A stretch of 64,000 nt of DNA, from assembly GCF_903946935.1 (NCBI RefSeq), contig NZ_CAJAXH010000017.1, positions 1 through 64,000 on the forward strand, read 5' to 3'. Both the position numbers and the translations under genes were made by a program. Below are positions 1 through 64,000 of this stretch, piece by piece. Positions within the stretch are counted from its first letter, which is position 1. Each line of letters opens with the position of its first letter. Under the pieces are notes generated by a model. It was given only the letters and a program-made list of their open reading frames with translations, did no database searches and was not told the DNA's origin. This stretch comes from an uncultured Thiodictyon sp. (GTDB lineage Bacteria > Pseudomonadota > Gammaproteobacteria > Chromatiales > Chromatiaceae).

Positions 1-205
1 GGCAGGACCTTCGAACATGGTGCTTCACCCTCGGTTTGTTTGCACTTCCAAGGGTACACAATTTCGCGGGTCCTGCCGCTCTCCTGCGGTGATTCACCAA
101 GCCCTACGCTAGGTCTTGGCCGGATTTATGATCAAGGCCCAATCAGGAAACTTGATTGCATAAAAGACGAGGGTAGTCAACCATCCGCATCAAAGGAGTG
201 AGTTC
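1..205. other. Region upstream of csb2
   Basis: No coding region is recognised. A perfect 9-bp inverted repeat (GGCAGGACC at 1-9, GGTCCTGCC at 69-77) is present. Bases 116-140 carry a TTATGATCAAGG element that recurs three more times around the cas/CRISPR locus. An AAAGGAG Shine-Dalgarno sequence lies just before the csb2 start. In other type I-G loci, cas3, cas8 and csb1 precede csb2, so they are expected to the left of the window. Confidence 0.5.
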
Positions 206-1789
206 ATGCTCACCCTCGCCCTCACCTTCCCCGCCGGCCGCTACCACGGCACACCCTGGGGCCGTCACGTCAACGAGGCGGACGTCGGCTGGCCACCGGA
301 TGCGTGGCGACTGACCCGCGCGCTCATCGCTACCTGGCACCGGAAACTCAACCCGGAGCAGTTTCCGGTCGAGCGCTTGACGGACCTCCTCGCAACGCTG
401 GCAACGGAGCCGCCGAACTACGCCCTGCCGGAGACCGTACACTTCCATACCCGGCACTACATGCCGGTGCGCGACAAACAGAGCCTGATCTTTGACGCCT
501 TCGCCCAAGTCGGCCGGGAAGCACAGTTGATCATTCAGTGGCCGAGCGCCGACCTGACCCCGCCGCAGGCGCAGTTGCTGGACGCACTGCTGATGGCCAT
601 CGGCTACCTGGGCCGGGCCGAGTCCTGGGTGTCGGCCAGCCGAATCACGGATTGGTCGGGTACCTGCGACTGCTATCCGTCCGAGGAGGCCATCGACACC
701 AAGACCGGTGAGGTCCGCGGCGACCTGATCCCACTCTGGCTGCCGCACCCGCCTGAGCGATACGCAGCGATTCGCGCCAGCCAGTTGGACGCCGCCCTCG
801 CCCGCGCCAAGGCGGATGTCCATGTAAAACGCGCCCAGGCCATTGCCGAGGGCAAGAAGAAGCCGCCTGACCCGGAAAAGACCAAGGTGCCGACCGAGAT
901 CCTGGCAACCCTGCCCGAAAGCTGGCTGGACGCCATCTCATTGGACACCGGCGACCTCCAATCCGCCGGTTGGAGTTCACCCCCGGCTGCACATCAGGTC
1001 TATTACCTGCGCCCCAAAGACGCGCTCCGGTTCATGGCGGCCAGACCGGCGCCGACCAGGAGGAATCGTCCGACTCATCCCGTCACGACCGCCCGCTTTG
1101 CGCTGTATGGCAAGCCCTTACCGCGTATGACCGATGCCGTCCGAGTAGGGGAGTTGCTACGCTTCGCCCTGATGAGCCGCGCCCGCCATTTGCCCGGCGA
1201 GGTGATCCCGGCCAGCCTGTCCGGCCATGGTCTGCCCAGCGGCAACCGCCATGGTCACGCCTTCTTCTTGCCGGAAGCGAACCTGCACGGTCGCATCGAC
1301 CACCTGGTGGTCCACGCCCCCGACGGGCTTGACGCTCAGGCCCAGGCCGCCATCGGCGAACTCGCGGCCATTTACACGCATGAGGGGGCCGAATGGCGGG
1401 TCTTACTGGAAGGGCTCGGTGAACCAGTGGACTTCGCACCGCACTCACCCTTACTGCGCACGTCCGCCTGCTGGGAATCGGTGACACCCTACCTGCATCC
1501 CTGGCACCGTAAGCGCGGCTTCGAGGTGCCGGAACAGATCGCACGAGAATGCCGCGCGCGCGGCCTTCCGGAGCCGAGCCTGGTGGAGCCGCGACCAGAC
1601 GCCAAGCCGCGAGCGCTGGATTTCCACCGCTTCCGCGGCAAACGCGGCCTGGAGCAGCCCGATCGGCACGGAAGCATGATTCGACTGGAGTTCTCAGAGC
1701 CGATCACCGGACCCTTGGCACTGGGGTTTGGGTGCCACTTCGGCTTGGGGCTTTTCAAAGCGGTCGGCGCACGCGGCGCAGATCGATGA
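206..1789 (+). CDS. csb2: Type I-G (I-U) Cas5/Cas6-like protein Csb2
   Basis: This 527-residue protein resembles the Csb2 (GSU0054) family, which combines Cas5- and Cas6-type RAMP functions in type I-G systems and is expected to process pre-crRNA and cap the 5' end of the crRNA in Cascade. The N-terminus (LTLALTFPAGRYHGTPWGRHVNEADV) and the glycine-rich C-terminus around residues 500-520 (GPLALGFGCHFGLGLF) fit the family, as does the length. The start has a good AAAGGAG ribosome-binding site. The next cas gene (cas4-cas1) is almost 940 bp away beyond an opposite-strand gene, so the usual tight cas operon is broken. Identification rests on recognised motifs and on the neighbouring cas4-cas1, cas2 and array; the nuclease residue was not pinned down. 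Confidence 0.85.
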   Translation: MLTLALTFPAGRYHGTPWGRHVNEADVGWPPDAWRLTRALIATWHRKLNPEQFPVERLTDLLATLATEPPNYALPETVHFHTRHYMPVRDKQSLIFDAFAQVGREAQLIIQWPSADLTPPQAQLLDALLMAIGYLGRAESWVSASRITDWSGTCDCYPSEEAIDTKTGEVRGDLIPLWLPHPPERYAAIRASQLDAALARAKADVHVKRAQAIAEGKKKPPDPEKTKVPTEILATLPESWLDAISLDTGDLQSAGWSSPPAAHQVYYLRPKDALRFMAARPAPTRRNRPTHPVTTARFALYGKPLPRMTDAVRVGELLRFALMSRARHLPGEVIPASLSGHGLPSGNRHGHAFFLPEANLHGRIDHLVVHAPDGLDAQAQAAIGELAAIYTHEGAEWRVLLEGLGEPVDFAPHSPLLRTSACWESVTPYLHPWHRKRGFEVPEQIARECRARGLPEPSLVEPRPDAKPRALDFHRFRGKRGLEQPDRHGSMIRLEFSEPITGPLALGFGCHFGLGLFKAVGARGADR

Positions 1790-1799
1790 AAGCGTCCCC

Positions 1800-1871
1800 G
1801 TGGAAGCGACTTTAGCCGCGACGAGGCCCTGGCCGCTTGCGCGGTCGCGTCGCGGCTAAAGCCGCTCCCAC
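1800..1871. repeat. REP-like palindrome (TTTAGCC/GGCTAAA type)
   Basis: The left arm GTGGAAGCGACTTTAGCCGC (from 1800) and the right arm (1848-1871, containing GCGGCTAAAGCCGCTCCCAC) are near-complementary over about 24 bp. It lies just after csb2. The arms resemble the widespread gammaproteobacterial REP motif and share the TTTAGCC core with the palindrome inside hsdM at 34793-34861. Confidence 0.75.
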
Positions 1872-1893
1872 CGGGTCCCGACCCGGCCGGCAT

Positions 1894-2481
1894 TCACTCG
1901 ACCGCGGGCACCGGCCCCGGCACCTCAAAGACTTCCCATAACGGGATCTCGATGGGCGGTAGCGTGCCTGAACTTAGGGTCAGGGTCTCATTGGCGGCGA
2001 AGACGGCACCCTTGTCATAGCCATCGGTGCCCAGGAGAAAGCGGATGGCGTACTGCTCCAATGGATCGACCACCAGATATTCGCGCACCCCGGCACGTTC
2101 GTAGAGCGCCTTCTTATCGCGCAAGTCCCTGACCGAGGTCCCGGGAGAGAGGACCTCGACGATCAGGTCCGGGGCGCCTTCGATGTGGCTCGGGGTGATC
2201 TTGGCGGGGTCGCAGACCGCCAGAATGTCCGGCTGGACCACGTCGGATTCCGAGAGTTTCACATCCGTGGGGGCGACGAAGGGGCGACAGGGTTGGCCCC
2301 GGAGTTGCTGTTCGAGCCGGCTGAACAATCGGCCGACCACGTCCTGGTGCTTGATCGAAGGCGCCGGGGCCATGGCGTAGGCCACCCCCTCAATGAGTTC
2401 CCAACGGGTGTCGTCCGGCCAGGATTGGTAGTCGCTCCAGCTGAAACGGTCGGTGGGCTGCGCCAATGCGGGTAGGGACAT
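1894..2481 (-). CDS. Uma2-like endonuclease-fold protein
   Basis: This 195-residue protein belongs to the Uma2 (DUF820) family, with a PD-(D/E)XK nuclease-like fold and mostly unknown function. Supporting motifs are an early WELIEGVAYAMAPAP, a central VVQPDILAVCDP, then LIVEVLSPGTS and the basic DKKALYERAGVREYLVVDP. The PD...EVLS...K arrangement matches the presumed active site. The ATG at 2481 is chosen because a GGAGG lies six bases upstream; the TTG one codon earlier is less likely. The gene points against the cas genes and separates csb2 from cas4-cas1, suggesting insertion into the cas operon. The family is often multicopy, and another member lies at 49315-49860. Confidence 0.85.
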   Translation of the reverse strand: MSLPALAQPTDRFSWSDYQSWPDDTRWELIEGVAYAMAPAPSIKHQDVVGRLFSRLEQQLRGQPCRPFVAPTDVKLSESDVVQPDILAVCDPAKITPSHIEGAPDLIVEVLSPGTSVRDLRDKKALYERAGVREYLVVDPLEQYAIRFLLGTDGYDKGAVFAANETLTLSSGTLPPIEIPLWEVFEVPGPVPAVE

Positions 2482-2726
2482 CAAGGACCTCCAAGTTGTT
2501 GGTCCGGCCGGGCCGGTTGCCGCGAGTCGGGGGCGGCACTCCCAGTCCGCGCGGGGCCTTGATCATAACGCAGGCCGCCGCGCCTCGCAGCGACCCGTCG
2601 CGGCCTGGGGGCCGCTCCTACGGGACCAGTCATGTCAGCCGCACGGCGGACAGCGCCGGCAACAGATTCACCCCGACCGCGGCTATCGGCCGCGGCCACC
2701 CCCACCCATGTCAGACGGAGACCGCC
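2482..2726. other. Repeat-rich spacer between the Uma2 gene and cas4-cas1
   Basis: No gene is seen. Bases 2554-2580 carry a GGCCTTGATCATAA...GGCC element also found at 5847-5873, and inverted at 116-140 and 6073-6097. Bases 2585-2630 contain a degenerate GCGACCCGTCGCGGCC / GGCCGCTCCTACGG palindrome of REP type. Any promoter for cas4-cas1 should lie here; no clear sigma-70 boxes were found. Confidence 0.5.
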
Positions 2727-4541
<1,815 letters not shown>

Positions 4542-4550
4542 CCAGGCGTT

Positions 4551-4590
4551 GCCCCCTCCCCCCTCGTGGGGGAGGGTTGGGGTGGGGGAA
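4551..4590. repeat. C/G-tract inverted repeat between cas1 and cas2
   Basis: A stretch of CCCCTCCCCCCTC followed by GTGGGGGAGGG and further G-runs forms a GC-only hairpin in the 100-bp gap between the cas4-cas1 and cas2 genes. Similar C-tract/G-tract elements are common dispersed intergenic repeats in proteobacteria. Its presence explains why the usually close cas1-cas2 spacing is enlarged. Confidence 0.6.
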
Positions 4591-4641
4591 AGCGGCAAGA
4601 CCACCCCGGAAGCCAACCAACATCCACCGGACCCTTCCATC

Positions 4642-4935
4642 ATGGACCAGCGCCTCTATATCGTCGCCTACGACATCTCCGACCAGCGCCGCTGGCGCCG
4701 TATCTTCAAGCTCATGAAGGGCTATGGAGAATGGGTGCAACTCTCAGTCTTCCAGTGCCGCTTGAGCCCCAAGCAACACGCCGAGCTGATCGCGCTGTTG
4801 GACGGCATCATCGATCACGACGAAGACCACATCGTCTTGCTCGACCTGGGGGTCGCCGATAATGTGATCCCGCGCGTCGTCAGCCTGGGCAAGGCCGAAT
4901 TTGTGACCATCGAACACGAACCAGTGATCGTCTGA
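4642..4935 (+). CDS. cas2: CRISPR-associated Cas2
   Basis: This 97-residue protein is the Cas2 subunit that dimerises between Cas1 dimers in the spacer-integration complex. It starts MDQRLYIVAYDISDQRRWRRIFK, the diagnostic beta1 strand with the metal-site Asp in YDISD, and continues GYGEWVQLSVFQCRLS, a typical Cas2 ferredoxin-fold core. Its size is normal for the family. It lies 100 bp after cas4-cas1 and about 200 bp before the first CRISPR repeat, so the array leader lies between cas2 and the array. Confidence 0.95.
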   Translation: MDQRLYIVAYDISDQRRWRRIFKLMKGYGEWVQLSVFQCRLSPKQHAELIALLDGIIDHDEDHIVLLDLGVADNVIPRVVSLGKAEFVTIEHEPVIV

Positions 4936-5002
4936 CCCCGCCGCGGCCCGCGAGCGCTCCAGTGCTGCGCCAACCCCCGGCAGCGCTCGCAAAAATCGAC
5001 AC

Positions 5003-5030
5003 TTGAAAAATCAGCCAACTGGGTTAGAAT
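5003..5030 (+). promoter_or_regulatory. Probable CRISPR leader promoter
   Basis: TTGAAA (5003-5008), a 16-bp spacer and TAGAAT (5025-5030) form a good sigma-70 promoter about 105 bp before the first repeat. It lies in the most AT-rich part of the cas2-array gap (4936-5134), as expected for a leader driving pre-crRNA synthesis. Assigned from sequence only. Confidence 0.6.
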
Positions 5031-5134
5031 CATGCCGCCGTGCATGACCATCAGGACCGAGCACCGGCCCCTCGCGGACCAGCGCTCGCAAAGTGCCCCG
5101 CAAGCCGCGCCACCAGCGGGCTCGGGGCCGGGCG

Positions 5135-5825
5135 GTTTCCCCGGCGAATTCGCCGGGGCCTCATTGAAGGTGCTCAATTTCCACAGTCTCAATCTAATCA
5201 ACGGAGTTTCCCCGGCGAATTCGCCGGGGCCTCATTGAAGGAGCGTAGAGGCGCAAGCGGTCGATGAGATTGAGCCCCGTTTCCCCGGCGAATTCGCCGG
5301 GGCCTCATTGAAGCCAGTGAAAAAGTCAGGGTATCAACAATGGCAGCACCCGCGTTTCCCCGGCGAATTCGCCGGGGCCTCATTGAAGCGTCGAACTGGG
5401 CTTTGCGGGCTTGGTCGCGCGGTTGTTTCCCCGGCGAATTCGCCGGGGCCTCATTGAAGCTAAAACCAGACTGATTATTATGGTTACCCATGAACAAGGT
5501 TTCCCCGGCGAATTCGCCGGGGCCTCATTGAAGCATTCCGGTCTATCTGGTCTGGGGGCTGCCCCATGGCGTTTCCCCGGCGAATTCGCCGGGGCCTCAT
5601 TGAAGCCCCTTGAACGCGGTCGCTTTGAGCGCGTCAATCAGCTGTTTCCCCGGCGAATTCGCCGGGGCCTCATTGAAGCTGGTAGATTTCGAGCAAGCCG
5701 CCCAGCCACGGGGGGAGTTTCCCCGGCGAATTCGCCGGGGCCTCATTGAAGCAGGCATGGTCCAGGTCCTCTTGGGTGAGCGCCCGCGGCGTTTCCCCGG
5801 CGAATTCGCCGGAGCCTCATTGAAC
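5135..5825 (+). CRISPR. Type I-G CRISPR array, 10 repeats and 9 spacers
   Basis: Ten 35-bp repeats begin at 5135, 5206, 5279, 5354, 5425, 5499, 5571, 5644, 5717 and 5791, with spacers of 36-40 bp. The repeat starts GTTT, contains the perfect palindrome CCCCGGCGAATTCGCCGGGG and ends CCTCATTGAAG; in RNA this gives an 8-bp stem capped by AAUU. The first nine repeats are identical. The last has a G-to-A change in the stem and ends in C, as expected for the leader-distal end, so the leader is on the cas2 side. No spacer was matched to a source by eye. Confidence 0.98.
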
Positions 5826-5929
5826 AGCCCCGCCCACGCCCGCGGCTGGCCTTGATCATAATATCGGCCGCCGCAGATGGAAGCGAGGTCGCTGGTCCGC
5901 GCAGCGGACCCTACGGGCGCGCTCAAGCC

Positions 5930-6050
5930 CTAGCAGGCTGTCGGACTTGCAACGTAACAACTTGATTATAAAAGATAAAAAGTTTACGCCTAAAAAGCGA
6001 AAACTCTTTAACTTCAATCGGTTACCTCATCAAGCCCGACAGGCTGCTAG
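5930..6050. mobile_element. 121-bp MITE-like element, copy 1
   Basis: The AT-rich element is bounded by CTAGCAGGCTGTCGG and its near inverse CCGACAGGCTGCTAG, with a non-coding interior. A second copy of equal length and, as read, identical sequence lies at 17398-17518. Terminal inverted repeats, lack of coding capacity and base composition unlike the host fit a miniature inverted-repeat transposable element mobilised in trans. CTAG at both ends may be the duplicated target or part of the repeat. Confidence 0.8.
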
Positions 6051-6102
6051 GGTCCGCTGTGCCGACGATCGCCTGGCCGGAATTATGATCAAGCCCCCTG
6101 CG

Positions 6103-6127
6103 GTTTCCCCGGCGAATTCGCCGGGGC
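6103..6127 (+). CRISPR. Orphan partial CRISPR repeat
   Basis: Twenty-five bases from GTTTCCCC through the palindrome to CCGGGGC match the first 25 positions of the array repeat; the CTCATTGAAG end is missing. It lies 278 bp past the last array repeat, beyond the MITE copy, in the same orientation. It is best read as a remnant of a formerly longer array. Confidence 0.8.
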
Positions 6128-6309
6128 ATGACGATAAAGTTCACCCCCTAGGTGATTGGTACAACGCCGATAATGCACTGACAAGCCTTGGCGAGCTTGG
6201 CGCGTTGGCGCGATAACTGCTCTTTCCGGGTTGAGCGCCTTGGAAGTTTCGGAGAACCACAGGTATGAAGCGATGAGGCGAGATCAGGTTCTCTGATTTA
6301 TGTGCGGTG

Positions 6310-7221
6310 CTATAAGGGCCGATGGTGTTCCCACCAATGCCGGGCGATGTCGATGCGGCGTGTCACCCACACCGCGTCATGCCCCAGCACATAATCGATG
6401 AAACGCGCCAGTGCCGCGATGCGCCCCGGCCGGCCGCTGAGACGGCAATGCAAACCGATCGATAACAGCTTCGGCGCCACCGCCCCTTCGGCATAGAGTA
6501 CGTCGAAACTGTCGCGCAGGTAGTTGAAGAACTGATCGCCACAATTAAAGCCCGGCGACACCACGAAGCGCATGTCGTTGCTGTCCAGGGTATAGGGTAT
6601 GACCAGATGCGGCCCGTGCGGCCCGTCAACCCAATAGGGTAGATCGTCGGCATAGGAATCGGAATCGTAGAGAAAGCCGCCTTCTTCCATCACCAGCCTG
6701 CGCGTATTTTCCGAACAGCGACCCAAATACCAACCCAGCGGACGCGCGCCCGTCACTGCGGTGTGAATGCGGATCGCCGCAGCGAGGTGGCGGCGTTCCT
6801 CCGGCACGCTGACATCCCGGTATTGAATCCATTTGAGCCCGTGGCTGGCGATCTCCCAGCCGGCCTCTTGCATGGCGGCGACCGCCTCCGGATTACGGGC
6901 CAGCGCGGTGGCGATGCCATAAACCGTGAGCGGCACCCCCCGCCCGGTGAACAATCGCCAAAGCCGCCAGAAACCGGCCCGCGGGCCGTATTCATAGACA
7001 GATTCCATGTTCATGTTGCGCATACCCGGCCAGGGTTGTGCAGCGACCATCTCAGACAGGTAGGACTCGGAGGCGGGGTCGCCGTGCAGCACACAACTTT
7101 CGCCGCCTTCCTCGTAGTTGAGCACGAATTGCACGGCGATCCGTGCGGCACTGGGCCAGCGCGGGTCCGGCGTCTGCCGGCCATAACCGACAAGATCTCT
7201 CGGATAAATCAGGTCGACCAT
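6310..7221 (-). CDS. puuE: Allantoinase PuuE (polysaccharide deacetylase family)
   Basis: The 303-residue protein matches the PuuE family of cofactor-type allantoinases, which open the allantoin ring to allantoate in purine catabolism and have a NodB/polysaccharide-deacetylase fold. Diagnostic stretches are the N-terminal YPRDLVGYGRQTPDPRWP, the NYEEGGE segment, VYEYGPRAGFWRLWRLF, GWEIASHGLKWIQY, and the late GLHCRLSGRPGRIAAL. The length is normal. No other ureide or urate gene is adjacent, so its pathway context here is unclear. It stands alone between the CRISPR-side repeat cluster and ilvD, both on the minus strand side. Confidence 0.92.
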   Translation of the reverse strand: MVDLIYPRDLVGYGRQTPDPRWPSAARIAVQFVLNYEEGGESCVLHGDPASESYLSEMVAAQPWPGMRNMNMESVYEYGPRAGFWRLWRLFTGRGVPLTVYGIATALARNPEAVAAMQEAGWEIASHGLKWIQYRDVSVPEERRHLAAAIRIHTAVTGARPLGWYLGRCSENTRRLVMEEGGFLYDSDSYADDLPYWVDGPHGPHLVIPYTLDSNDMRFVVSPGFNCGDQFFNYLRDSFDVLYAEGAVAPKLLSIGLHCRLSGRPGRIAALARFIDYVLGHDAVWVTRRIDIARHWWEHHRPL

Positions 7222-7407
7222 TTAATACTTAGCATTTGCGTTAACATCGGGGAGGCATTAAGATGCCCCCATCGCGACCCGCTCGCCCCCGTGAAGAGCG
7301 CAGTCGGAGAGCGCAGGGGGCAACCAGACCCCCGCAGCCAAACCCGTTATGCCGGGCGAGGAGGACATCATTAGACCCGCCGGCCCATCGGGCACGGTAG
7401 GCGCGGC

Positions 7408-7436
7408 GTCGGGGCGGGTCGCAAACCCGCCCCGAC
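7408..7436 (-). terminator. Hairpin downstream of ilvD
   Basis: GTCGGGGCGGGT and ACCCGCCCCGAC form a perfect 12-bp stem with a 5-base loop, 12 bases after the ilvD stop on the transcribed strand. There is no clear U-tract, so it may be a weak terminator or a REP-type palindrome. Confidence 0.5.
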
Positions 7437-7447
7437 CCATCCCCGAA

Positions 7448-9286
7448 TCAATCCAGTTGAGACAGGTCCCGCACCGCGCCAAAGGCTGCGCTGGTGGTGA
7501 GCGCGGCATAGGCGCGCAGGGCCGCCGACACCGGGCGCTCGCGACCGATCGGGCGCCACGCATGCACCGCGCAACGGCGCGCCTCGATCGCCGCCGGGCT
7601 TACCTTCAGCTCGATGCGCCGGTTGGGGATATCGATGTCGATCACGTCGCCCTCCTCCACCAGTGCGATCAGGCCGCCCTCGGCCGCCTCCGGTGAGACA
7701 TGACCGATGGACAGCCCCGAGGTGCCGCCCGAGAAGCGCCCGTCGGTCACCAGTGCGCAGACCTTACCCAACCCCTTGGATTTGATGTAGCTGGTGGGAT
7801 AGAGCATCTCCTGCATCCCGGGGCCGCCCTTGGGTCCCTCGTAGCGGATCAGCACCACATCGCCCGCCTTCACGCGGTCGCCCAGGATGCCCGCCACCGC
7901 CGCCTCTTGGCTCTCGAAGATACGCGCCGGGCCGGTGAAGGTGAGATTGGACGCATCCACCCCGGCGGTCTTGACGATACAGCCCTGCTCGGCCAGGTTG
8001 CCGAAGAGCACCGCAAGCCCGCCGTCGCGCGAATAGGCATGGTCGAGGTCGCGGATGCAGCCGGTCTCGCGATCGAGATCGAGATCCGGCCAGCGGTTCG
8101 CCTGGCTGAAGGCGACCTGGGTGGGGACGCCCCCGGGGGCGGCGAGGAACCGGGCGCGGGCGGCGGCGGTGACGCTGTCGCGGGCGATGTCCCAGCCGTC
8201 CAGGGCCTCGCCCAGGGTGGCCGAATGGACCGTGGGCACGGCGCGATGGATCAGACCCGCCCGGTCCAGTTCGCCCAGGATGCCCAGGATGCCGCCGGCC
8301 CGGTGGACGTCCTCCATGTGATATTTCTGGGTGGAGGGCGCGACCTTGCACAGGTTGGGCACCCGGCGGCTCAGTGCGTCGATGTCGGCCATGGTGAAGT
8401 CGAGCTCGGCCTCGTGGGCGGCCGCCAGCAGGTGCAACACGGTGTTGGTGGAGCCGCCCATGGCGATGTCGAGCGCCATGGCGTTCTCGAAGGCGGCCCG
8501 GCTGGCAATGGTGCGTGGCAGGGCGCTGGCGTCGTCGTGTTGGTACCAGCGGCGGCACAGGTCCACCGCGACCCGCCCGGCCTGGAGGAACAACGCCTCC
8601 CGATCGGCATGGGTGGCGAGCAGGGTGCCGTTGCCGGGCAGGCTCAACCCCAGCGCCTCGGTGAGACAGTTCATGGAGTTGGCGGTGAACATGCCGGAGC
8701 AGGAGCCGCAGGTGGGGCAGGCGGAACGCTCGATGGCGGCCACGTCCGCATCGCTCTCGCGGGGGTCGGCCGCCGTGACCATGGCGTCCACCAGGTCGAG
8801 CTTGAGGTCGCCGCGGCCTGCAAGGTGGACCTTGCCGGCCTCCATGGGCCCACCGGAGACGAACACCGCGGGGATATTGAGCCGCAGCGCGGCCATCAAC
8901 ATGCCGGGGGTGATCTTGTCGCAATTGGAGATGCACACCAGTGCATCGGCACAATGGGCATTGGCCATGTATTCCACCGAGTCGGCGATGATGTCGCGCG
9001 ACGGCAGTGAATAGAGCATACCGCCGTGACCCATGGCGATGCCGTCATCGATGGCGATGGTGTTGAATTCCTTGGCCACGCCACCGGCACGCTCGATCTC
9101 GCGCGCCACCAATTGCCCCAGGTCCTTGAGATGGACATGGCCTGGAACGAATTGGGTAAATGAGTTGACGACCGCGATAATGGGTTTATCGAAGTCGCCG
9201 TCGGTCATCCCAGTGGCGCGCCAGAGGGCGCGGGCGCCGGCCATGTTGCGGCCGTGGGTGGTGGTACGGGAACGGTAGTCTGGCAT
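7448..9286 (-). CDS. ilvD: Dihydroxy-acid dehydratase
   Basis: This enzyme (612 residues) dehydrates 2,3-dihydroxy-isovalerate and its isoleucine-pathway analogue in branched-chain amino-acid synthesis, using an Fe-S cluster. Cluster-ligand motifs are visible: [11 protein letters not shown] near residues 120-130 and [20 protein letters not shown] near 190-210. [20 protein letters not shown] near the C-terminus is also diagnostic. The ATG at 9286 gives [22 protein letters not shown], matching the family start; the reading frame extends upstream but without conserved sequence. Length matches IlvD of enterobacteria. It is not clustered with other ilv genes here. Confidence 0.97.
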
Positions 9287-9447
9287 GGTGGGGTCTCTGT
9301 GGTCGGTGCATGCGGTTCGGCAATCGGCACGCGAACCACGCAAGCAATACAAATGAAATCCGTGCGCCCGCTCCGGGTGGGGCATGCGCCCCGCCCGGAA
9401 CCTTGTCGGCGACCTGCGCAGGCCAGTCGGCCGGCGTCCTAAACGTT

Positions 9448-9474
9448 CGGGCCGGGGTCACAGACCCCGGCCCG
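9448..9474 (-). terminator. Hairpin downstream of dtd
   Basis: CGGGCCGGGGTC and its inverse flank a short loop, 22 bases beyond the dtd stop codon on the minus strand. The stem is very stable but the T-tract is poor, so termination is probable, not certain. Confidence 0.5.
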
Positions 9475-9496
9475 CGCTGAGGCTACGCAGCCAGCC

Positions 9497-9934
9497 TCAG
9501 GCCTCCAGCCAGATGGTTACGGGGCCGTCGTTGACCAGGCTGACCTGCATGTCGGCGCCGAAGCGGCCGGTGGCGAGATCCGCATGGGCGGCGCGGGCCG
9601 TTGCGACCAGATAGCTGAACAGGCGCTCACCCAGCGCGGGCGGCGCGGCGGCGGTGAAGCCGGCGCGGGTGCCCTTGCGCGTGTCGGCCGCCAGCGTGAA
9701 CTGGGGGACCAGCAGCAGACCGCCGCCGCGGCTGCGCAGGCTCACATTCATGCGCCCGTCGGCGTCGGGGAAGACCCGATAGCCCAGCAGTCGCTCCAGC
9801 AGGCGCTCGGCGCGCGCCTCGGTATCGTCCGGCTGCACCGCCACCAGGACCAGCAGCCCGGTGTCGATCGACCCGATGAGGTCGCCGTCCACCCGCACCT
9901 GGGCCTGCGTGACGCGCTGCAGCAGGCCGATCAT
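9497..9934 (-). CDS. dtd: D-aminoacyl-tRNA deacylase
   Basis: The 145-residue protein removes D-amino acids (and glycine from tRNA-Ala) from mischarged tRNAs. The start [17 protein letters not shown] and the two catalytic-pocket motifs identify it: [15 protein letters not shown] (residues 75-90) and [11 protein letters not shown] at the C-terminus. In the best-known DTDs the first motif reads SQFTL; here the Ser is Pro, a variation worth noting but not proof of inactivity because recognition uses main-chain atoms of the Gly-cisPro motif. The ATG overlaps the stop of the upstream pip gene by four bases, indicating translational coupling. Confidence 0.95.
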
Positions 9935-10893
9935 CCCAGCAGCCGGGCGAAGTGGTCGGTGGCCGCCACCAGCGCGGCACGGATGCCGGGCTCGAAGGCC
10001 GAATGACCGGCATCCGGGATCACCTTCAGATCCGCCGCAGGCCAGGCGCGCTGGAGTTCCCAGGCCGAGCGCAGCGGACAGATCAGGTCATAGCGCCCCT
10101 GCACGATGATCCCGGGGATACCGGCGAGGCGCGACGCATCCTCCAGCAGTTGATTGGGCCGCAGGAAGGCGTCGTTGACGAAATAATGGCACTCGATCCG
10201 CGCCAGGCTCATGGCCACGTGGGCGTCGGCAAAGTGGGCACGCACGTCGGGGTTAGGGAACAGGGTCGCGGTGCGTCCCTCCCAGATCGACCAGGCCTTG
10301 GCGGCGGCCAGTCGCCCGACCTCGTTGCTGCCGGTGAGGCGCTGATGGTAGGCGGCGAGCAGGTCGTGCTGTTCATCCGCCGGGATGGGGGCCAGAAAGT
10401 CGGTCCAGTAATCTGGAAAGACCCAGTTGGCACCCTCCTGATAGAACCAGTGGATCTCCTGCGGCCGGCACAGAAAGATGCCGCGCACCACCAGGGCCAG
10501 CACCCGCTCCGGATGGGTCTGGGCATAGGCGAGCGCCAGCGTCGAACCCCAGGAACCGCCAAACACCAGCCAGCGCTCGATCCCCAACCGCTCGCGGATG
10601 CGCTCCAGGTCCGCCACCAGGTCCCAGGTGGTGTTCGCCGTGAGGTCGGCATGGGGCGTGGAGCGGCCGCAGCCCCGCTGATCGAACAGGACGATGCGGT
10701 AACGCGCGGGGTCGAAGAAGCGGCGATGCGCGGCCTCGCACCCGGCGCCCGGTCCGCCGTGCAGGAACACCGCGGGGATGCCGTCCGCCTGCCCACACTG
10801 CTCGACATAGAGCCGATGTCCCTCGCCGACCGGCAGGTCATGGGCGGCATAGGGGGTGAGCGGGGGATAGAGGTCATGCTGGGTAGTGTTCAT
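9931..10893 (-). CDS. pip: Proline iminopeptidase
   Basis: A cytoplasmic alpha/beta-hydrolase of 320 residues that releases N-terminal proline from peptides (peptidase family S33). Seen are HGGPGAGC (oxyanion region, about residue 45), [12 protein letters not shown], the nucleophile elbow [10 protein letters not shown], the acid in GRYDLICP and the His in [10 protein letters not shown], all in the expected order. The start [15 protein letters not shown] at 10893 is preferred over a codon 12 residues upstream because family members begin with LYPP within the first ten residues. It overlaps dtd by ATGA, forming a two-gene operon. Confidence 0.95.
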
Positions 10894-11113
10894 GGACCCC
10901 AGGATAAGGGGCGGACGGGCCGGCTGCAATCGGCTCGGCGGGACAGTGTGAGAATATCCCTACAGCACCGAGCGAGATTGCCGACACAGCAACGGCCCGG
11001 TCGGCCCGGACAGCGGTGTCGACCCGATGGATACTGACCCTGTCGCCTCCTGGAACCCCACGGACGGACGAACCGCTCAAGCGCGGTTGCACACGCTGGA
11101 CACCAGACCAAGC

Positions 11114-11148
11114 CTGGCGACACCCCCGCCGCGGGATGCGACGGGGGT
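11114..11148 (+). terminator. Rho-independent-like terminator on the plus strand
   Basis: CCCCCGCCGCGGGATGCGACGGGGG is followed by TTTTGTC, the pattern of an intrinsic terminator for plus-strand transcription. No plus-strand gene precedes it: both flanking genes (pip and znuB) are on the minus strand. It could end an unannotated small RNA from the 10894-11113 gap, or serve weakly as a hairpin for the znu operon. The remainder of that gap shows nothing recognisable. Confidence 0.5.
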
Positions 11149-11152
11149 TTTG

Positions 11153-12016
11153 TCACTCCGCCGACCTCATCATCGCGCCGCCCGCCCGCCGCGCCCGCCA
11201 GGCCCGCCACGCGGCGTTGAGCAGCGCCGACACCACATAGACGGCCCCGGCAAGCAGGATCATGGTCGGCCCGGCCGGCAGGTCCGGCCCATACGACAGG
11301 GCCAACCCGGAGGCGGTGAGCGCGGCCCCAAGCAGGGTCGCAATCACCATCATCCCCCCCAACGAATGCACCCAGTGACCGGCCACGGCGGCCGGCAGGG
11401 TCAGTAGCGCAATCACCAGGATCAGCCCCACCACCTGAATCAACAGCACCACCGTGACCGCCACCAGGCACAGCAGCAGCAAATAGAAAAAGGCCACCGG
11501 CACCCCGCGCAGCCGGGCAAACTCCTCATCGAAGCTCACCGCCAAGAATTGCCGGTAACAAAGCGCAACGGTCAGGACCAGCACCAGGTCGAGCCCCGCC
11601 ATCAGCCACAGGTCGCGGGGCGGGACCAGCAGGATATTGCCGAACAGATAGCTCATCAGGTCCGCGCTATAGCCCGGGGTCTTGGCGATGAAGAGGATAC
11701 CGATGGCCATGCCGATGGCCCAGATGGCGCCCACCAGGGTGTCCTCCTGGGCGCTCCAGGCGAGGCGCACCACTCCGATGATGAGCGCGGCCACCACCGC
11801 CGCCACCAGTGCCCCGAGCACCGGATCGAAGCCATAATAGAGCGCCGCCCCCATGCCCGCTAGGACCGAATGGGCGATCCCGCCGGCCAGGAAGGCGATC
11901 CGCTTGACCACCACATAGCTGCCGATCACCCCGCAGCCGACACTGGCCAGGAGCCCCGCCAACAACGCCGTGCGCAGAAAGGCATGATCGGCGAGTGCGC
12001 TTAAGAATTCATTCAT
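11153..12016 (-). CDS. znuB: Zinc/manganese-type ABC transporter permease
   Basis: The product (287 residues) is an inner-membrane permease of the ABC-3 family for divalent metal uptake. It has about eight hydrophobic segments, including LLASVGCGVIGSYVVVKRIAF near the N-terminus and the conserved GGIAHSVLAGMGAALYYG and SFDEEFARLRGVP cytoplasmic loop that contacts the ATPase. It is the last gene of a znuA-znuC-znuB operon. The 40-bp gap to znuC is filled by a decamer repeat element. Zinc is favoured over manganese from the His-rich loop in the binding protein. Confidence 0.9.
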   Translation of the reverse strand: MNEFLSALADHAFLRTALLAGLLASVGCGVIGSYVVVKRIAFLAGGIAHSVLAGMGAALYYGFDPVLGALVAAVVAALIIGVVRLAWSAQEDTLVGAIWAIGMAIGILFIAKTPGYSADLMSYLFGNILLVPPRDLWLMAGLDLVLVLTVALCYRQFLAVSFDEEFARLRGVPVAFFYLLLLCLVAVTVVLLIQVVGLILVIALLTLPAAVAGHWVHSLGGMMVIATLLGAALTASGLALSYGPDLPAGPTMILLAGAVYVVSALLNAAWRAWRARRAGGAMMRSAE

Positions 12017-12017
12017 C

Positions 12018-12042
12018 GTTCATTTGCGTTCATTTGCGGACG
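12018..12042 (-). repeat. Decamer repeat element inside the znu operon
   Basis: CGTTCATTTGCGTTCATTTGCGGACG is two reversed CAAATGAACG-type decamers capped by the CGGAC end, one of eight such elements in the window (others near 23055, 23245, 31768, 31836, 44027, 59358 and 59537). It occupies most of the znuC-znuB spacer. Confidence 0.75.
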
Positions 12043-12056
12043 AATTGTGTTTGCGG

Positions 12057-12779
12057 CTAATGCACATGCGCCACGGCCCGCACGTCGCCGGGATAGAGCC
12101 GGTGAATCAGGTCGGCATCGATCGCGGCGGTGTCGTGGGCGATGAGGGTGCGATTGAGACAGGCCACCCGATCCACATAGCCGGAGATGAATGCAATGTC
12201 GTGCGACACCACCAGGATGGTCCGACGCGCCTTGAGTCGCGCCAGCAGGTCGAAGATATCGCCTTCCATCCGCTGATCGATATTGGCCGTCGGCTCGTCC
12301 AAGATCAGGATCTCCGGGTCGCTCACCAGGGCGCGCGCCAGCAGGACGCGCTGCAACTGACCGCCGGAGAGTGTACCGATGCGCCGGGGGACCAGGTCCA
12401 GGCCCTCGACCTCCTCCAGGCTGCGCCGCGCCGCCGCCCGATCCGCCGCGTTGTACCAACCGAGCCCGGGTCCCAGCCGGCCCATCAGCACCACCTGCTC
12501 GACCGAGATGGGAAAATCGCGGGCAAAGGTCGGATACTGGGGCACATAGCCCAAGCGACGGCGCGCCTCGCGCGGCGCCAGCCCAAGCACCCGGATGCGC
12601 CCGACCTGGGGCACCAGCAACCCGAGGATCAGCTTGAGCAGGGTGCTCTTGCCGCCGGCATTGGGACCGACCAGCCCGACGAACTCGCGCGGGGCAATGG
12701 CCAGATTGATGTCGGAGAGCACCGGCGCGTCGCCGAATGAAAAACTCACCCCCACCAGTTCGATGACGGACTGGCTCAC
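12057..12779 (-). CDS. znuC: Zinc-type ABC transporter ATPase
   Basis: This ATPase subunit (240 residues) energises metal uptake through the adjacent permease. Visible are Walker A GPNAGGKSTLLKL (about residue 38), the Q-loop region YVPQYPTFARDFPISVEQVVLMGR, the signature LSGGQLQRVLLARAL, Walker B ILILDEPTANID and the switch His in VVSHDIAFI. FARDFPISV after the Q-loop is common in zinc/manganese ATPases. Translation starts at GTG; the GTGA overlap with the znuA stop shows coupling. The C-terminus ends VRAVAHVH, which could bind metal weakly. Confidence 0.92.
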   Translation of the reverse strand: MSQSVIELVGVSFSFGDAPVLSDINLAIAPREFVGLVGPNAGGKSTLLKLILGLLVPQVGRIRVLGLAPREARRRLGYVPQYPTFARDFPISVEQVVLMGRLGPGLGWYNAADRAAARRSLEEVEGLDLVPRRIGTLSGGQLQRVLLARALVSDPEILILDEPTANIDQRMEGDIFDLLARLKARRTILVVSHDIAFISGYVDRVACLNRTLIAHDTAAIDADLIHRLYPGDVRAVAHVH

Positions 12780-13729
12780 GGCGCCTCACCCCCAGCGATC
12801 AGGTCGGTAACCCGCCGCAGGGTCCCGAAATAGTCGGCCGACAAGGGGTCCACCGATTCTACCCGGCCACCGATGGCCGCCGCCACCTGCTGCGCCGCCC
12901 GCGGGCTGAACTGCGGCTGGACCAGCACCGCCCGCACCCCGGCCGCGCGTGCCGCGTCGATCAGGCCCGCCAGTGCGCGCGGGCCGGGCTCCTTACCCTC
13001 GAACTCGATCGCCACCTGGGTGAGCCCATAGGTCTGCGCGTAATAACCCCAGGCCGGGTGGAAGACGAGGAACCGACGTACCTGCAAGGGCTTGAGCTTT
13101 AGCCGAATCTCGGCATCGAGCGCGTCCAGCTCGGCGGCCAGGCGCGCATAGTTGGCAGCGAACAAGGCCGCCTGCCCCGGCCGCCGCTGGCTCAGTGCAT
13201 CGCGGATCGCGGCCGCCATCGACTTCACCAGCGGCGGACTGGTCCAGACATGGGTGTCTTCGGCGCCGTGGTCGTGACCCTCATGCGCCGCCTCGGTACC
13301 GTCGACCGGTACCACCGGGTCACTGGGGCGCAGCGGCAAACCGTCGCGGACATCCAGCACCCGCAGCCCCAGGTTGGTGGCACGGATGCGCGGCAACCAG
13401 GCGTCCTCCATGGGTACGCCGACGCGGACATAGAGTTCGGCACCGGACAAGTCCGCCACCTGCCGCGGGGTCGGCTCGTAGGTGTGCGGATTCTGGCCCG
13501 GCTGAACCATCGAGCGCACCCGCACCTGATCGCCGCCGATGCGCTCAACAACGGTCTGCAACGGCACCACGCTGACGAAGACCGACAGCGGCGCGGCGCT
13601 TGGCGGGGCGTCCTGGGCGCGCACCGGTGTACCCAGCCCGAGCAGGACCAGCGCCGGCGCGAGGCCGGCCGGACACCAGGCCAGAAAACGGAGGAAGTCG
13701 CGGCGGAAATCAACAGACACAGCAAGCAC
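12776..13729 (-). CDS. znuA: Zinc-type ABC transporter periplasmic binding protein
   Basis: This solute-binding protein (family SBP_bac_9) captures metal in the periplasm for ZnuBC. After a basic, hydrophobic signal peptide (FLRFLAWCPAGLAPALVLLGLGTPVRAQDA) come the ligand histidines in GQNPHTYEPTPRQ and LVFHPAWGYYAQTYGL, plus an acidic/His loop AAHEGHDHGAEDTHVW typical of zinc-binding members. The start is uncertain: only GTG codons at 13729 and 13720 fit before the signal peptide, and neither has a strong ribosome-binding site. Divergent from deaD; no Zur-type operator was recognised in the shared upstream region. Confidence 0.9.
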   Translation of the reverse strand: MLAVSVDFRRDFLRFLAWCPAGLAPALVLLGLGTPVRAQDAPPSAAPLSVFVSVVPLQTVVERIGGDQVRVRSMVQPGQNPHTYEPTPRQVADLSGAELYVRVGVPMEDAWLPRIRATNLGLRVLDVRDGLPLRPSDPVVPVDGTEAAHEGHDHGAEDTHVWTSPPLVKSMAAAIRDALSQRRPGQAALFAANYARLAAELDALDAEIRLKLKPLQVRRFLVFHPAWGYYAQTYGLTQVAIEFEGKEPGPRALAGLIDAARAAGVRAVLVQPQFSPRAAQQVAAAIGGRVESVDPLSADYFGTLRRVTDLIAGGEAP

Positions 13730-13799
13730 CCGACAGGACTGATAGAGGGGGAATGATACCTCAATCCGCGTTCGCGGGAGACACCGGCCGCGCAGGACA

Positions 13800-13828
13800 T
13801 TGCATTGTGATCGCTGCCGGACCATAAT
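13800..13828 (+). promoter_or_regulatory. Probable promoter of the helicase gene
   Basis: TTGCAT (13800-13805), a 17-bp spacer and CATAAT (13823-13828) lie about 120 bp before the deaD start, leaving a long 5' untranslated region as is common for cold-shock helicases. Inferred by consensus only. Confidence 0.5.
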
Positions 13829-13946
13829 GCCCGGTTTCCCGCGACTCCCCCTGCCGGCCCCCTCCTCGGACGCACTCCTGTTGGATGATGCACTCCCTGG
13901 ACGCATACCAGGCAGTACACCCACCCCCGTGAGGCACCCCTCCCCA

Positions 13947-16550
13947 ATGGATAACCACAATACTGCCGATGCAGCCGGCAACGAGGCGCAACGCGTCGAC
14001 GCCGAGCTGACCACCACCGAGACCACCGGCATCGAGGCGCCGCCGGCCGCCGAGCAAACGGCGCCGCCCGCTGAAGCCGAACCGACCGTCGCCGCGGCCG
14101 CACCAGTCACGGCCGCCACCCCGGGCGACCAGGCCGAGGTCGAGACCGTTAAGGAGTCAGTCGCCCAGCCGGCCGCCGCACCGACCGAGGCGATCCCGGA
14201 GGATTCGTTCGCCATCCTGAATCTCGCACCGGGCGTCGCCCGCGCGGTCGCCGAGCTGGGCTATGAGACCGCCACCGCGGTCCAACTGCGCTGCATCCCC
14301 CCGTTGCTGGCCGGCCGCGACGTCATGGGCCAGGCCCAGACCGGCACCGGCAAGACCGCCGCCTTCGCCTTGCCGCTGCTCTCGCGCCTGGAGGCCGATG
14401 CCCCCTCCCCGCAGGTGCTGGTGCTGACCCCCACCCGCGAGCTGGCCCTGCAGGTGGCCGAGGCCTTCCAGCGCTACGCCCACTTCCTCCCCAATTTCCA
14501 TGTCGCGCCCATCTACGGCGGGCAGAGCTACGGCCTGCAGGTCCGTCAGATCCAACGCACACCCCAGGTCATCGTCGGCACCCCGGGCCGGGTCATGGAC
14601 CACCTGCGCCGCGGCACCCTGTCGCTGGCCGGGCTAAAGGCACTGGTCCTAGACGAGGCCGACGAGATGCTCAACATGGGCTTCGCCGAGGACATCGACT
14701 GGATCTTCCAGCAGAGCCCGCCGACGCGTCAGGTGGCACTGTTCTCCGCCACCATGCCCCCGGGCATCATGAAGGTCGCCCGTGAGCACCTGAATAACCC
14801 GGTCGAGATCCGTGTCGAGTCGGCCACCGCCACCGTCGACACCATCGAGCAGCAGCATGTCGTGGTCACCCGCTTCCACAAGGCGGACGTGTTGACCCGC
14901 ATCCTGGAGCTCGAGACCTTCGATGGCATGCTGATCTTTGTCCGCACCAAGGGCGGCACCACTGAGCTGGTGGACAAGCTGCGCTCCCAGGGCTTCGCCG
15001 CCGAGGCGCTCAACGGCGACATGAACCAGGAGATGCGCGAGCGCACGGTCGACCGCTTGAAGGGCGGCCAGCTCGACATCCTGGTGGCCACCGACGTGGC
15101 CGCCCGCGGGCTGGACGTGGATCGCATCAGCCATGTGGTCAACTTCGACATCCCCACCGACCCCTCGGCCTATGTGCATCGTATCGGGCGCACCGGACGG
15201 GCCGGCCGGCAGGGCAAGGCGATCCTGATGGTGGAGCCGCGCGAGCGCGGCCTGCTGCGCTCCATCGAGCGCACCATCCGCCGCCAGATCCCCGAGATGT
15301 CCGCCCCCTCCGCCGAACAGCTCAGTGCCTCGCGCATCGACCGCTTCACCACGCAACTGCGTGAGACCCTGGCCGAGCAGGACATGGACTTCTTCTACCG
15401 GCTGATCGCCCGCGTCGCCAAGGAGCAGGAGCTGGAGCTCCAGGACATCGCCGCCGCGGCCGCCTACCTGGCCCAGCGCGAGCGTCCGTTAGACGTGAAG
15501 GAGACGCCCCGCGAGCCACGCCGCGATTCACGCGACGGCGGCTATGAGCGCCCGCGCCGCCCGCCCTACGGTGGTCGCGACGAGCGCCCGGCCGGGCGCG
15601 GCGACGACCGCGGCCCACGCCCCCCGCGCGGCGACCGCGACGCGCAGCCGCGCTTCGACAACCGCGCGGAGCGCCCGGCACCCAACTACAACCGCGAACG
15701 CCAGCCCCAGCGCGACGACCGTCCGTTCGGCGGCGAGCGCGATCGCCAACCGACCCAGGTGCCCTACCAGGGGGTGCGTGCCCGTCCTGAGGAACCCCGC
15801 TACCCGCAGCGCGACGTCCAGGGCGAGCGCCCGCGTTTCGATCGCGAGCGCGGCCCGGCACGCGACGACCGCCCATTCCGCGCCGACACCCGGCCGCCGC
15901 TGCGCGGCGACCAGCAGCCGAGCTTCCGCGACCCGGGGCAAGCACCCTTCCGCGACCGTGATGGCAATCGCGACGGCAACCGTGACGACGGCCGGGACGA
16001 CAACCGCGGCAACCGTGACCCAAGGTTCGCGGCGGAGCGCCCGCGCGAGGGCTATCAGGACCGCCCCCGGCCGGAGTTCCGCCCCGACGCACGCCCGGAT
16101 TCGCGGCCGCCGCGTGAGCGTGAGGAGCGCGGCAACCGCGATCGTGGGGTCGACTTGGTGCAGCATCGCATCGAGGTCGGACACCGTGACGGCGTCACCC
16201 CGCGCGAGATCGTCGGCGCCATCGCCAACGAGTCCGGGCTGGAAGGCCGCTATATCGGCCACATCGACATCCAGGACGATCACGCCATCGTCGGCCTGCC
16301 CGCCGGCATGCCGCGGGAGATCTTCCAGCACTTAAGGCGGGTCTTCGTCTGCGGCAAGGAGCTACAGATCTCCGTGATGGAGGGCGCGCCCCGCCCCGAG
16401 CGTCCGCGTCGCGAGGAGCGTGACGGCAGCCCGCGCCCGCCGCGCGACGACTCACGCGGGGCGGCGCCGCGCTCCTTCCGGGCGGACGACCGTGGCCCCC
16501 GCGGACCCCGCGCGGACCAGGGCGGCTTCCGCAAAAAGCCGCGTGATTGA
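13947..16550 (+). CDS. deaD: DEAD-box RNA helicase DeaD/CsdA with long Arg-rich tail
   Basis: This ATP-dependent RNA helicase has 867 residues. A low-complexity Ala/Thr/Glu N-terminus (about 85 residues) precedes the helicase core: AQTGTGKTAAF (about 130), PTRELALQV, TPGRVMDHL, VLDEADEML (about 236), FSATMPPG and HRIGRTGRAGRQG (about 411). The C-terminus around residues 735-808 is a DbpA-type RNA-binding domain (HRIEVGHRDGVTPREIVGAIANES), placing it with CsdA/DeaD, which act in ribosome assembly and cold adaptation. Between them is a disordered tract of about 220 residues rich in Arg, Asp, Pro and Gly, longer than in the E. coli protein. The ATG at 13947 (MDNHNTADAAG) is chosen by position; an upstream start remains possible. 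Confidence 0.93.
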   Translation: MDNHNTADAAGNEAQRVDAELTTTETTGIEAPPAAEQTAPPAEAEPTVAAAAPVTAATPGDQAEVETVKESVAQPAAAPTEAIPEDSFAILNLAPGVARAVAELGYETATAVQLRCIPPLLAGRDVMGQAQTGTGKTAAFALPLLSRLEADAPSPQVLVLTPTRELALQVAEAFQRYAHFLPNFHVAPIYGGQSYGLQVRQIQRTPQVIVGTPGRVMDHLRRGTLSLAGLKALVLDEADEMLNMGFAEDIDWIFQQSPPTRQVALFSATMPPGIMKVAREHLNNPVEIRVESATATVDTIEQQHVVVTRFHKADVLTRILELETFDGMLIFVRTKGGTTELVDKLRSQGFAAEALNGDMNQEMRERTVDRLKGGQLDILVATDVAARGLDVDRISHVVNFDIPTDPSAYVHRIGRTGRAGRQGKAILMVEPRERGLLRSIERTIRRQIPEMSAPSAEQLSASRIDRFTTQLRETLAEQDMDFFYRLIARVAKEQELELQDIAAAAAYLAQRERPLDVKETPREPRRDSRDGGYERPRRPPYGGRDERPAGRGDDRGPRPPRGDRDAQPRFDNRAERPAPNYNRERQPQRDDRPFGGERDRQPTQVPYQGVRARPEEPRYPQRDVQGERPRFDRERGPARDDRPFRADTRPPLRGDQQPSFRDPGQAPFRDRDGNRDGNRDDGRDDNRGNRDPRFAAERPREGYQDRPRPEFRPDARPDSRPPREREERGNRDRGVDLVQHRIEVGHRDGVTPREIVGAIANESGLEGRYIGHIDIQDDHAIVGLPAGMPREIFQHLRRVFVCGKELQISVMEGAPRPERPRREERDGSPRPPRDDSRGAAPRSFRADDRGPRGPRADQGGFRKKPRD

Positions 16551-16567
16551 TGGCTGAGGAGGGCCCG

Positions 16568-17203
16568 ATGACGAAGCAGATTGCGCTTACCCTGATCGCG
16601 CTCGCCGGCCTGACGCTGGGCGCCTGCGGACCCAGCGAGGCACCGCCCAAGCCGCCGGAGGCGGCGCTGGGCGAGACGCCCAAGCCGGTGACATCGACCG
16701 CCCCCGGCGCGCTGTCCAAGCCGCCCGCGCAGATCCCCGGCGCGACCTCCAGAGCGCTGCCGCCACCCCCCGGACTGTCGCCGGCCCTGCTGGAGCGGGC
16801 CAGGCAGGCCCGGGAGGCGGCCAAGGAGGCGGGCCAAGCCGCCAAGGAGGCGGGGCGGGCGGCCGAGGCGCAACTGCGCACGGCCACCCAGGGCCTGGTG
16901 GAGAAGGGCCGTGGGCTCACCGCGACCACCGGCACGCAGGCCGCCCTGTTGATCCCTCAGATCAAGGGCGCCATCGCCGCCAACCAGCCGGGACTGGCCA
17001 AGACCCTGATGGCCCGACTGGAGTCGATCCAGGGCAGCCTGCCGCCGGGGCTCAAGCTCGAGGTCGCCAGAATCCGGGCCCTGCTGGCAGGCATGCAGCA
17101 GACCCCGATCCCCGCGTCGGCCCCAGCCCCCACCCCCAGATCGGCCTCGGCCGTCCACCACGCACCGGCCCCCCCGCCGGCCGGACGGCCAGCGGCGCAG
17201 TAA
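16568..17203 (+). CDS. Small Ala/Pro-rich lipoprotein
   Basis: This 211-residue protein starts MTKQIALTLIALAGLTLGACG, a lipoprotein signal peptide with lipobox LGAC, so it should be lipid-anchored in the cell envelope. A Pro-rich linker (residues 25-75) leads to an Ala/Lys/Glu helical segment with a repeated EAAKEAGQAAKEAGRAAEA pattern, likely a coiled coil, then a second helical region and a Pro/Ala-rich C-terminus. A GAGGAGG ribosome-binding site precedes the ATG. It begins 18 bp after deaD, so may be cotranscribed. No family was recognised. Confidence 0.75.
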   Translation: MTKQIALTLIALAGLTLGACGPSEAPPKPPEAALGETPKPVTSTAPGALSKPPAQIPGATSRALPPPPGLSPALLERARQAREAAKEAGQAAKEAGRAAEAQLRTATQGLVEKGRGLTATTGTQAALLIPQIKGAIAANQPGLAKTLMARLESIQGSLPPGLKLEVARIRALLAGMQQTPIPASAPAPTPRSASAVHHAPAPPPAGRPAAQ

Positions 17204-17239
17204 ACCACCAGGGGCGCTGCACCCCAGTGCGGGCAAATC

Positions 17240-17397
17240 CGAAATCTGTAGGGTCCGCTGCAAGGATAAGCTCGGATGACATCCGGAACATAGTCTTCGT
17301 CCGGCACAATTTCCCTGATAAGACTGTTCAGGGCACCGCGACCAAAGGCCGCCTCGTATTCCTGGGCAAGGCGCAGAAAGCCGCTGGTGCCTGATGC
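17240..17397 (-). pseudogene. SIR2-like domain fragment
   Basis: Read on the minus strand from 17397, the sequence encodes GFLRLAQEYEAAFGRGALNS then LIREIVPDEDYVPDVIRAYP with no start and no downstream catalytic part. The EYEAAFGR..L..LIRE.VPD.DY.P pattern resembles the segment that precedes the HxxLLxLPW block of SIR2-like NAD-hydrolase domains common in antiphage proteins. It is cut at its 5' side by MITE copy 2 and degrades at its 3' side into a GGTCCGC repeat. The family assignment is by eye over about 45 residues and therefore tentative. Confidence 0.4.
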
Positions 17398-17518
17398 CTA
17401 GCAGGCTGTCGGACTTGCAACGTAACAACTTGATTATAAAAGATAAAAAGTTTACGCCTAAAAAGCGAAAACTCTTTAACTTCAATCGGTTACCTCATCA
17501 AGCCCGACAGGCTGCTAG
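17398..17518. mobile_element. 121-bp MITE-like element, copy 2
   Basis: Same length and, as read, the same sequence as the element at 5930-6050, with CTAGCAGGCTGTCGG and CCGACAGGCTGCTAG ends. Identity between copies suggests recent mobilisation. It abuts a SIR2-like gene fragment. Confidence 0.8.
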
Positions 17519-17693
17519 GTGATTGCATGACTCAGCCGCTTTTCGTCGCCTGGAGGATAGAGCCTGGTACATACGCTCGCCGGGTTATGACTGCCACGGG
17601 CCAACGGATCGGGACGCGCGACTGGCAGCAGACCTTCCCCGGGCCGGGTTACCAAGCGGAGCTTGGTAACCAGGGAGCGAGGCATAGGACACG

Positions 17694-20252
17694 CTACGGA
17701 CACAGGCGCACCTTGAATGCACCGTCCAACTCCAACCGGCCATCGCAGCGGTTGCCCTGGTCATCCGTGAAACCCTTGATGGGGCGCGTGCGGCGGTCCC
17801 GAATCAGGGCGGCGATCTGTGGGTCGGTGAGTACCTTGCCGGCGAATTCGCGCAGGATCGCAAAGTCGCAGCCCTCGCGATAGCGGTTGCAGCCGAAACC
17901 GCGATGGCCCTGGATGATCTGCCCCTGGCCGCACTTGGGGCAGTTGAAACCAACCGGGCCACGGTCGCCCACCGGGGCGGGCGTCGATTGAACCGCGGGC
18001 GGGGCGGACGCGGTATCCGCGTGGATCGCGGCCGGCGCCGCGCCAAAGTCGAACTCCACGCGCCCATCTGCATTGAGACGCAGCGCGGCCGTGAATGGCT
18101 TGCCGGCCTTGGACTGGAAGCCTTCAAGGGGACCGATCCGCCCCGCACTCAAGAGTTCACGCACCTGGGCCTTGGTCAGCTTCACCCCCGCCATGGTCTT
18201 CCACACCGTGAAGGCACAGCCCTCGCGGTAACGACTGCAACCGAAGGCGCGGGCGGTTTCCATCAGCTCGCCCTGGCGGCATAGCGGACAGGTGCCGAGC
18301 CCGGCCGGCCGGGGCGCCGCGCCCGGTTTGCCGCCGCGGGTCGCGCCACCCGGCCGGGCCGCCCGTGCCTGGTCGACCTGCTCAGGGGAGAAGGCCGGCC
18401 CCTGCCAGACCCGCGGGATCAACTCGCGCACGAGGTCCAGGATGCCCTGATTGAACTCCGCCACCGGCCGGGTGCCCTCCTCCACCTCGCGCAACTGTTG
18501 CTCCCAGGCGGCGGTGAGCTCCGGGCTCTTGAGCGGCAGCGCCACCCGCTCGATCAGCACCCGCCCCTTCTCGGTGGCGCGCAACTGTTTGCGTTGGCGC
18601 TCCACATAGCCGGTGCGGATCAGCTTCTCGATGGTTTCGGCCCGGGTCGCGGGGGTGCCGAGCCCGCTCGCCTTCATCGCCCGCGCCAGGTCCCGGTCCT
18701 CGATGGTGCGACCGGCGTTTTTCATCGCCGCCAACAGGGTCGCATCGGTGAGGGGGCGCGGCGGGCTGGTTTCGCGCTCGCGCACCTCCAGACGATCGAC
18801 ATGTACGGGCTGCTCGAGTGCGAGCGGCGGCAGGACCTGCTCTTCGCTCGGCTCGACCGAAGGCTCGGCGCCCTCCCCGCCCACGGCCGGCGCAGCGGAC
18901 CCGGCGCCGGACGCCTGGGCGCGCCCGGCCGCCGTGCCCCCATCGGCCAGGGTCCAGCCCGGCTCCATCACCCGCGCGCCCCGTGCCACGAAGTCGGCCC
19001 CGCCGATCGCCAGCACCACGCGTGTCTCCTCCACCACCTGATCGGGCAGAAAGACGCAGACAAAGCGGGTTTGGACCAGGTCATAGACGCGCCGCAGCGG
19101 CCCGCTCAGGCCAGCGGGGGCCGACTTGCCGGTGGGCAGGATGGCGTGGTGGTCGGTGAGCTTGGTCTGGTCCACATAGGCGCGGCCCAGGCGGTGACCG
19201 GCCGCCAGCCGGGCCAGCGCGGCCGGGGCCTGTGGGTGGTCCAGGCCCTTGAGGATATCGGGGAGCCGATCGACCAGGTCCTCGCCGATATGCCGACTCT
19301 CGGTGCGCGGATAACTGATCAGCTTGTGGGTCTCATAGAGCGACTGGGCCAGCTCCAGGACCTGGGCCGCGGTCAGGCCGAAGCGGCGGTTGGCATCGCG
19401 CTGCAGGGTGGTCAGGTCATAGAGCGGCGGCGGCCGGTTGCGCTGAATCTGCTGTTGCAGCTCGCGCACGGTGCCGGTGCGTTGCGGCTCGATCGCCGCG
19501 CCGATCTCGGCGTGCAGGCGCTCGGCGTCCTCCTTCTTGTCGATCCGGGTCTCGCCCTCCTTGCTATAGCGCGCCACAAAGCCCTCGGCCAGGTGCGCGA
19601 GCAGTTCATAGAAGAGGGTCTTGGTGAATCCGGCAATCTCCGCATCGCGGGCGCAGATCATCGCGAGCGTCGGGGTCTGCACCCGGCCGATGGTGCAGAG
19701 GACCCGGTTGTGGACCGTATAGGCGCGGGTCAGATTCATGCCGATCAGCCAATCGGCCTGGGCGCGGGCACGCGCCGCGCGGGCCAGGTCGTCATAGGCA
19801 CTGCCGGGCTTGAGCGCGCGAAAGGCCGCGCGCAGGGCGTCATCGGTGAGACTCGACACCCACAGCCGATCGAACGGCTTGCGGCAGTGCGCATGCTCAT
19901 AGATCAGCCGGAAGATGTGCTCACCCTCGCGCCCGGCGTCCGTGGCACAGACCAGGCGCTCGGTGCCCGGGTCGTTGATCAGCGCCTTGACGATCTTGAA
20001 CTGATCGGCCGTCTTGGCATCCAGCTTGAGCTTCCAGCGCTCCGGAAACATCGGCAGTTGCGCCGCCGACCAGCGCCCCTTCCAGGGTGGACCATAGTCG
20101 TCCGGCTCGGCCAGGTGGACCAGATGCCCGAAGGCCCAGGTGACACAGTAGCCGTTACCCTCAAGACAACCCTGGCCCTTGCGGTTGGCCCCCAGGACGC
20201 GGGCGATATCGCGGGCAACACTCGGCTTCTCGGCGATGACGACGATGGTCAT
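17694..20252 (-). CDS. topB: DNA topoisomerase III
   Basis: This type IA topoisomerase (852 residues) breaks and rejoins single DNA strands to resolve recombination and replication intermediates. The N-terminal Toprim domain shows VVIAEKPSVARDIARVLGA and ATDAGREGEHIFRLIYEH; the active-site tyrosine is in LISYPRTESRHI (about Y314). Two C-terminal zinc-ribbon-like modules with CPLC...GCSRYREGC and CPKC...GCNRYREGC extend it well past the enterobacterial enzyme. An Ala/Gly/Glu-rich insertion at about residues 425-465 interrupts the core between conserved blocks. A start at 20252 (MTIVVIAEKPS) is typical. Confidence 0.95.
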   Translation of the reverse strand: MTIVVIAEKPSVARDIARVLGANRKGQGCLEGNGYCVTWAFGHLVHLAEPDDYGPPWKGRWSAAQLPMFPERWKLKLDAKTADQFKIVKALINDPGTERLVCATDAGREGEHIFRLIYEHAHCRKPFDRLWVSSLTDDALRAAFRALKPGSAYDDLARAARARAQADWLIGMNLTRAYTVHNRVLCTIGRVQTPTLAMICARDAEIAGFTKTLFYELLAHLAEGFVARYSKEGETRIDKKEDAERLHAEIGAAIEPQRTGTVRELQQQIQRNRPPPLYDLTTLQRDANRRFGLTAAQVLELAQSLYETHKLISYPRTESRHIGEDLVDRLPDILKGLDHPQAPAALARLAAGHRLGRAYVDQTKLTDHHAILPTGKSAPAGLSGPLRRVYDLVQTRFVCVFLPDQVVEETRVVLAIGGADFVARGARVMEPGWTLADGGTAAGRAQASGAGSAAPAVGGEGAEPSVEPSEEQVLPPLALEQPVHVDRLEVRERETSPPRPLTDATLLAAMKNAGRTIEDRDLARAMKASGLGTPATRAETIEKLIRTGYVERQRKQLRATEKGRVLIERVALPLKSPELTAAWEQQLREVEEGTRPVAEFNQGILDLVRELIPRVWQGPAFSPEQVDQARAARPGGATRGGKPGAAPRPAGLGTCPLCRQGELMETARAFGCSRYREGCAFTVWKTMAGVKLTKAQVRELLSAGRIGPLEGFQSKAGKPFTAALRLNADGRVEFDFGAAPAAIHADTASAPPAVQSTPAPVGDRGPVGFNCPKCGQGQIIQGHRGFGCNRYREGCDFAILREFAGKVLTDPQIAALIRDRRTRPIKGFTDDQGNRCDGRLELDGAFKVRLCP

Positions 20253-20276
20253 GCGTCAACCAAAAACCGGAATTTG

Positions 20277-20395
20277 CTCACGCCAAGGCGCCAAGAAAAC
20301 CCATGGAGCACCTGCACGCGTAGACACCGCCCGGACAAACCGTGAGACGCTAATAACAGACTGAATTAACTTGGCGTCTTGGCGTCTTGGCGTGA
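20277..20395. repeat. Inverted pair of CCAAGGCGCCAAG elements
   Basis: CTCACGCCAAGGCGCCAAG at 20277-20295 faces CTTGGCGTCTTGGCGTCTTGGCGTG at 20370-20395 across about 75 bp. The same paired arrangement occurs at 41700-41830, with a single half at 6184-6212. It fills the topB-yqhA intergenic gap. Confidence 0.7.
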
Positions 20396-20409
20396 CAACG
20401 GCCCGCCCC

Positions 20410-20931
20410 TCAGTGCTTGCCATCCGCCCCGCCATCGTCGCGATGGGCGGCAAAGGCGAGACGATCCAGCACCCCCATCAGCACCGCCGAGACGACGAAG
20501 GTCAGGTGGATGATCACAAACCACATGAGCTTGTCGTTGGGGGTGTTTTCGATATTGACGAACTTCTGCAACAGGTGGATCGAGGAGATCGCCACGATGG
20601 ACGCGGCCACCTTGAGCTTGAGCGTCCCGGCGTCGAGCTTGCCCAACCACCCCAGCTTGTCGTCGTCCTCCGCCAGGTCGATCTGCGAGACGAAATTCTC
20701 GTAGCCCGAGAACATCACCATCACGACCAGGCTCGCCACCAGTGAAATATCGATCAGGGCGAGCACCCCCAGGATCATGTCCGACTCGGACACGCTCCAG
20801 ACATGGGCCAGGTGCCAGACCTCCTCGAAGAACTTGATCCCCAGCAGCAGCAGGGTCAGCGAGAGCCCAAGATAGACCGGGGCCAGCAGCCAGCGGCTCG
20901 AATACAACAGCCGTTCGATAAAACGTTCCAA
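20410..20931 (-). CDS. yqhA: UPF0114 family inner-membrane protein (YqhA-like)
   Basis: The 173-residue protein belongs to the UPF0114/TIGR00645 family, of unknown function. The start [22 protein letters not shown] is diagnostic. Hydrophobic segments lie near residues 12-32, 52-75, 105-125 and 133-155, giving about four membrane spans, with a charged loop [21 protein letters not shown]. Translation begins at TTG, judged from the family's MERF start and a GGAG about ten bases upstream; no in-frame ATG fits. It is monocistronic, opposite to the tetR operon. Confidence 0.88.
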
Positions 20932-21128
20932 GACCGGTCACTCCGCGAAATTTTCCAGGGGGCGCTAGTGTCCCCGCCCCCGGCCGGGGCGTCAACGCGT
21001 GGTGCAGGATTCCGGCCCCGGCGGGCGGTCGGCTCGCCCCAGGCGCCCGGCGAACCACAGGCGCGATAGCCCGAGTAGTGGCCCACACCATCGCGGAACC
21101 GCCTGCGGCCTTGACCGGTCCCTCGCGG

Positions 21129-21180
21129 TTGACAACTGACCCGCGGTCACTTATCGTGGAGGCTAAGTGACCCGCAGTCA
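21129..21180 (+). promoter_or_regulatory. Promoter with paired operators for the tetR-RND operon
   Basis: TTGACA (21129-21134) and TATCGT (21152-21157) are 17 bp apart. The imperfect palindrome TGACCCGCGGTCA (21137-21149) lies between the boxes, and TGACCCGCAGTCA (21168-21180) lies after them, the centres 31 bp (three helical turns) apart. Such paired sites fit autorepression by the TetR protein encoded immediately downstream. Confidence 0.65.
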
Positions 21181-21211
21181 GTTATGGGTCGAACCGCCGG
21201 AGTACCCCACC

Positions 21212-21895
21212 ATGGCCATGCGCCAGCGCGCCATCCAGGCCGAAGACAAGCAGGAACGCCGCGACGCCATCCTCGACGCGGCCGAGCACCTGTTGCGGGA
21301 CGCACCCGAGCGGGTGGCGAGCGTCGCCGAGGTCGCCCGCCAGGCGGGCCTGGCCAAGGGGACCGTGTATCTGTATTTCCCGAGCAAGGAGGAACTCCTG
21401 CTCGCGGTGCATGAACGACGGGTCGACGGCTTCTTCCGCGAGCTGTGCGTCCTGGTGGAGCGGGAACCGACCCCCGCCTTCGACACCCTGTTCGCCTTGA
21501 CGCGCACCCATTTGGTCGAGCCGCCGCTGTTCCTGCCGCTGGCGGCACGCTGCTTCGGACTGATGACGCACAGCATCCCGCCCGCCGCCGCGCTGGCCTT
21601 CAAGCAACGGATGGCCGAGCGCCTGGAACGCGCGGGCGCCGGGATCGAGCGCCATTTCCCCGTACCGACGCTGGCCGCGGGTGATGGCGTGGCGCTGTTG
21701 CGCCGCTGCCACGCAATGATCCTCGGACTCTGGCAGATGTCCATCGCCGTCGGCTGCGGTGCCGGCGACGCGTCGACCGACACCGCGGTCCCGCCGGCGT
21801 TCGCCTGGAGCTACCCCGTTGAGTTGGAAGGGGCTTTGCGGGCACTCTGGCAGGGGACCATCGCGGCGCCACCCACCACGGAGGACACGCAATGA
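21212..21895 (+). CDS. TetR-family repressor of the adjacent RND pump
   Basis: This DNA-binding regulator (227 residues) has a canonical TetR helix-turn-helix at residues 15-60: RRDAILDAAEHLLRD, VASVAEVARQAGLAKGTVYLYFPSKEELLLAV. The C-terminal ligand/dimerisation half is helical and variable. It is the first gene of an operon with an efflux adaptor and an RND transporter, and its stop overlaps the adaptor start by ATGA. The paired palindromes in its promoter suggest it represses the whole operon until an inducing compound binds. The start at 21212 (MAMRQRAIQ) is favoured over an upstream GTG; a start at 21218 is also possible. Confidence 0.92.
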   Translation: MAMRQRAIQAEDKQERRDAILDAAEHLLRDAPERVASVAEVARQAGLAKGTVYLYFPSKEELLLAVHERRVDGFFRELCVLVEREPTPAFDTLFALTRTHLVEPPLFLPLAARCFGLMTHSIPPAAALAFKQRMAERLERAGAGIERHFPVPTLAAGDGVALLRRCHAMILGLWQMSIAVGCGAGDASTDTAVPPAFAWSYPVELEGALRALWQGTIAAPPTTEDTQ

Positions 21896-23022
21896 ACACC
21901 AAGCGACACGCACTCATCATCCTGGCGGCCGTCGCACTGACCGTCGGCGGCTGCGGTAAGCCCGCGCCGATCGCGGATGCGATCCGCCCCGTCCTGCTCA
22001 CCGAGGTGGTGCTCGGCAGCGGCGCCGAGACCGCGCTGTTCGCGGGCGAGGTCAAGCCGCGCTATGAATCGGACCTGGCGTTTCGGATCGGCGGCAAGAT
22101 CGTCGCGCGGGCCGTCGATGCCGGGGCCCGGGTGCGCAAGGGCGCGGTGCTGGCGCGGCTCGATGCGGCGGATGTCGCCTTGCAGACCGAGGCCGCACAG
22201 GCGCAGGTCGCGGCGGCGCAGGTCGATGCCGACTTCGCCAAGGCCGAGTTCGACCGTTACGAGAACCTGCTCAAGCAGAAATTCATCAGCGCCTCGGCAC
22301 TCGACGCCAAGCGCAATGCCATGAAGGCGAGCCACGCCCGGCTCGATCAGGCACAGGCCAACCTGGCAGTGACCCGGAACCAGGCCGCCTATGCGACGCT
22401 GATCGCGCCGGCGGACGGGGTGATTACGAGCGTCACCGCGGAGACCGGGCAGGTCGTCGCGGCGGGCCAGGTGGTGATGCGCCACGCGCGCGATAGCGAA
22501 CGCGAGGTCGTCATCGCCGTCCCGGAGGGGCGGATCGACGAACTCAAGGCGGCGGACAGCATCACGGTGGTCCTGGCGGCCGATCCCGCGACCAGCTACC
22601 GCGGACGGGTTCGCGAGGTCTCGCCGGCGGTCGACCCGATTACCCGGACCTTCACGGTGCGTGTCGCCGTGCTGGATCCCGCCCCCGCCATGCAGTGGGG
22701 CATGACCGCCAATGTACTGCTCGCCGACGACGGGGCCGCCACGGCGAGCCTGCTGCCGTCCACCGCGCTCTACCAGGCGCTCGACGGGCGGCCGGCACTG
22801 TGGGTCTATGACCCGATCATTGGCAAGGTGTCGCTGCGTCCGGTCGTGATCGGGCAGTATCGGGAGGACGGCGTGGTGATCGCCGCTGGCCTTGCGGCCG
22901 GCGAATGGGTGGTCGCCACCGGCGCGAACAAGCTCCACGAAGGCCAGCGCGTCCGACCCTACGAGGAGGCGGGGCGCCCCACCCCGCCGCCGCCGATGGC
23001 GACCACCGCGCGCGCGAATTAA
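21892..23022 (+). CDS. RND efflux periplasmic adaptor (membrane fusion) lipoprotein
   Basis: The 376-residue adaptor links an RND pump to an outer-membrane channel. It starts with a lipoprotein signal (LIILAAVALTVGGCGKP, lipobox GGC). The barrel-sandwich/lipoyl halves are visible at LAFRIGGKIVARAVDAGARVRKGAVLARLD and ATLIAPADGVITSVTAETGQVVAAGQ, separated by an alpha-helical hairpin rich in Ala/Gln/Lys (residues 95-160). It overlaps tetR by four bases. No outer-membrane channel gene follows, so a TolC-like partner encoded elsewhere is expected. Confidence 0.93.
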   Translation: MNTKRHALIILAAVALTVGGCGKPAPIADAIRPVLLTEVVLGSGAETALFAGEVKPRYESDLAFRIGGKIVARAVDAGARVRKGAVLARLDAADVALQTEAAQAQVAAAQVDADFAKAEFDRYENLLKQKFISASALDAKRNAMKASHARLDQAQANLAVTRNQAAYATLIAPADGVITSVTAETGQVVAAGQVVMRHARDSEREVVIAVPEGRIDELKAADSITVVLAADPATSYRGRVREVSPAVDPITRTFTVRVAVLDPAPAMQWGMTANVLLADDGAATASLLPSTALYQALDGRPALWVYDPIIGKVSLRPVVIGQYREDGVVIAAGLAAGEWVVATGANKLHEGQRVRPYEEAGRPTPPPPMATTARAN

Positions 23023-23054
23023 TACCTCCCCGTGCCATTGTGGCTATGGAAAGA

Positions 23055-23275
23055 TTTTTTTGTCCGCAAATGAACGCGAATAAACGCAAATGATACAATT
23101 GGTAACCGAAGTGCAGCGTCACACCGGCGGCAGGCCAATCCACTACCGGACATCGGCTCGCGCTGCTCCAAGTCATCTCCCTCTGACGGGACAGGAGAGT
23201 GGTAGCTACAGAGGTGAAGCGATCAAGAACCGCAATGCGATTTCTATTCGCGTTCATTCGCGTTCATTTCCGTAT
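23055..23275. repeat. Inverted pair of decamer repeats before the RND gene
   Basis: TGTCCGCAAATGAACGCGAA and following TAAACGCAAATG (23061-23092) face CGCGTTCATTCGCGTTCATT (23250-23269). The elements border the 270-bp gap between the adaptor and RND genes, which holds nothing else recognisable, and may form a long hairpin in the operon mRNA. Confidence 0.7.
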
Positions 23276-23292
23276 CCTCTGCTCTTTTCAGC

Positions 23293-26200
23293 ATGACGCC
23301 GCTCATACCCCCCGCGGCGCCCAGTACAGCCTTCAACCTGTCCGCCTGGGCGCTGCGCCATCGCCCGCTCGTCCTGTATCTGATCTGTGTCCTGGCGGTG
23401 GCAGGCGCCTTCGCCTACGGCCAGCTTGGTCAATCAGAGGACCCGCCGTTCACCTTCAAGGTCATCGTGGTCAAGACCGCCTGGCCGGGCGCCTCGGCGC
23501 GCGAGGTCGAGCAGCAGGTGACCGACCGGATCGAGCGCAAGCTGCAAGAGCTGCCGCTCATGTTCGTGCGCAGCTATTCGCGGCCGGGCGAATCTATGAT
23601 CTTCGTGTCCTTGCAGGACTCGCTGCCGCCCAGCGCCATCCCGGAGCTCCAGTATCAGGTGAGAAAGAAGGTCGGCGACGTCCGCCACTCACTACCGGCC
23701 GGCATCCAGGGACCCTTCTTCAACGACGAGTTCGGCGACACCTATACCAACCTCTATGCGATTACCGGCGAGGGCTATACCTATCGCGACCTGAAAGACT
23801 TCGGCGACCGCGTGCGCGCCGAGCTGCTGCGCGTGCCGGCAGTGGCCAAGGTCGATTTCATCGGTGAACAGGAAGAGAAGATCTTCATCGAGCTCGCGAA
23901 TGCGCGGCTGGCCCTGCTGGGGATCTCGCCCACGCAGATCGCGCAGACCCTCGCGGCGCAGAACGCGGTGGCCGCCGCCGGTGCCTTCGAGACCCCGACC
24001 GAGCGCATCTATCTGCGCCCGAGCGGGGCCTTCGACTCGCTGGATGCGGTCCGCGACATCGCCCTGCGGGTCAACGACCGCCTGTTCCGGCTGGGCGATA
24101 TCGCCGAGGTCTCGCGCGGCTATGTGGACCCGCCCGAACAGAAGATGCGCTGGCGCGGCCGCGAGGCGCTGGGGATCGGGGTCACCATGGTGGCCGGCGG
24201 CGATGTCATCGCGCTGGGGCACGCGCTCGACGCACGGCTGGCGACGCTGGCGTCCGAACTGCCGATCGGGATGGAGATCGGGCACGTCACCAGCATGCCG
24301 CGGGCGGTGGAGCGGTCGGTGAGCGAATTTGTGCGCTCGCTGGCCGAGGCGGTGGCGATCGTGCTGGCGGTGTCATTGATCAGCCTCGGCCTGCGCACCG
24401 GGTTGGTGGTCGCGGTGGCCATCCCGCTGGTCCTGGCCACGACCTTCCTCTGCATGTGGCTGTTCGGTATCGGCCTGCACAAGATCTCGCTCGGGGCACT
24501 GATCCTCTCGCTCGGTCTCCTGGTGGACGACGCCATCATCGCGGTCGAGATGATGGCCATCAAGCTGGAGCAGGGATTCGACCGCCTGAGCGCCGCCAGC
24601 TTCGCCTATTCCAGCACGGCCTTCCCGATGCTCTCCGGCACCCTAATCACCGTGGCCGGCTTCCTGCCGATCGCGATGGCCAAGAGCACCACCGGCGAAT
24701 ATACCCGCTCGCTGTTTCAAGTCTCGGCCATCGCGCTCATCGCCTCCTGGTTCGCGGCGGTCATCGTGATCCCCTATCTGGGCTATCTGTTGCTGCCGCA
24801 GCGCGATCAGGCGCGCCGCGCGACGCTCGCGGCGCGCTGGATGGCGCGCTGGCGCGGGCTCCCGGACCCGGTGCCGGCACCCCAGGCGGCCGTACACGAA
24901 GACCCCGATCAGGTCTATGACACGCGCTTCTATCGCCGCTTCCGCGCCCTGATGGGCTGGAGCCTGAGCCATCGCTGGATCGTGATCGGGGCCACACTCG
25001 CGGTCTTCGTCGGCGCCTTGGCCGCCTTCCGCCTGGTCCCGCAGCAGTTCTTCCCGTCCTCGTCACGACCGGAGCTGATCGTGGACCTGCGCCTGCCGGA
25101 GGGTAGTTCATTCACCGCCACGGCTGCGCAGGCGCAGCGGATGGAGTCGATCCTGGACGGCGAGCCGGGGATCGAAAGCGCGGTCGCCTATGTCGGCGTG
25201 GGCAGCCCGCGCTTTTATCTGCCGCTCGATCAACAGCTGCCGAGCGCCAATTTCGCCCAGTTCGTCGTGACCGCAAAGAGTGTGGAAGAACGCCAACGGT
25301 TGCGGGCCCGGCTGGTACACCGCTTCGACACGGACTTCCCAGGTCTGCGCGGACGGGTGACTGAACTGGAGAATGGGCCGCCGGTCGGGTTCCCGGTGCA
25401 GTTCCGGGTCTCCGGTGAGGACCTGGGGCGGGTGCGCGCGATCGCGCAACAGGTGATGGCCGTGGTACGCACCGACCCGCAAGTCACCAACGCCCAATTC
25501 GACTCGGACGAACCGACCAAGGTGGTGCGGCTCAAGGTCGACCAGAACCAGGCGCGGGTGCTGGGTTTCTCGTCCGAGGACTTGGCCGCCTTCCTCAACA
25601 GCACCATGACCGGGCGCACGGTCACCTATGTGCGCGAGGGCGACCGGCAGATCGAGGTGGTGCTGCGGGGCGCCCCCGCCGAGCGCGCACAACTCAAATC
25701 GCTCAAGGACTTGGCACTGTCATCGAGCAACGGCCGGGCGGTGTCGATCACCCAGCTCGCCGAGATCCGCTATGCGCAGGAGGACGGCATCGTCTGGCGG
25801 CGCGACCGCCTGCCGACCGTCACCGTGCGCTCCGACGTGCTGGGCCAGGCGCAGGGACCGGACGTGGCCAAGCGGATCGACCGCCAGTTGTTACGGCTAC
25901 GCGGCTCCTTGCCGCTCGGTTATCGCATCGAGATCGGCGGCGCGGTCGAGGAGTCGGCGCGCGGCCAGCGCTCGATCGCGGCCGGGGTGCCGCTGATGCT
26001 GGCGGTGGTCTTGACGCTCCTGATGATCCAATTGCAGAGCTTCTCGCGCACCCTGATGGTCCTCTTGACCGCCCCCTTGGGGCTCATCGGTGTCACCGCC
26101 GGACTGCTTGCGTTCGGGTTGCCATTCGGCTTCGTCGCGATGCTGGGGACCATTGCACTGTCCGGCATCATCATGCGCAACGCCATCATCCTGGTCGACC

Positions 26201-26469
26201 AGATCGAGCAGGACCGCACCGCCGGCGAGCCCCCGTGGGACGCCATCATCGGTGCAACCACGCGGCGCTTCCGCCCGATCGTCCTCACCGCCGCCGCCGC
26301 GGTGCTCGGTATGATCCCGCTGACCCACAGCGCCTTCTTCGGCCCCATGGCAGTGGCCATGATGGGCGGCATCCTGGCCGCCACCGCGCTCACACTCACC
26401 TTACTACCCGCCCTCTATGCCGCCTGGTTCAGAGTGCCGCACGGGGCGCGGAGCGTCACATCCCAATAG
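23293..26469 (+). CDS. RND efflux transporter, inner-membrane subunit
   Basis: This proton-driven efflux pump of 1058 residues is of the AcrB-like (HAE1-type) superfamily. One membrane helix near residue 25 precedes a large periplasmic loop (residues 45-340), then five helices including LILSLGLLVDDAIIAVEMM, which carries the paired Asp of the proton relay in TM4; the arrangement repeats in the second half (helices from about 565, 885-1050). Length and two-fold layout are normal. It is the last gene of the tetR-adaptor-RND operon, 270 bp after the adaptor, the gap holding repeats. The substrate cannot be told from sequence; no heavy-metal signature was seen. Confidence 0.93.
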   Translation: MTPLIPPAAPSTAFNLSAWALRHRPLVLYLICVLAVAGAFAYGQLGQSEDPPFTFKVIVVKTAWPGASAREVEQQVTDRIERKLQELPLMFVRSYSRPGESMIFVSLQDSLPPSAIPELQYQVRKKVGDVRHSLPAGIQGPFFNDEFGDTYTNLYAITGEGYTYRDLKDFGDRVRAELLRVPAVAKVDFIGEQEEKIFIELANARLALLGISPTQIAQTLAAQNAVAAAGAFETPTERIYLRPSGAFDSLDAVRDIALRVNDRLFRLGDIAEVSRGYVDPPEQKMRWRGREALGIGVTMVAGGDVIALGHALDARLATLASELPIGMEIGHVTSMPRAVERSVSEFVRSLAEAVAIVLAVSLISLGLRTGLVVAVAIPLVLATTFLCMWLFGIGLHKISLGALILSLGLLVDDAIIAVEMMAIKLEQGFDRLSAASFAYSSTAFPMLSGTLITVAGFLPIAMAKSTTGEYTRSLFQVSAIALIASWFAAVIVIPYLGYLLLPQRDQARRATLAARWMARWRGLPDPVPAPQAAVHEDPDQVYDTRFYRRFRALMGWSLSHRWIVIGATLAVFVGALAAFRLVPQQFFPSSSRPELIVDLRLPEGSSFTATAAQAQRMESILDGEPGIESAVAYVGVGSPRFYLPLDQQLPSANFAQFVVTAKSVEERQRLRARLVHRFDTDFPGLRGRVTELENGPPVGFPVQFRVSGEDLGRVRAIAQQVMAVVRTDPQVTNAQFDSDEPTKVVRLKVDQNQARVLGFSSEDLAAFLNSTMTGRTVTYVREGDRQIEVVLRGAPAERAQLKSLKDLALSSSNGRAVSITQLAEIRYAQEDGIVWRRDRLPTVTVRSDVLGQAQGPDVAKRIDRQLLRLRGSLPLGYRIEIGGAVEESARGQRSIAAGVPLMLAVVLTLLMIQLQSFSRTLMVLLTAPLGLIGVTAGLLAFGLPFGFVAMLGTIALSGIIMRNAIILVDQIEQDRTAGEPPWDAIIGATTRRFRPIVLTAAAAVLGMIPLTHSAFFGPMAVAMMGGILAATALTLTLLPALYAAWFRVPHGARSVTSQ

Positions 26470-26539
26470 CTCCCACGTCATTCCGGTGAGATTGTCGGCA
26501 TCAAGAGCGTATAGCGCCGACCGCACCAGCCGACGTTGC

Positions 26540-26578
26540 GGCCGGCGCCATTGCCGTATTCACGGCAACGCGCCGGCC
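26540..26578. terminator. Long hairpin between convergent genes
   Basis: GGCCGGCGCCATTGCCGT and ACGGCAACGCGCCGGCC form a near-perfect stem of about 17 bp around a short ATTC loop. It lies between the RND gene and the opposite-strand gene ending at 26603 and may terminate both; the T-tract is weak on either strand. Confidence 0.6.
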
Positions 26579-26602
26579 TTCGTTGCAAGCCGCCCGGTGC
26601 GC

Positions 26603-28732
26603 TCAGTGCCCCAGGATCGCCCGCCAACCGCCGCGGCTGGGCAGTGCCAATGCCCAATCAATGCCAGACCCGGTCGTAAAACCGCGCTCCACGCTTAATG
26701 CCTGTCCGACCGGCCATCCCAGCGAGTCGAAGGCCGCGACCACCCACCGATAGGCGGTGTTCGGCGCCAGGGCCTGCGACAACGGGACCTGGACCGCATA
26801 CGAGGTCTCCCCATTCGGCGCGATCGGGGCTTGGAAGACCATATCGCCGCTGGTCGCATCCATGATCGCCAGCATGTAATACGCCGCCCCGGTGATCCCG
26901 GTGGTGGTGAAGTTGAAGCTGGGCTGCAAGGACACGCCCGTCGCCTGATCAGCAGGCCCTCCGGTCAACACCGGCACCGCATCGAATACATAGATAGTCC
27001 AGAGCAACATCCGGGTCTGTCCGTTGGATGGATCGGTGACGGTAATGTGCAGCTGGTGCGGGCCGTTATTCAGGGCCTCACTCACACCGACCGGGGTCGT
27101 GTAGACATATTCCCCGCCATTCTGCACGAGGTTCAGCCATGACTTGCCGAACTGGGTCATGTCCATTGCCGACACGGCGAGCGTACCGCCGGTGGTACTA
27201 TCGGCAAGGACCACCAGGTCTAAGGTCACTCGCCCATCCGCTTGCCGGTACGCCCGGGTGTCACCTTCGTCCATCATTGATGGAGGGCTATTCGAGCCGG
27301 GCGCGGCGTTAACGACGGTAAAGCGAAACACCTGTGCGCTGGCCAACGGGTTACCGGCCAGGTCCGCAATGCTCGCGGCGAGTTCGACGCGAAAGGTATG
27401 GTCCCGCTGCCAGCGCCCGCCCTCCGCGAAGGCCCGGTCGATCCCGATCTTGGCGCGCGCGCCGTCCTCGGCGACCCAGTCCTTACGGATATGGATGCCG
27501 ACCTGGGTGCCCCCTGCGGTCTCGTCGAAGACCTGGACCGTGGACGGGAGGATCGTATCGGGGTTCATGTTCTCAGAGAAAAAAACGCCAATGGGCTCCC
27601 ACTCCAATCCGGGTGACAGATTGGCCGGGCGCGTCTGCAGCACCATTGGTGCGGTGGTATCCCCGGCACCGGTGTTGAAACTCAGACTAAAGGGCGCCGC
27701 CAGGTGGTGACCCTGCGCATCGGCCACGGCGGTCGTCAGGGCAACCTGATATTGGGCCTGGGCCTGCAAGCCCTGCGGCCAGATGTGCAGTTCAAAGCCC
27801 AGGGGTTGCAGCCGGTAAGCAGGCACCCCGGGTCCGGTCAACTGCACCGAGACCGAATTCACGGTCGCAGGATCGATTGGCTTGTCAAAAAAGATGCGAA
27901 TATGCGCGGTGTCTCCGCCGACTTCGCCAGCAGCGGGTAAGGTCGCGATGACTTGGGGTGCGGAGGTGTCGCCCGGGGCACCGGCGGTCGAGAAGAAGTG
28001 ATGCGCGCTCCACTCATAGCCACCGACCGCATTCCCATTGGTGTCATGGCAGCGGGATAAGACCAGGTCGTATCCCATGCTGTAGCGCAAAGGCGCGGCG
28101 GGCACAAAGGTAAGGGTATCGTTGGGGAGCATCGTCTGCGACCAGGTCAACTGACCCGACAGTTCAGGCCCACCATGCCAGTCCGCCAATTGCACCTGGC
28201 AATAGTTGCTGTCCATGGAATGATCGAACCGCGCGATGATCGGCTGAACCGTCGACACGCCCGCGGCATTGTCGGCGGGTTGGAGGCTGACCATCGCGGG
28301 CGGGGGAGTATCCACGGCCAGGCCATTGACGCCCGCGGTGATCTGGCCGGCGGTCACTGCCACATTATTGATAAGATTGCGGCCGGCGCTGACGCTGTCA
28401 CAATATTGCGTTCCCTGGACAGCCGGATTCCAGCCATAAAAGCAGACCCGGTAGCTACCGGTTAACAGCGCGCCGCCGAGATTGTAAGTTCCGTTAGCGG
28501 CGGTGGTGGCGCGAATCGGCCACTGCGTTGTATTCCCGAGGTCGGCGACCACTTGAATACCACCTACGCCGTTACCACCCGCATCTCTGACGGCTCCGGT
28601 AATGCTGCCGGCCTGGGTGGCAGTCGCCGTCCCCACCAATAGCCAGAGGGTGGCCAGCGCGACCCAGGCGATGCCGGGTCGATGGTATTTCGGCGTCATC
28701 GCCGGCGCATCGGTCAATCGCGTTTCATTCAT
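26603..28732 (-). CDS. Secreted multidomain Ig-like protein
   Basis: The 709-residue product is predicted to be exported: a hydrophobic signal segment (IAWVALATLWLLVGTATATQAG) lies near residues 20-45. Next comes a carboxypeptidase-regulatory-like/Cna-B-type domain (SITGAVRDAGGNGVGGIQVVADL, residues 45-130), then three bacterial Ig-like (Big_5) domains, each opening with a PxxVxxxxPA...V...IxxxFdxxMD pattern (about residues 145, 260 and 365), a cadherin-like stretch near 500-590, and a C-terminal fibronectin-type fold. No catalytic motif or anchor was found, so it is probably a surface or matrix protein with a binding role. An alternative start at 28699 would still include the signal segment. 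Confidence 0.75.
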   Translation of the reverse strand: MNETRLTDAPAMTPKYHRPGIAWVALATLWLLVGTATATQAGSITGAVRDAGGNGVGGIQVVADLGNTTQWPIRATTAANGTYNLGGALLTGSYRVCFYGWNPAVQGTQYCDSVSAGRNLINNVAVTAGQITAGVNGLAVDTPPPAMVSLQPADNAAGVSTVQPIIARFDHSMDSNYCQVQLADWHGGPELSGQLTWSQTMLPNDTLTFVPAAPLRYSMGYDLVLSRCHDTNGNAVGGYEWSAHHFFSTAGAPGDTSAPQVIATLPAAGEVGGDTAHIRIFFDKPIDPATVNSVSVQLTGPGVPAYRLQPLGFELHIWPQGLQAQAQYQVALTTAVADAQGHHLAAPFSLSFNTGAGDTTAPMVLQTRPANLSPGLEWEPIGVFFSENMNPDTILPSTVQVFDETAGGTQVGIHIRKDWVAEDGARAKIGIDRAFAEGGRWQRDHTFRVELAASIADLAGNPLASAQVFRFTVVNAAPGSNSPPSMMDEGDTRAYRQADGRVTLDLVVLADSTTGGTLAVSAMDMTQFGKSWLNLVQNGGEYVYTTPVGVSEALNNGPHQLHITVTDPSNGQTRMLLWTIYVFDAVPVLTGGPADQATGVSLQPSFNFTTTGITGAAYYMLAIMDATSGDMVFQAPIAPNGETSYAVQVPLSQALAPNTAYRWVVAAFDSLGWPVGQALSVERGFTTGSGIDWALALPSRGGWRAILGH

Positions 28733-31741
<3,009 letters not shown>

Positions 31742-31767
31742 TCGCCGGGTAAGACGAAACCAAGAAT

Positions 31768-31871
31768 TGTTGTCCGCAAATGAACGCAAACGGCGCAAAT
31801 GAAGAAAAAAATAGTCTTACCAAGTGAGGCTATGACCATTTGCGTTTATTTGCGTTCATTTGCGGACGTCT
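31768..31871. repeat. Inverted pair of decamer repeats between guaB and guaA
   Basis: TTGTCCGCAAATGAACGCAA (31770-31789) and a degenerate GCGCAAATGAAG face CATTTGCGTTTATTTGCGTT followed by CATTTGCGGACG (31837-31868), with about 33 bp between. The pair fills nearly the whole guaB-guaA gap and could fold into a long stem in the mRNA. Confidence 0.75.
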
Positions 31872-31894
31872 TTTTCCCGATTTAAGGGCGCTCC

Positions 31895-33472
31895 ATGACT
31901 TCCAACATCCACGCCGACCGTATATTGATTCTGGACTTCGGTTCGCAGTACAGCCAACTCATTGCCCGGCGGGTGCGTGAGGCCGGGGTCTATTGCGAAC
32001 TGCACCCCTGGGATATGGGGGCGGAGGCCATCCGCACCTTCGCCCCCAAGGGCGTCATCCTCTCCGGCGGTCCGGAATCGGTCCATGAGGCAGAAACACC
32101 GCGCGCCGACCCGCTGGTCTTCGCCCTGGGTATCCCAGTGCTCGGCATCTGCTACGGACTCCAGACCATGACCGCCCAACTCGGCGGCCAGGTCGTCCCC
32201 TCCGCCCATCGCGAATACGGCTATGCCCAGGTGCGCGCCCGTGGCCACTCCCGCCTGCTGCGCGAGATCGAGGACCGCGTGAGCCCGGAGGGTTATGGCC
32301 TCCTGGATGTCTGGATGAGCCATGGCGACCGGGTGGAGTCACTGCCCGCCGGGTTCAGCGTCATCGCCGAGACCCCGAATGCCCCCCTGGCCGGCATCGC
32401 CGACGAGGACCGCGGCTTCTACGGTCTCCAATTCCATCCCGAGGTCACTCACACCCATCAGGGCGGGCGCATCCTGGAGCGTTTCGTCCACGACATCTGC
32501 GGCTGCGACCGACTCTGGACCCCGGACAACATCATCGCCGACAGCATCAGTGCGGTGCGCGCCCAGGTGGGCAAGGACCAGGTCCTGCTCGGGCTCTCCG
32601 GCGGGGTGGACTCCAGCGTGGTCGCCGCCCTGCTGCACCGCGCCATCGGCGACCAGCTCACCTGCGTCTTTGTCGACAACGGCCTGCTGCGCCTGGGTGA
32701 AGGCGATCAGGTGATGGCGACCTTTGCCAAGCACATGGGGGTCAAGGTCATCCGAGTGGATGCCGTCGACCGCTTCCTTGATGGCCTCAAGGGCGTCACT
32801 GACCCGGAGCGCAAGCGCAAGGTCATCGGCAGCACCTTCATCGACGTCTTCGACGACGAGGCCGGCCGGATCACCGATGTGCGCTGGCTCGCCCAGGGCA
32901 CCATCTATCCGGACGTGATCGAGTCCGCCGGGGCCAAGACCGGAAAAGCGAAGGTCATCAAGTCGCACCACAACGTGGGCGGCCTGCCGGAGCACATGAA
33001 GCTCAAGCTGGTCGAGCCATTGCGGGAACTCTTCAAGGACGAGGTGCGGCGCATCGGCGTCGAACTGGGGCTCCCGGCCGAGATGGTCTACCGCCACCCC
33101 TTCCCGGGTCCCGGGCTTGGGGTGCGTATCCTGGGCGAGGTCCACCGTGAATACGCGCAGACCCTGCGCCGCGCCGACCACATCTTTATCGAGGAACTGC
33201 ACCGCGCCGACCTCTATGACAAGGTCTCCCAGGCGTTCGCCGTCTTCCTGCCGGTGCGCTCGGTGGGCGTGGTGGGTGACAACCGCCAGTATGCCCATGT
33301 CATTGCGCTACGGGCAGTGGAGACCATCGATTTCATGACCGCCCGCTGGGCGCACCTGCCCTATGACTTCCTGGATCTCGTCTGTCGGCGCATCGTCAAC
33401 GAGGTGCCGGGCGTCTCCCGCGTCGTCTACGACATCACCGGCAAGCCGCCGGGCACCATTGAGTGGGAATAG
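31895..33472 (+). CDS. guaA: GMP synthase (glutamine-hydrolysing)
   Basis: The 525-residue enzyme aminates XMP to GMP with ATP and glutamine, the step after GuaB. The N-terminal class I glutamine amidotransferase shows [20 protein letters not shown], the nucleophile Cys in [12 protein letters not shown] and the His/Glu pair in [10 protein letters not shown]. The synthetase half has the PP-loop [17 protein letters not shown] (about residue 230), and the dimerisation end has [16 protein letters not shown] and a C-terminal [12 protein letters not shown]. Length is normal. It follows guaB by 153 bp, a gap filled by inverted repeats. Confidence 0.98.
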
Positions 33473-33568
33473 CCACCCTACCCCTACCCTCGTGACACCG
33501 CGCAAGCGGTGTCACGCCTGTGTCTGGCGCTCCGCGCCGCGATGGCTGATGAGCGACCCATATCTAGG

Positions 33569-35527
33569 ATGAATGTTCAACGACTGGAAAATGAACTCTG
33601 GGAGGCCGCCGACCAACTGCGCGCCAACTCCAGGCTGACCGCCGCCGAATATTCGATGCCGGTCCTGGGCCTGATCTTTCTGCGGCACGCGGACAATCGT
33701 TTCACGGCCTATCTGTCTGACATCGCGGCGGACATCCCGCCCCAGGTCCCGCCCGCGCAGCGTGAGACACTGATCAAGCTCGGCTTCCAGGGTAAGGCCG
33801 CCATTTATCTCCCGGTGCGCGCCCGCTTCGACAAGATTGCAGGCGCCCCCCGGGGCGCCAACGTCGGTGCGATCATCGATTCCGCCAATGACCTGGTGAC
33901 CTTTCACGGTCAGGAGAAGTCGGACACCAACACCAAGTTGGCCCGCATGAACCTGGTGGTCCATGGACTGGATGCATCCAACATCCGCCAGGGCAACACC
34001 TTCTACGATCAGGTCGACCAGCTGATCGGCCGGTGCGACTTCGTGATGGCCAATCCGCCGTTCAATGTCGACGGTGTCGTCACTGACAAGATCGAGGGCC
34101 AGGTGGACATTAAGGGCCGCCTGCCCTTCGGCCTGCCGGGCACCAACGCCAAGACGGGCGCCATCTCCAACGCCAACAGCCTGTGGATTCAGTATTTCTA
34201 CGCCTATCTGAACGCGACCGGCCGCGCCGGTTTCGTCATGGCCTCCAGCGCATCCGATGCCGGTAACAAGGACCGCGACATCCGCGAACAGTTGGTCAAG
34301 ACCGGCCATGTCGATGTGATGGTGGCCATCGGCAACAAGTTCTTCTATACCCGCAGCCTCCCCTGCACCCTCTGGTTCTTCGACAAGGGCAAACCCGATC
34401 ACCTGAAGGACCGGGTGCTGATGATCGACGCCCGCAATGTCTATCATGTGGTGTCGGCGCGTTCGCATATCTTCACCGAAGAGCAACTGACCAATCTCAC
34501 CGCCATCGCCTGGCTATACCGGGGCGAACAGGTTAAGTTCATCGCGCTGGTCGGCGGCTATCAGCGGCAGGTCGATCAATGGCTGGAACAGTTGCCCGCC
34601 TGCATTGAGGCCGACAGCGCGACCATCGCCAGGCTAGGCACCCTCCTGCAAGCCTTTGCCGATAAGGTGACACTCGCCGAACTCAATGCCGATCAGCCGC
34701 CGGAGGCACTCTTAACCCAAGCCACGCTCGATGCCTTCAAGGCCGAATTGACCGCTTGGGACCGTGATTGTCGTTCCGACCTCAAGGAGACAGGAGGTCG
34801 AGGCTTTAGCCGGTCGACATCGCATCTTAGCGGCCCTGATCCGGCTAAAGCCTCGACCTCCAGTCGGCAGCTCTGGAATGACGCCCAAGGCCCCGCCGAC
34901 CATGACCAAGAGCAGATCACCGCACTACTCGCGGCGACCAACGCGGCGCGCACCGCCATTGCCGCAGCCGACCTCGGCAGCCATACCGCCCAGGTCGCAC
35001 TACAAATCCAACTGGACGCACTGGTGCCGTCACTCAAGCTGGGCATGAAGACACTCGAGGCCCGCCACAAACGCTGGCTCAAACTGCTGGACACCGCCGA
35101 AAAGACCCTGCGCGCGCGGCTGTCCGACGCATTCGACGGCAAGGCGGCGCGCGAGTGCAAGCGTGCGCTGCTCGCCGCCGACACCAGGAAGGGCGAAGCA
35201 CCGACGGTACGCGACGACGTCTTGGACGCCTTGAAGCAGGCGGTCTATTTCATCCATCAGGTGCAGTGGCTACACAGTCGCTTCCCCGAGGCAGTGTTCG
35301 CCGACGTGCCCGGACTGTGCAAGGCCGTTACGACCGATGAGATCGCGGCGAGCGACTATTCACTGACGCCGGGGCGCTATGTGGGAACGGCCCAGGGCGA
35401 CATCGAAGACGAGGATGACTTTGCCGAAAAGCTGCGTGAGATCCACGATGAATTGAGCGAGTTGAATGACAAGGCGGTGGAGCTTGCCGGGCGGATCAGT
35501 AGCAACTTCGAGGCGTTACTGGCATGA
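33569..35527 (+). CDS. hsdM: Type I restriction-modification methylase subunit with missing motif I
   Basis: The protein (652 residues) resembles the HsdM N6-adenine methylase subunit. The HsdM N-terminal domain is intact (RLENELWEAADQLRANSRLTAAEYSMPVLGLIFLRHADNRF), and motif IV is present (FVMANPPFNV, about residue 160), followed by TGAISNANSLWIQYFYAYL and the C-terminal region. However, about residue 107 the sequence jumps from GAIIDSAND to VTFHGQEKSDTNTKLARMNLVVHGL. In relatives roughly 130-140 residues lie between these blocks, including the SAM-binding DPACGSxG motif I. An in-frame deletion, with probable loss of methylation, is inferred. A REP palindrome is also translated within residues 409-431. 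The start at 33569 is chosen from the conserved N-terminus. Confidence 0.88.
   Translation: MNVQRLENELWEAADQLRANSRLTAAEYSMPVLGLIFLRHADNRFTAYLSDIAADIPPQVPPAQRETLIKLGFQGKAAIYLPVRARFDKIAGAPRGANVGAIIDSANDLVTFHGQEKSDTNTKLARMNLVVHGLDASNIRQGNTFYDQVDQLIGRCDFVMANPPFNVDGVVTDKIEGQVDIKGRLPFGLPGTNAKTGAISNANSLWIQYFYAYLNATGRAGFVMASSASDAGNKDRDIREQLVKTGHVDVMVAIGNKFFYTRSLPCTLWFFDKGKPDHLKDRVLMIDARNVYHVVSARSHIFTEEQLTNLTAIAWLYRGEQVKFIALVGGYQRQVDQWLEQLPACIEADSATIARLGTLLQAFADKVTLAELNADQPPEALLTQATLDAFKAELTAWDRDCRSDLKETGGRGFSRSTSHLSGPDPAKASTSSRQLWNDAQGPADHDQEQITALLAATNAARTAIAAADLGSHTAQVALQIQLDALVPSLKLGMKTLEARHKRWLKLLDTAEKTLRARLSDAFDGKAARECKRALLAADTRKGEAPTVRDDVLDALKQAVYFIHQVQWLHSRFPEAVFADVPGLCKAVTTDEIAASDYSLTPGRYVGTAQGDIEDEDDFAEKLREIHDELSELNDKAVELAGRISSNFEALLA
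34793..34861. repeat. REP-like palindrome in frame inside hsdM
   Basis: A 21-bp left arm (34793-34813, containing GGTCGAGGCTTTAGCCGG) and a perfect inverse (34841-34861) flank a 27-bp loop. It is translated as part of hsdM in a low-conservation linker without shifting the frame. It shares the TTTAGCC core with the palindrome at 1800-1871. Confidence 0.85.
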
Positions 35528-36762
35528 AGTCTCGGACTCTGGGAGAGCTTTGCGATCAAACTGGGGGCTATGTGCAAACAGGGCCGTTCGGCTCTCAACT
35601 TCATCAATCAGATTACAAGAATGACGGCATACCTGTCGTCATGCCGCAAGATATTATCGATGATCGCATTTCCGATGATCGAATCGCCCGGATAGATGAC
35701 GCGCTGGCAAAGAAACTCGGCCGACATCTCCTTGCTGAGGGCGATATCGTTTTTCCTCGCAGAGGAAATATCAGCAAGAGGGCCTTTATTGATTCAAGCC
35801 AATCAGGCTATTTCTGCGGCACTGGTTGCTTGAAAATCTACATCCCTTCAACTGAGATTTCATCAAAATGGCTCTTTTACTATCTCGGCCAAGATCATAT
35901 CGTTAAGTGGATTGAAAGCAAGGCTATTGGCGCAACAATGCTCAATCTGAATACCGGCATCCTCAGATCTCTGCTGATTAGATATCCGGACATGATTGAG
36001 CAGCTGCGAGTCGTCGATTATCTCGAAGTTTACGACGACCTGATCGCCACCAATAGACGCCGCATTCAGTTACTCAAAGATTCCGCTCGCCGGATATATC
36101 GTGAGGTCGAAAAGAACCAGCCTGGCGAAGCGAATTATTTTCAACTATACGAGATTGGCCGCATAGCAGGCATATTTGATGGCCCGCACGCCACACCAGC
36201 CCTTCACCTGCAAGGGGTAGCAGTCTTTCTTGGCATTAGAGAAATCACGGCGGATGGGCACATCGAGCTTTCCGAGGCGCGCTGGGTCTCAGAGGCAGAC
36301 TATCCAAAGTGGACTAAGCGAGTTACGCCGGAAGGCGGTGACATTGTGTTCACCTATGAGGCCACACTAAACCGCTATGCTCTGATTCCAGATGGCTTGC
36401 GTTGCTGCCTCGGCAGACGAACCGCTTTGATTCGACCGAACCCGGAAAAAGTTAATCCGCGATTCCTTTTTCACCATTTGTTTTCACCGGAATGGCGTAG
36501 CCAGATTGATGCAAATGTCGTAGCGGGCGCGACCGTCGATCGTATTTCACTTAAGAAATTCCCGGCATTCCAAGTCAAATTGCCGCCCAGAGAGGTTCAG
36601 GATAGCATTGCGGACACATTGTCAACATACGACGAGCTGATTGAAAACTTAGGACGGCAACGGCGGTGCTTAAAGGCTGCCAAAGAATTACTTCTCCCCA
36701 AGCTCATGTCCGGCCAACTCGACGTCTCCCGCATCCCCTTGCCGGAGAACATGGCGGCATGA
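35524..36762 (+). CDS. hsdS: Type I restriction-modification specificity subunit
   Basis: This protein of 412 residues determines the DNA sequence recognised by HsdM/HsdR. It contains two target-recognition domains, each ended by a conserved helical region: LIRYPDMIEQLRVVDYLEVYDDLIATNRRRIQLLKD (about 155-195) and VKLPPREVQDSIADTLSTYDELIENLGRQRRCLKAAKELLLPKLMSGQLD (about 350-400). The first domain starts GELCDQTGGYVQTGPFGSQL, a typical TRD opening. Both domains look intact. Base composition is clearly more AT-rich than the neighbours, as is usual for recombining hsdS genes. It overlaps the hsdM stop by four bases. Confidence 0.93.
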   Translation: MKSRTLGELCDQTGGYVQTGPFGSQLHQSDYKNDGIPVVMPQDIIDDRISDDRIARIDDALAKKLGRHLLAEGDIVFPRRGNISKRAFIDSSQSGYFCGTGCLKIYIPSTEISSKWLFYYLGQDHIVKWIESKAIGATMLNLNTGILRSLLIRYPDMIEQLRVVDYLEVYDDLIATNRRRIQLLKDSARRIYREVEKNQPGEANYFQLYEIGRIAGIFDGPHATPALHLQGVAVFLGIREITADGHIELSEARWVSEADYPKWTKRVTPEGGDIVFTYEATLNRYALIPDGLRCCLGRRTALIRPNPEKVNPRFLFHHLFSPEWRSQIDANVVAGATVDRISLKKFPAFQVKLPPREVQDSIADTLSTYDELIENLGRQRRCLKAAKELLLPKLMSGQLDVSRIPLPENMAA

Positions 36763-37280
36763 GCCAGCAGAAGATCATTATCATCGCCGGCCCCAACGGC
36801 GCGGGAAAGACCACCTTCGCCCGCGAGTTCCTGCCGCAAGAGGCTGCTTGTCCGGTCTTTGTGAATGCCGATCTGATCGCCGCCGGATTGTCGCCCTTTC
36901 GGCCCGAGGCCGCCGCCGTGAAGGCCGGGCGGCTGATGCTGGAGCAGATCGCCTTGCACGTCGAGCGGCGGGATAGCTTCGCCTTTGAGACCACCCTTTC
37001 CGGGTTGGGCTACGCCCGCAAGATCCCCGAATGGCAGGCGCTCGGCTATCATATCAAGCTGTTTTTCCTGAGCCTGCCGTCACCGGAACTGGCAGTCGAG
37101 CGGGTCACGGAACGCGTCAGACAGGGCGGGCATCATGTACCCGAGGTCGTCATCCGTCGGCGCTTCGCGGCGGGGCGGAAAAACTTCCAGCACGTCTATC
37201 AGCCATTAGTGGATGCGTGGCTCTTGTATGACAGTTCAGAAGCACAACCACTGATGCTCGAATGGGGAGAGAACGCATGA
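36759..37280 (+). CDS. Zeta-toxin-like P-loop kinase
   Basis: The 173-residue protein resembles the zeta-toxin/AAA_33 family of small P-loop kinases, some of which phosphorylate UDP-N-acetylglucosamine or other substrates and act as toxins. Walker A is IIIIAGPNGAGKTTFAREFL at the N-terminus, followed by VFVNADLIAAGLSPFRPEAAAVKAGRLML and FAFETTLSG, patterns shared with bacterial zeta-like proteins. Its ATG overlaps the hsdS stop (ATGA), and it overlaps the next small gene in the same way, so it is translated within the hsd operon. Toxicity is not shown by sequence; a housekeeping kinase role is possible. Confidence 0.85.
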   Translation: MSQQKIIIIAGPNGAGKTTFAREFLPQEAACPVFVNADLIAAGLSPFRPEAAAVKAGRLMLEQIALHVERRDSFAFETTLSGLGYARKIPEWQALGYHIKLFFLSLPSPELAVERVTERVRQGGHHVPEVVIRRRFAAGRKNFQHVYQPLVDAWLLYDSSEAQPLMLEWGENA

Positions 37281-37474
37281 ATACCAAGCCGTTAGACGAG
37301 GCCAGTGATCCGGATTTGCGCAATTCTTTGCAGGCCATGCGCCGGGCCACGAAGCGGGCGCGCGAGATCGCAGCACAAACCGGCACTGATATCGTGGTGC
37401 AGGAAGGATCGGTGATCCGGCACATTTCGCCGGGCGCAGAAAGCAAAGAGGTCGCGGAGCCCCAGTGTCGATAG
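37277..37474 (+). CDS. Small partner of the zeta-like kinase, possible antitoxin
   Basis: The protein has 65 residues (MNTKPLDEASDPDLRNSLQAM...) and is rich in charged and Ala residues, predicted helical at residues 10-38. It overlaps the zeta-like gene by ATGA. Small proteins following zeta-like genes this closely are commonly annotated as cognate antitoxins or uncharacterised partners. No DNA-binding motif is obvious. The antitoxin role is an inference from size and coupling. Confidence 0.6.
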   Translation: MNTKPLDEASDPDLRNSLQAMRRATKRAREIAAQTGTDIVVQEGSVIRHISPGAESKEVAEPQCR

Positions 37475-37633
37475 GATAGCCTGAGCCAACTCCCCTCGTT
37501 GGGAACGCGGCCCGCAAGACTCTGCTTCGCGTGTCGCCGGCATCGGCAAGTGACGCGTCAAAGACCGGGTTGCAAGCGAGGCTTGAAGATCCGCGTCACG
37601 CACCGCCCTACATACCAGAAAAGAGATACACTG

Positions 37634-37960
37634 ATGACCTGGACGGTTCACCTGTGTCCCGAGGCGGAAACCGAGCTGCTGGCGATGCCCGCCGACATCC
37701 GCGCCCGGTTTCTGCACATTGCAGAACTGCTGATGGCCTGCGGCCCGCAGCAAACAGGTATGCCGCATGTTCGCCACTTGGAGGACAAGTTGTGGGAGAT
37801 GCGCATGACGGGCCGCGACGGGATCGGCCGCGCGGTCTATGTGGCGCGTACCGGGCGGCGGTTAACCGTGTTGCACGTCTTCGTCAAGAAGTCCCAGAAG
37901 ACCCCACGTCTGGCACTGGCAACCGCCCGTGCCCGCCTGCGGAGATTGATCGATGATTGA
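37634..37960 (+). CDS. RelE/HigB-like toxin (phage Gp49-like family)
   Basis: A 108-residue protein of the Gp49/HigB-like branch of the RelE superfamily, typically mRNA interferases. Supporting features are the start MTWTVHLCPEAETELLAMPADIRARFLHI, the core GMPHVRHLEDKLWEMRMTGRDGIGRAVYVA and the basic end LHVFVKKSQKTPRLALATARARL. Its 3' end overlaps the following XRE-type gene by eight bases, giving the toxin-before-antitoxin order of higBA. The preceding 160-bp gap has no gene. It lies inside the hsd operon between hsdS and hsdR. Confidence 0.88.
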   Translation: MTWTVHLCPEAETELLAMPADIRARFLHIAELLMACGPQQTGMPHVRHLEDKLWEMRMTGRDGIGRAVYVARTGRRLTVLHVFVKKSQKTPRLALATARARLRRLIDD

Positions 37961-38234
37961 CCTTACCGATTTGAAGGCTCGCCTGCTGGAAGACCCGGAC
38001 ACCCTCAAGGAATACGAGGCCCAAACGCCCGAGTTTGACATCGCCCATGAATTAATCGCCGCCCGAGCCCGCGCAGGCTTGAGCCAGGCGCAGGTTGCCG
38101 AACGGATGGGGACCTCGCAATCGACGGTCGCCCGGCTGGAGAGCGGACGCACCCGGCCCAGCCTACGCACACTGGACCGCTATGCCAGCGCCACCGGGAC
38201 TCGCACCGTGGTGAAGCTGGTGGCTCAACCGTGA
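37953..38234 (+). CDS. XRE-family antitoxin (HigA-like)
   Basis: The 93-residue protein has a helix-turn-helix of the XRE/Cro type in its C-terminal half: AHELIAARARAGLSQAQVAERMGTSQSTVARLESGRTRPSLRTLDRYASATG. The N-terminal 35 residues (MIDLTDLKARLLEDPDTLKEYEA) probably form the toxin-binding region. It overlaps the RelE/HigB-like gene and is expected to neutralise that toxin and autoregulate the pair. It may also influence hsdR, whose ATG lies 57 bp downstream. Confidence 0.9.
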   Translation: MIDLTDLKARLLEDPDTLKEYEAQTPEFDIAHELIAARARAGLSQAQVAERMGTSQSTVARLESGRTRPSLRTLDRYASATGTRTVVKLVAQP

Positions 38235-38290
38235 GGACGCCCACGGCCCCGGGGTTTCACAATCACTGAGAGCTCGGGGAGAAGGCGCTC

Positions 38291-41682
<3,392 letters not shown>

Positions 41683-41699
41683 GCTCGGAAAGCGTTGTT

Positions 41700-41830
41700 C
41701 TCACGCCAAGGCGCCAAGCTCGCCAAGAAAGCCGATGAGATGTGTCGAGTATCCGGCTCACCCAGCGGGTGAATCACCGATCACGGATAAGGAACTAAAA
41801 GGCCTTGGCGAGCTTGGCGCCTTGGCGTGA
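41700..41830. repeat. Inverted pair of CCAAGGCGCCAAG elements after tadA
   Basis: CTCACGCCAAGGCGCCAAG with a further CTCGCCAAG (41700-41727) faces CCTTGGCGAGCTTGGCGCC then TTGGCGTGAG (41803-41830). It occupies the gap between tadA and the convergent speE gene, and matches the pair at 20277-20395. Confidence 0.75.
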
Positions 41831-41848
41831 GCCATTTACGGATTCAGG

Positions 41849-42715
41849 TCAAGCCCCCAATGCCTGCGCCAGGGCGCGCCGGAAGAACTCGGGCTGGGCC
41901 AGCGCCGCCTGGTGGATCTCGGCATTGTAATACTGGGTCTCGAAGGGCTTGGCGCGCACGTCCTCGGCGCGGAACGCGTCAAATGACCCGCCGTTGCGGG
42001 CCATGGTGGCGGTCATCCAGCCGGAGGGATAGACGGCCTGGGGAAAGAACAGACTGCGGGTATCCGCAAAGCCGGCTCGGCGCATCTCCACATGCATCTG
42101 CGTGAGGATGTGCATGTGATAGAGGGGCGACTCGCTCTGCTGGACCAGGATACCGCCGGAGGCCAGTGCCCGCTCGCAATCACGGTAGAAATCGCCGCTG
42201 AACAAACCGATGGCGGGGCCCACCGGATCCGTGCTGTCGACGATGATCAGGTCCAGGCTCGCGGGAGCGGCCTCCTGGACCCAGCGGATGCCGTCGGCGA
42301 ACAACAGCCGGGCGCGCGGGTCGCGATTGGCGGCGGTGAGTTCGGGAAAGAAGCATTCGGCGGCGCGGGTGACGCCTTCATCGATGTCGATCTGGACCAC
42401 GGATTCGACACCCGGATGCCTCAGCACCTCGCGCAGGGTGCCGCAATCCCCGCCGCCGATGATGCAGACCCGCCGCGGGTCGGCATGAGTGAAGAGTGCC
42501 GGGTGTGACATCATCTCGTGATAAAGGAAGTTTTCCCGGCTGGTGAGCATGACGAAGCCGTCGATCACCATGAGGTTGCCGAACCCCGCGGTGGCATAGA
42601 CCTCAATCGACTGATAGGGGGTCTGCTCCTCATGGAGCTTGCCGGTCACCCGCAGTGAGAAGGCAGAGCCCTCGTCTTCGACGATCTCGGTAAACCATTC
42701 GTTGGGCTGGAGCAT
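41849..42715 (-). CDS. speE: Spermidine synthase
   Basis: The 288-residue enzyme transfers an aminopropyl group from decarboxylated S-adenosylmethionine to putrescine. Recognised motifs are HEEQTPYQSIEVYAT, the substrate-loop GFVMLTSRENFLYHEMMSH, IGGGDCGTLREVLRH, VQIDIDEGV, LDLIIVDSTDPVGPAIGLF and a C-terminal MTATMARNG. The start at 42715 (MLQPNEWFTE) is preferred because the sequence upstream is not family-like. It lies 46 bp after an ArsR-type regulator gene on the same strand, possibly in the same operon. Confidence 0.96.
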   Translation of the reverse strand: MLQPNEWFTEIVEDEGSAFSLRVTGKLHEEQTPYQSIEVYATAGFGNLMVIDGFVMLTSRENFLYHEMMSHPALFTHADPRRVCIIGGGDCGTLREVLRHPGVESVVQIDIDEGVTRAAECFFPELTAANRDPRARLLFADGIRWVQEAAPASLDLIIVDSTDPVGPAIGLFSGDFYRDCERALASGGILVQQSESPLYHMHILTQMHVEMRRAGFADTRSLFFPQAVYPSGWMTATMARNGGSFDAFRAEDVRAKPFETQYYNAEIHQAALAQPEFFRRALAQALGA

Positions 42716-42761
42716 GAAGCAGGTCCTGGGGTGTGGGGCGGGTGGATGGGGACCGCGCGAT

Positions 42762-43112
42762 TTAGCGCGGGTAGCGGTCGTCCAGGTTGGCCGGACACAA
42801 CACCTCACGCATGATACCGATCAGGTCCAGCAGTTGGTCGTTGCGAATACGGTAGAAGATCCGGTTGGCCTCCTTGCGGGCAACCACGATGTTCTTGTTG
42901 CGCAATTGCTCCAGGTGCTGGGAGATGTTGCTCTGGGAGGTCCCGGTGCATTCAACGATCTCACCCACCGAGAGCTCTTTGTCTCCCAGCGAACACAGGA
43001 TCTTCCAACGTAGCGGGTGGGCCATCGCCTTGAGCGCATTGGCGGTGAGGGTGGTTTGGGCATCCCCCTGCAATTGCGGATCGGGCGGGTCATCGTCGAG
43101 CGGGTCACTCAT
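42762..43112 (-). CDS. ArsR-family winged-helix regulator
   Basis: The 116-residue regulator has the ArsR/SmtB winged helix: MAHPLRWKILCSLGDKELSVGEIVECTGTSQSNISQHLEQLRNKNIVVARKEANRIFYRIRNDQLL. The ELCVCDL-type metal site in alpha-3 is absent, and Cys residues are isolated, so a classical arsenic or zinc sensor is unlikely. It overlaps the upstream REC-PAS gene by ATGA and precedes speE by 46 bp. Its ligand is unknown; the context suggests a signal relayed by the two-component proteins. Confidence 0.88.
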   Translation of the reverse strand: MSDPLDDDPPDPQLQGDAQTTLTANALKAMAHPLRWKILCSLGDKELSVGEIVECTGTSQSNISQHLEQLRNKNIVVARKEANRIFYRIRNDQLLDLIGIMREVLCPANLDDRYPR

Positions 43113-44011
43113 CCTAAAGCCTCCTGCGGCCGTTCATCTGCATTTGGGGTGGTCGCGGGATCGGTGTCGGCCGCAACCTCGACCCGGACATAGCCGGTCA
43201 TGTCTTTGGCGATGCAGATGATGTCGCTCAACCTCCCGGCGCTGTCGGTCACCGCGGTGCGGGCAAACAGGATGGGCACCCGCCGGCCGTCCCGCGCAAT
43301 GAAGCGGGCCTCGATCTTGCTGATGGCACCGGTGCGGATCAGGGCCTCCAGCCAGGTGCCCCAAAAGGCCTCGGCCACCTCGTCCCCCTCCTCCTCGAAC
43401 ACGTCGCCGATGCCCATGCCGATCAGGTCCGCCGCAGTATAGCCAAGCATCCGGCAGGCCGCCGGATTGGTGAGCTTGATGACTCCGGTCGGTTCCAGCA
43501 CCAGCAGCGCCTCGCCCATATGGGTGATGATGTTCTCCAGGTACTGCCGCGCCGCGGCCAGTTCAGCGGTGCGCTCCGCCACCCGCTGCTCCAGGACCCG
43601 GTTGAGCCCGCGCTCTTTCTCGATCAGCCGGAAGTAGGTGCTGATCTTGTTGATCAGCAGGTTGTCGTCGATGGGCTTGAGTAGGTAGTCCACCGCCCCG
43701 ACGGCAAAGCCGCGCTGCTGGAACTCCTCTGACTTGAAGGCGGCGGTGAGGAAGATGATGGGGATGTCGCGGGTGCGCTTGCGCAGCTTCAGCAGCGCGG
43801 CGGTCTGAAATCCATCCATCTCCGGCATCTGCACGTCCAGGATGATCAAGTCGATATCGGGGTGACCATGGGTGAGGTCGATGGCCTGCTGACCGGAGCT
43901 GGCCTCCAGCACGACCGCGCCCATGTGCGCCGCGATCAGGGTGCGCAACGCAAACAAATTATTCGCGTGATCATCGACGATCAGCAGCTTGAATCCGGCG
44001 TAACCGTTCAT
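43109..44011 (-). CDS. Response-regulator receiver with PAS domain
   Basis: The 300-residue protein has an N-terminal receiver (residues 1-125): LLIVDDHANNLFALRTLI, the phospho-acceptor Asp in DLIILDVQMPEMDGFQTA (about D57), IIFLTAAFK and VDYLLKPID. A short coiled coil (ERGLNRVLEQRVAERTAELAAAR) leads to a PAS domain (about 165-280, EALLVLEPTGVIKLTNPAACRMLGYTAADL). There is no DNA-binding, GGDEF or kinase output, so it probably signals through protein contacts. The start at 44011 (MNGYAGFKLL) is chosen because upstream codons are repeat-derived. It is coupled to the ArsR gene. Confidence 0.92.
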   Translation of the reverse strand: MNGYAGFKLLIVDDHANNLFALRTLIAAHMGAVVLEASSGQQAIDLTHGHPDIDLIILDVQMPEMDGFQTAALLKLRKRTRDIPIIFLTAAFKSEEFQQRGFAVGAVDYLLKPIDDNLLINKISTYFRLIEKERGLNRVLEQRVAERTAELAAARQYLENIITHMGEALLVLEPTGVIKLTNPAACRMLGYTAADLIGMGIGDVFEEEGDEVAEAFWGTWLEALIRTGAISKIEARFIARDGRRVPILFARTAVTDSAGRLSDIICIAKDMTGYVRVEVAADTDPATTPNADERPQEALG

Positions 44012-44026
44012 CCCAAGAATCTCATT

Positions 44027-44070
44027 GGTCCGCACATGAACGCAAATAAACGCAAATAAACGCAAATAAT
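44027..44070 (+). repeat. Decamer repeat element, single copy
   Basis: GGTCCGCACATGAACGCAAA followed by further TAAACGCAAA units (three tandem decamers in all) in the gap between the hybrid kinase and the REC-PAS gene. It lacks a facing partner here. Confidence 0.75.
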
Positions 44071-44150
44071 GGAATTCATCGGAAAAACCTAGAGCGGCTG
44101 AGTGATTCAAGGTCATCACTGCCGAGCGGCGGCGCGCCAGCCCGGCGCCG

Positions 44151-46505
44151 TCAGTGCTGGAATTGACTGGTCACACCGCCGCTCGGCAGCCCGGCGAGGA
44201 CCGCCCGGAGCGCGATCGGGGTCACCGGCGCAGACAAAAATGCCACCGCGCCAGCGGCCAGGCAGGCGTCCGCCTGATCCTGCGCAAGGGCCTCGGCCAT
44301 GACCGCGACAGCGGTCCCGCGCGCTTGATTTTCCTTCAAAAGGGCTGTAATCCTATCACAGGTCTCCGCCGCCGACACCCGCGCGGACACCAGCACCAGC
44401 ACGCAGGTTCCGGGTTCCTCTTGCAGGGTCTCCAAGGCCTCATCCAGGTCCCCCGCGCTCTGCACGGCAAGTCCCGCGGCGCTGATGAGGTCCGCCAGAT
44501 GGACCAGACTGGGGACATCCCGGTCGATGATCAGCACCCAGTGGCCGGCATCTGGCGGCTGCGCCGCCGTCAGCGCCGCGGCCGCGGCCGGCGCGGACGC
44601 GACGGGCGGCGGCAAGGACTTGGCCGGCTCCGCCGCCGCGGCGATGCCCGTCGGCGCAGACCGGGGCAACAGCAGCGTGAAGCTCGCCCCGGCCCCGGGG
44701 GCGCTCTGCACCGCGATGCGCCCCCCCAGACGCTTGGCCAGCTCGCGGCTGATGGAAAGCCCGAGCCCGGTCCCGCCGTAGCGGCGACGGGTAGAGCCGT
44801 CGGCCTGCTGGAAGGCCTCGAAGATGATTTCCTGTTTGTCCGCGGCGATACCGATCCCGGTGTCGGTGACGGCGATGGCCACGGGCCACCCCGGCTCACC
44901 GCACGGGGCCAGGCTGAGGGTGACCCGACCCCGATCGGTGAATTTGATGGCGTTGACGAGCAGGTTCTTGAGGATCTGGCGCAGCTTCTCCCGATCGGTG
45001 TCGATCGAGGACGGGGCCGCGGGGTCGATCTGAAGGTGCAGCGTGACCGGCTTATCCCCGATCAGCGGCTCAACCAATGCCATCAAGTCCCGTAACACCG
45101 CGGGCAGGTCCACGCGCTCCAGCTGGATCGGGACCTGCCCGGCCTCGATCAGTGAGCAATCCAGGATGTCATCGATCAGTGTGAGCAGGTCGGTGCCGGC
45201 CGCATGGATCACCTGCGCCTGACGGCGTTGAGACTCCGACAGGCCGCCATCCGCGGTGGCGAGCAGCTTGGAAAGCAGCAGAATGGAATTGAGCGGGGTG
45301 CGCAGTTCGTGACTCACGTTGGCCAGGAACTCCGATTTGTAACGATTGGAGCGCTCCAGTGCGCGGGTCTGCTCCCGCGCGCCGCGCAGGTGTTCGGCAT
45401 GGGTCTGCGCCAGCACCGTGAGTTGCTCCCCGAGCTGCCGGATCTCCCGGGGGCCGCGCCAACTAAAGCGCAGCGGCAACCCGTCGCGCAGGATCTGCGC
45501 AATGCCCCCAGTCAGTTCCTGACCGAAGGACTCGGCCCGCTTGGCGATCCAGCGCGCCAACACCAGGACCACCAGCACCAGGATCAGTATGATCGAGAGC
45601 ACCCGCACCATCAGTGCGTTACGGAAGGTCTCGATGGGCGTCGGGTCTACCGCGCGCCCCACCCACAAGGGCTGGCCGTCCTCGCTGGCGAACATGGGCA
45701 CCCACAGGAACTGCGCCCCGCCCCGCCCTGTCCATAGGGCCAGGGTGCGTTGACTGAAGATCTTCTCAAGCCCTGGGAAGGTCTGGAAGGCCACGGGCCC
45801 GCCTCCGATCGGCTGGCCGGGCCGCAGATAGCTGCCGTCCTGGTTGACCCAGACGGTGTCACGGTAAAACTGGGCCAGGCCGCCCACGTCGATCCCCATC
45901 ACCACCACCCCCAAGGGCTGCCCCGCGCTGCCCATGATCGGACTCACCAGGCTCAGGGTCATGAACCGGCGCGGGTCCACTGCACTGGCCGCGGAGTCCA
46001 CCCGGATGCGGCTGACCAACACCCCCCCGGGGTCCAAGGCCAGCCCCGCCGCCACGAAGTCGGCACTCGGGATCAGCGGCGGCTGGGTGGGCGGTCGGGC
46101 CGGTGGCCGCCAGTCCAGGGTACGCGGATCGCGGACCAGCCAATACCGCGTCTCACCCTGGTCGTCGAGAAAGAGGATCTGGATGATGTCGCGCTGCTCG
46201 CCCAAAGACTGATTGACCCAACCGATATAGCGCCCGCGTGCCGCCTCGAGCGGCTCCCGATCCAACGGCGCGCCGACGATCGACGCGGACTCCGGCAGCT
46301 TTGCCAACAGCCGGATCATCTCGTGACAGCTCGCCAGGTGCTGGTCCAGGTCGCGAAAATCCGCGCGTAGGTTCAGGAGATACGCGCGCTGATAGAAGAG
46401 CGCGGTACGCTCCAGCACCAGGGGCAGGTCGATGGCCACCGCCAGCAGCAAGGGCGTCAGCCCGAACACCAGCAGAAAGACCAGGATGTGCGTGCGCAGC
46501 TTCAC
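44151..46505 (-). CDS. Hybrid sensor histidine kinase with degenerate receiver
   Basis: The protein (784 residues) has two membrane segments (about residues 5-25 and 298-320) around a large periplasmic sensor of the dCache/PAS-like type. In the cytoplasm come a HAMP-like helix, HisKA with NVSHELRTPLNSILLLSKLL (phospho-His about residue 401), and HATPase_c with LKNLLVNAIKFTDRGRV, VTDTGIGI and YGGTGLGLSISRELAKRLGG. After an Ala/Pro-rich linker, a C-terminal receiver-like domain starts VLIIDRDVPS, but the acceptor position reads VLVLVSARVSA, a Ser where Asp is expected, so it cannot accept phosphate normally. It is encoded upstream of the REC-PAS and ArsR genes on the same strand. Confidence 0.9.
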   Translation of the reverse strand: MKLRTHILVFLLVFGLTPLLLAVAIDLPLVLERTALFYQRAYLLNLRADFRDLDQHLASCHEMIRLLAKLPESASIVGAPLDREPLEAARGRYIGWVNQSLGEQRDIIQILFLDDQGETRYWLVRDPRTLDWRPPARPPTQPPLIPSADFVAAGLALDPGGVLVSRIRVDSAASAVDPRRFMTLSLVSPIMGSAGQPLGVVVMGIDVGGLAQFYRDTVWVNQDGSYLRPGQPIGGGPVAFQTFPGLEKIFSQRTLALWTGRGGAQFLWVPMFASEDGQPLWVGRAVDPTPIETFRNALMVRVLSIILILVLVVLVLARWIAKRAESFGQELTGGIAQILRDGLPLRFSWRGPREIRQLGEQLTVLAQTHAEHLRGAREQTRALERSNRYKSEFLANVSHELRTPLNSILLLSKLLATADGGLSESQRRQAQVIHAAGTDLLTLIDDILDCSLIEAGQVPIQLERVDLPAVLRDLMALVEPLIGDKPVTLHLQIDPAAPSSIDTDREKLRQILKNLLVNAIKFTDRGRVTLSLAPCGEPGWPVAIAVTDTGIGIAADKQEIIFEAFQQADGSTRRRYGGTGLGLSISRELAKRLGGRIAVQSAPGAGASFTLLLPRSAPTGIAAAAEPAKSLPPPVASAPAAAAALTAAQPPDAGHWVLIIDRDVPSLVHLADLISAAGLAVQSAGDLDEALETLQEEPGTCVLVLVSARVSAAETCDRITALLKENQARGTAVAVMAEALAQDQADACLAAGAVAFLSAPVTPIALRAVLAGLPSGGVTSQFQH

Positions 46506-46551
46506 GTCGGAGGCGGACCGGGCAGCGGTGTGCTGGGGTCCGCCACCATGG

Positions 46552-47016
46552 CTACAAGACCTGCACCAGGCCCAGCACCTGGAGCGCGTGCCCCTTGGGC
46601 TTCACGTCCGCCAGGGCGTGCCGGATCAGCCCTTGCTTGTCGATGACGAAGGTGGAGCGGACGATGCCCATGCGCTTCTCGCCGTGGGCCTCCTTTTCCT
46701 GCCAGACGCCATAGGCCTCGCAGACCTCGCCGTCGGGGTCGGCCAGCAGGCGCAGGGTGAGCCCGTGCTTGTCCCGGAAGGCCCCGTGACTGACGCAGGT
46801 ATCGCGACTGATACCCAGCACCTCGGTATCCGCCGCCTCGAACTCCGCCTGATGGTCGCTGAAATCCAACGCCTCCATAGTGCAACCCGGGGTGTCGTCC
46901 TTGGGATAGAAATAGATCACCAGCTTGCGCCGCCCGATCAGGGTGGCCAGGTTGACCCGCTCCATGTCAGCGTCGGGCAATGAGAAAATGGGTGCCTTGT
47001 CGCCAGGCTGAAGCAT
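46552..47016 (-). CDS. bcp: Thiol peroxidase of the Bcp/PrxQ type
   Basis: The 154-residue peroxiredoxin reduces hydroperoxides with thioredoxin-type donors. The peroxidatic Cys is in VIYFYPKDDTPGCTMEALDF (about residue 45), followed by EVLGISRDTCVSHGAFRDKHGLTLRLLADPDGEVCEAYGV and RSTFVIDKQGLI. The resolving Cys typical of some Bcp proteins five residues later is missing; the Cys in SRDTCVSH may serve instead or the protein is 1-Cys. It ends 46 bp before the hybrid-kinase start on the same strand. Confidence 0.95.
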   Translation of the reverse strand: MLQPGDKAPIFSLPDADMERVNLATLIGRRKLVIYFYPKDDTPGCTMEALDFSDHQAEFEAADTEVLGISRDTCVSHGAFRDKHGLTLRLLADPDGEVCEAYGVWQEKEAHGEKRMGIVRSTFVIDKQGLIRHALADVKPKGHALQVLGLVQVL

Positions 47017-47176
47017 CGGCTGTCGCTCCGGTGTAAGAGGTTTGCTGCACGCGGAATTTAGGCAGCCCCGGGGTTGTCGTCAACCGGGCGCGCCACGGGG
47101 CCTTGCGGCAGACGCCGGGTCAACTAAATTCTCGACTGAAATCCTTGGTTGCGTATTCGCAAGGATTCCTTCGGCC

Positions 47177-47204
47177 TTGCAATGTTACAGTATTAGCGTA
47201 TTCT
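47177..47204 (+). promoter_or_regulatory. Promoter for the 32-residue peptide gene
   Basis: TTGCAA (47177-47182), 16 bp, TATTCT (47199-47204): a good sigma-70 match in an AT-rich patch, about 112 bp before the small ORF at 47316. Confidence 0.6.
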
Positions 47205-47315
47205 GAAATAGCAGCCTACCGACTGTCTGACGCACGAGGAGCCCTGGGGCGGGAAGCTCTCGCCGCACGGCCTCCGAGTCACCCTTTTCTAACAGCAGTA
47301 TCTGGAGGCGAAACC

Positions 47316-47414
47316 ATGAGTTTCGACGCACTGACCATTCTCGGCATCCTCGCCAGCATTCTGAGCGGCGGATTTCTGATCGCATTGACCGCCAGCAACG
47401 ACTCGGACAAATAG
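47316..47414 (+). CDS. 32-residue single-span membrane peptide
   Basis: The peptide MSFDALTILGILASILSGGF continuing LIALTASNDSDK has one hydrophobic stretch (residues 5-25) with small residues and a short charged tail, fitting a one-pass inner-membrane small protein. A TGGAGG ribosome-binding site lies 8 bases upstream. A sigma-70 promoter precedes it and an intrinsic-terminator-like hairpin starts at the stop codon, so it is a complete independent unit. It resembles in general form subunit-stabilising peptides such as CydX or KdpF but not their sequences; no family was recognised. Confidence 0.7.
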   Translation: MSFDALTILGILASILSGGFLIALTASNDSDK

Positions 47415-47435
47415 GGTCGCGCGACCGCGCGACCC
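47414..47435 (+). terminator. Hairpin ending the small-peptide transcript
   Basis: GGGTCGCGC-GACC-GCGCGACCC is a perfect 9-bp stem directly after the TAG of the 32-residue ORF. It is followed by CTCTC, not a long T run, so it is a hairpin-type terminator candidate. Confidence 0.6.
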
Positions 47436-47520
47436 CTCTCAGGCAGCAAGTCTTTAGCAGCCACGACCCTGTCGCGGCGGCCTCTTTTTGCGCGCCCGGC
47501 CAAGGCAACGGCGCACGCCA

Positions 47521-47928
47521 TCAATAGGATAGGATCGGCGGCAGGGCCTTGGCCTGGGCGATCCAGTTCAGCACCATGGACTGGGTCGGCGGCTTGGTGG
47601 TGAGGCGGTCCCGCTCGTTGGTCTCGTTGATCTTGGCATAGAGCTGGTCGGCGCGCCGGCTGGCCAGTTCCTTGACCGTGACGACCCCCGCGATCTCCAG
47701 CAGGTCGGAATAAACGCCTGAGATACCGCGCACCCGCGCCAGGTCCGAGCGGTTGGCGAGGTGGAGTATATCGGCGTTCTCGCAACCGCACAGGCGGGCC
47801 AGTTCCTTGCGCAGGGCGGGGGTGGCAGCGGCCTTGATCAACTGCAGGTTATCCCTGATACCCCGCTCGGCCAGTGTGGCGATGACCTCGTCGGTCGCGC
47901 CCTCAAGGTCTTTGATGGGGGTCGTCAT
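47521..47928 (-). CDS. DUF4332 helix-hairpin-helix protein
   Basis: The 135-residue protein matches the DUF4332 family: repeated helix-hairpin-helix-like units with ADILHLANRSDLARVRGISGVYSDLLEIAGVVTVKELASRRADQLYAKINETN, similar to DNA-binding modules of topoisomerases or polymerases. The N-terminal part (EGATDEVIATLAERGIRDNLQLIKAA) looks like a first, shorter HhH unit. The function is unknown; nucleic-acid or protein binding is plausible. It stands alone, downstream of lpxD on the same strand. Confidence 0.85.
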   Translation of the reverse strand: MTTPIKDLEGATDEVIATLAERGIRDNLQLIKAAATPALRKELARLCGCENADILHLANRSDLARVRGISGVYSDLLEIAGVVTVKELASRRADQLYAKINETNERDRLTTKPPTQSMVLNWIAQAKALPPILSY

Positions 47929-48045
47929 CGGTCATCTCCGGGTGGGCTCAAGTGGGACGGTCGAATCGCGCAGGGTCAACGCATCCCGGGCTTCAATTCT
48001 CCACTGCCATGATAGGCCAAGACCCGGCCCGGAAGCGAGCGGGCA

Positions 48046-49104
48046 TCACGCGCGGCGCTCCAGCTCGGCGCACCGCTCGCGCAAGGCGTCGAGTTCCTGC
48101 TGCTGGCGTTTGAACGCCTTGAGCAGCCCCGGCAACTGGGCCAGGGCCGCCAATTCGCGCAGCGTGTCCTTGACCGGCCGCGCCGGGGTCCCAAACATTG
48201 CCGCACCGGGCGGCACGTCCTTGGTCACCCCCGACTGGCCGCCCAGGCGCGCCCCCGCCCCCACCGCGACATGGTCCGAGACCGCCACCTGACCGCCGAT
48301 CACCGCGCCTTCGCCCACCCGGCTACTCCCCGCCACCCCGGACTGACCGGCCATGATCACATGCGCACCGATATCGGTGTTGTGGGCGATCTGCACCAGA
48401 TTGTCGATCTTGGCCCCCCGGCCGATGCGGGTCTCGCCCAGGGTGGCCCGATCCACGCAGCAATTGCACCCAATGTCCACGTCGTCCTCGATCACCACCC
48501 GCCCGAGCTGCGGGACCTTGCGATGGGCGTGCCCATCCCAGTGAAAACCGAAGCCGTCCCCGCCGATCACCGTCCCCGAGTGGACGATACAGCGCTTCCC
48601 CACACTGGTGTCGCGGTGCAGGGCGGCGTTGGCCTCGATCACCGAATCCGCCCCCAGGGTCACCCCGGGCCCCAGATAGACGCCCGGACCGATGGTGCAG
48701 CGCGCCCCCACCCGAACCCCGTCGGCGAGCACCGCGCAGGCGCCCACCGCGACCCCCTCCCCCAGCACCGCCCCCGGATCGATCACCGCACTCGGATGGA
48801 TGCCCTGCACCTCCGAGGTAGGCCGGAAGGACTCCGCGAGCAGGAAAAAGCTGGCGCGCGGCTCGGCCACCCGGATCAACAGGGGTCCACTCACCACTGG
48901 GAAGCTGTCGTGTACCAGCACCGCGGCCGCGCCTGAGTGTTGCACGGCGGGAATTTGATCCGCGCCATCGGCGAAGCACAAATCGGTGTCACCGGCCAGT
49001 TGCAGGGTATTGACCCCGCGAAATTCGGGGGACGCCAGGGCGCTGCGCAAGGCGGGCACCGGGATGTCGAGCCGCGCGCAGAGTTGAGGAAGATCGTAGA
49101 CCAT
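48046..49104 (-). CDS. lpxD: UDP-3-O-acylglucosamine N-acyltransferase
   Basis: The 352-residue protein is the third enzyme of lipid A synthesis, adding the N-linked acyl chain. The N-terminal uridine-binding domain is followed by left-handed beta-helix hexapeptide repeats ([30 protein letters not shown] and onward) and the catalytic His in [33 protein letters not shown] is a family signature. The C-terminus has a helical [23 protein letters not shown]. It is not in the usual bamA-skp-lpxD-fabZ-lpxA order, so it may be a second paralogue. The start [14 protein letters not shown] fits the family; upstream frame is not conserved. The 49105-49314 gap holds no visible feature. Confidence 0.93.
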
Positions 49105-49314
49105 GGAGACTCCAGTGGAGGGGCGGGCCGGCGCCAAGGGACAGTAGATGGGGGCGCCGGCAGCCACTGGGAACAGTGGTCGCACAAAACACCCCAACCA
49201 GCGCCATTGCAGGAAGGACCAGCTGAGTACCAACGGCTGCGACGCTTTCGAGCCAATCCCCAACCCGTGGCGGGTGGCGCACGCCGCGTGCGTGGAGGCC
49301 CTGTTCGGCCCGGC

Positions 49315-49860
49315 TCAGTCGCCGAGGATATAGGCCAGGTCGATCTCGATCTCATCGAAGGGCGGGATGCGCACCCGCGCGGGTTCGGTGAGGGTGGCAG
49401 TGACCCTATAGTGGTCACCATCGAGCCGATAGGCAACCAGGGTCCGGTCCTCCGGCCAGATCAGCCAGTAAAACGGCACCCGGTGGCGCTGCAAAAGCAG
49501 GAACAGGGTGAGGGTATCCTTGCGCTCGTGGCCCGGGGAGACGATCTCGCACACCCAATCCGGCGCCAGCTCGATGACACCGCGCGGACGCTGCGGCATC
49601 CGCTCGTTGCGCCAGCCGGCCAGGTCATGGCAGGGGCACTGATGGAGCTCGTAGCCGACGCTCACGTCGGTGATGATCCACCAGCCGCCGGGGCCGGACT
49701 GGCGGTCGAACGGCCCCAGCTCTACGCCGGCCCGGTGCTGCACGACCCCGTGCTCGGCCCGCGCCATGGGCCGGCGAATAATCTCACCGTTGATCAACTC
49801 CACCCGCTCATCCGGACTGATCAGCAGGTCGGCAATGGTGTCCAGTTGGTAAGCTTCCAT
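49315..49860 (-). CDS. Uma2-like endonuclease-fold protein, second copy
   Basis: The 181-residue protein is another Uma2/DUF820 member: ERVELINGEIIRRPMARAEHG, the PD-like region ...LAPDWVCEIVSPGHERKDTLTLFLLLQRHRVPFYWLIWPEDRTLVAYRL. The VSPGHERKDT segment corresponds to the EVLSPGTSVRD of the copy at 1894-2481, with a weak overall match. Function unknown. It is on the minus strand, divergent from the Sel1-repeat gene, and may be recently transferred, as such genes often are. Confidence 0.85.
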   Translation of the reverse strand: MEAYQLDTIADLLISPDERVELINGEIIRRPMARAEHGVVQHRAGVELGPFDRQSGPGGWWIITDVSVGYELHQCPCHDLAGWRNERMPQRPRGVIELAPDWVCEIVSPGHERKDTLTLFLLLQRHRVPFYWLIWPEDRTLVAYRLDGDHYRVTATLTEPARVRIPPFDEIEIDLAYILGD

Positions 49861-50026
49861 CCGCTGCGCCCTCTTCGTCGCCGCATGGTCAGTGACCGGA
49901 TGGCGACCATGCTAGGTCGCCCCGGTCGGATTGTCGAGCCGACGGCGCCAGCCGGTCACTGGCCGCTGGCACCTGGCCGCCCCGCGGGGATATCCTAGCC
50001 CCCATTGGAGCGGGGAGCGTCCGACG

Positions 50027-51034
50027 ATGCCATTGCAGATCGAGTTCAAGACCGCGGGTGCGGACCGGGGGACCTTGCGCGTCCGCGGGCTGCCTGAGGT
50101 CGGGTCCGAGGTCCTGGTGGCGGTCCAGCGGCTCGCCGATGCGCGCTATCTCACGATGCACGGTCTGTGGGACGAGGCCGCCAGTTGGTTCCCCTGCCCC
50201 CGCGTGGACGGCGACGACCCGGCCGTCGTCCGCTTCGAGACGGGCACGGCCCTGAGCGCGGGGATTCTCGGTGCCGCCGGCGAGCCGCTGCGGCTCCATC
50301 TGCGGCGCCGCGATTTCACGGACTTTGGGCCGCTGGAGGTCCGCCACCCCGCGCCCATACACGCGACTGCACCGATCCAGGCGGCCCCGCCGGTGGCCCC
50401 GGAGTCGGCGCTCGCAAGCCCGGACACGGCAACCGACCCGCTACCCGATGCCAAGCCAAGGACGCCAGCCCTGCAACCGGCCCGCCGCCACAGCGGCTGG
50501 CGCTGGGTGGTGCTGGCCCTGTGCGTCATCGGCCTCGCGACCCTGACTTGGCGGTACACGACACAGAAGACCGCCGAACCGATTCCGCCCGGCCCACCGC
50601 CACCCGCCCCGGCGCCCGCCACCGGCAAGGCACTGGCCGATGAGCTCAAACGCCAGAATCTCCCCCCCGCCGCCCTGTTCCAGCGCGCCACACTGGCCGA
50701 CCAATCCGGCGACTGCGCGGCAGCGATCCGGCTTTTTGTTGAGGCCGCGAACCGCGACGCGACCTTGGCGGACGGCCTGGCACGACGGTATGACGGTGCG
50801 GCTTTTCAGCCGTCCCCCTGCTTCGCCGAGCCCAAGGCAGACAGCGCGATGGTTTGGTATGAGCGCGCCGCGCGGGCCGGCATCCCCCACGCGCAACGCC
50901 GTTACGGCGAATTACTCTTGGACGAGACCAGCGCCGGCCCCGTCTACCGGGACGCCATCGAGTGGCTTCGCAAGGCCGCCGCGGCCGGCGATGCGGCGGC
51001 GGCCAGCCGGCTTGCAGCCCTGGGAGAGCGCTGA
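50027..51034 (+). CDS. Single-span membrane protein with Sel1-like repeats
   Basis: This 335-residue protein has an N-terminal beta-rich region without known family (MPLQIEFKTAGADRGTLRVRGLP, residues 1-105), a Pro/Ala-rich linker, one membrane span (WRWVVLALCVIGLATLTWRY, about residue 165-185), a second Pro-rich linker and C-terminal Sel1/TPR-like helices (DSAMVWYERAARAGIPHAQRRYGELLLDE and AIEWLRKAAAAGDAAAASRLAAL). Sel1 repeats usually mediate protein binding. It is convergent with yaeQ; the two stop codons are about 12 bp apart. Role unknown. Confidence 0.75.
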   Translation: MPLQIEFKTAGADRGTLRVRGLPEVGSEVLVAVQRLADARYLTMHGLWDEAASWFPCPRVDGDDPAVVRFETGTALSAGILGAAGEPLRLHLRRRDFTDFGPLEVRHPAPIHATAPIQAAPPVAPESALASPDTATDPLPDAKPRTPALQPARRHSGWRWVVLALCVIGLATLTWRYTTQKTAEPIPPGPPPPAPAPATGKALADELKRQNLPPAALFQRATLADQSGDCAAAIRLFVEAANRDATLADGLARRYDGAAFQPSPCFAEPKADSAMVWYERAARAGIPHAQRRYGELLLDETSAGPVYRDAIEWLRKAAAAGDAAAASRLAALGER

Positions 51035-51045
51035 ACCGGCCATTA

Positions 51046-51585
51046 TCAGGCCAGGCGGTCGATCGGGGTCACATCGACGGTGACTTGATCGGTGCCAAAC
51101 CAGACCTGGCCGCCGTCGATGGTGCATTGCAGCTCCATGGAGCGCTCGGCCAGGTCGGCCAGGGCCCGGACCTCCGCGGTGGTAAGGGCCCAGACCTTGA
51201 GGTTGCGCAGGCGCCGCAGGCCCTCCCCGTTCTGCTCCCACCACAGATCGGACGCCCGCCCGCCGTAGTTGATGACGACGACCTCCCGGGCGCGCCCGCA
51301 CGCCTTGCGGATGCGTCGCTCGTCGGGCTGACCGAGTTCGATCCAACGCTCGATCTCCCCGCTCAGGCTGCGCTGCCACAGGTCCGGCTCGTCGTCCGCA
51401 CTCACGCCCTTGGTGAAGGTGAGCTGCGGGTCCGCATAGAGACAGAAGGCGAACAGCCTGACCATCATCCGGTCATCGGTCTCTGAGGGGTGACGGGCGA
51501 TAGTGAGGCTGTGGCTCTCATAATAGTGACGGTCCATGTCGCTGATCTGCACCTGGGCCTTGAACACGGTTGCCTTGAGGGCCAT
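51046..51585 (-). CDS. yaeQ: YaeQ family protein
   Basis: The 179-residue protein matches YaeQ, a small conserved gammaproteobacterial protein with a PD-(D/E)XK nuclease-like fold whose biological role is not established. Diagnostic are MALKATVFKAQVQISDMDRHYYESHSLTIARHPSETDDRMMVRLFAFCLYA, DEPDLWQRSLSGEIERWIELGQPDERRIRKA and VVVINYGGRASDLWWEQ. It lies downstream of purE on the same strand; a 23-bp-arm palindrome separates them. Confidence 0.95.
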   Translation of the reverse strand: MALKATVFKAQVQISDMDRHYYESHSLTIARHPSETDDRMMVRLFAFCLYADPQLTFTKGVSADDEPDLWQRSLSGEIERWIELGQPDERRIRKACGRAREVVVINYGGRASDLWWEQNGEGLRRLRNLKVWALTTAEVRALADLAERSMELQCTIDGGQVWFGTDQVTVDVTPIDRLA

Positions 51586-51602
51586 ACATCTGTCCTGCTT
51601 CT

Positions 51603-51658
51603 GGAGTCCAAGGCGCAAGCCTTGGTCCTGTCAATCCAAGGCTTGCGCCTTGGACTCC
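51603..51658. repeat. Perfect 23-bp-arm palindrome between purE and yaeQ
   Basis: The left arm (51603-51625, GGAGTCCAAGGCGCAAGCCT...) and right arm (51636-51658) are exact inverses around a 10-base loop. It fills the 76-bp purE-yaeQ gap. It may end the purE transcript or belong to a family of CCAAGGC repeats. There is no U-tract. Confidence 0.75.
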
Positions 51659-51661
51659 CGG

Positions 51662-52195
51662 TCACGCTTGCGCCGCCTCCAGCCGCGCCGCCTTCGCCAA
51701 CACCGCCGCCTCCAGGCCGCGCTTGTAGGCGACGACCCGCTCGCGCACGGCCGGGTCCGCGGTGCCGAGGATCTGGGCGGCGAGGATGCCGGCGTTCTTG
51801 GCGCCGTCGATGGCGACGGTGGCCACCGGCACCCCGGCCGGCATCTGCACGATGGACAGCAGTGAGTCCTGACCGGACAGGGCGGCCGAGCGGATCGGCA
51901 CCCCGATGATCGGCAGCGGCGTGAAGGCCGCCAGCACGCCCGGCAGGTGGGCCGCCCCGCCGGCCCCGGCGATGATGACTTGCAGGCCGCGACCCACCGC
52001 ACCCTCGGCAAAATCGATGGCACGCCGGGGAGTGCGGTGGGCGGAGGCGATGGTCATCTCGTAGGGGATACCAAACTCCCGCAGGATATCCGCCGCCTCC
52101 TGCATCACCGGCAGGTCCGAGTCGCTGCCCATGATGATCCCGACCAGCGGTCGGGCCGGCCGATCAGCCCCTGCTAAAGTTAATGTTGTGCTCAT
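51662..52195 (-). CDS. purE: N5-carboxyaminoimidazole ribonucleotide mutase
   Basis: The 177-residue enzyme interconverts N5-CAIR and CAIR in purine synthesis. The start region is [49 protein letters not shown], with the catalytic His in SAHRTP, then [29 protein letters not shown] and [30 protein letters not shown]. Length is usual for class I PurE. No purK follows; the next gene downstream is yaeQ. An ATG at 52195 ([12 protein letters not shown]) is chosen from the usual distance to the first motif. Confidence 0.96.
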
Positions 52196-52331
52196 GGATG
52201 ATCCTCGCCGCTGATGTCGATGGATAAGGGGTATGGGTCCAACAGACAATCATGTCGGTTATCGGGGGGAATGGGAAGCCCCTGTGAAGGATTGATCTCG
52301 TGCCCACGCACCGGCGTGGAAATGCAGTCTT

Positions 52332-52375
52332 GGCCGCTCCAGCGGCGCGAATTCGCACGCGACGCTGGAGCGTCG
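52332..52375. repeat. CGCTCCAGCG/CGCTGGAGCG palindrome upstream of purE
   Basis: CGCTCCAGCG at 52335-52344 and CGCTGGAGCG at 52363-52372 flank GCGCGAATTCGCACGCGA. The arms match the frequent CGACGCTCCAGCGTC-type intergenic palindrome. It lies in the 218-bp gap between the CHAT-STAND gene end and purE, where no other feature is seen. Confidence 0.55.
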
Positions 52376-52413
52376 GGACTGGCTCCCTCGCTGGCGCGTG
52401 GGCGCGAGAAATT

Positions 52414-55400
52414 CTACAGCGTTTCAGCGGACTGGCGGGCCTGGGCGAGGAACTGGTCGATGGCGGCTTGCAGGCTCGCCGGGTCCACCTGGCGCTGGCG
52501 CAGCCACTGGGCCAGGGGGGCGAAGGCGGGGTCGGCGAGCAGCTCGGCCAGGCGGGGGATGGCGAGTTCGGTGCGGGCGGCGCGGGCGCGTCGGAAGGCG
52601 ATGGCGTAGTTGTGCAACGAGGTCTGGAGGGACTGGCCCAGCCCGGCGACCAGGAAGTAGACGAACGCGGCGAGTTGGTGGCGGGCCGACTCGGCGAGCG
52701 CGGGCGGGGTGCCGCTGCCGTCCAGATAGCTGGCCAGATTGTTGTGCGAGAGGGCGCGGTCGGCGGGGTCCGGCAACTGCTCGCGCAGGGCGAGGGCGCG
52801 GCGCTGCTGGGTGATGGCCTGGGCGCGGTCGCCCTGGCGGTTGAAGAGGTCGGCGAGTGAGCCGAGCACCTTGGCGCGCCAGGCGGGATTGTTCTCGAAG
52901 AGCACGAGACAGGTCTCCAGCTCGGCCTTGGCCTCGCCGAGGCGGCCCGGCATCTCCATCAGCACAGTGGCACGGTTCATCCGCGTGGCGCCGAGGTCCT
53001 CCGCCGGGCGTTGCAGTGTACGCTCGACCTCCAGGGTGGCATCCAGGCGGACCAGGGCGGAGGCCCAGTCCGCTTGCGCGTAGTGCGCGTCCTTGGCGAT
53101 GTCGAGTGCGCCGATCAGGGTTCGGGCGAGGGGCTCGGCATCCGGGGCCTCGGGTACTGACTGACCGGCCCGGTGCTGGTGCCACCACCCCTGCACCTGG
53201 GCGAGCCGCCGCTCGACCTCGGGCAGGGCGGTGGCGACCTGGCCCTGCTGGATGTCGATGCGCAGGGCCTCCAACTCGCTGCCGATGACCTGGACGGCGG
53301 GGCGGCCGGCCCTCTTGTGCGCCTCGGCCCCCTCAATCCGCCGCCGACGGGCGCCGTCGAGGTCGCCGACATCGCCGAGTGCGTTCGCCCAGTTGCCGCT
53401 GATCACGGCCAGGTCCGCCCAGGCCTGCCGGGCGCCCTCGCCCCCCGACTCGGCGGCGGCGTCCGCCTGCGCGGCGGCCTGCTCGTAGAAGCTCAGGCCG
53501 GCGTCGGGGCGGCCGGCTTGACGCAACGCATCGGCGAGGTAGCAGAGGCAGGACCAGCGCGGCTGGCCCTCCGGGGCCTGGCCGGCGGCGGTCTCCAGGT
53601 GCGGGGTCAGTGCCTGGAGCAGCACCGGGTCCTGCGTGCTGGTGACGAGGCGGCTGGCAAAGCCGCCCAGTCGCTCCCAGGCCGCGGCCTGGACGCAGTA
53701 GACCAGGGCGCGGCTGCCCGCCTGGATGGCGGCGGTCATGTCCTGGTGCAGCAGCCCCTTGAACGCGGACTCCAGCCGCTGCGCATAGGCGAGGCGCACG
53801 CCGTCCTCGGTCAGGTCCGCCCGGTCCGCCGCGTGACGTTCCATCCAGTCGCGGATGCGCTCGCGCACCAGCTCATGACAGCCGAAGTTCGGGGTCGCGT
53901 CCCCCTCCCCGGCACGCTCCTCGGTCACCAAGCCCAGGGCGACCAGCCGGCGCAGCAGCGGGGCCGGGTCGGGTTGCGCCGGTGCCGCGGGCGGCAGGGC
54001 GTCGAGCATGGCGCGCCAGTCCGGCGACATCTCCTGCAACATCGCCTCAAGCTCGGCAGGAATGGTCGGCAGCACCTCCAGCATCGCCTTGATCTGCCGC
54101 AGTTGCCCCTGCTCCTCATCCTCCCCGCTCCAACCCCCCCGAATCAGCCGGAGGGACTCCGGCTGATTGGCCAAGGCAATGATCCACAACAACCGCCGCG
54201 CCTCCGGACTCAGGTCATCGAGCAACTGCCCGATCGAGCGCCCCAGCGCGTCGTCCAGATAGGCGAGTTCCGCCGCGTCCCCCGGCTGCATGGCGAAGAG
54301 CGCGGGCAGGCGGTCGAATCCCTTGGCCTCTTCCAGTACCGCCAGCACGTCCAAGAGCCGCGGGCGCAGCGCCGGGTCCGCCGCCAGCCGGGCGAGCCGG
54401 TCCATCAGGAGCGGATGGAAGCGGCTGGCATGGAGCAGACGTTGGGCGAGCCGCCGCTCCGCAGGATCGGCACCGAAGATCATCCCGCCCAGGGTCGGCT
54501 GCTCGCGCAGATAGAGCGCCGCCTCCGCGGCGGGCAGTGGGCCGAGCAGGACGGTGAGGCCCGTCGGGTCCGCTGCGCGGACCGCGGCCTGCGCCAACGC
54601 GGCGAGCGGACGGCGGCTGGCGATGAGTACCCGGGAGGGGGCGCCGACCAGACCGGCGGCGAGGGCCTCAAGACATTGATCCCAGGCCGGGTCCTGGCAG
54701 GCCCAGACCGGGTTGGCGGCCGGCTCCGGCCTGGGCTTGAGATTGGTCTCGAAGTTGTCCAGCACCAGCAGGATCGCCTCGTCCTTGAGCGCACGGACCA
54801 GGTTGAGGATGAGCCGCGTCAGGCGCTCGTAACCGGTGAATCCCGGCTCCGGGTTGCGGTGGACGGCATCGGCCGGGCGGGCCTTGACGTGCGCGTGATA
54901 GCGGCCGAGCTCGCCATGAAGCTTGAGATGAATGTCGCGCAGCCAGGCGTCGAACGCAAGCGGGCTGGGCTTGACCTGGTAGATCAGGACCCAGTCGAAG
55001 CCCTGTTCCCAGAGGTCCAGGGCCTCGGCCGCCAGCGCGGTCTTGCCCATGCCGCCCAGGCCGACGATGACGGCGACCGGGCTGGTCTGCGCATCCGGAC
55101 CGGTACCAATGAAGTCCGCCCCGAGCCGCGTCAGTTCCCAGGTCCGCCCGACGAAGTGCGGATGCGCCACAGTGGTCAGCTCGGCGACCGGATGCAGGCG
55201 CCGGCCGCGCGCATCGGATGCGCCGCCGCGGCCGGCTCGCAACGTCAGCCCGGGCGTCTCCTCGCCATAGAGGACCGGGGTGGCGTGGTCGCAGACCTGA
55301 AACCAGGCCGGCGCCTGCGCCGGGCCATTGAGCAGCGCCCGGCGCACCAGGGTGTGCGCGGCGGCGGCGTCCTTGGGCCTGGGGTCGGCGAGCAGTGCGC

Positions 55401-56460
55401 GGTAGAAGCTGAGCGCCAGCTCACGGGCATAGTCGTCCCCGACCGCGTAGCGCATGGCGACCACGGACGGGACACCGCCTTGCAGCAGGGCGTGGGCGGA
55501 GCCGGTGTAGCCGGGCTGGTCGTGCAGGTCCAGGTCGCGGCTGGGGTCGGCGGCGATCTGCTTGGTGGCTGGCGCCTTACCCTGGGCGAGGGCGAGGAAG
55601 TCGTCCCAGTCCTGGACGCGCAGCAGGTCGCCGGAGTGGCAGGCGCTGAGCACAAAGAGGCGCGGGAGCAGGCCGCCCGCGTCCAGGAAGAGCTTGAGCA
55701 GGTCCTGGCCGGAGATCGGGTCGCCGGCGCCGCCGGGGCGGGCGAGTTCCAGCAGGTTACGATTGCCGTGACCGCTCCAGTGTACACAGTGGTAGCCACC
55801 GTGACCCTGCACTTGGGCGATGAGCCGCTCCCGCGTCACGCCGTGGCTGAGGAAATGGGCGACGACCTGGCGCCCCGGATAGACCTCTTTTTCAAAGAGC
55901 CGGATCAGCGCGCGGCGTTCCCGACGCAGCCCGAGCGGCTGGGAGCCGCGGGCCTCGGCAAAGACGAACAGCACCCGCAGCGGCTCGTCCGGCGCGAGCG
56001 CCATGGGCGTGGAGGCGGGGTCCTGCCGATCATGGACGACACGGACCAACAGGTTGCGCTCGGCCAGGCTGTCGGCATCCGCTGCCGGGCGGGCTAGTTC
56101 CCAGGGGACGCGGGCCAAAGCGGCGGCCAGCGGGTTGTCGCGTTCCGCCGCACCGGGCAGTTGGATGCGCAGTGTGCGCTGGGTCCGCACGGTCCAAAGC
56201 GGCTTGAAGATGTCGACGCCCAGGACCTCCTCGGCGATGCAGACCCCGACCTCGGCCAGGGCGGCACGCTGGCCGGCCTCGTCGCAATACAACCGCAGGT
56301 AGTCGCGCAGGTCAAAAAGGCCCTGTTGGCGCCCCGCCGGGATGGTCTTGAAGTCGGTCTGCTGATAGGCAAGCTGGTTGCCGGCGCCGTCCAGCAGGCG
56401 GAATTCAGCGGTGCGGCTCGGGTAGTCGGCGGTAACGACGAGGTCGAAGCGGGCAGTCAT
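52414..56460 (-). CDS. CHAT protease-STAND NTPase-TPR protein
   Basis: This 1348-residue protein has three parts. Residues about 1-410: a CHAT domain (caspase-like protease), with the predicted catalytic His in HCVHWSGHGNRN (about H231) and Cys in LFVLSACHSGD (about C274). Residues about 440-720: a STAND (NB-ARC/NACHT-like) ATPase with Walker A VIVGLGGMGKTALAAEAL (K about 473) and Walker B ILLVLDNFE (D about 568). The rest is helical, with a TPR-type C-terminus (QADWASALVRLDATLEVERTL, RQGDRAQAITQQRRALALREQL). Such architectures in bacteria sense phage or stress and trigger proteolysis. Partner and target are unknown. The start MTARFDLVVTADYPSRTAEF is preferred to upstream codons. A 57-residue ORF lies upstream on the same strand. 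Confidence 0.93.
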   Translation of the reverse strand: MTARFDLVVTADYPSRTAEFRLLDGAGNQLAYQQTDFKTIPAGRQQGLFDLRDYLRLYCDEAGQRAALAEVGVCIAEEVLGVDIFKPLWTVRTQRTLRIQLPGAAERDNPLAAALARVPWELARPAADADSLAERNLLVRVVHDRQDPASTPMALAPDEPLRVLFVFAEARGSQPLGLRRERRALIRLFEKEVYPGRQVVAHFLSHGVTRERLIAQVQGHGGYHCVHWSGHGNRNLLELARPGGAGDPISGQDLLKLFLDAGGLLPRLFVLSACHSGDLLRVQDWDDFLALAQGKAPATKQIAADPSRDLDLHDQPGYTGSAHALLQGGVPSVVAMRYAVGDDYARELALSFYRALLADPRPKDAAAAHTLVRRALLNGPAQAPAWFQVCDHATPVLYGEETPGLTLRAGRGGASDARGRRLHPVAELTTVAHPHFVGRTWELTRLGADFIGTGPDAQTSPVAVIVGLGGMGKTALAAEALDLWEQGFDWVLIYQVKPSPLAFDAWLRDIHLKLHGELGRYHAHVKARPADAVHRNPEPGFTGYERLTRLILNLVRALKDEAILLVLDNFETNLKPRPEPAANPVWACQDPAWDQCLEALAAGLVGAPSRVLIASRRPLAALAQAAVRAADPTGLTVLLGPLPAAEAALYLREQPTLGGMIFGADPAERRLAQRLLHASRFHPLLMDRLARLAADPALRPRLLDVLAVLEEAKGFDRLPALFAMQPGDAAELAYLDDALGRSIGQLLDDLSPEARRLLWIIALANQPESLRLIRGGWSGEDEEQGQLRQIKAMLEVLPTIPAELEAMLQEMSPDWRAMLDALPPAAPAQPDPAPLLRRLVALGLVTEERAGEGDATPNFGCHELVRERIRDWMERHAADRADLTEDGVRLAYAQRLESAFKGLLHQDMTAAIQAGSRALVYCVQAAAWERLGGFASRLVTSTQDPVLLQALTPHLETAAGQAPEGQPRWSCLCYLADALRQAGRPDAGLSFYEQAAAQADAAAESGGEGARQAWADLAVISGNWANALGDVGDLDGARRRRIEGAEAHKRAGRPAVQVIGSELEALRIDIQQGQVATALPEVERRLAQVQGWWHQHRAGQSVPEAPDAEPLARTLIGALDIAKDAHYAQADWASALVRLDATLEVERTLQRPAEDLGATRMNRATVLMEMPGRLGEAKAELETCLVLFENNPAWRAKVLGSLADLFNRQGDRAQAITQQRRALALREQLPDPADRALSHNNLASYLDGSGTPPALAESARHQLAAFVYFLVAGLGQSLQTSLHNYAIAFRRARAARTELAIPRLAELLADPAFAPLAQWLRQRQVDPASLQAAIDQFLAQARQSAETL

Positions 56461-56607
56461 GGCGGCGGATGCTCCTGCAACGGGTCCAGGGTCGCCCGGG
56501 TGGCGCCGGTCCGCGGCCGCCAAGGCGGGGACTATCATCCGAAAAAAGCCATCGATCCGCAAATGGCTTCGCTGCCGCGCGGCGAGACACGGCCAACAAG
56601 CGGTGTT

Positions 56608-56667
56608 CGGTCCGCACAGCGGACCCTACGGCTGGCGCCGCGCCCGTAGGGTCCGCTGTGCGGACCA
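56608..56667. repeat. Inverted pair of GGTCCGC hairpins
   Basis: GGTCCGCACAGCGGACCCTA (from 56609) faces TAGGGTCCGCTGTGCGGACC (from 56647), each itself a hairpin, about 17 bp apart. Related elements are at 5894-5917, 6050-6066, 17246-17260 and 59461-59481. It separates the 57-residue gene from the CHAT-STAND gene, a 250-bp gap with no other recognised content. Confidence 0.8.
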
Positions 56668-56711
56668 ACGACCTCGCCGTTAGCACGGTGGCGAGGCCGA
56701 TACCGGGTCGG

Positions 56712-56885
56712 TTACGTCTTATTTTGGTCCTTGTTGAACAAGCCCATCTGATATTCCAGGTCGTAACGGCCGAACACCAGGTTGGCCTCGCGCAGGAGTT
56801 CCTCGAAGAGGTCCCGCGGGTCCTCCCCGTCGGCGATCCGCCGGTCGACCAAGGTCTCGAGAATCTCTTTGAAGCTGGTAGCCAT
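56712..56885 (-). CDS. 57-residue acidic protein upstream of the CHAT-STAND gene
   Basis: MATSFKEILETLVDRRIADG continuing EDPRDLFEELLREANLVFGR and YDLEYQMGLFNKDQNKT: a small soluble, mostly helical, acidic protein. The ATG is preceded by a GGGGGTG purine tract and a TATACT -10-like box (plus-strand positions 56918-56923). The reading frame continues upstream with another ATG (56948), but the codons between are less convincing. It is on the same strand as the CHAT-STAND gene, 250 bp upstream, and could be a partner, trigger or inhibitor; that link is inference from position. No family was recognised. Confidence 0.65.
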   Translation of the reverse strand: MATSFKEILETLVDRRIADGEDPRDLFEELLREANLVFGRYDLEYQMGLFNKDQNKT

Positions 56886-57011
56886 AAACACCCCCACAGG
56901 TTTCGTTGCGAACTTAGAGTATAGCGCTCCCCCCCAAAGTGCCGACATAGAAGTTGGCGGGAGCGCCGACAGAATGTCGGCGCTCCCAGGTGCCGCCTGG
57001 CGGCGGGAGAC

Positions 57012-57043
57012 AAAAAAAACCGGCCCGGCGTGAGCCGGGTCGG
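57012..57043 (-). terminator. Intrinsic terminator of the rpsF-rpsR-DUF2232-rplI operon
   Basis: On the minus strand CCCGGCTCACGCCGGGCCGG is followed by TTTTTTTTG: a stable stem-loop with an eight-T tract, about 55 bp after the rplI stop. This is the clearest rho-independent terminator in the window. Confidence 0.85.
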
Positions 57044-57098
57044 GTCTTGGGCGGCATCCCTGCCGCAGCGATCGGATCGCCCCGAGCGGCCTTCTGGA

Positions 57099-57545
57099 TC
57101 AGCTTTCCGGGACGATATCCACCGTCACCGTCGCCTCCACCTCGGGGTGCAGACGCAGCGTGATCTCGAACTCGCCGGTGGTACGCAAGGCGGCCGGGAG
57201 ACGGACCTCGGCCTTGACCACGGCCATGCCGGCGGCGGTGATCGCGGCGGCGATATCGCCGGCGCCCACCGAGCCGAACAGACGGCCCTCGTCACCCGCC
57301 TTGCGGGCGATGGTGACACGCACCCCGTCAAAGGAGGTCTTGCGCTCCTCGGCGCTCGCCAGGTTGGCAGCGGCCTCGCGCTCCAGTTCAGCCCGACGGG
57401 CCTCGAAGGCCTCCAGGTTCTTGGCCGTGGCCGACACGGCGTGCCCGCCGGGGACCAGATAGTTGCGGCCGTAGCCGGGGCGCACACTGACCTTGTCGCC
57501 AAGGGCGCCCAGACCACCGACATTCTTCAGCAGGATGACTTCCAC
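57099..57545 (-). CDS. rplI: 50S ribosomal protein L9
   Basis: The 148-residue protein binds 23S r[40 protein letters not shown] is the conserved N-domain, followed by the long helix [25 protein letters not shown] and a C-terminal domain with [21 protein letters not shown]. The GTG at 57545 is chosen because a GAGGAAA ribosome-binding site lies 7 bases upstream and the length matches the family; the longer frame starting at TTG adds five non-conserved residues. It is the last gene of the rpsF operon, followed by an intrinsic terminator. Confidence 0.97.
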
Positions 57546-57602
57546 TTCGCTTTTCCTCAAGTCTAAGGGGGTAACCGCCGCGCGCCTGGTGTACGCGCAC
57601 CG

Positions 57603-58514
57603 TCAGCCTGGGCTGTCGGGGCGCCGCCCGAGGCGGGCGCGCAGGTCGGCCCAGATATCCACCAGGCCGATACAGACCACCAACACCAGGGTGCGGGGCA
57701 TGAATGCGACCAACAACACATAGAAACCCACCAGCCAGCCACGGTGCGCGCCGCGCGCCCGGTGCAGTTGGTGGATGACCGCCAACCCCTGCAACAGCCA
57801 CAGGGGGGAGAGTACGAGCAACAGGTCGGTGAGCAGGCCGGGACCGGGCCACCAGCCGCCGGCCACCGCCAGGGCCACCCCGGCGATGCCAAACACCGGA
57901 TGCAGCCGGAAGGCGCGGAAATCCGCCCCGAAGCCGCCCGGATTGTAGACCTGGGCCTGCCACCAGCGCCCGATGAAGAGCCCCAACAACACCTGGAGCA
58001 TTAGGCCCGCGGCAAAGGTCCCGGTGAGCCAAGGCGCCAGGCCCTCAAAGAGCGCCTGCGCCGCGCCCGCGTCCAGCCCGCCATCCTTGACCAAGGCCGT
58101 CTGAAAGGGCTCCATCAGCCGCAGCCAATGCCGGCTGGGATCGGCGATGAGGGCATGAATCGCCAGCATCGCCCCGGCCCCGGCCAGCCCCGCCACCTGG
58201 GCGGTGAACGCCAGTGAGCGGGAAAAGCGCAGGACGGCGGCGAGCACCCACACCGGGAGCCAGAGGATCAGCACCACCGCCAGGGCCGGCCAGGGCGAGC
58301 CCAACAGCATGGCACACACGACCATGCAGCCAAGGCCCGCCAAGCCGCCGACCCGGGCCCCATAGCCGATGCCGTTACGCAGGGTCACCAGGGCGACGGA
58401 CGCGCTGCTCAGAAGCCCGACCAACGGGATCAGCAGGGACAGGACCCCGGTCCCCCAGGCGACCAGCACGGCGCTCGCCGGTCCCCGCATGATGAATTGA
58501 GCCAGCGGCTTCAT
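57603..58514 (-). CDS. DUF2232 multi-spanning membrane protein
   Basis: The 303-residue protein of about eight transmembrane segments belongs to DUF2232, a family often found between rpsR and rplI in Gammaproteobacteria such as Pseudomonas. The hydrophobic segments are evenly distributed (e.g. SAVLVAWGTGVLSLLIPLVGLL, VLILWLPVWVLAAVLRF, LWLLQGLAVIHQLHRARG). Function unknown; some relatives are similar to YybS of Bacillus. Its gene order here supports a gammaproteobacterial host. Confidence 0.88.
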   Translation of the reverse strand: MKPLAQFIMRGPASAVLVAWGTGVLSLLIPLVGLLSSASVALVTLRNGIGYGARVGGLAGLGCMVVCAMLLGSPWPALAVVLILWLPVWVLAAVLRFSRSLAFTAQVAGLAGAGAMLAIHALIADPSRHWLRLMEPFQTALVKDGGLDAGAAQALFEGLAPWLTGTFAAGLMLQVLLGLFIGRWWQAQVYNPGGFGADFRAFRLHPVFGIAGVALAVAGGWWPGPGLLTDLLLVLSPLWLLQGLAVIHQLHRARGAHRGWLVGFYVLLVAFMPRTLVLVVCIGLVDIWADLRARLGRRPDSPG

Positions 58515-58584
58515 CGGCCGGGGATGGGCGTGAGTCCTGGGCGGTACCGGGTGCGTAGCGCACCCGCCCGCATCAGGATCGGGC

Positions 58585-58818
58585 TCAATGCGCGTCGGTG
58601 TAGGGCAGCAAGGCCAGGAAGCGGGCGCGCTTGACCGCTTGGGCGAGCTGGCGCTGATACTTGGCCGAGGTGCCGGTGATGCGGCTCGGCACGATCTTGC
58701 CGGACTCGCTCACATAGGCCTTGAGCAGGTTGAGGTCCTTGTAGTCGATCTCGACGATACCTTCGGCGGTAAACCGGCAGTAACGCTTGCGACGGAAGAA
58801 ACGGGAGCTATTTTCCAT
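58585..58818 (-). CDS. rpsR: 30S ribosomal protein S18
   Basis: The 77-residue protein binds the platform of the 30S subunit with S6. [74 protein letters not shown] is the full conserved sequence with no oddities, apart from a single Cys (YCRF), which is common. It follows rpsF by 41 bp. Confidence 0.98.
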
Positions 58819-58859
58819 TTTATCTGGCCCTTTGAATTCGTTGGTGGCCGAGGTCGGTC

Positions 58860-59228
58860 TCAGTCGTTGTCCAAGTCGCCGCCAAGCGGCTCAGGACGCT
58901 CGCGCTCCTCACCGGTCTTCATCAGCGGAGACGGCTCGGTGACCGCCGCGTCACGGCGCAGGATCAGGTTGCGCAGGACGGCATCGTTGAAGCGGAAGGC
59001 ACTCTCCAGCTCGTCGATCGCCTCCTGGTCGCACTCAACATTCATCAACACATAGTGGGCCTTGTGGACCTTGTTGATGGGGTAGGCCAAGGGCCGGCGG
59101 CCCCAGTCCTCAAACCGGTGGACCACACCGCCGCGCTTCTCCAGGTTACCGCGGTAGCGCTCTACCATGGCCGGCACCTGTTCGCTCTGGCTCGGGTGAA
59201 CCAGAAACACTACTTCAAAATGTCGCAT
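58860..59228 (-). CDS. rpsF: 30S ribosomal protein S6
   Basis: The 122-residue protein forms a heterodimer with S18 on the 30S platform. It begins [89 protein letters not shown], typical of gammaproteobacteria. A GAGGAG ribosome-binding site precedes the ATG. It is the first gene of the S6-S18-DUF2232-L9 operon and has a strong promoter at 59322-59349 with a roughly 90-base structured leader. Confidence 0.98.
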
Positions 59229-59321
59229 TACTGCTCCTCACGGATTGGCAGCCTCCAGTCCTGGTGTCGACCACCCGGGGACGGTGAGGCAAGGAGTTTC
59301 CCGGATTGCGGGAAACCGGGC

Positions 59322-59349
59322 ATTATACGGAGCAGGGACGCAGAGTCAA
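59322..59349 (-). promoter_or_regulatory. Strong promoter of the rpsF operon
   Basis: On the minus strand TTGACT (59349-59344), 16 bp, then the consensus TATAAT (59327-59322). It yields a leader of about 90 bases before rpsF containing GTTTCCCG-CAATC-CGGGAAAC (59296-59316) and a second stem near 59262-59275. This is a possible S6:S18 autoregulatory leader; the assignment is by position only. Confidence 0.75.
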
Positions 59350-59357
59350 AGAGAAGA

Positions 59358-59570
59358 TTTTTTGTCCGCCAAATAAACGCAAATAAACGCAAATAAAACA
59401 GCCTATTGGACATCATCGATGGCATGTCCGTCGGGCGACGGACGCAGTGCCACGCCGTAGGTAGGGTCCGCTGTGCGGACCGATCGCCACTGGCCCGCGC
59501 CGCATCAAGCCACTGCGTCAGCCTCCGACCCGTCTTAATTTGCGTTCATTTGCGTTCATTTGCGGACAAA
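59358..59570. repeat. Facing decamer repeats around a GGTCCGC hairpin
   Basis: GTCCGCCAAATAAACGCAAA and a TAAACGCAAATAAA run (59364-59397) face TTTGCGTTCATTTGCGTTCA then TTTGCGGACAAA (59539-59570). Between them is a GGTCCGCTGTGCGGACC hairpin at 59461-59481. The 352-bp gap between rpsF and serS (59229-59580) thus holds the rpsF promoter and leader and these repeats; no gene is seen. Confidence 0.75.
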
Positions 59571-59580
59571 TCTTCTTCTA

Positions 59581-60861
<1,281 letters not shown>

Positions 60862-60982
60862 TCACCAGTCACACTACGAAGGGGCCAGGGCAGACAAACA
60901 ACTGCCGGATTGGCCCGCAATTCTACACCGGTCGCCGCCCCGGCTTGCCTCAAGACAGCGAACTGTTTAGCCTCAGCGGACC

Positions 60983-61621
60983 ATGAACCCCAGCGCCCCC
61001 CTCCCCCCGTCGGCCCACATCAAGGGCACCACCAAGCTCTGCGTCACCCGCCACGGCGAGACCGACTGGAATATCACCGGGATACTTCAGGGCTGGACCG
61101 ACGTACCGCTCAACGACACCGGCCGCCAGCAGGCGCGCGACCTGGCCGAGACCCTGGCAGACTGCGGCTTTACCCTGGTCTGCACCAGTCCGCTGCGCCG
61201 CTCCGCCGAGACCGCGGAGATCATCGCCGCCGCCTGGGGATTGCCGCCGCCGACCGTCTCTGAAGGCCTGAAAGAACGGCACTTCGGCCGCTTTCAAGGC
61301 ATGCCCAAGAGCGAATTGCTCATCTCGCATCCCGGCCTGCACCAGGAAATCGTGCGGCGCAATCCCGCCTGCCCGTTCGAGGAGGGCGAGTCGGTCGGTC
61401 ACTTTGCCGACCGGGTCCTGGCCGCCCTGGAGGAGATCGCGCACACCCACGCCGGCACCCGCGTGCTGATCATCACACACGGCTGGGTGATGGATGTCAT
61501 CACCCGCCACCTGCGCCATCTGCCGCGCACCGCCGTGCTCGACTTGAAGCGCAAGAACGGCGAGTCCATCTGGATCGCCAGCACCCCCGACACGCCGCTG
61601 GCCGAGAGCGACGCCACCTGA
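60983..61621 (+). CDS. Histidine phosphatase family protein (GpmB/CobC-like)
   Basis: The 212-residue enzyme belongs to the phosphoglycerate-mutase-like superfamily. The RHG catalytic motif is CVTRHGETDWNITGILQGWTDVPLNDTGRQQA at the N-terminus; the second His is in LIITHGWVMDVITRHL and the acid-donor Glu region is LKERHFGRFQG. Such proteins act as small-molecule phosphatases (e.g. alpha-ribazole phosphatase) or as broad-range phosphatases; the substrate cannot be decided. An N-terminal NPSAPLPPSAHIKGTTK extends past the core. Confidence 0.9.
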   Translation: MNPSAPLPPSAHIKGTTKLCVTRHGETDWNITGILQGWTDVPLNDTGRQQARDLAETLADCGFTLVCTSPLRRSAETAEIIAAAWGLPPPTVSEGLKERHFGRFQGMPKSELLISHPGLHQEIVRRNPACPFEEGESVGHFADRVLAALEEIAHTHAGTRVLIITHGWVMDVITRHLRHLPRTAVLDLKRKNGESIWIASTPDTPLAESDAT

Positions 61622-61678
61622 GCGCCCGCGACCACTCGGCCAGGGTCATAACAACCACCACCGAAGACACCCGACAGC

Positions 61679-62224
61679 ATGCACCAACACCGCCCCCGGG
61701 CCGCGGCCCGGACACTGCTCCCGCTACTGCTCGCCGCACTCGCCGCGCCGCTGGCCGCCGCCCCGCCGGAGATCCAACCCATCCACACGGCGGTCATCCG
61801 CGCCACCACCGGACTGTGCCTGCGCGGCGCCATCTGTCATGTGGACAAGGCCGGGGTCTGGGTGCCCAAGAAAAAGGTCGCCATCGTCAGCGTCTCGGTG
61901 GCCGAGCAGGCGGAGATTGCACTTTACGTAGATTTGGAGGTCGCCACGCGCCCCGAAATGTACCAGTGCGCCGACAGCGACGCGACCGGCTGCATCTTCC
62001 GCATGAAATACGCCGGCCCCGGGCTCTTCGTCTACGGCGCCGAGCGCGGTAACACCTACCTGGGCTCCAACATCACCACCACCAACCTCACCTTCCCGAC
62101 CGGCTACGGCATCGTGGTCCCGGCCGGCACCCCGATCTATGTCCATCTGGACGTTCGCAACCAGAGCCTCATCGACCTGAAGGTGGATCAGGACGCCTGG
62201 ATCTATTACGTGCCGTTGGAGTAA
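61679..62224 (+). CDS. Uncharacterised exported protein
   Basis: The 181-residue protein has a clear Sec signal peptide (RAAARTLLPLLLAALAAPLAAA-PPEI). The mature part is beta-rich, with four cysteines in GLCLRGAICH and QCADSDATGCIF that could form disulphides. No known family or catalytic motif was found. It follows the histidine-phosphatase gene by 57 bp on the same strand and is convergent with the amino-acid transporter operon. Confidence 0.7.
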   Translation: MHQHRPRAAARTLLPLLLAALAAPLAAAPPEIQPIHTAVIRATTGLCLRGAICHVDKAGVWVPKKKVAIVSVSVAEQAEIALYVDLEVATRPEMYQCADSDATGCIFRMKYAGPGLFVYGAERGNTYLGSNITTTNLTFPTGYGIVVPAGTPIYVHLDVRNQSLIDLKVDQDAWIYYVPLE

Positions 62225-62264
62225 GACGCCCCAGGAGACGGCGCAAGTTCAGTTGAAAGCGCCC

Positions 62265-62999
62265 TCAATGGTGCAGAATTTTGGACAGGAATAACTGCGC
62301 CCGCTCTGACCGCGGGGTGCCGAAAAAATCGTCCTTGGCGGCGTCCTCGACGATCCGCCCGTGGTCCATGAAGATCACCCGATCGGCCACCTTGCGCGCA
62401 AAACCCATCTCGTGGGTGACACACATCATGGTCATGCCCTCGGTCGCCAGTTCCACCATGACATCGAGCACCTCAGTCACCATCTCGGGGTCGAGCGCCG
62501 AGGTCGGCTCGTCGAATAACATGCAGATCGGGTCCATCGCCAGCGCCCGGGCAATCGCCACCCGCTGTTGCTGGCCGCCGGACAAGGCGCCCGGGTATTT
62601 CTCCGCCTGTGCCTTGAGCCCGACCCGCTCCAGCATCTTGAGCCCGCGGGCCGCGGCCTCATCCTTGGAACGGCCGAGCACCTTGATCTGGCCGATCGTG
62701 AGATTATCGAAAACGCTCAGGTGGGGAAACAACTCAAAGTTCTGGAAGACCATACCAACGTGTGAGCGCAACTTGGACAGATTGGTCTTGGGATCGGTGA
62801 GCGTCATCCCGTTGACCAGGATCGTGCCCTGCTGAATCGGCTCAAGGCCATTGACACAGCGGATCAGCGTACTCTTGCCTGAGCCCGACGGCCCGCACAC
62901 CACCACCACCTCGCCCTTATTGACGTGGGTGGTGCAGTCGGTGAGCACGGCAAACTGACCATACCATTTGGAGACCTGCTCGATCTCAATCATGCTCAT
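62265..62999 (-). CDS. Polar amino-acid ABC transporter ATPase (GlnQ/GltL-like)
   Basis: The 244-residue ATPase of the PAAT family powers uptake of glutamate, glutamine or similar amino acids. Walker A is [26 protein letters not shown], followed by [16 protein letters not shown], the signature [19 protein letters not shown], Walker [16 protein letters not shown] and [25 protein letters not shown]. It overlaps the permease gene by ATGA. The start [19 protein letters not shown] at 62999 follows from that overlap; it is the last gene of the operon. Confidence 0.95.
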
Positions 63000-63673
63000 A
63001 CTGCAATCCTCTTCTGTAGCCGGCGGACCAGTAAGGAGGCGCCGAAACAAAGCACGAAATAGACCGCCCCGGAAAACAGCAACAACTCGACCAGGCGTCC
63101 ATCGCGATCGCCAACCTTATAGGCCGCCCCAAAAAAGTCCGCCAGGCCGATTACATACACGAGCGAGGTATCCTGAAACAGGATGATCGCCTGGGTAAGC
63201 AGCAGCGGCAGCATATTGCGGAACGCCTGTGGCAGCACCACCAGGCGCATGGTCTGGGTATAGGCCATGCCGAGCGCCTGGGCCGCGTTGACCTGGCCCC
63301 GCGGCACGCTGCGCACGCCGGCACGGATGATTTCCGAATAATACGCCGACTCGAACAGGGCGAAGGCCACCAGCGCCGAGGCCATACGGATATCGGTACC
63401 CGCACCCAAACCCGCCCAGTCCTTGAGCAGTGTCGGCACGATCAGATAGAACCACAGGATGACCATCACCAAGGGCACGGCGCGGAAGAGGTTCACATAG
63501 CCGGCCGCGAGCCATCCCAACATGCGGTTACCCGACAGCCGCGCCAGTGCCAGCAGGGTGCCCCAGAGGATACCCACCACCATGGCCACCAAGGTCAGCC
63601 GGAGTGTCATGAGCATACCGGAGCCCAGGATCGGCAGGGCGCCAGGGATGGAAGTCCAGTCGAATTCGTACAT
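62996..63673 (-). CDS. Polar amino-acid ABC transporter permease (GltK-like)
   Basis: The 225-residue inner-membrane permease has about five spans ([28 protein letters not shown]..., [19 protein letters not shown], ...[21 protein letters not shown]) and the EAA-type loop [49 protein letters not shown]. It heterodimerises with the adjoining GltJ-like permease. The ATG at 63673 is taken (TGATG overlap with the upstream stop); a GTG one codon earlier is less likely. Confidence 0.93.
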
Positions 63674-64000
63674 CACTGACCCTCGCGATGACCGGGCAAG
63701 CGGGCGCGCCGCTCCACCCAGCGCATACCGAACATGACGCAGACATTGATGAGCACATACAGTAAGGTCACGGCGATAAACGCCTCATAAGGCTGCGCCG
63801 TATAATCGACCAGTTGTTGGCCTTGGCGCGACAACTCGATCAGCCCGATGGTGGAGGCGACCGCCGAGTTCTTGAAAACATTCAGGAACTCTGAGGTGAG
63901 CGGCGGCAGGACGATACGCATCGCCAGCGGCAGCAGGACATAGCGATAGGCCTGAGGCAGGGTCAGGCCGATCGCCAGGGCGGCATTCTTTTGACCCCGC
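63673..64000 (-). CDS. Polar amino-acid ABC transporter permease (GltJ-like), partial
   Basis: The C-terminal 108 or so residues are in the window; the 5' end lies past base 64000. Visible are the end of the EAA loop ([74 protein letters not shown]) and a final span ([24 protein letters not shown]). Its stop overlaps the next permease gene. The substrate-binding protein is expected further upstream. Confidence 0.92.

Follow-up and report, generated by a model that had tools for sequence, protein, structure and literature searches.

Two identical 121-bp sequences in a Thiodictyon genome belong to a high-copy MITE family with ends like those of an IS1182-family insertion sequence

Here, we report that two identical 121-bp sequences in a 64,000-nucleotide stretch of an uncultured Thiodictyon sp. 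(the window) are very probably copies of a MITE that is mobilised in trans by a DDE transposase of the IS1182 family, inserted at CTAG or a close variant and amplified in species-specific bursts. Identification of the 121-bp elements and their 122-bp relatives as MITEs is supported by their multi-copy occurrence, their inverted ends, an insertion sequence (IS) with matching ends in the same genome and MITE-free counterparts of their insertion sites. The elements encode no gene and leave no room for one as long as a transposase gene, and the designation 'MITE-like' in a preliminary description of the window was thus appropriate. In the proposed mechanism, an IS1182-family DDE transposase supplied in trans would recognise ends of the type CAGSCTGTCGGRCTT and move the non-autonomous MITE. 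Its target would be CTAG, a 4-bp palindrome, or a sequence close to it, such that CTAG flanks the inserted element on either side, and the gene-less near-palindrome would have been amplified in bursts that differ between Thiodictyon species.

Sequence comparison of positions 5930-6050 and 17398-17518 revealed identity over 121/121 bases within unlike flanks, and the ends of both copies, CTAGCAGGCTGTCGG and CCGACAGGCTGCTAG, agree with those given in the preliminary description (Table 1). That description knew of two copies. Both exist, yet they are members of a much larger family, as a copy count over the genome (5,995,245 bases searched) returned 71 full copies, 3 of 121 bp and 68 of 122 bp, with the window pair falling into the minor subtype. 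The copies are scattered across many contigs and comprise nine sequence variants. Among the 122-bp copies, 47/68 are identical and the remainder represent six further variants, one of which (on contig C6) is clearly diverged; the third 121-bp copy differs from the identical window pair by a single change. Identity between the two subtypes is about 75%. A pattern for the complete element occurred 70 times in the genome (41 + 29) as compared to 0 for the control, and one additional full copy on C46, with one altered end base, lies outside this count. Three copies at contig edges (L021, L028, L132) have an 18-base flank in common, and the assembly may therefore contain a single physical copy more than once, with one or two of the three being duplicates. 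The 47 identical 122-bp copies and the identical window pair lend partial support to the word 'recent' in the preliminary description. The family may still be active.

Table 1 Features of the window that are relevant to the two MITE copies
Feature	Position	Strand	Remarks
Cas56g	206-1789	+	upstream of the array
Type I-G Cas4-Cas1 fusion	2466-4541	+	upstream of the array
Cas2g match	4708-4932	+	match in the translated frame starts at model position 23
Type I-G CRISPR array, 10 repeats listed	5132-5837		last repeat with changed 3' end
MITE 121-bp subtype, copy 1	5930-6050	+	CTAG at 5930-5933 and 6047-6050
Copy 1 inverted ends	5934-5944 / 6036-6046		CAGGCTGTCGG / CCGACAGGCTG
Decayed CRISPR repeat fragment past copy 1	6100-6127
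Decayed DSR2-type (SIR2 domain) defence gene, part	17282-17397	-	81-82% to L104 and L105
MITE 121-bp subtype, copy 2	17398-17518	+	CTAG at 17398-17401 and 17515-17518; identical to copy 1
Copy 2 inverted ends	17402-17412 / 17504-17514
Same DSR2-type remnant, continued	17519-17573 (right limit approximate)	-	alignments to L104 and L105 across the junction

Every collected MITE copy starts and ends with CTAG (71/71), and the bases beyond show a mild preference only, with C before the element in 39/71 and G after it in 40/70. The terminal inverted repeats are 15-19 bp long. Over the 6.0-Mb genome, a 15-base end pattern, CTAGCAGNCTGTCGG, gave 154 matches (79 + 75) as compared to one for a reversed-pattern control, which places the recurrence of the MITE far above chance. 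By a sum over several counts, 142 of these ends derive from full MITE copies; the 12 others are IS ends (two on C24 and eight at contig edges), an unfinished element on C157 and a cut copy on C72. As a result of the inverted ends, the single-stranded DNA folds into one hairpin across the whole MITE (z -6.3 for 121 bp, -9.7 for 122 bp), and the predicted RNA folds of both strands have z values of -6.9 to -11.5. A host function is unnecessary to explain the MITE, and the effects that we see are insertions into open frames and other repeats. Some 122-bp copies are located in open frames that resemble, as named by eye, a response regulator (L124 at 1501), a reverse transcriptase (L245 at 601) and a NACHT-type ATPase (L242 at 601). 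Both window copies are adjoined by further dispersed repeats (5848-5921, 6138-6234 and 17618-17682), which have many matches in genomes of the genus.

An IS with matching ends is the 1565-bp element on contig C24 (8196-9760), which is bounded by CTAG and carries one gene, encoding a 459-aa transposase. Its 19-letter ends are identical at both sides; the contig terminates at the right end of the IS and the right flank thus lies outside the contig. The 121-bp MITE agrees with these ends in 18/19 letters at both sides, the 122-bp MITE in 18/19 and 19/19 letters. The transposase matched the NCBIfam model NF033551 (IS1182 family transposase) with 359.4 bits (cut-off 270), while the next-best model, IS5_4, scored 75.8 bits and remained below its cut-off of 140; Pfam matches were DDE_Tnp_1, DDE_Tnp_1_6 and DUF772. 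A single transposase gene, matching inverted ends and a length within about 1.5-1.7 kb are also in accordance with the layout of IS1182 elements. Eight more partial copies are present in the genome, every one broken off by a contig edge, and the C24-type IS is therefore multi-copy. Either this IS or a relative probably supplies the transposase for the MITE.

A scan of named genomes with the transposase found 281 relatives, of which 80 loci were kept, the nearest being in a Thiodictyon MAG with 95% identity. Of 26 related ISs in other bacteria, hand-picked from the 80 loci among those with flanks, we measured 25 (L213, a partial copy, was left out). In 24 of these 25, the ends are bounded by CTAG and their sequence is the same or differs little; the scoring of ends favoured CTAG starts by a bonus that decides ties, and the arms agree at 17-19/20 letters regardless. 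Next to the CTAG stands an inverted repeat that reads (C/G)AGNNTGTCGG. Such ends occur in Halochromatium, Thiocystis, Pseudomonas, Thauera, Bradyrhizobium, Mesorhizobium and others, and the lone exception, L209, has a related end without CTAG. Because the loci were found via the transposase, this transposase branch is tied to these ends and to CTAG independently of the MITE.

The resemblance between MITE and IS is clear for the ends only. Local alignment of the MITE interior with the 281 bp inside each end of the C24 IS gave no convincing similarity: in the four comparisons, 193, 48, 171 and 13 of 300 shuffled sequences scored at least as high. The idea that the MITE arose from the C24 IS through loss of internal sequence was rejected on these scores. 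As the interior is not demonstrably from the C24 IS, a different IS may have supplied it, possibly the incomplete one that C157 carries at its edge. At this edge (L255 539-696, genome G000), the same kind of end is followed by an interior unlike those of the MITEs and of the C24 IS until the contig edge cuts the element, which is possibly a second IS.

Some insertion sites that are occupied by the MITE in the studied genome have uninterrupted counterparts elsewhere. Flanks were long enough for junction joining in 66/71 copies; those of 34 copies were joined around one CTAG and 23 of these were compared with eight genomes of the genus Thiodictyon. At least ten loci have counterparts, picked for junction-spanning matches among the matches listed. 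All 13 comparisons over these ten loci (12 with other species and one with a paralogue in the own genome) align through the junction with one 4-mer and with the element absent, and the 0 to 6 gaps that the alignments contain are away from the junction. Counterparts of L234, L228, L009 and some others are repeat copies, which represent an uninterrupted version of the sequence and not proven orthologues; insertion polymorphism of the MITE is thus apparent at ten loci with counterparts that are either orthologous or repeat copies. The copy at 17398 is among the ten. For the copy at 5930, whose flanks consist of other dispersed repeats, there was no MITE-free counterpart in the genus among the matches listed.

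According to the preliminary description, the 17398 copy lies beside a gene fragment. The gene remnant is indeed there, but the copy lies inside it and both of its flanks are of the DSR2 type. Alignments over the junction to genes in two related species of the genus have 101/132 (L104) and 103/136 (L105) identical columns, and both run 53-57 bases past the junction. The L104 protein matched the PADLOC model Dsr2 with 522.5 bits as well as Pfam SIR2_2, and the L105 protein matched Dsr2 with 407.9 bits. The right flank had no BLAST match to the DSR2-type gene until the element was left out, and then aligned. Homology is continuous through both sides with one 4-mer, and thus the insertion at 17398 moved or removed no neighbouring DNA. 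Judging from these alignments, the DSR2-type remnant is interrupted by the MITE and appears to have decayed for other reasons. The other copy, described earlier as lying in CRISPR debris, adjoins a type I-G array of ten listed repeats and is located, amid other dispersed repeats, between the final repeat of this array and a single decayed repeat fragment on the far side.

The MITE has an uneven distribution in the genus Thiodictyon. The 121-bp query matched 6/38 genomes, namely 6/8 within the genus (own genome included) and 0/30 outside. Ends numbered 154 in the own genome and 148, 108, 97, 32, 5, 3 and 3 in the other seven species of the genus, where IS and MITE ends were counted together. 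The assignment to Thiodictyon is borne out by the relative G007, in which a test stretch of 221 bases matches the Candidatus Thiodictyon syntrophicum plasmid NZ_CP020372.1 (484,824 bases) over its full length with 100% identity. Genome G006 contains at least 12 full copies of a 121-bp form with 90-91% identity to the query, and G005 contains a 122-bp form. In G001, elements of 235-404 bp (L247, L248, L249, L250, L251, L256) share the CTAG ends and have a different interior. A 59-bp perfect palindrome around a middle base in G002 (L252 558-616, contig C54) is bordered by CTAG and matches the left end of the IS in 33 of its first 35 letters; it is possibly a newborn MITE. Judging from a few elements per species, MITEs appear to have arisen repeatedly, and separately in different species, from a single type of IS end.

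It was previously proposed that the two copies mark rearrangements in defence regions, and recombination or deletion between MITEs in defence islands is conceivable given that both window copies are near defence genes, i.e., the type I-G CRISPR array and the DSR2-type remnant. At 17398, however, a rearrangement by the insertion itself is ruled out, as the right flank aligns to the same DSR2-type gene once the MITE is omitted; with a single 4-mer at the junction, the remnant runs on uninterrupted past the element, and flanks are likewise continuous in a relative or paralogue at the nine other loci. The remaining copies are spread over many contigs, and the location of 2/71 copies near defence genes is therefore no evidence of a link. 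We consider this explanation very unlikely, and the earlier proposal is not supported. A conserved palindrome with a structural or regulatory role (REP-like element, RNA hairpin or terminator), kept for the benefit of the host, is very unlikely as well. The strong hairpin on both strands would suit such a role, but is a consequence of the inverted ends. Moreover, counterpart sites exist without the element, 3/8 genomes of the genus have only 3-5 such ends, none of the 30 genomes outside the genus matches the 121-bp copy, and some copies lie in open frames such as the response-regulator-like frame (named by eye) at L124.

A further alternative to MITE insertion with target duplication concerns the origin of the CTAG borders. 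CTAG on both sides of the element suggests a duplicated target, and the data are compatible with a young CTAG that was duplicated on insertion. Yet the 4-mer in the counterpart is CTAG at only 1/10 loci (L228 compared to L263, 123/128 columns identical), and plain duplication of CTAG is therefore not proven. The other nine loci have CTGG, CCAG, CGAG, TTAG, CTGT, CTCT or GTGC, and with one comparison per locus the counterparts fit CTAG in 27/40 letters. CTAG is rarer in the counterparts than local identity would predict. Among 22 further copies of two MITE-bearing dispersed repeats, the site is CTGG, CTCG, CTTG or CCAG in 20 and CTAG in two (L263 and L271). It is unlikely, but deserves consideration, that the elements bring CTAG along as part of their ends and that this CTAG takes the place of a CTAG-like 4-bp target without any duplication, comparable to the inverted-repeat replacement proposed for IS1272. 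In favour of such an exchange, CTAG was found in 1/10 counterparts, whereas native CTAG was kept in 6/13 between-species comparisons (for comparison, conservation was 69% for CTGG and 26% for GTAC). The native value, however, derives from about four distinct sites, of which one is conserved (about 20 kb, four species), too small a number for a choice between the two readings. CTAG is rare in the window: it occurs 15 times, including four times at the borders of the MITE copies, whereas base composition predicts 202 occurrences and a second-order Markov estimate 59. Furthermore, CTAG is present at the site in one counterpart (L263) and in one repeat copy of the own genome (L271). For IS1272, which shares the transposase family, insertion reportedly removes a target inverted repeat of 21-85 bp and creates no duplication (PMC5678879); at our ten loci, by contrast, no longer stretch of target, and nothing of that size, is missing from the junctions. 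The broader proposition that this IS1182-type branch carries CTAG in its ends and exchanges a CTAG-like 4-mer, such that widespread ISs and MITEs create CTAG where it is otherwise strongly avoided, is likewise rather improbable.

MITEs with an IS1182-family partner have precedents. Two MITEs related to ISMac2 (IS1182 family) in Methanosarcina acetivorans are 160 and 169 bp long, with 14 and 7 copies and inverted ends of 26 and 25 bp, and the first has 4-bp direct repeats (PMC3852290). Like these, the Thiodictyon MITE is non-autonomous and has an IS1182-family partner; unlike these elements of an archaeal host, it is 121/122 bp long, has 71 copies and is bordered by CTAG; the comparison covers length, copy number, end length, repeats and partner family. 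The same source mentions very limited similarity of many archaeal MITEs to their partners outside the ends (PMC3852290). Among ISs of the family, ISPse1 is 1653 bp long with 16/16 ends and a 4-bp repeat (PMC3281130), and ISPsy36 is 1666 bp long with the palindromic target GGCC (PMC8027508). The C24 IS belongs to the same family, with 1565 bp as compared to 1653 and 1666 bp, and differs from ISPsy36 in its target, CTAG as opposed to GGCC (PMC3281130, PMC8027508). A CTAG target is given for ISPsy32, whose family is not stated in the text used (PMC8027508). The open-licence PMC literature on IS1182, MITEs and CTAG, and that on Thiodictyon insertion sequences and transposases, yielded, as far as consulted, no description of the 121/122-bp element. 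IS1182 MITEs are thus already known, and the Thiodictyon family is an addition to them.

The IS1182 MITE family described here, present in many copies and amplified recently, is an addition to the genus Thiodictyon. For genome annotation, our findings advise that the empty site should be checked before such copies are read as scars of defence-island rearrangement. Because its species hold miniature elements of differing size and interior behind like ends, the genus is a fair natural system for studying the origin and bursts of MITEs. It is also a fair system for asking whether IS1182 transposases duplicate or replace a palindromic 4-bp target.

Follow-up and report, generated by a model that had tools for sequence, protein, structure and literature searches.

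What does a bacterium gain from a single large protein that joins a caspase-like protease to a nucleotide switch and a repeat-rich arm, and that is encoded among housekeeping genes? In the window (the whole 64,000-nucleotide stretch of DNA from an uncultured Thiodictyon sp. analysed here), a sequence-only reading had proposed that one polypeptide at 52414–56460 combines a CHAT protease domain, a STAND P-loop switch and a TPR-rich C-terminus, and serves as a sensor-gated protease for defence. The locus is a single open frame of 1,348 codons on the minus strand (the strand was not given in that reading), starting with an ATG at 56460 and ending at 52414; the plus-strand frame read over the same positions is interrupted by stops. 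A GGAG lies 11 nt 5′ of the ATG. A longer form starting from a TTG at 56562 is unlikely, because homology to relatives starts 35 bp before the ATG. The gene is real, since the orthologue in a congener (G005) keeps the whole frame and omega is 0.2–0.4.

The N-terminal 112 residues (56125–56460, minus strand, as for all parts of the protein given below) form a pre-CHAT region, strand-rich at its start in a low-confidence model. The CHAT domain follows (PF12770; aa 113–381; 55318–56124), with a Pfam score of 56.6 bits against a cut-off of 24 bits (E 3.6e-15); its predicted catalytic residues are His231 in SGHG (codon 55768–55770) and Cys274 in SACHSG (codon 55639–55641), at the positions named by the sequence-only reading. 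The switch region (54361–55155) matches AAA_16 above cut-off at aa 436–571 (E 1.4e-9), with motifs continuing to about aa 690. It has an intact Walker A (GLGGMGKT; aa 467–474; 55039–55062) and Walker B (LLVLDNFE; aa 564–571; 54748–54771), a sensor-like ASRRP (614) with its SRR, and an HPLL motif. The profile searches suggested for CHAT and for NB-ARC or NACHT were therefore borne out for CHAT, with AAA_16 taking the place of the other two: the NB-ARC model remained below cut-off, and the NACHT model, whose domain is the criterion for bNACHT proteins, gave 13.2 bits against a cut-off of 26.7 bits.

In the C-terminal region TPR_12 matches aa 1195–1249 below the Pfam cut-off, and a sequence search of the PDB with the protein returned a designed TPR protein as its sole match (E 0.59). 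An AlphaFold model of the C-terminal 618 residues, for which the input was three sequences, predicts helices at about aa 1060–1230 with pLDDT mostly above 80, and matches the TPR domains of LGN, kinesin light chain and BtubC with Z of about 20–24. The predicted fold confirms the proposed TPR-rich C-terminus as a TPR solenoid, with the superhelix, a putative sensor, covering about aa 884–1279 (52624–53811). The model of the CHAT–STAND half (aa 1–760, likewise from three sequences) has a pLDDT of 36, too poor to check active site geometry. An N-terminal effector, a P-loop NTPase with Walker A/B and sensor/GxP-like motifs, and C-terminal repeats are among the features of NLR-like STAND proteins, and each of these three is present; the window protein is an NLR-like effector–switch–sensor chain. 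Its domains, motifs and tail fold, together with the pattern of constraint described below, give good support to the proposed mechanism class, a CHAT protease gated by a sensor through a STAND switch.

Avs and bacterial NACHT proteins have the same plan, being single genes with an N-terminal effector, a central STAND NTPase and C-terminal superstructure repeats. The window protein differs from them in that its effector is a predicted CHAT protease, it matches no PADLOC family, those of Avs and SAVED-CHAT included, at E values up to 1, and AAA_16 fits it better than NACHT. CHAT and TPRs also occur together in Csx29, the TPR-CHAT protein of the type III-E Craspase, but there the CHAT domain is C-terminal to the TPRs, whereas the window protein has CHAT at the N-terminal side and TPRs at the C-terminal side and carries a STAND switch. 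Csx29 is not known to have a STAND switch. The type III-E protein acts with Cas7-11 (PMC10028731, PMC9729208); no cas gene was recognised among the ORFs neighbouring the window gene. The gasdermin-associated CHAT proteases, including fungal NLRs, have CHAT at the N-terminus of an NLR-like receptor, as here (PMC9815663, PMC12881547). Their genes adjoin a gasdermin gene, however, whilst the neighbours of the window gene read as purE, rplI and a small conserved ORF, with none recognised by reading as gasdermin-like.

The family is nearly genus-restricted. Counting the window genome (G000), five of eight Thiodictyon congeners carry it; orthologues are present in G002, G003, G005 and G007 (the last taken as T. 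syntrophicum Cad16T), with none in G001, G004 and G006. The G005 protein is 85% identical to the window protein and its frame is open throughout. Outside Thiodictyon a single carrier was found among 194 family genomes, in the Chromatiaceae genus of G053, where a C-terminal fragment is present; 398 genomes sampled from the phylum held no family member apart from its own, and neither plasmid and phage collections nor NCBIfam gave a match to the window protein.

The idea that the window gene is the lone locus of this type did not hold, as its genome encodes eight CHAT genes and Cad16T has about seventeen CHAT matches. Six of the other seven in the window genome (C54, C71, C258, C35, C18, C125 and C49) pair CHAT with an NTPase, assigned by Pfam or, for C258, by its P-loop motif, and most also have a TPR tail; C49 is CHAT alone. 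The predicted catalytic histidine and cysteine are kept in all eight proteins, and identity to the window protein is 25–33% for those paralogues that can be aligned. The closest paralogue, C54 (L061, 6585–10555), is split into two frames inside its NTPase, and the gene adjoining it reads like a PP2C phosphatase. C18 (L089, 294–4388) is a TIR-CHAT-NTPase-TPR fusion, with two effector domains in one protein; a CHAT-plus-TIR target protein has been described in a related purple sulphur bacterium (PMC10907252). With eight genes in the window genome, and CHAT present in 38 of 96 family genomes (0 to 17 matches per genome), proteins of this kind are common in these bacteria. The window protein is a lineage-restricted addition to an already known kind, single-chain CHAT-NLR proteins being known in fungi (PMC9815663).

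The gene occupies two unrelated chromosomal sites. It lies 3′ of rplI in the window genome and G003, and in G002, G005 and G007 it follows genes for an Nt-glutamine amidase and a ParE-like toxin. The DNA common to both sites consists of the ORF and the 35 bp before it (56461–56495, minus strand; a leader with the Shine-Dalgarno-like GGAG), and nothing else. In the other six congeners rplI is followed, by reading, by dnaB- or radA-like genes with no insertion, which means that a single gene and nothing more was gained or lost at one site. The family moves between these sites as an exact single-gene cassette, and the comparison of neighbours in homologues that had been proposed as a check yields no conserved partner. 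Several adjoining genes were considered and set aside. The small upstream ORF (57–78 aa) is missing from the rplI–CHAT gene interval in G003 and is found by itself elsewhere in Chromatiaceae; rplI and purE lie at separate sites in Cad16T, where the CHAT gene is elsewhere; and the Nt-glutamine amidase gene, a possible N-degron link to a protease, is present in seven of the eight congeners, but in G000, G001, G003 and G004 no CHAT gene adjoins it. In the window the small ORF (56712–56885) encodes a conserved 57-aa protein (MATSFKE...) that stands alone in several Chromatiaceae genera. In Cad16T, a gene that reads as TIR-like is followed by a further ORF near this small conserved ORF (L072, 2880–6080).

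Dispersed repeats flank the window copy, outside the block common to both sites, and also sit inside that copy. A palindromic repeat lies upstream (56599–56692), beyond the conserved cassette, and its core, GGTCCGCNCAGCGGACC, has 90 exact copies in the window genome, where the reversed control has 0. Copies within the window are at 56609–56666, 54567–54583, 59465–59481 and 5894–5910. The second of these falls within the coding sequence, on the minus strand, and is read as VRAADPT; at these codons G005 and G007 carry inserted repeats that stay in frame, 60 and 201 bp in length. In-frame insertion of a repeat inside a coding sequence is a likeness to the Rickettsia palindromic elements. A different repeat of about 114 bp lies directly 3′ of the CHAT stop codon (52296–52409) and has many copies across the genus, some of them in tandem.

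Three of the five Thiodictyon carriers have a broken copy. In G007 (Cad16T) a 344-bp deletion and a 1-bp insertion remove aa 187–301, including both His231 and Cys274, and shift the frame; in G002 there is an insertion near aa 27 and the copy ends at about aa 447–460, with a second, decayed CHAT copy besides; and G003 lacks 1 bp at aa 114, possibly through an error of assembly. The window and G005 copies are intact, and nearly all other indels within the gene in G005 and G003 are multiples of three. At silent sites the CHAT gene has not diverged in step with its neighbours. Between G005 and G007, which share a site, the CHAT gene has a dS of 0.184 against 0.054–0.102 for five other genes; the window genome differs in the opposite direction, with 0.32 against 0.50 for pooled other genes in the comparison with G005 and 0.29 against 0.47 in that with G007, a weaker contrast in that the ribosomal genes of the pooled set also have about 0.26–0.33. 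The simplest reading is recombination between versions of the gene. Omega is 0.20–0.24 for aa 1–730 against 0.36–0.47 for aa 731–1348, and for each of the five pairs the 95% bootstrap interval of the difference lies clear of zero; the effector–switch half is more tightly constrained than the putative sensor half. In its behaviour the gene resembles an accessory gene of the immune type, one that is exchanged and frequently broken.

The sequence-only reading had placed the gene beside housekeeping genes, with only a small ORF upstream and no known antiphage partner. This description is accurate for the window, where PADLOC finds no known defence operon adjoining the gene. The sole clear scorer near the window copy is a Uma2-like protein, by reading, at 49318–49860, which matches the PADLOC candidate PDC-S03 (E 5e-15). 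In G053 a RelE-type gene and a DUF900 alpha/beta hydrolase gene come next after the fragment, and then AbiLi and AbiLii (PADLOC E 1.8e-96 and 2.9e-23; the DUF900 gene and AbiL pair lie at L091 1689–5143, G053 C32), placing this copy 2.5 kb from an AbiL system, the only such case among the copies. Toxin–antitoxin genes adjoin four of the six copies (G002, G005, G007 and G053): ParD/ParE are directly upstream in G005, and a ParE-like toxin gene is in the same upstream place in G007 and G002, G002 also having a ParD-like gene. The Thiodictyon copies otherwise lie among housekeeping or toxin–antitoxin genes and not known defence systems. Homologues outside defence contexts, one half of what the sequence-only reading had named as refuting its proposal, are found in Thiodictyon, where the copies lie among housekeeping genes. 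Toxin–antitoxin genes are common in such genomes, and CHAT and STAND proteins have functions outside immunity as well.

The support for a role in defence is indirect; it comes from the patchy presence, movement and breakage of the gene, the faster-evolving sensor end, the toxin–antitoxin neighbours and the AbiL system near the G053 copy. The original proposal is partly supported, the mechanism class more firmly than the role in defence. On balance we give about an even chance to a one-protein, STAND-gated CHAT protease acting against invaders or in closely related regulated cell death. At rest, an ADP-bound switch and the TPR arm would keep the protein an inactive monomer. A ligand, either a phage protein or a host change induced by infection, would bind the TPR arm, and exchange for ATP would lead to oligomerisation. 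The clustered CHAT domains would then become active and cleave at least one host protein, so that the cell stops growing or dies before phage can be released. This scheme is proposed because antiviral STAND proteins carry sensors, TPRs among them, at the C-terminus (reviewed in PMC10907252), gasdermin is activated by a fungal TPR-CHAT protease (PMC12881547), and CHAT domains are found in Borvo and type III-E CRISPR systems (PMC10952713). Since no partner gene travels with the CHAT gene, the substrate would have to be encoded elsewhere or be the phage protein itself. A more specific form can be put forward only tentatively: a one-gene antiphage system, spread from one Thiodictyon strain to another as a cassette of exactly ORF size at alternative chromosomal sites, in which the CHAT protease is gated directly by the STAND switch and has as its target a host protein whose gene lies elsewhere.

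The same biochemistry could answer to a different trigger. A switch to cell death or growth arrest, serving stress or the recognition of kin and non-kin in an aggregate-forming bacterium, would not be directed at phage; we regard it as rather unlikely, though the likeliest of the alternatives. Aggregates of Cad16T can reach 100 cells (PMC5944118), and CHAT genes are numerous in Thiodictyon. Multicellular bacteria are enriched in conflict systems that contain STAND NTPases, and kin recognition has been suggested as a role for them (PMC10907252). Against this, three of the eight congeners do without the gene and others have broken copies, which indicates that it is dispensable.

HetF-type CHAT proteins are thought to cut a specific host regulator in cyanobacterial development, and the window protein might likewise be a signalling protease that cuts one such regulator with no killing. 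The name CHAT itself stands for Caspase HetF Associated with TPRs (PMC12881547), and placement among housekeeping genes would fit, but no neighbour or substrate is conserved across the sites, and patchy presence with frequent loss speaks against a core regulatory role; we consider this improbable. The least probable of the alternatives is a decaying or near-neutral gene, spread by repeats and recombination and with no current function in the window genome. Deletion or truncation in G007 and G002, the frameshift in G003, and the repeats around and inside the window copy speak for it, yet the window and G005 copies are fully open, the indels in G003 and G005 almost always preserve the frame, omega is well below 1, and the dyad and Walker motifs are retained.

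Should the STAND-gated CHAT protease prove to be a defence protein, a single bacterial gene would join a caspase-like protease to an NLR-type switch, with neither a gasdermin nor a CRISPR partner, and the targets of such proteases would become a question in their own right. Cad16T, as a cultured strain with a natural catalytic-deletion allele and close relatives that carry the intact allele, makes a loss-of-function comparison possible.
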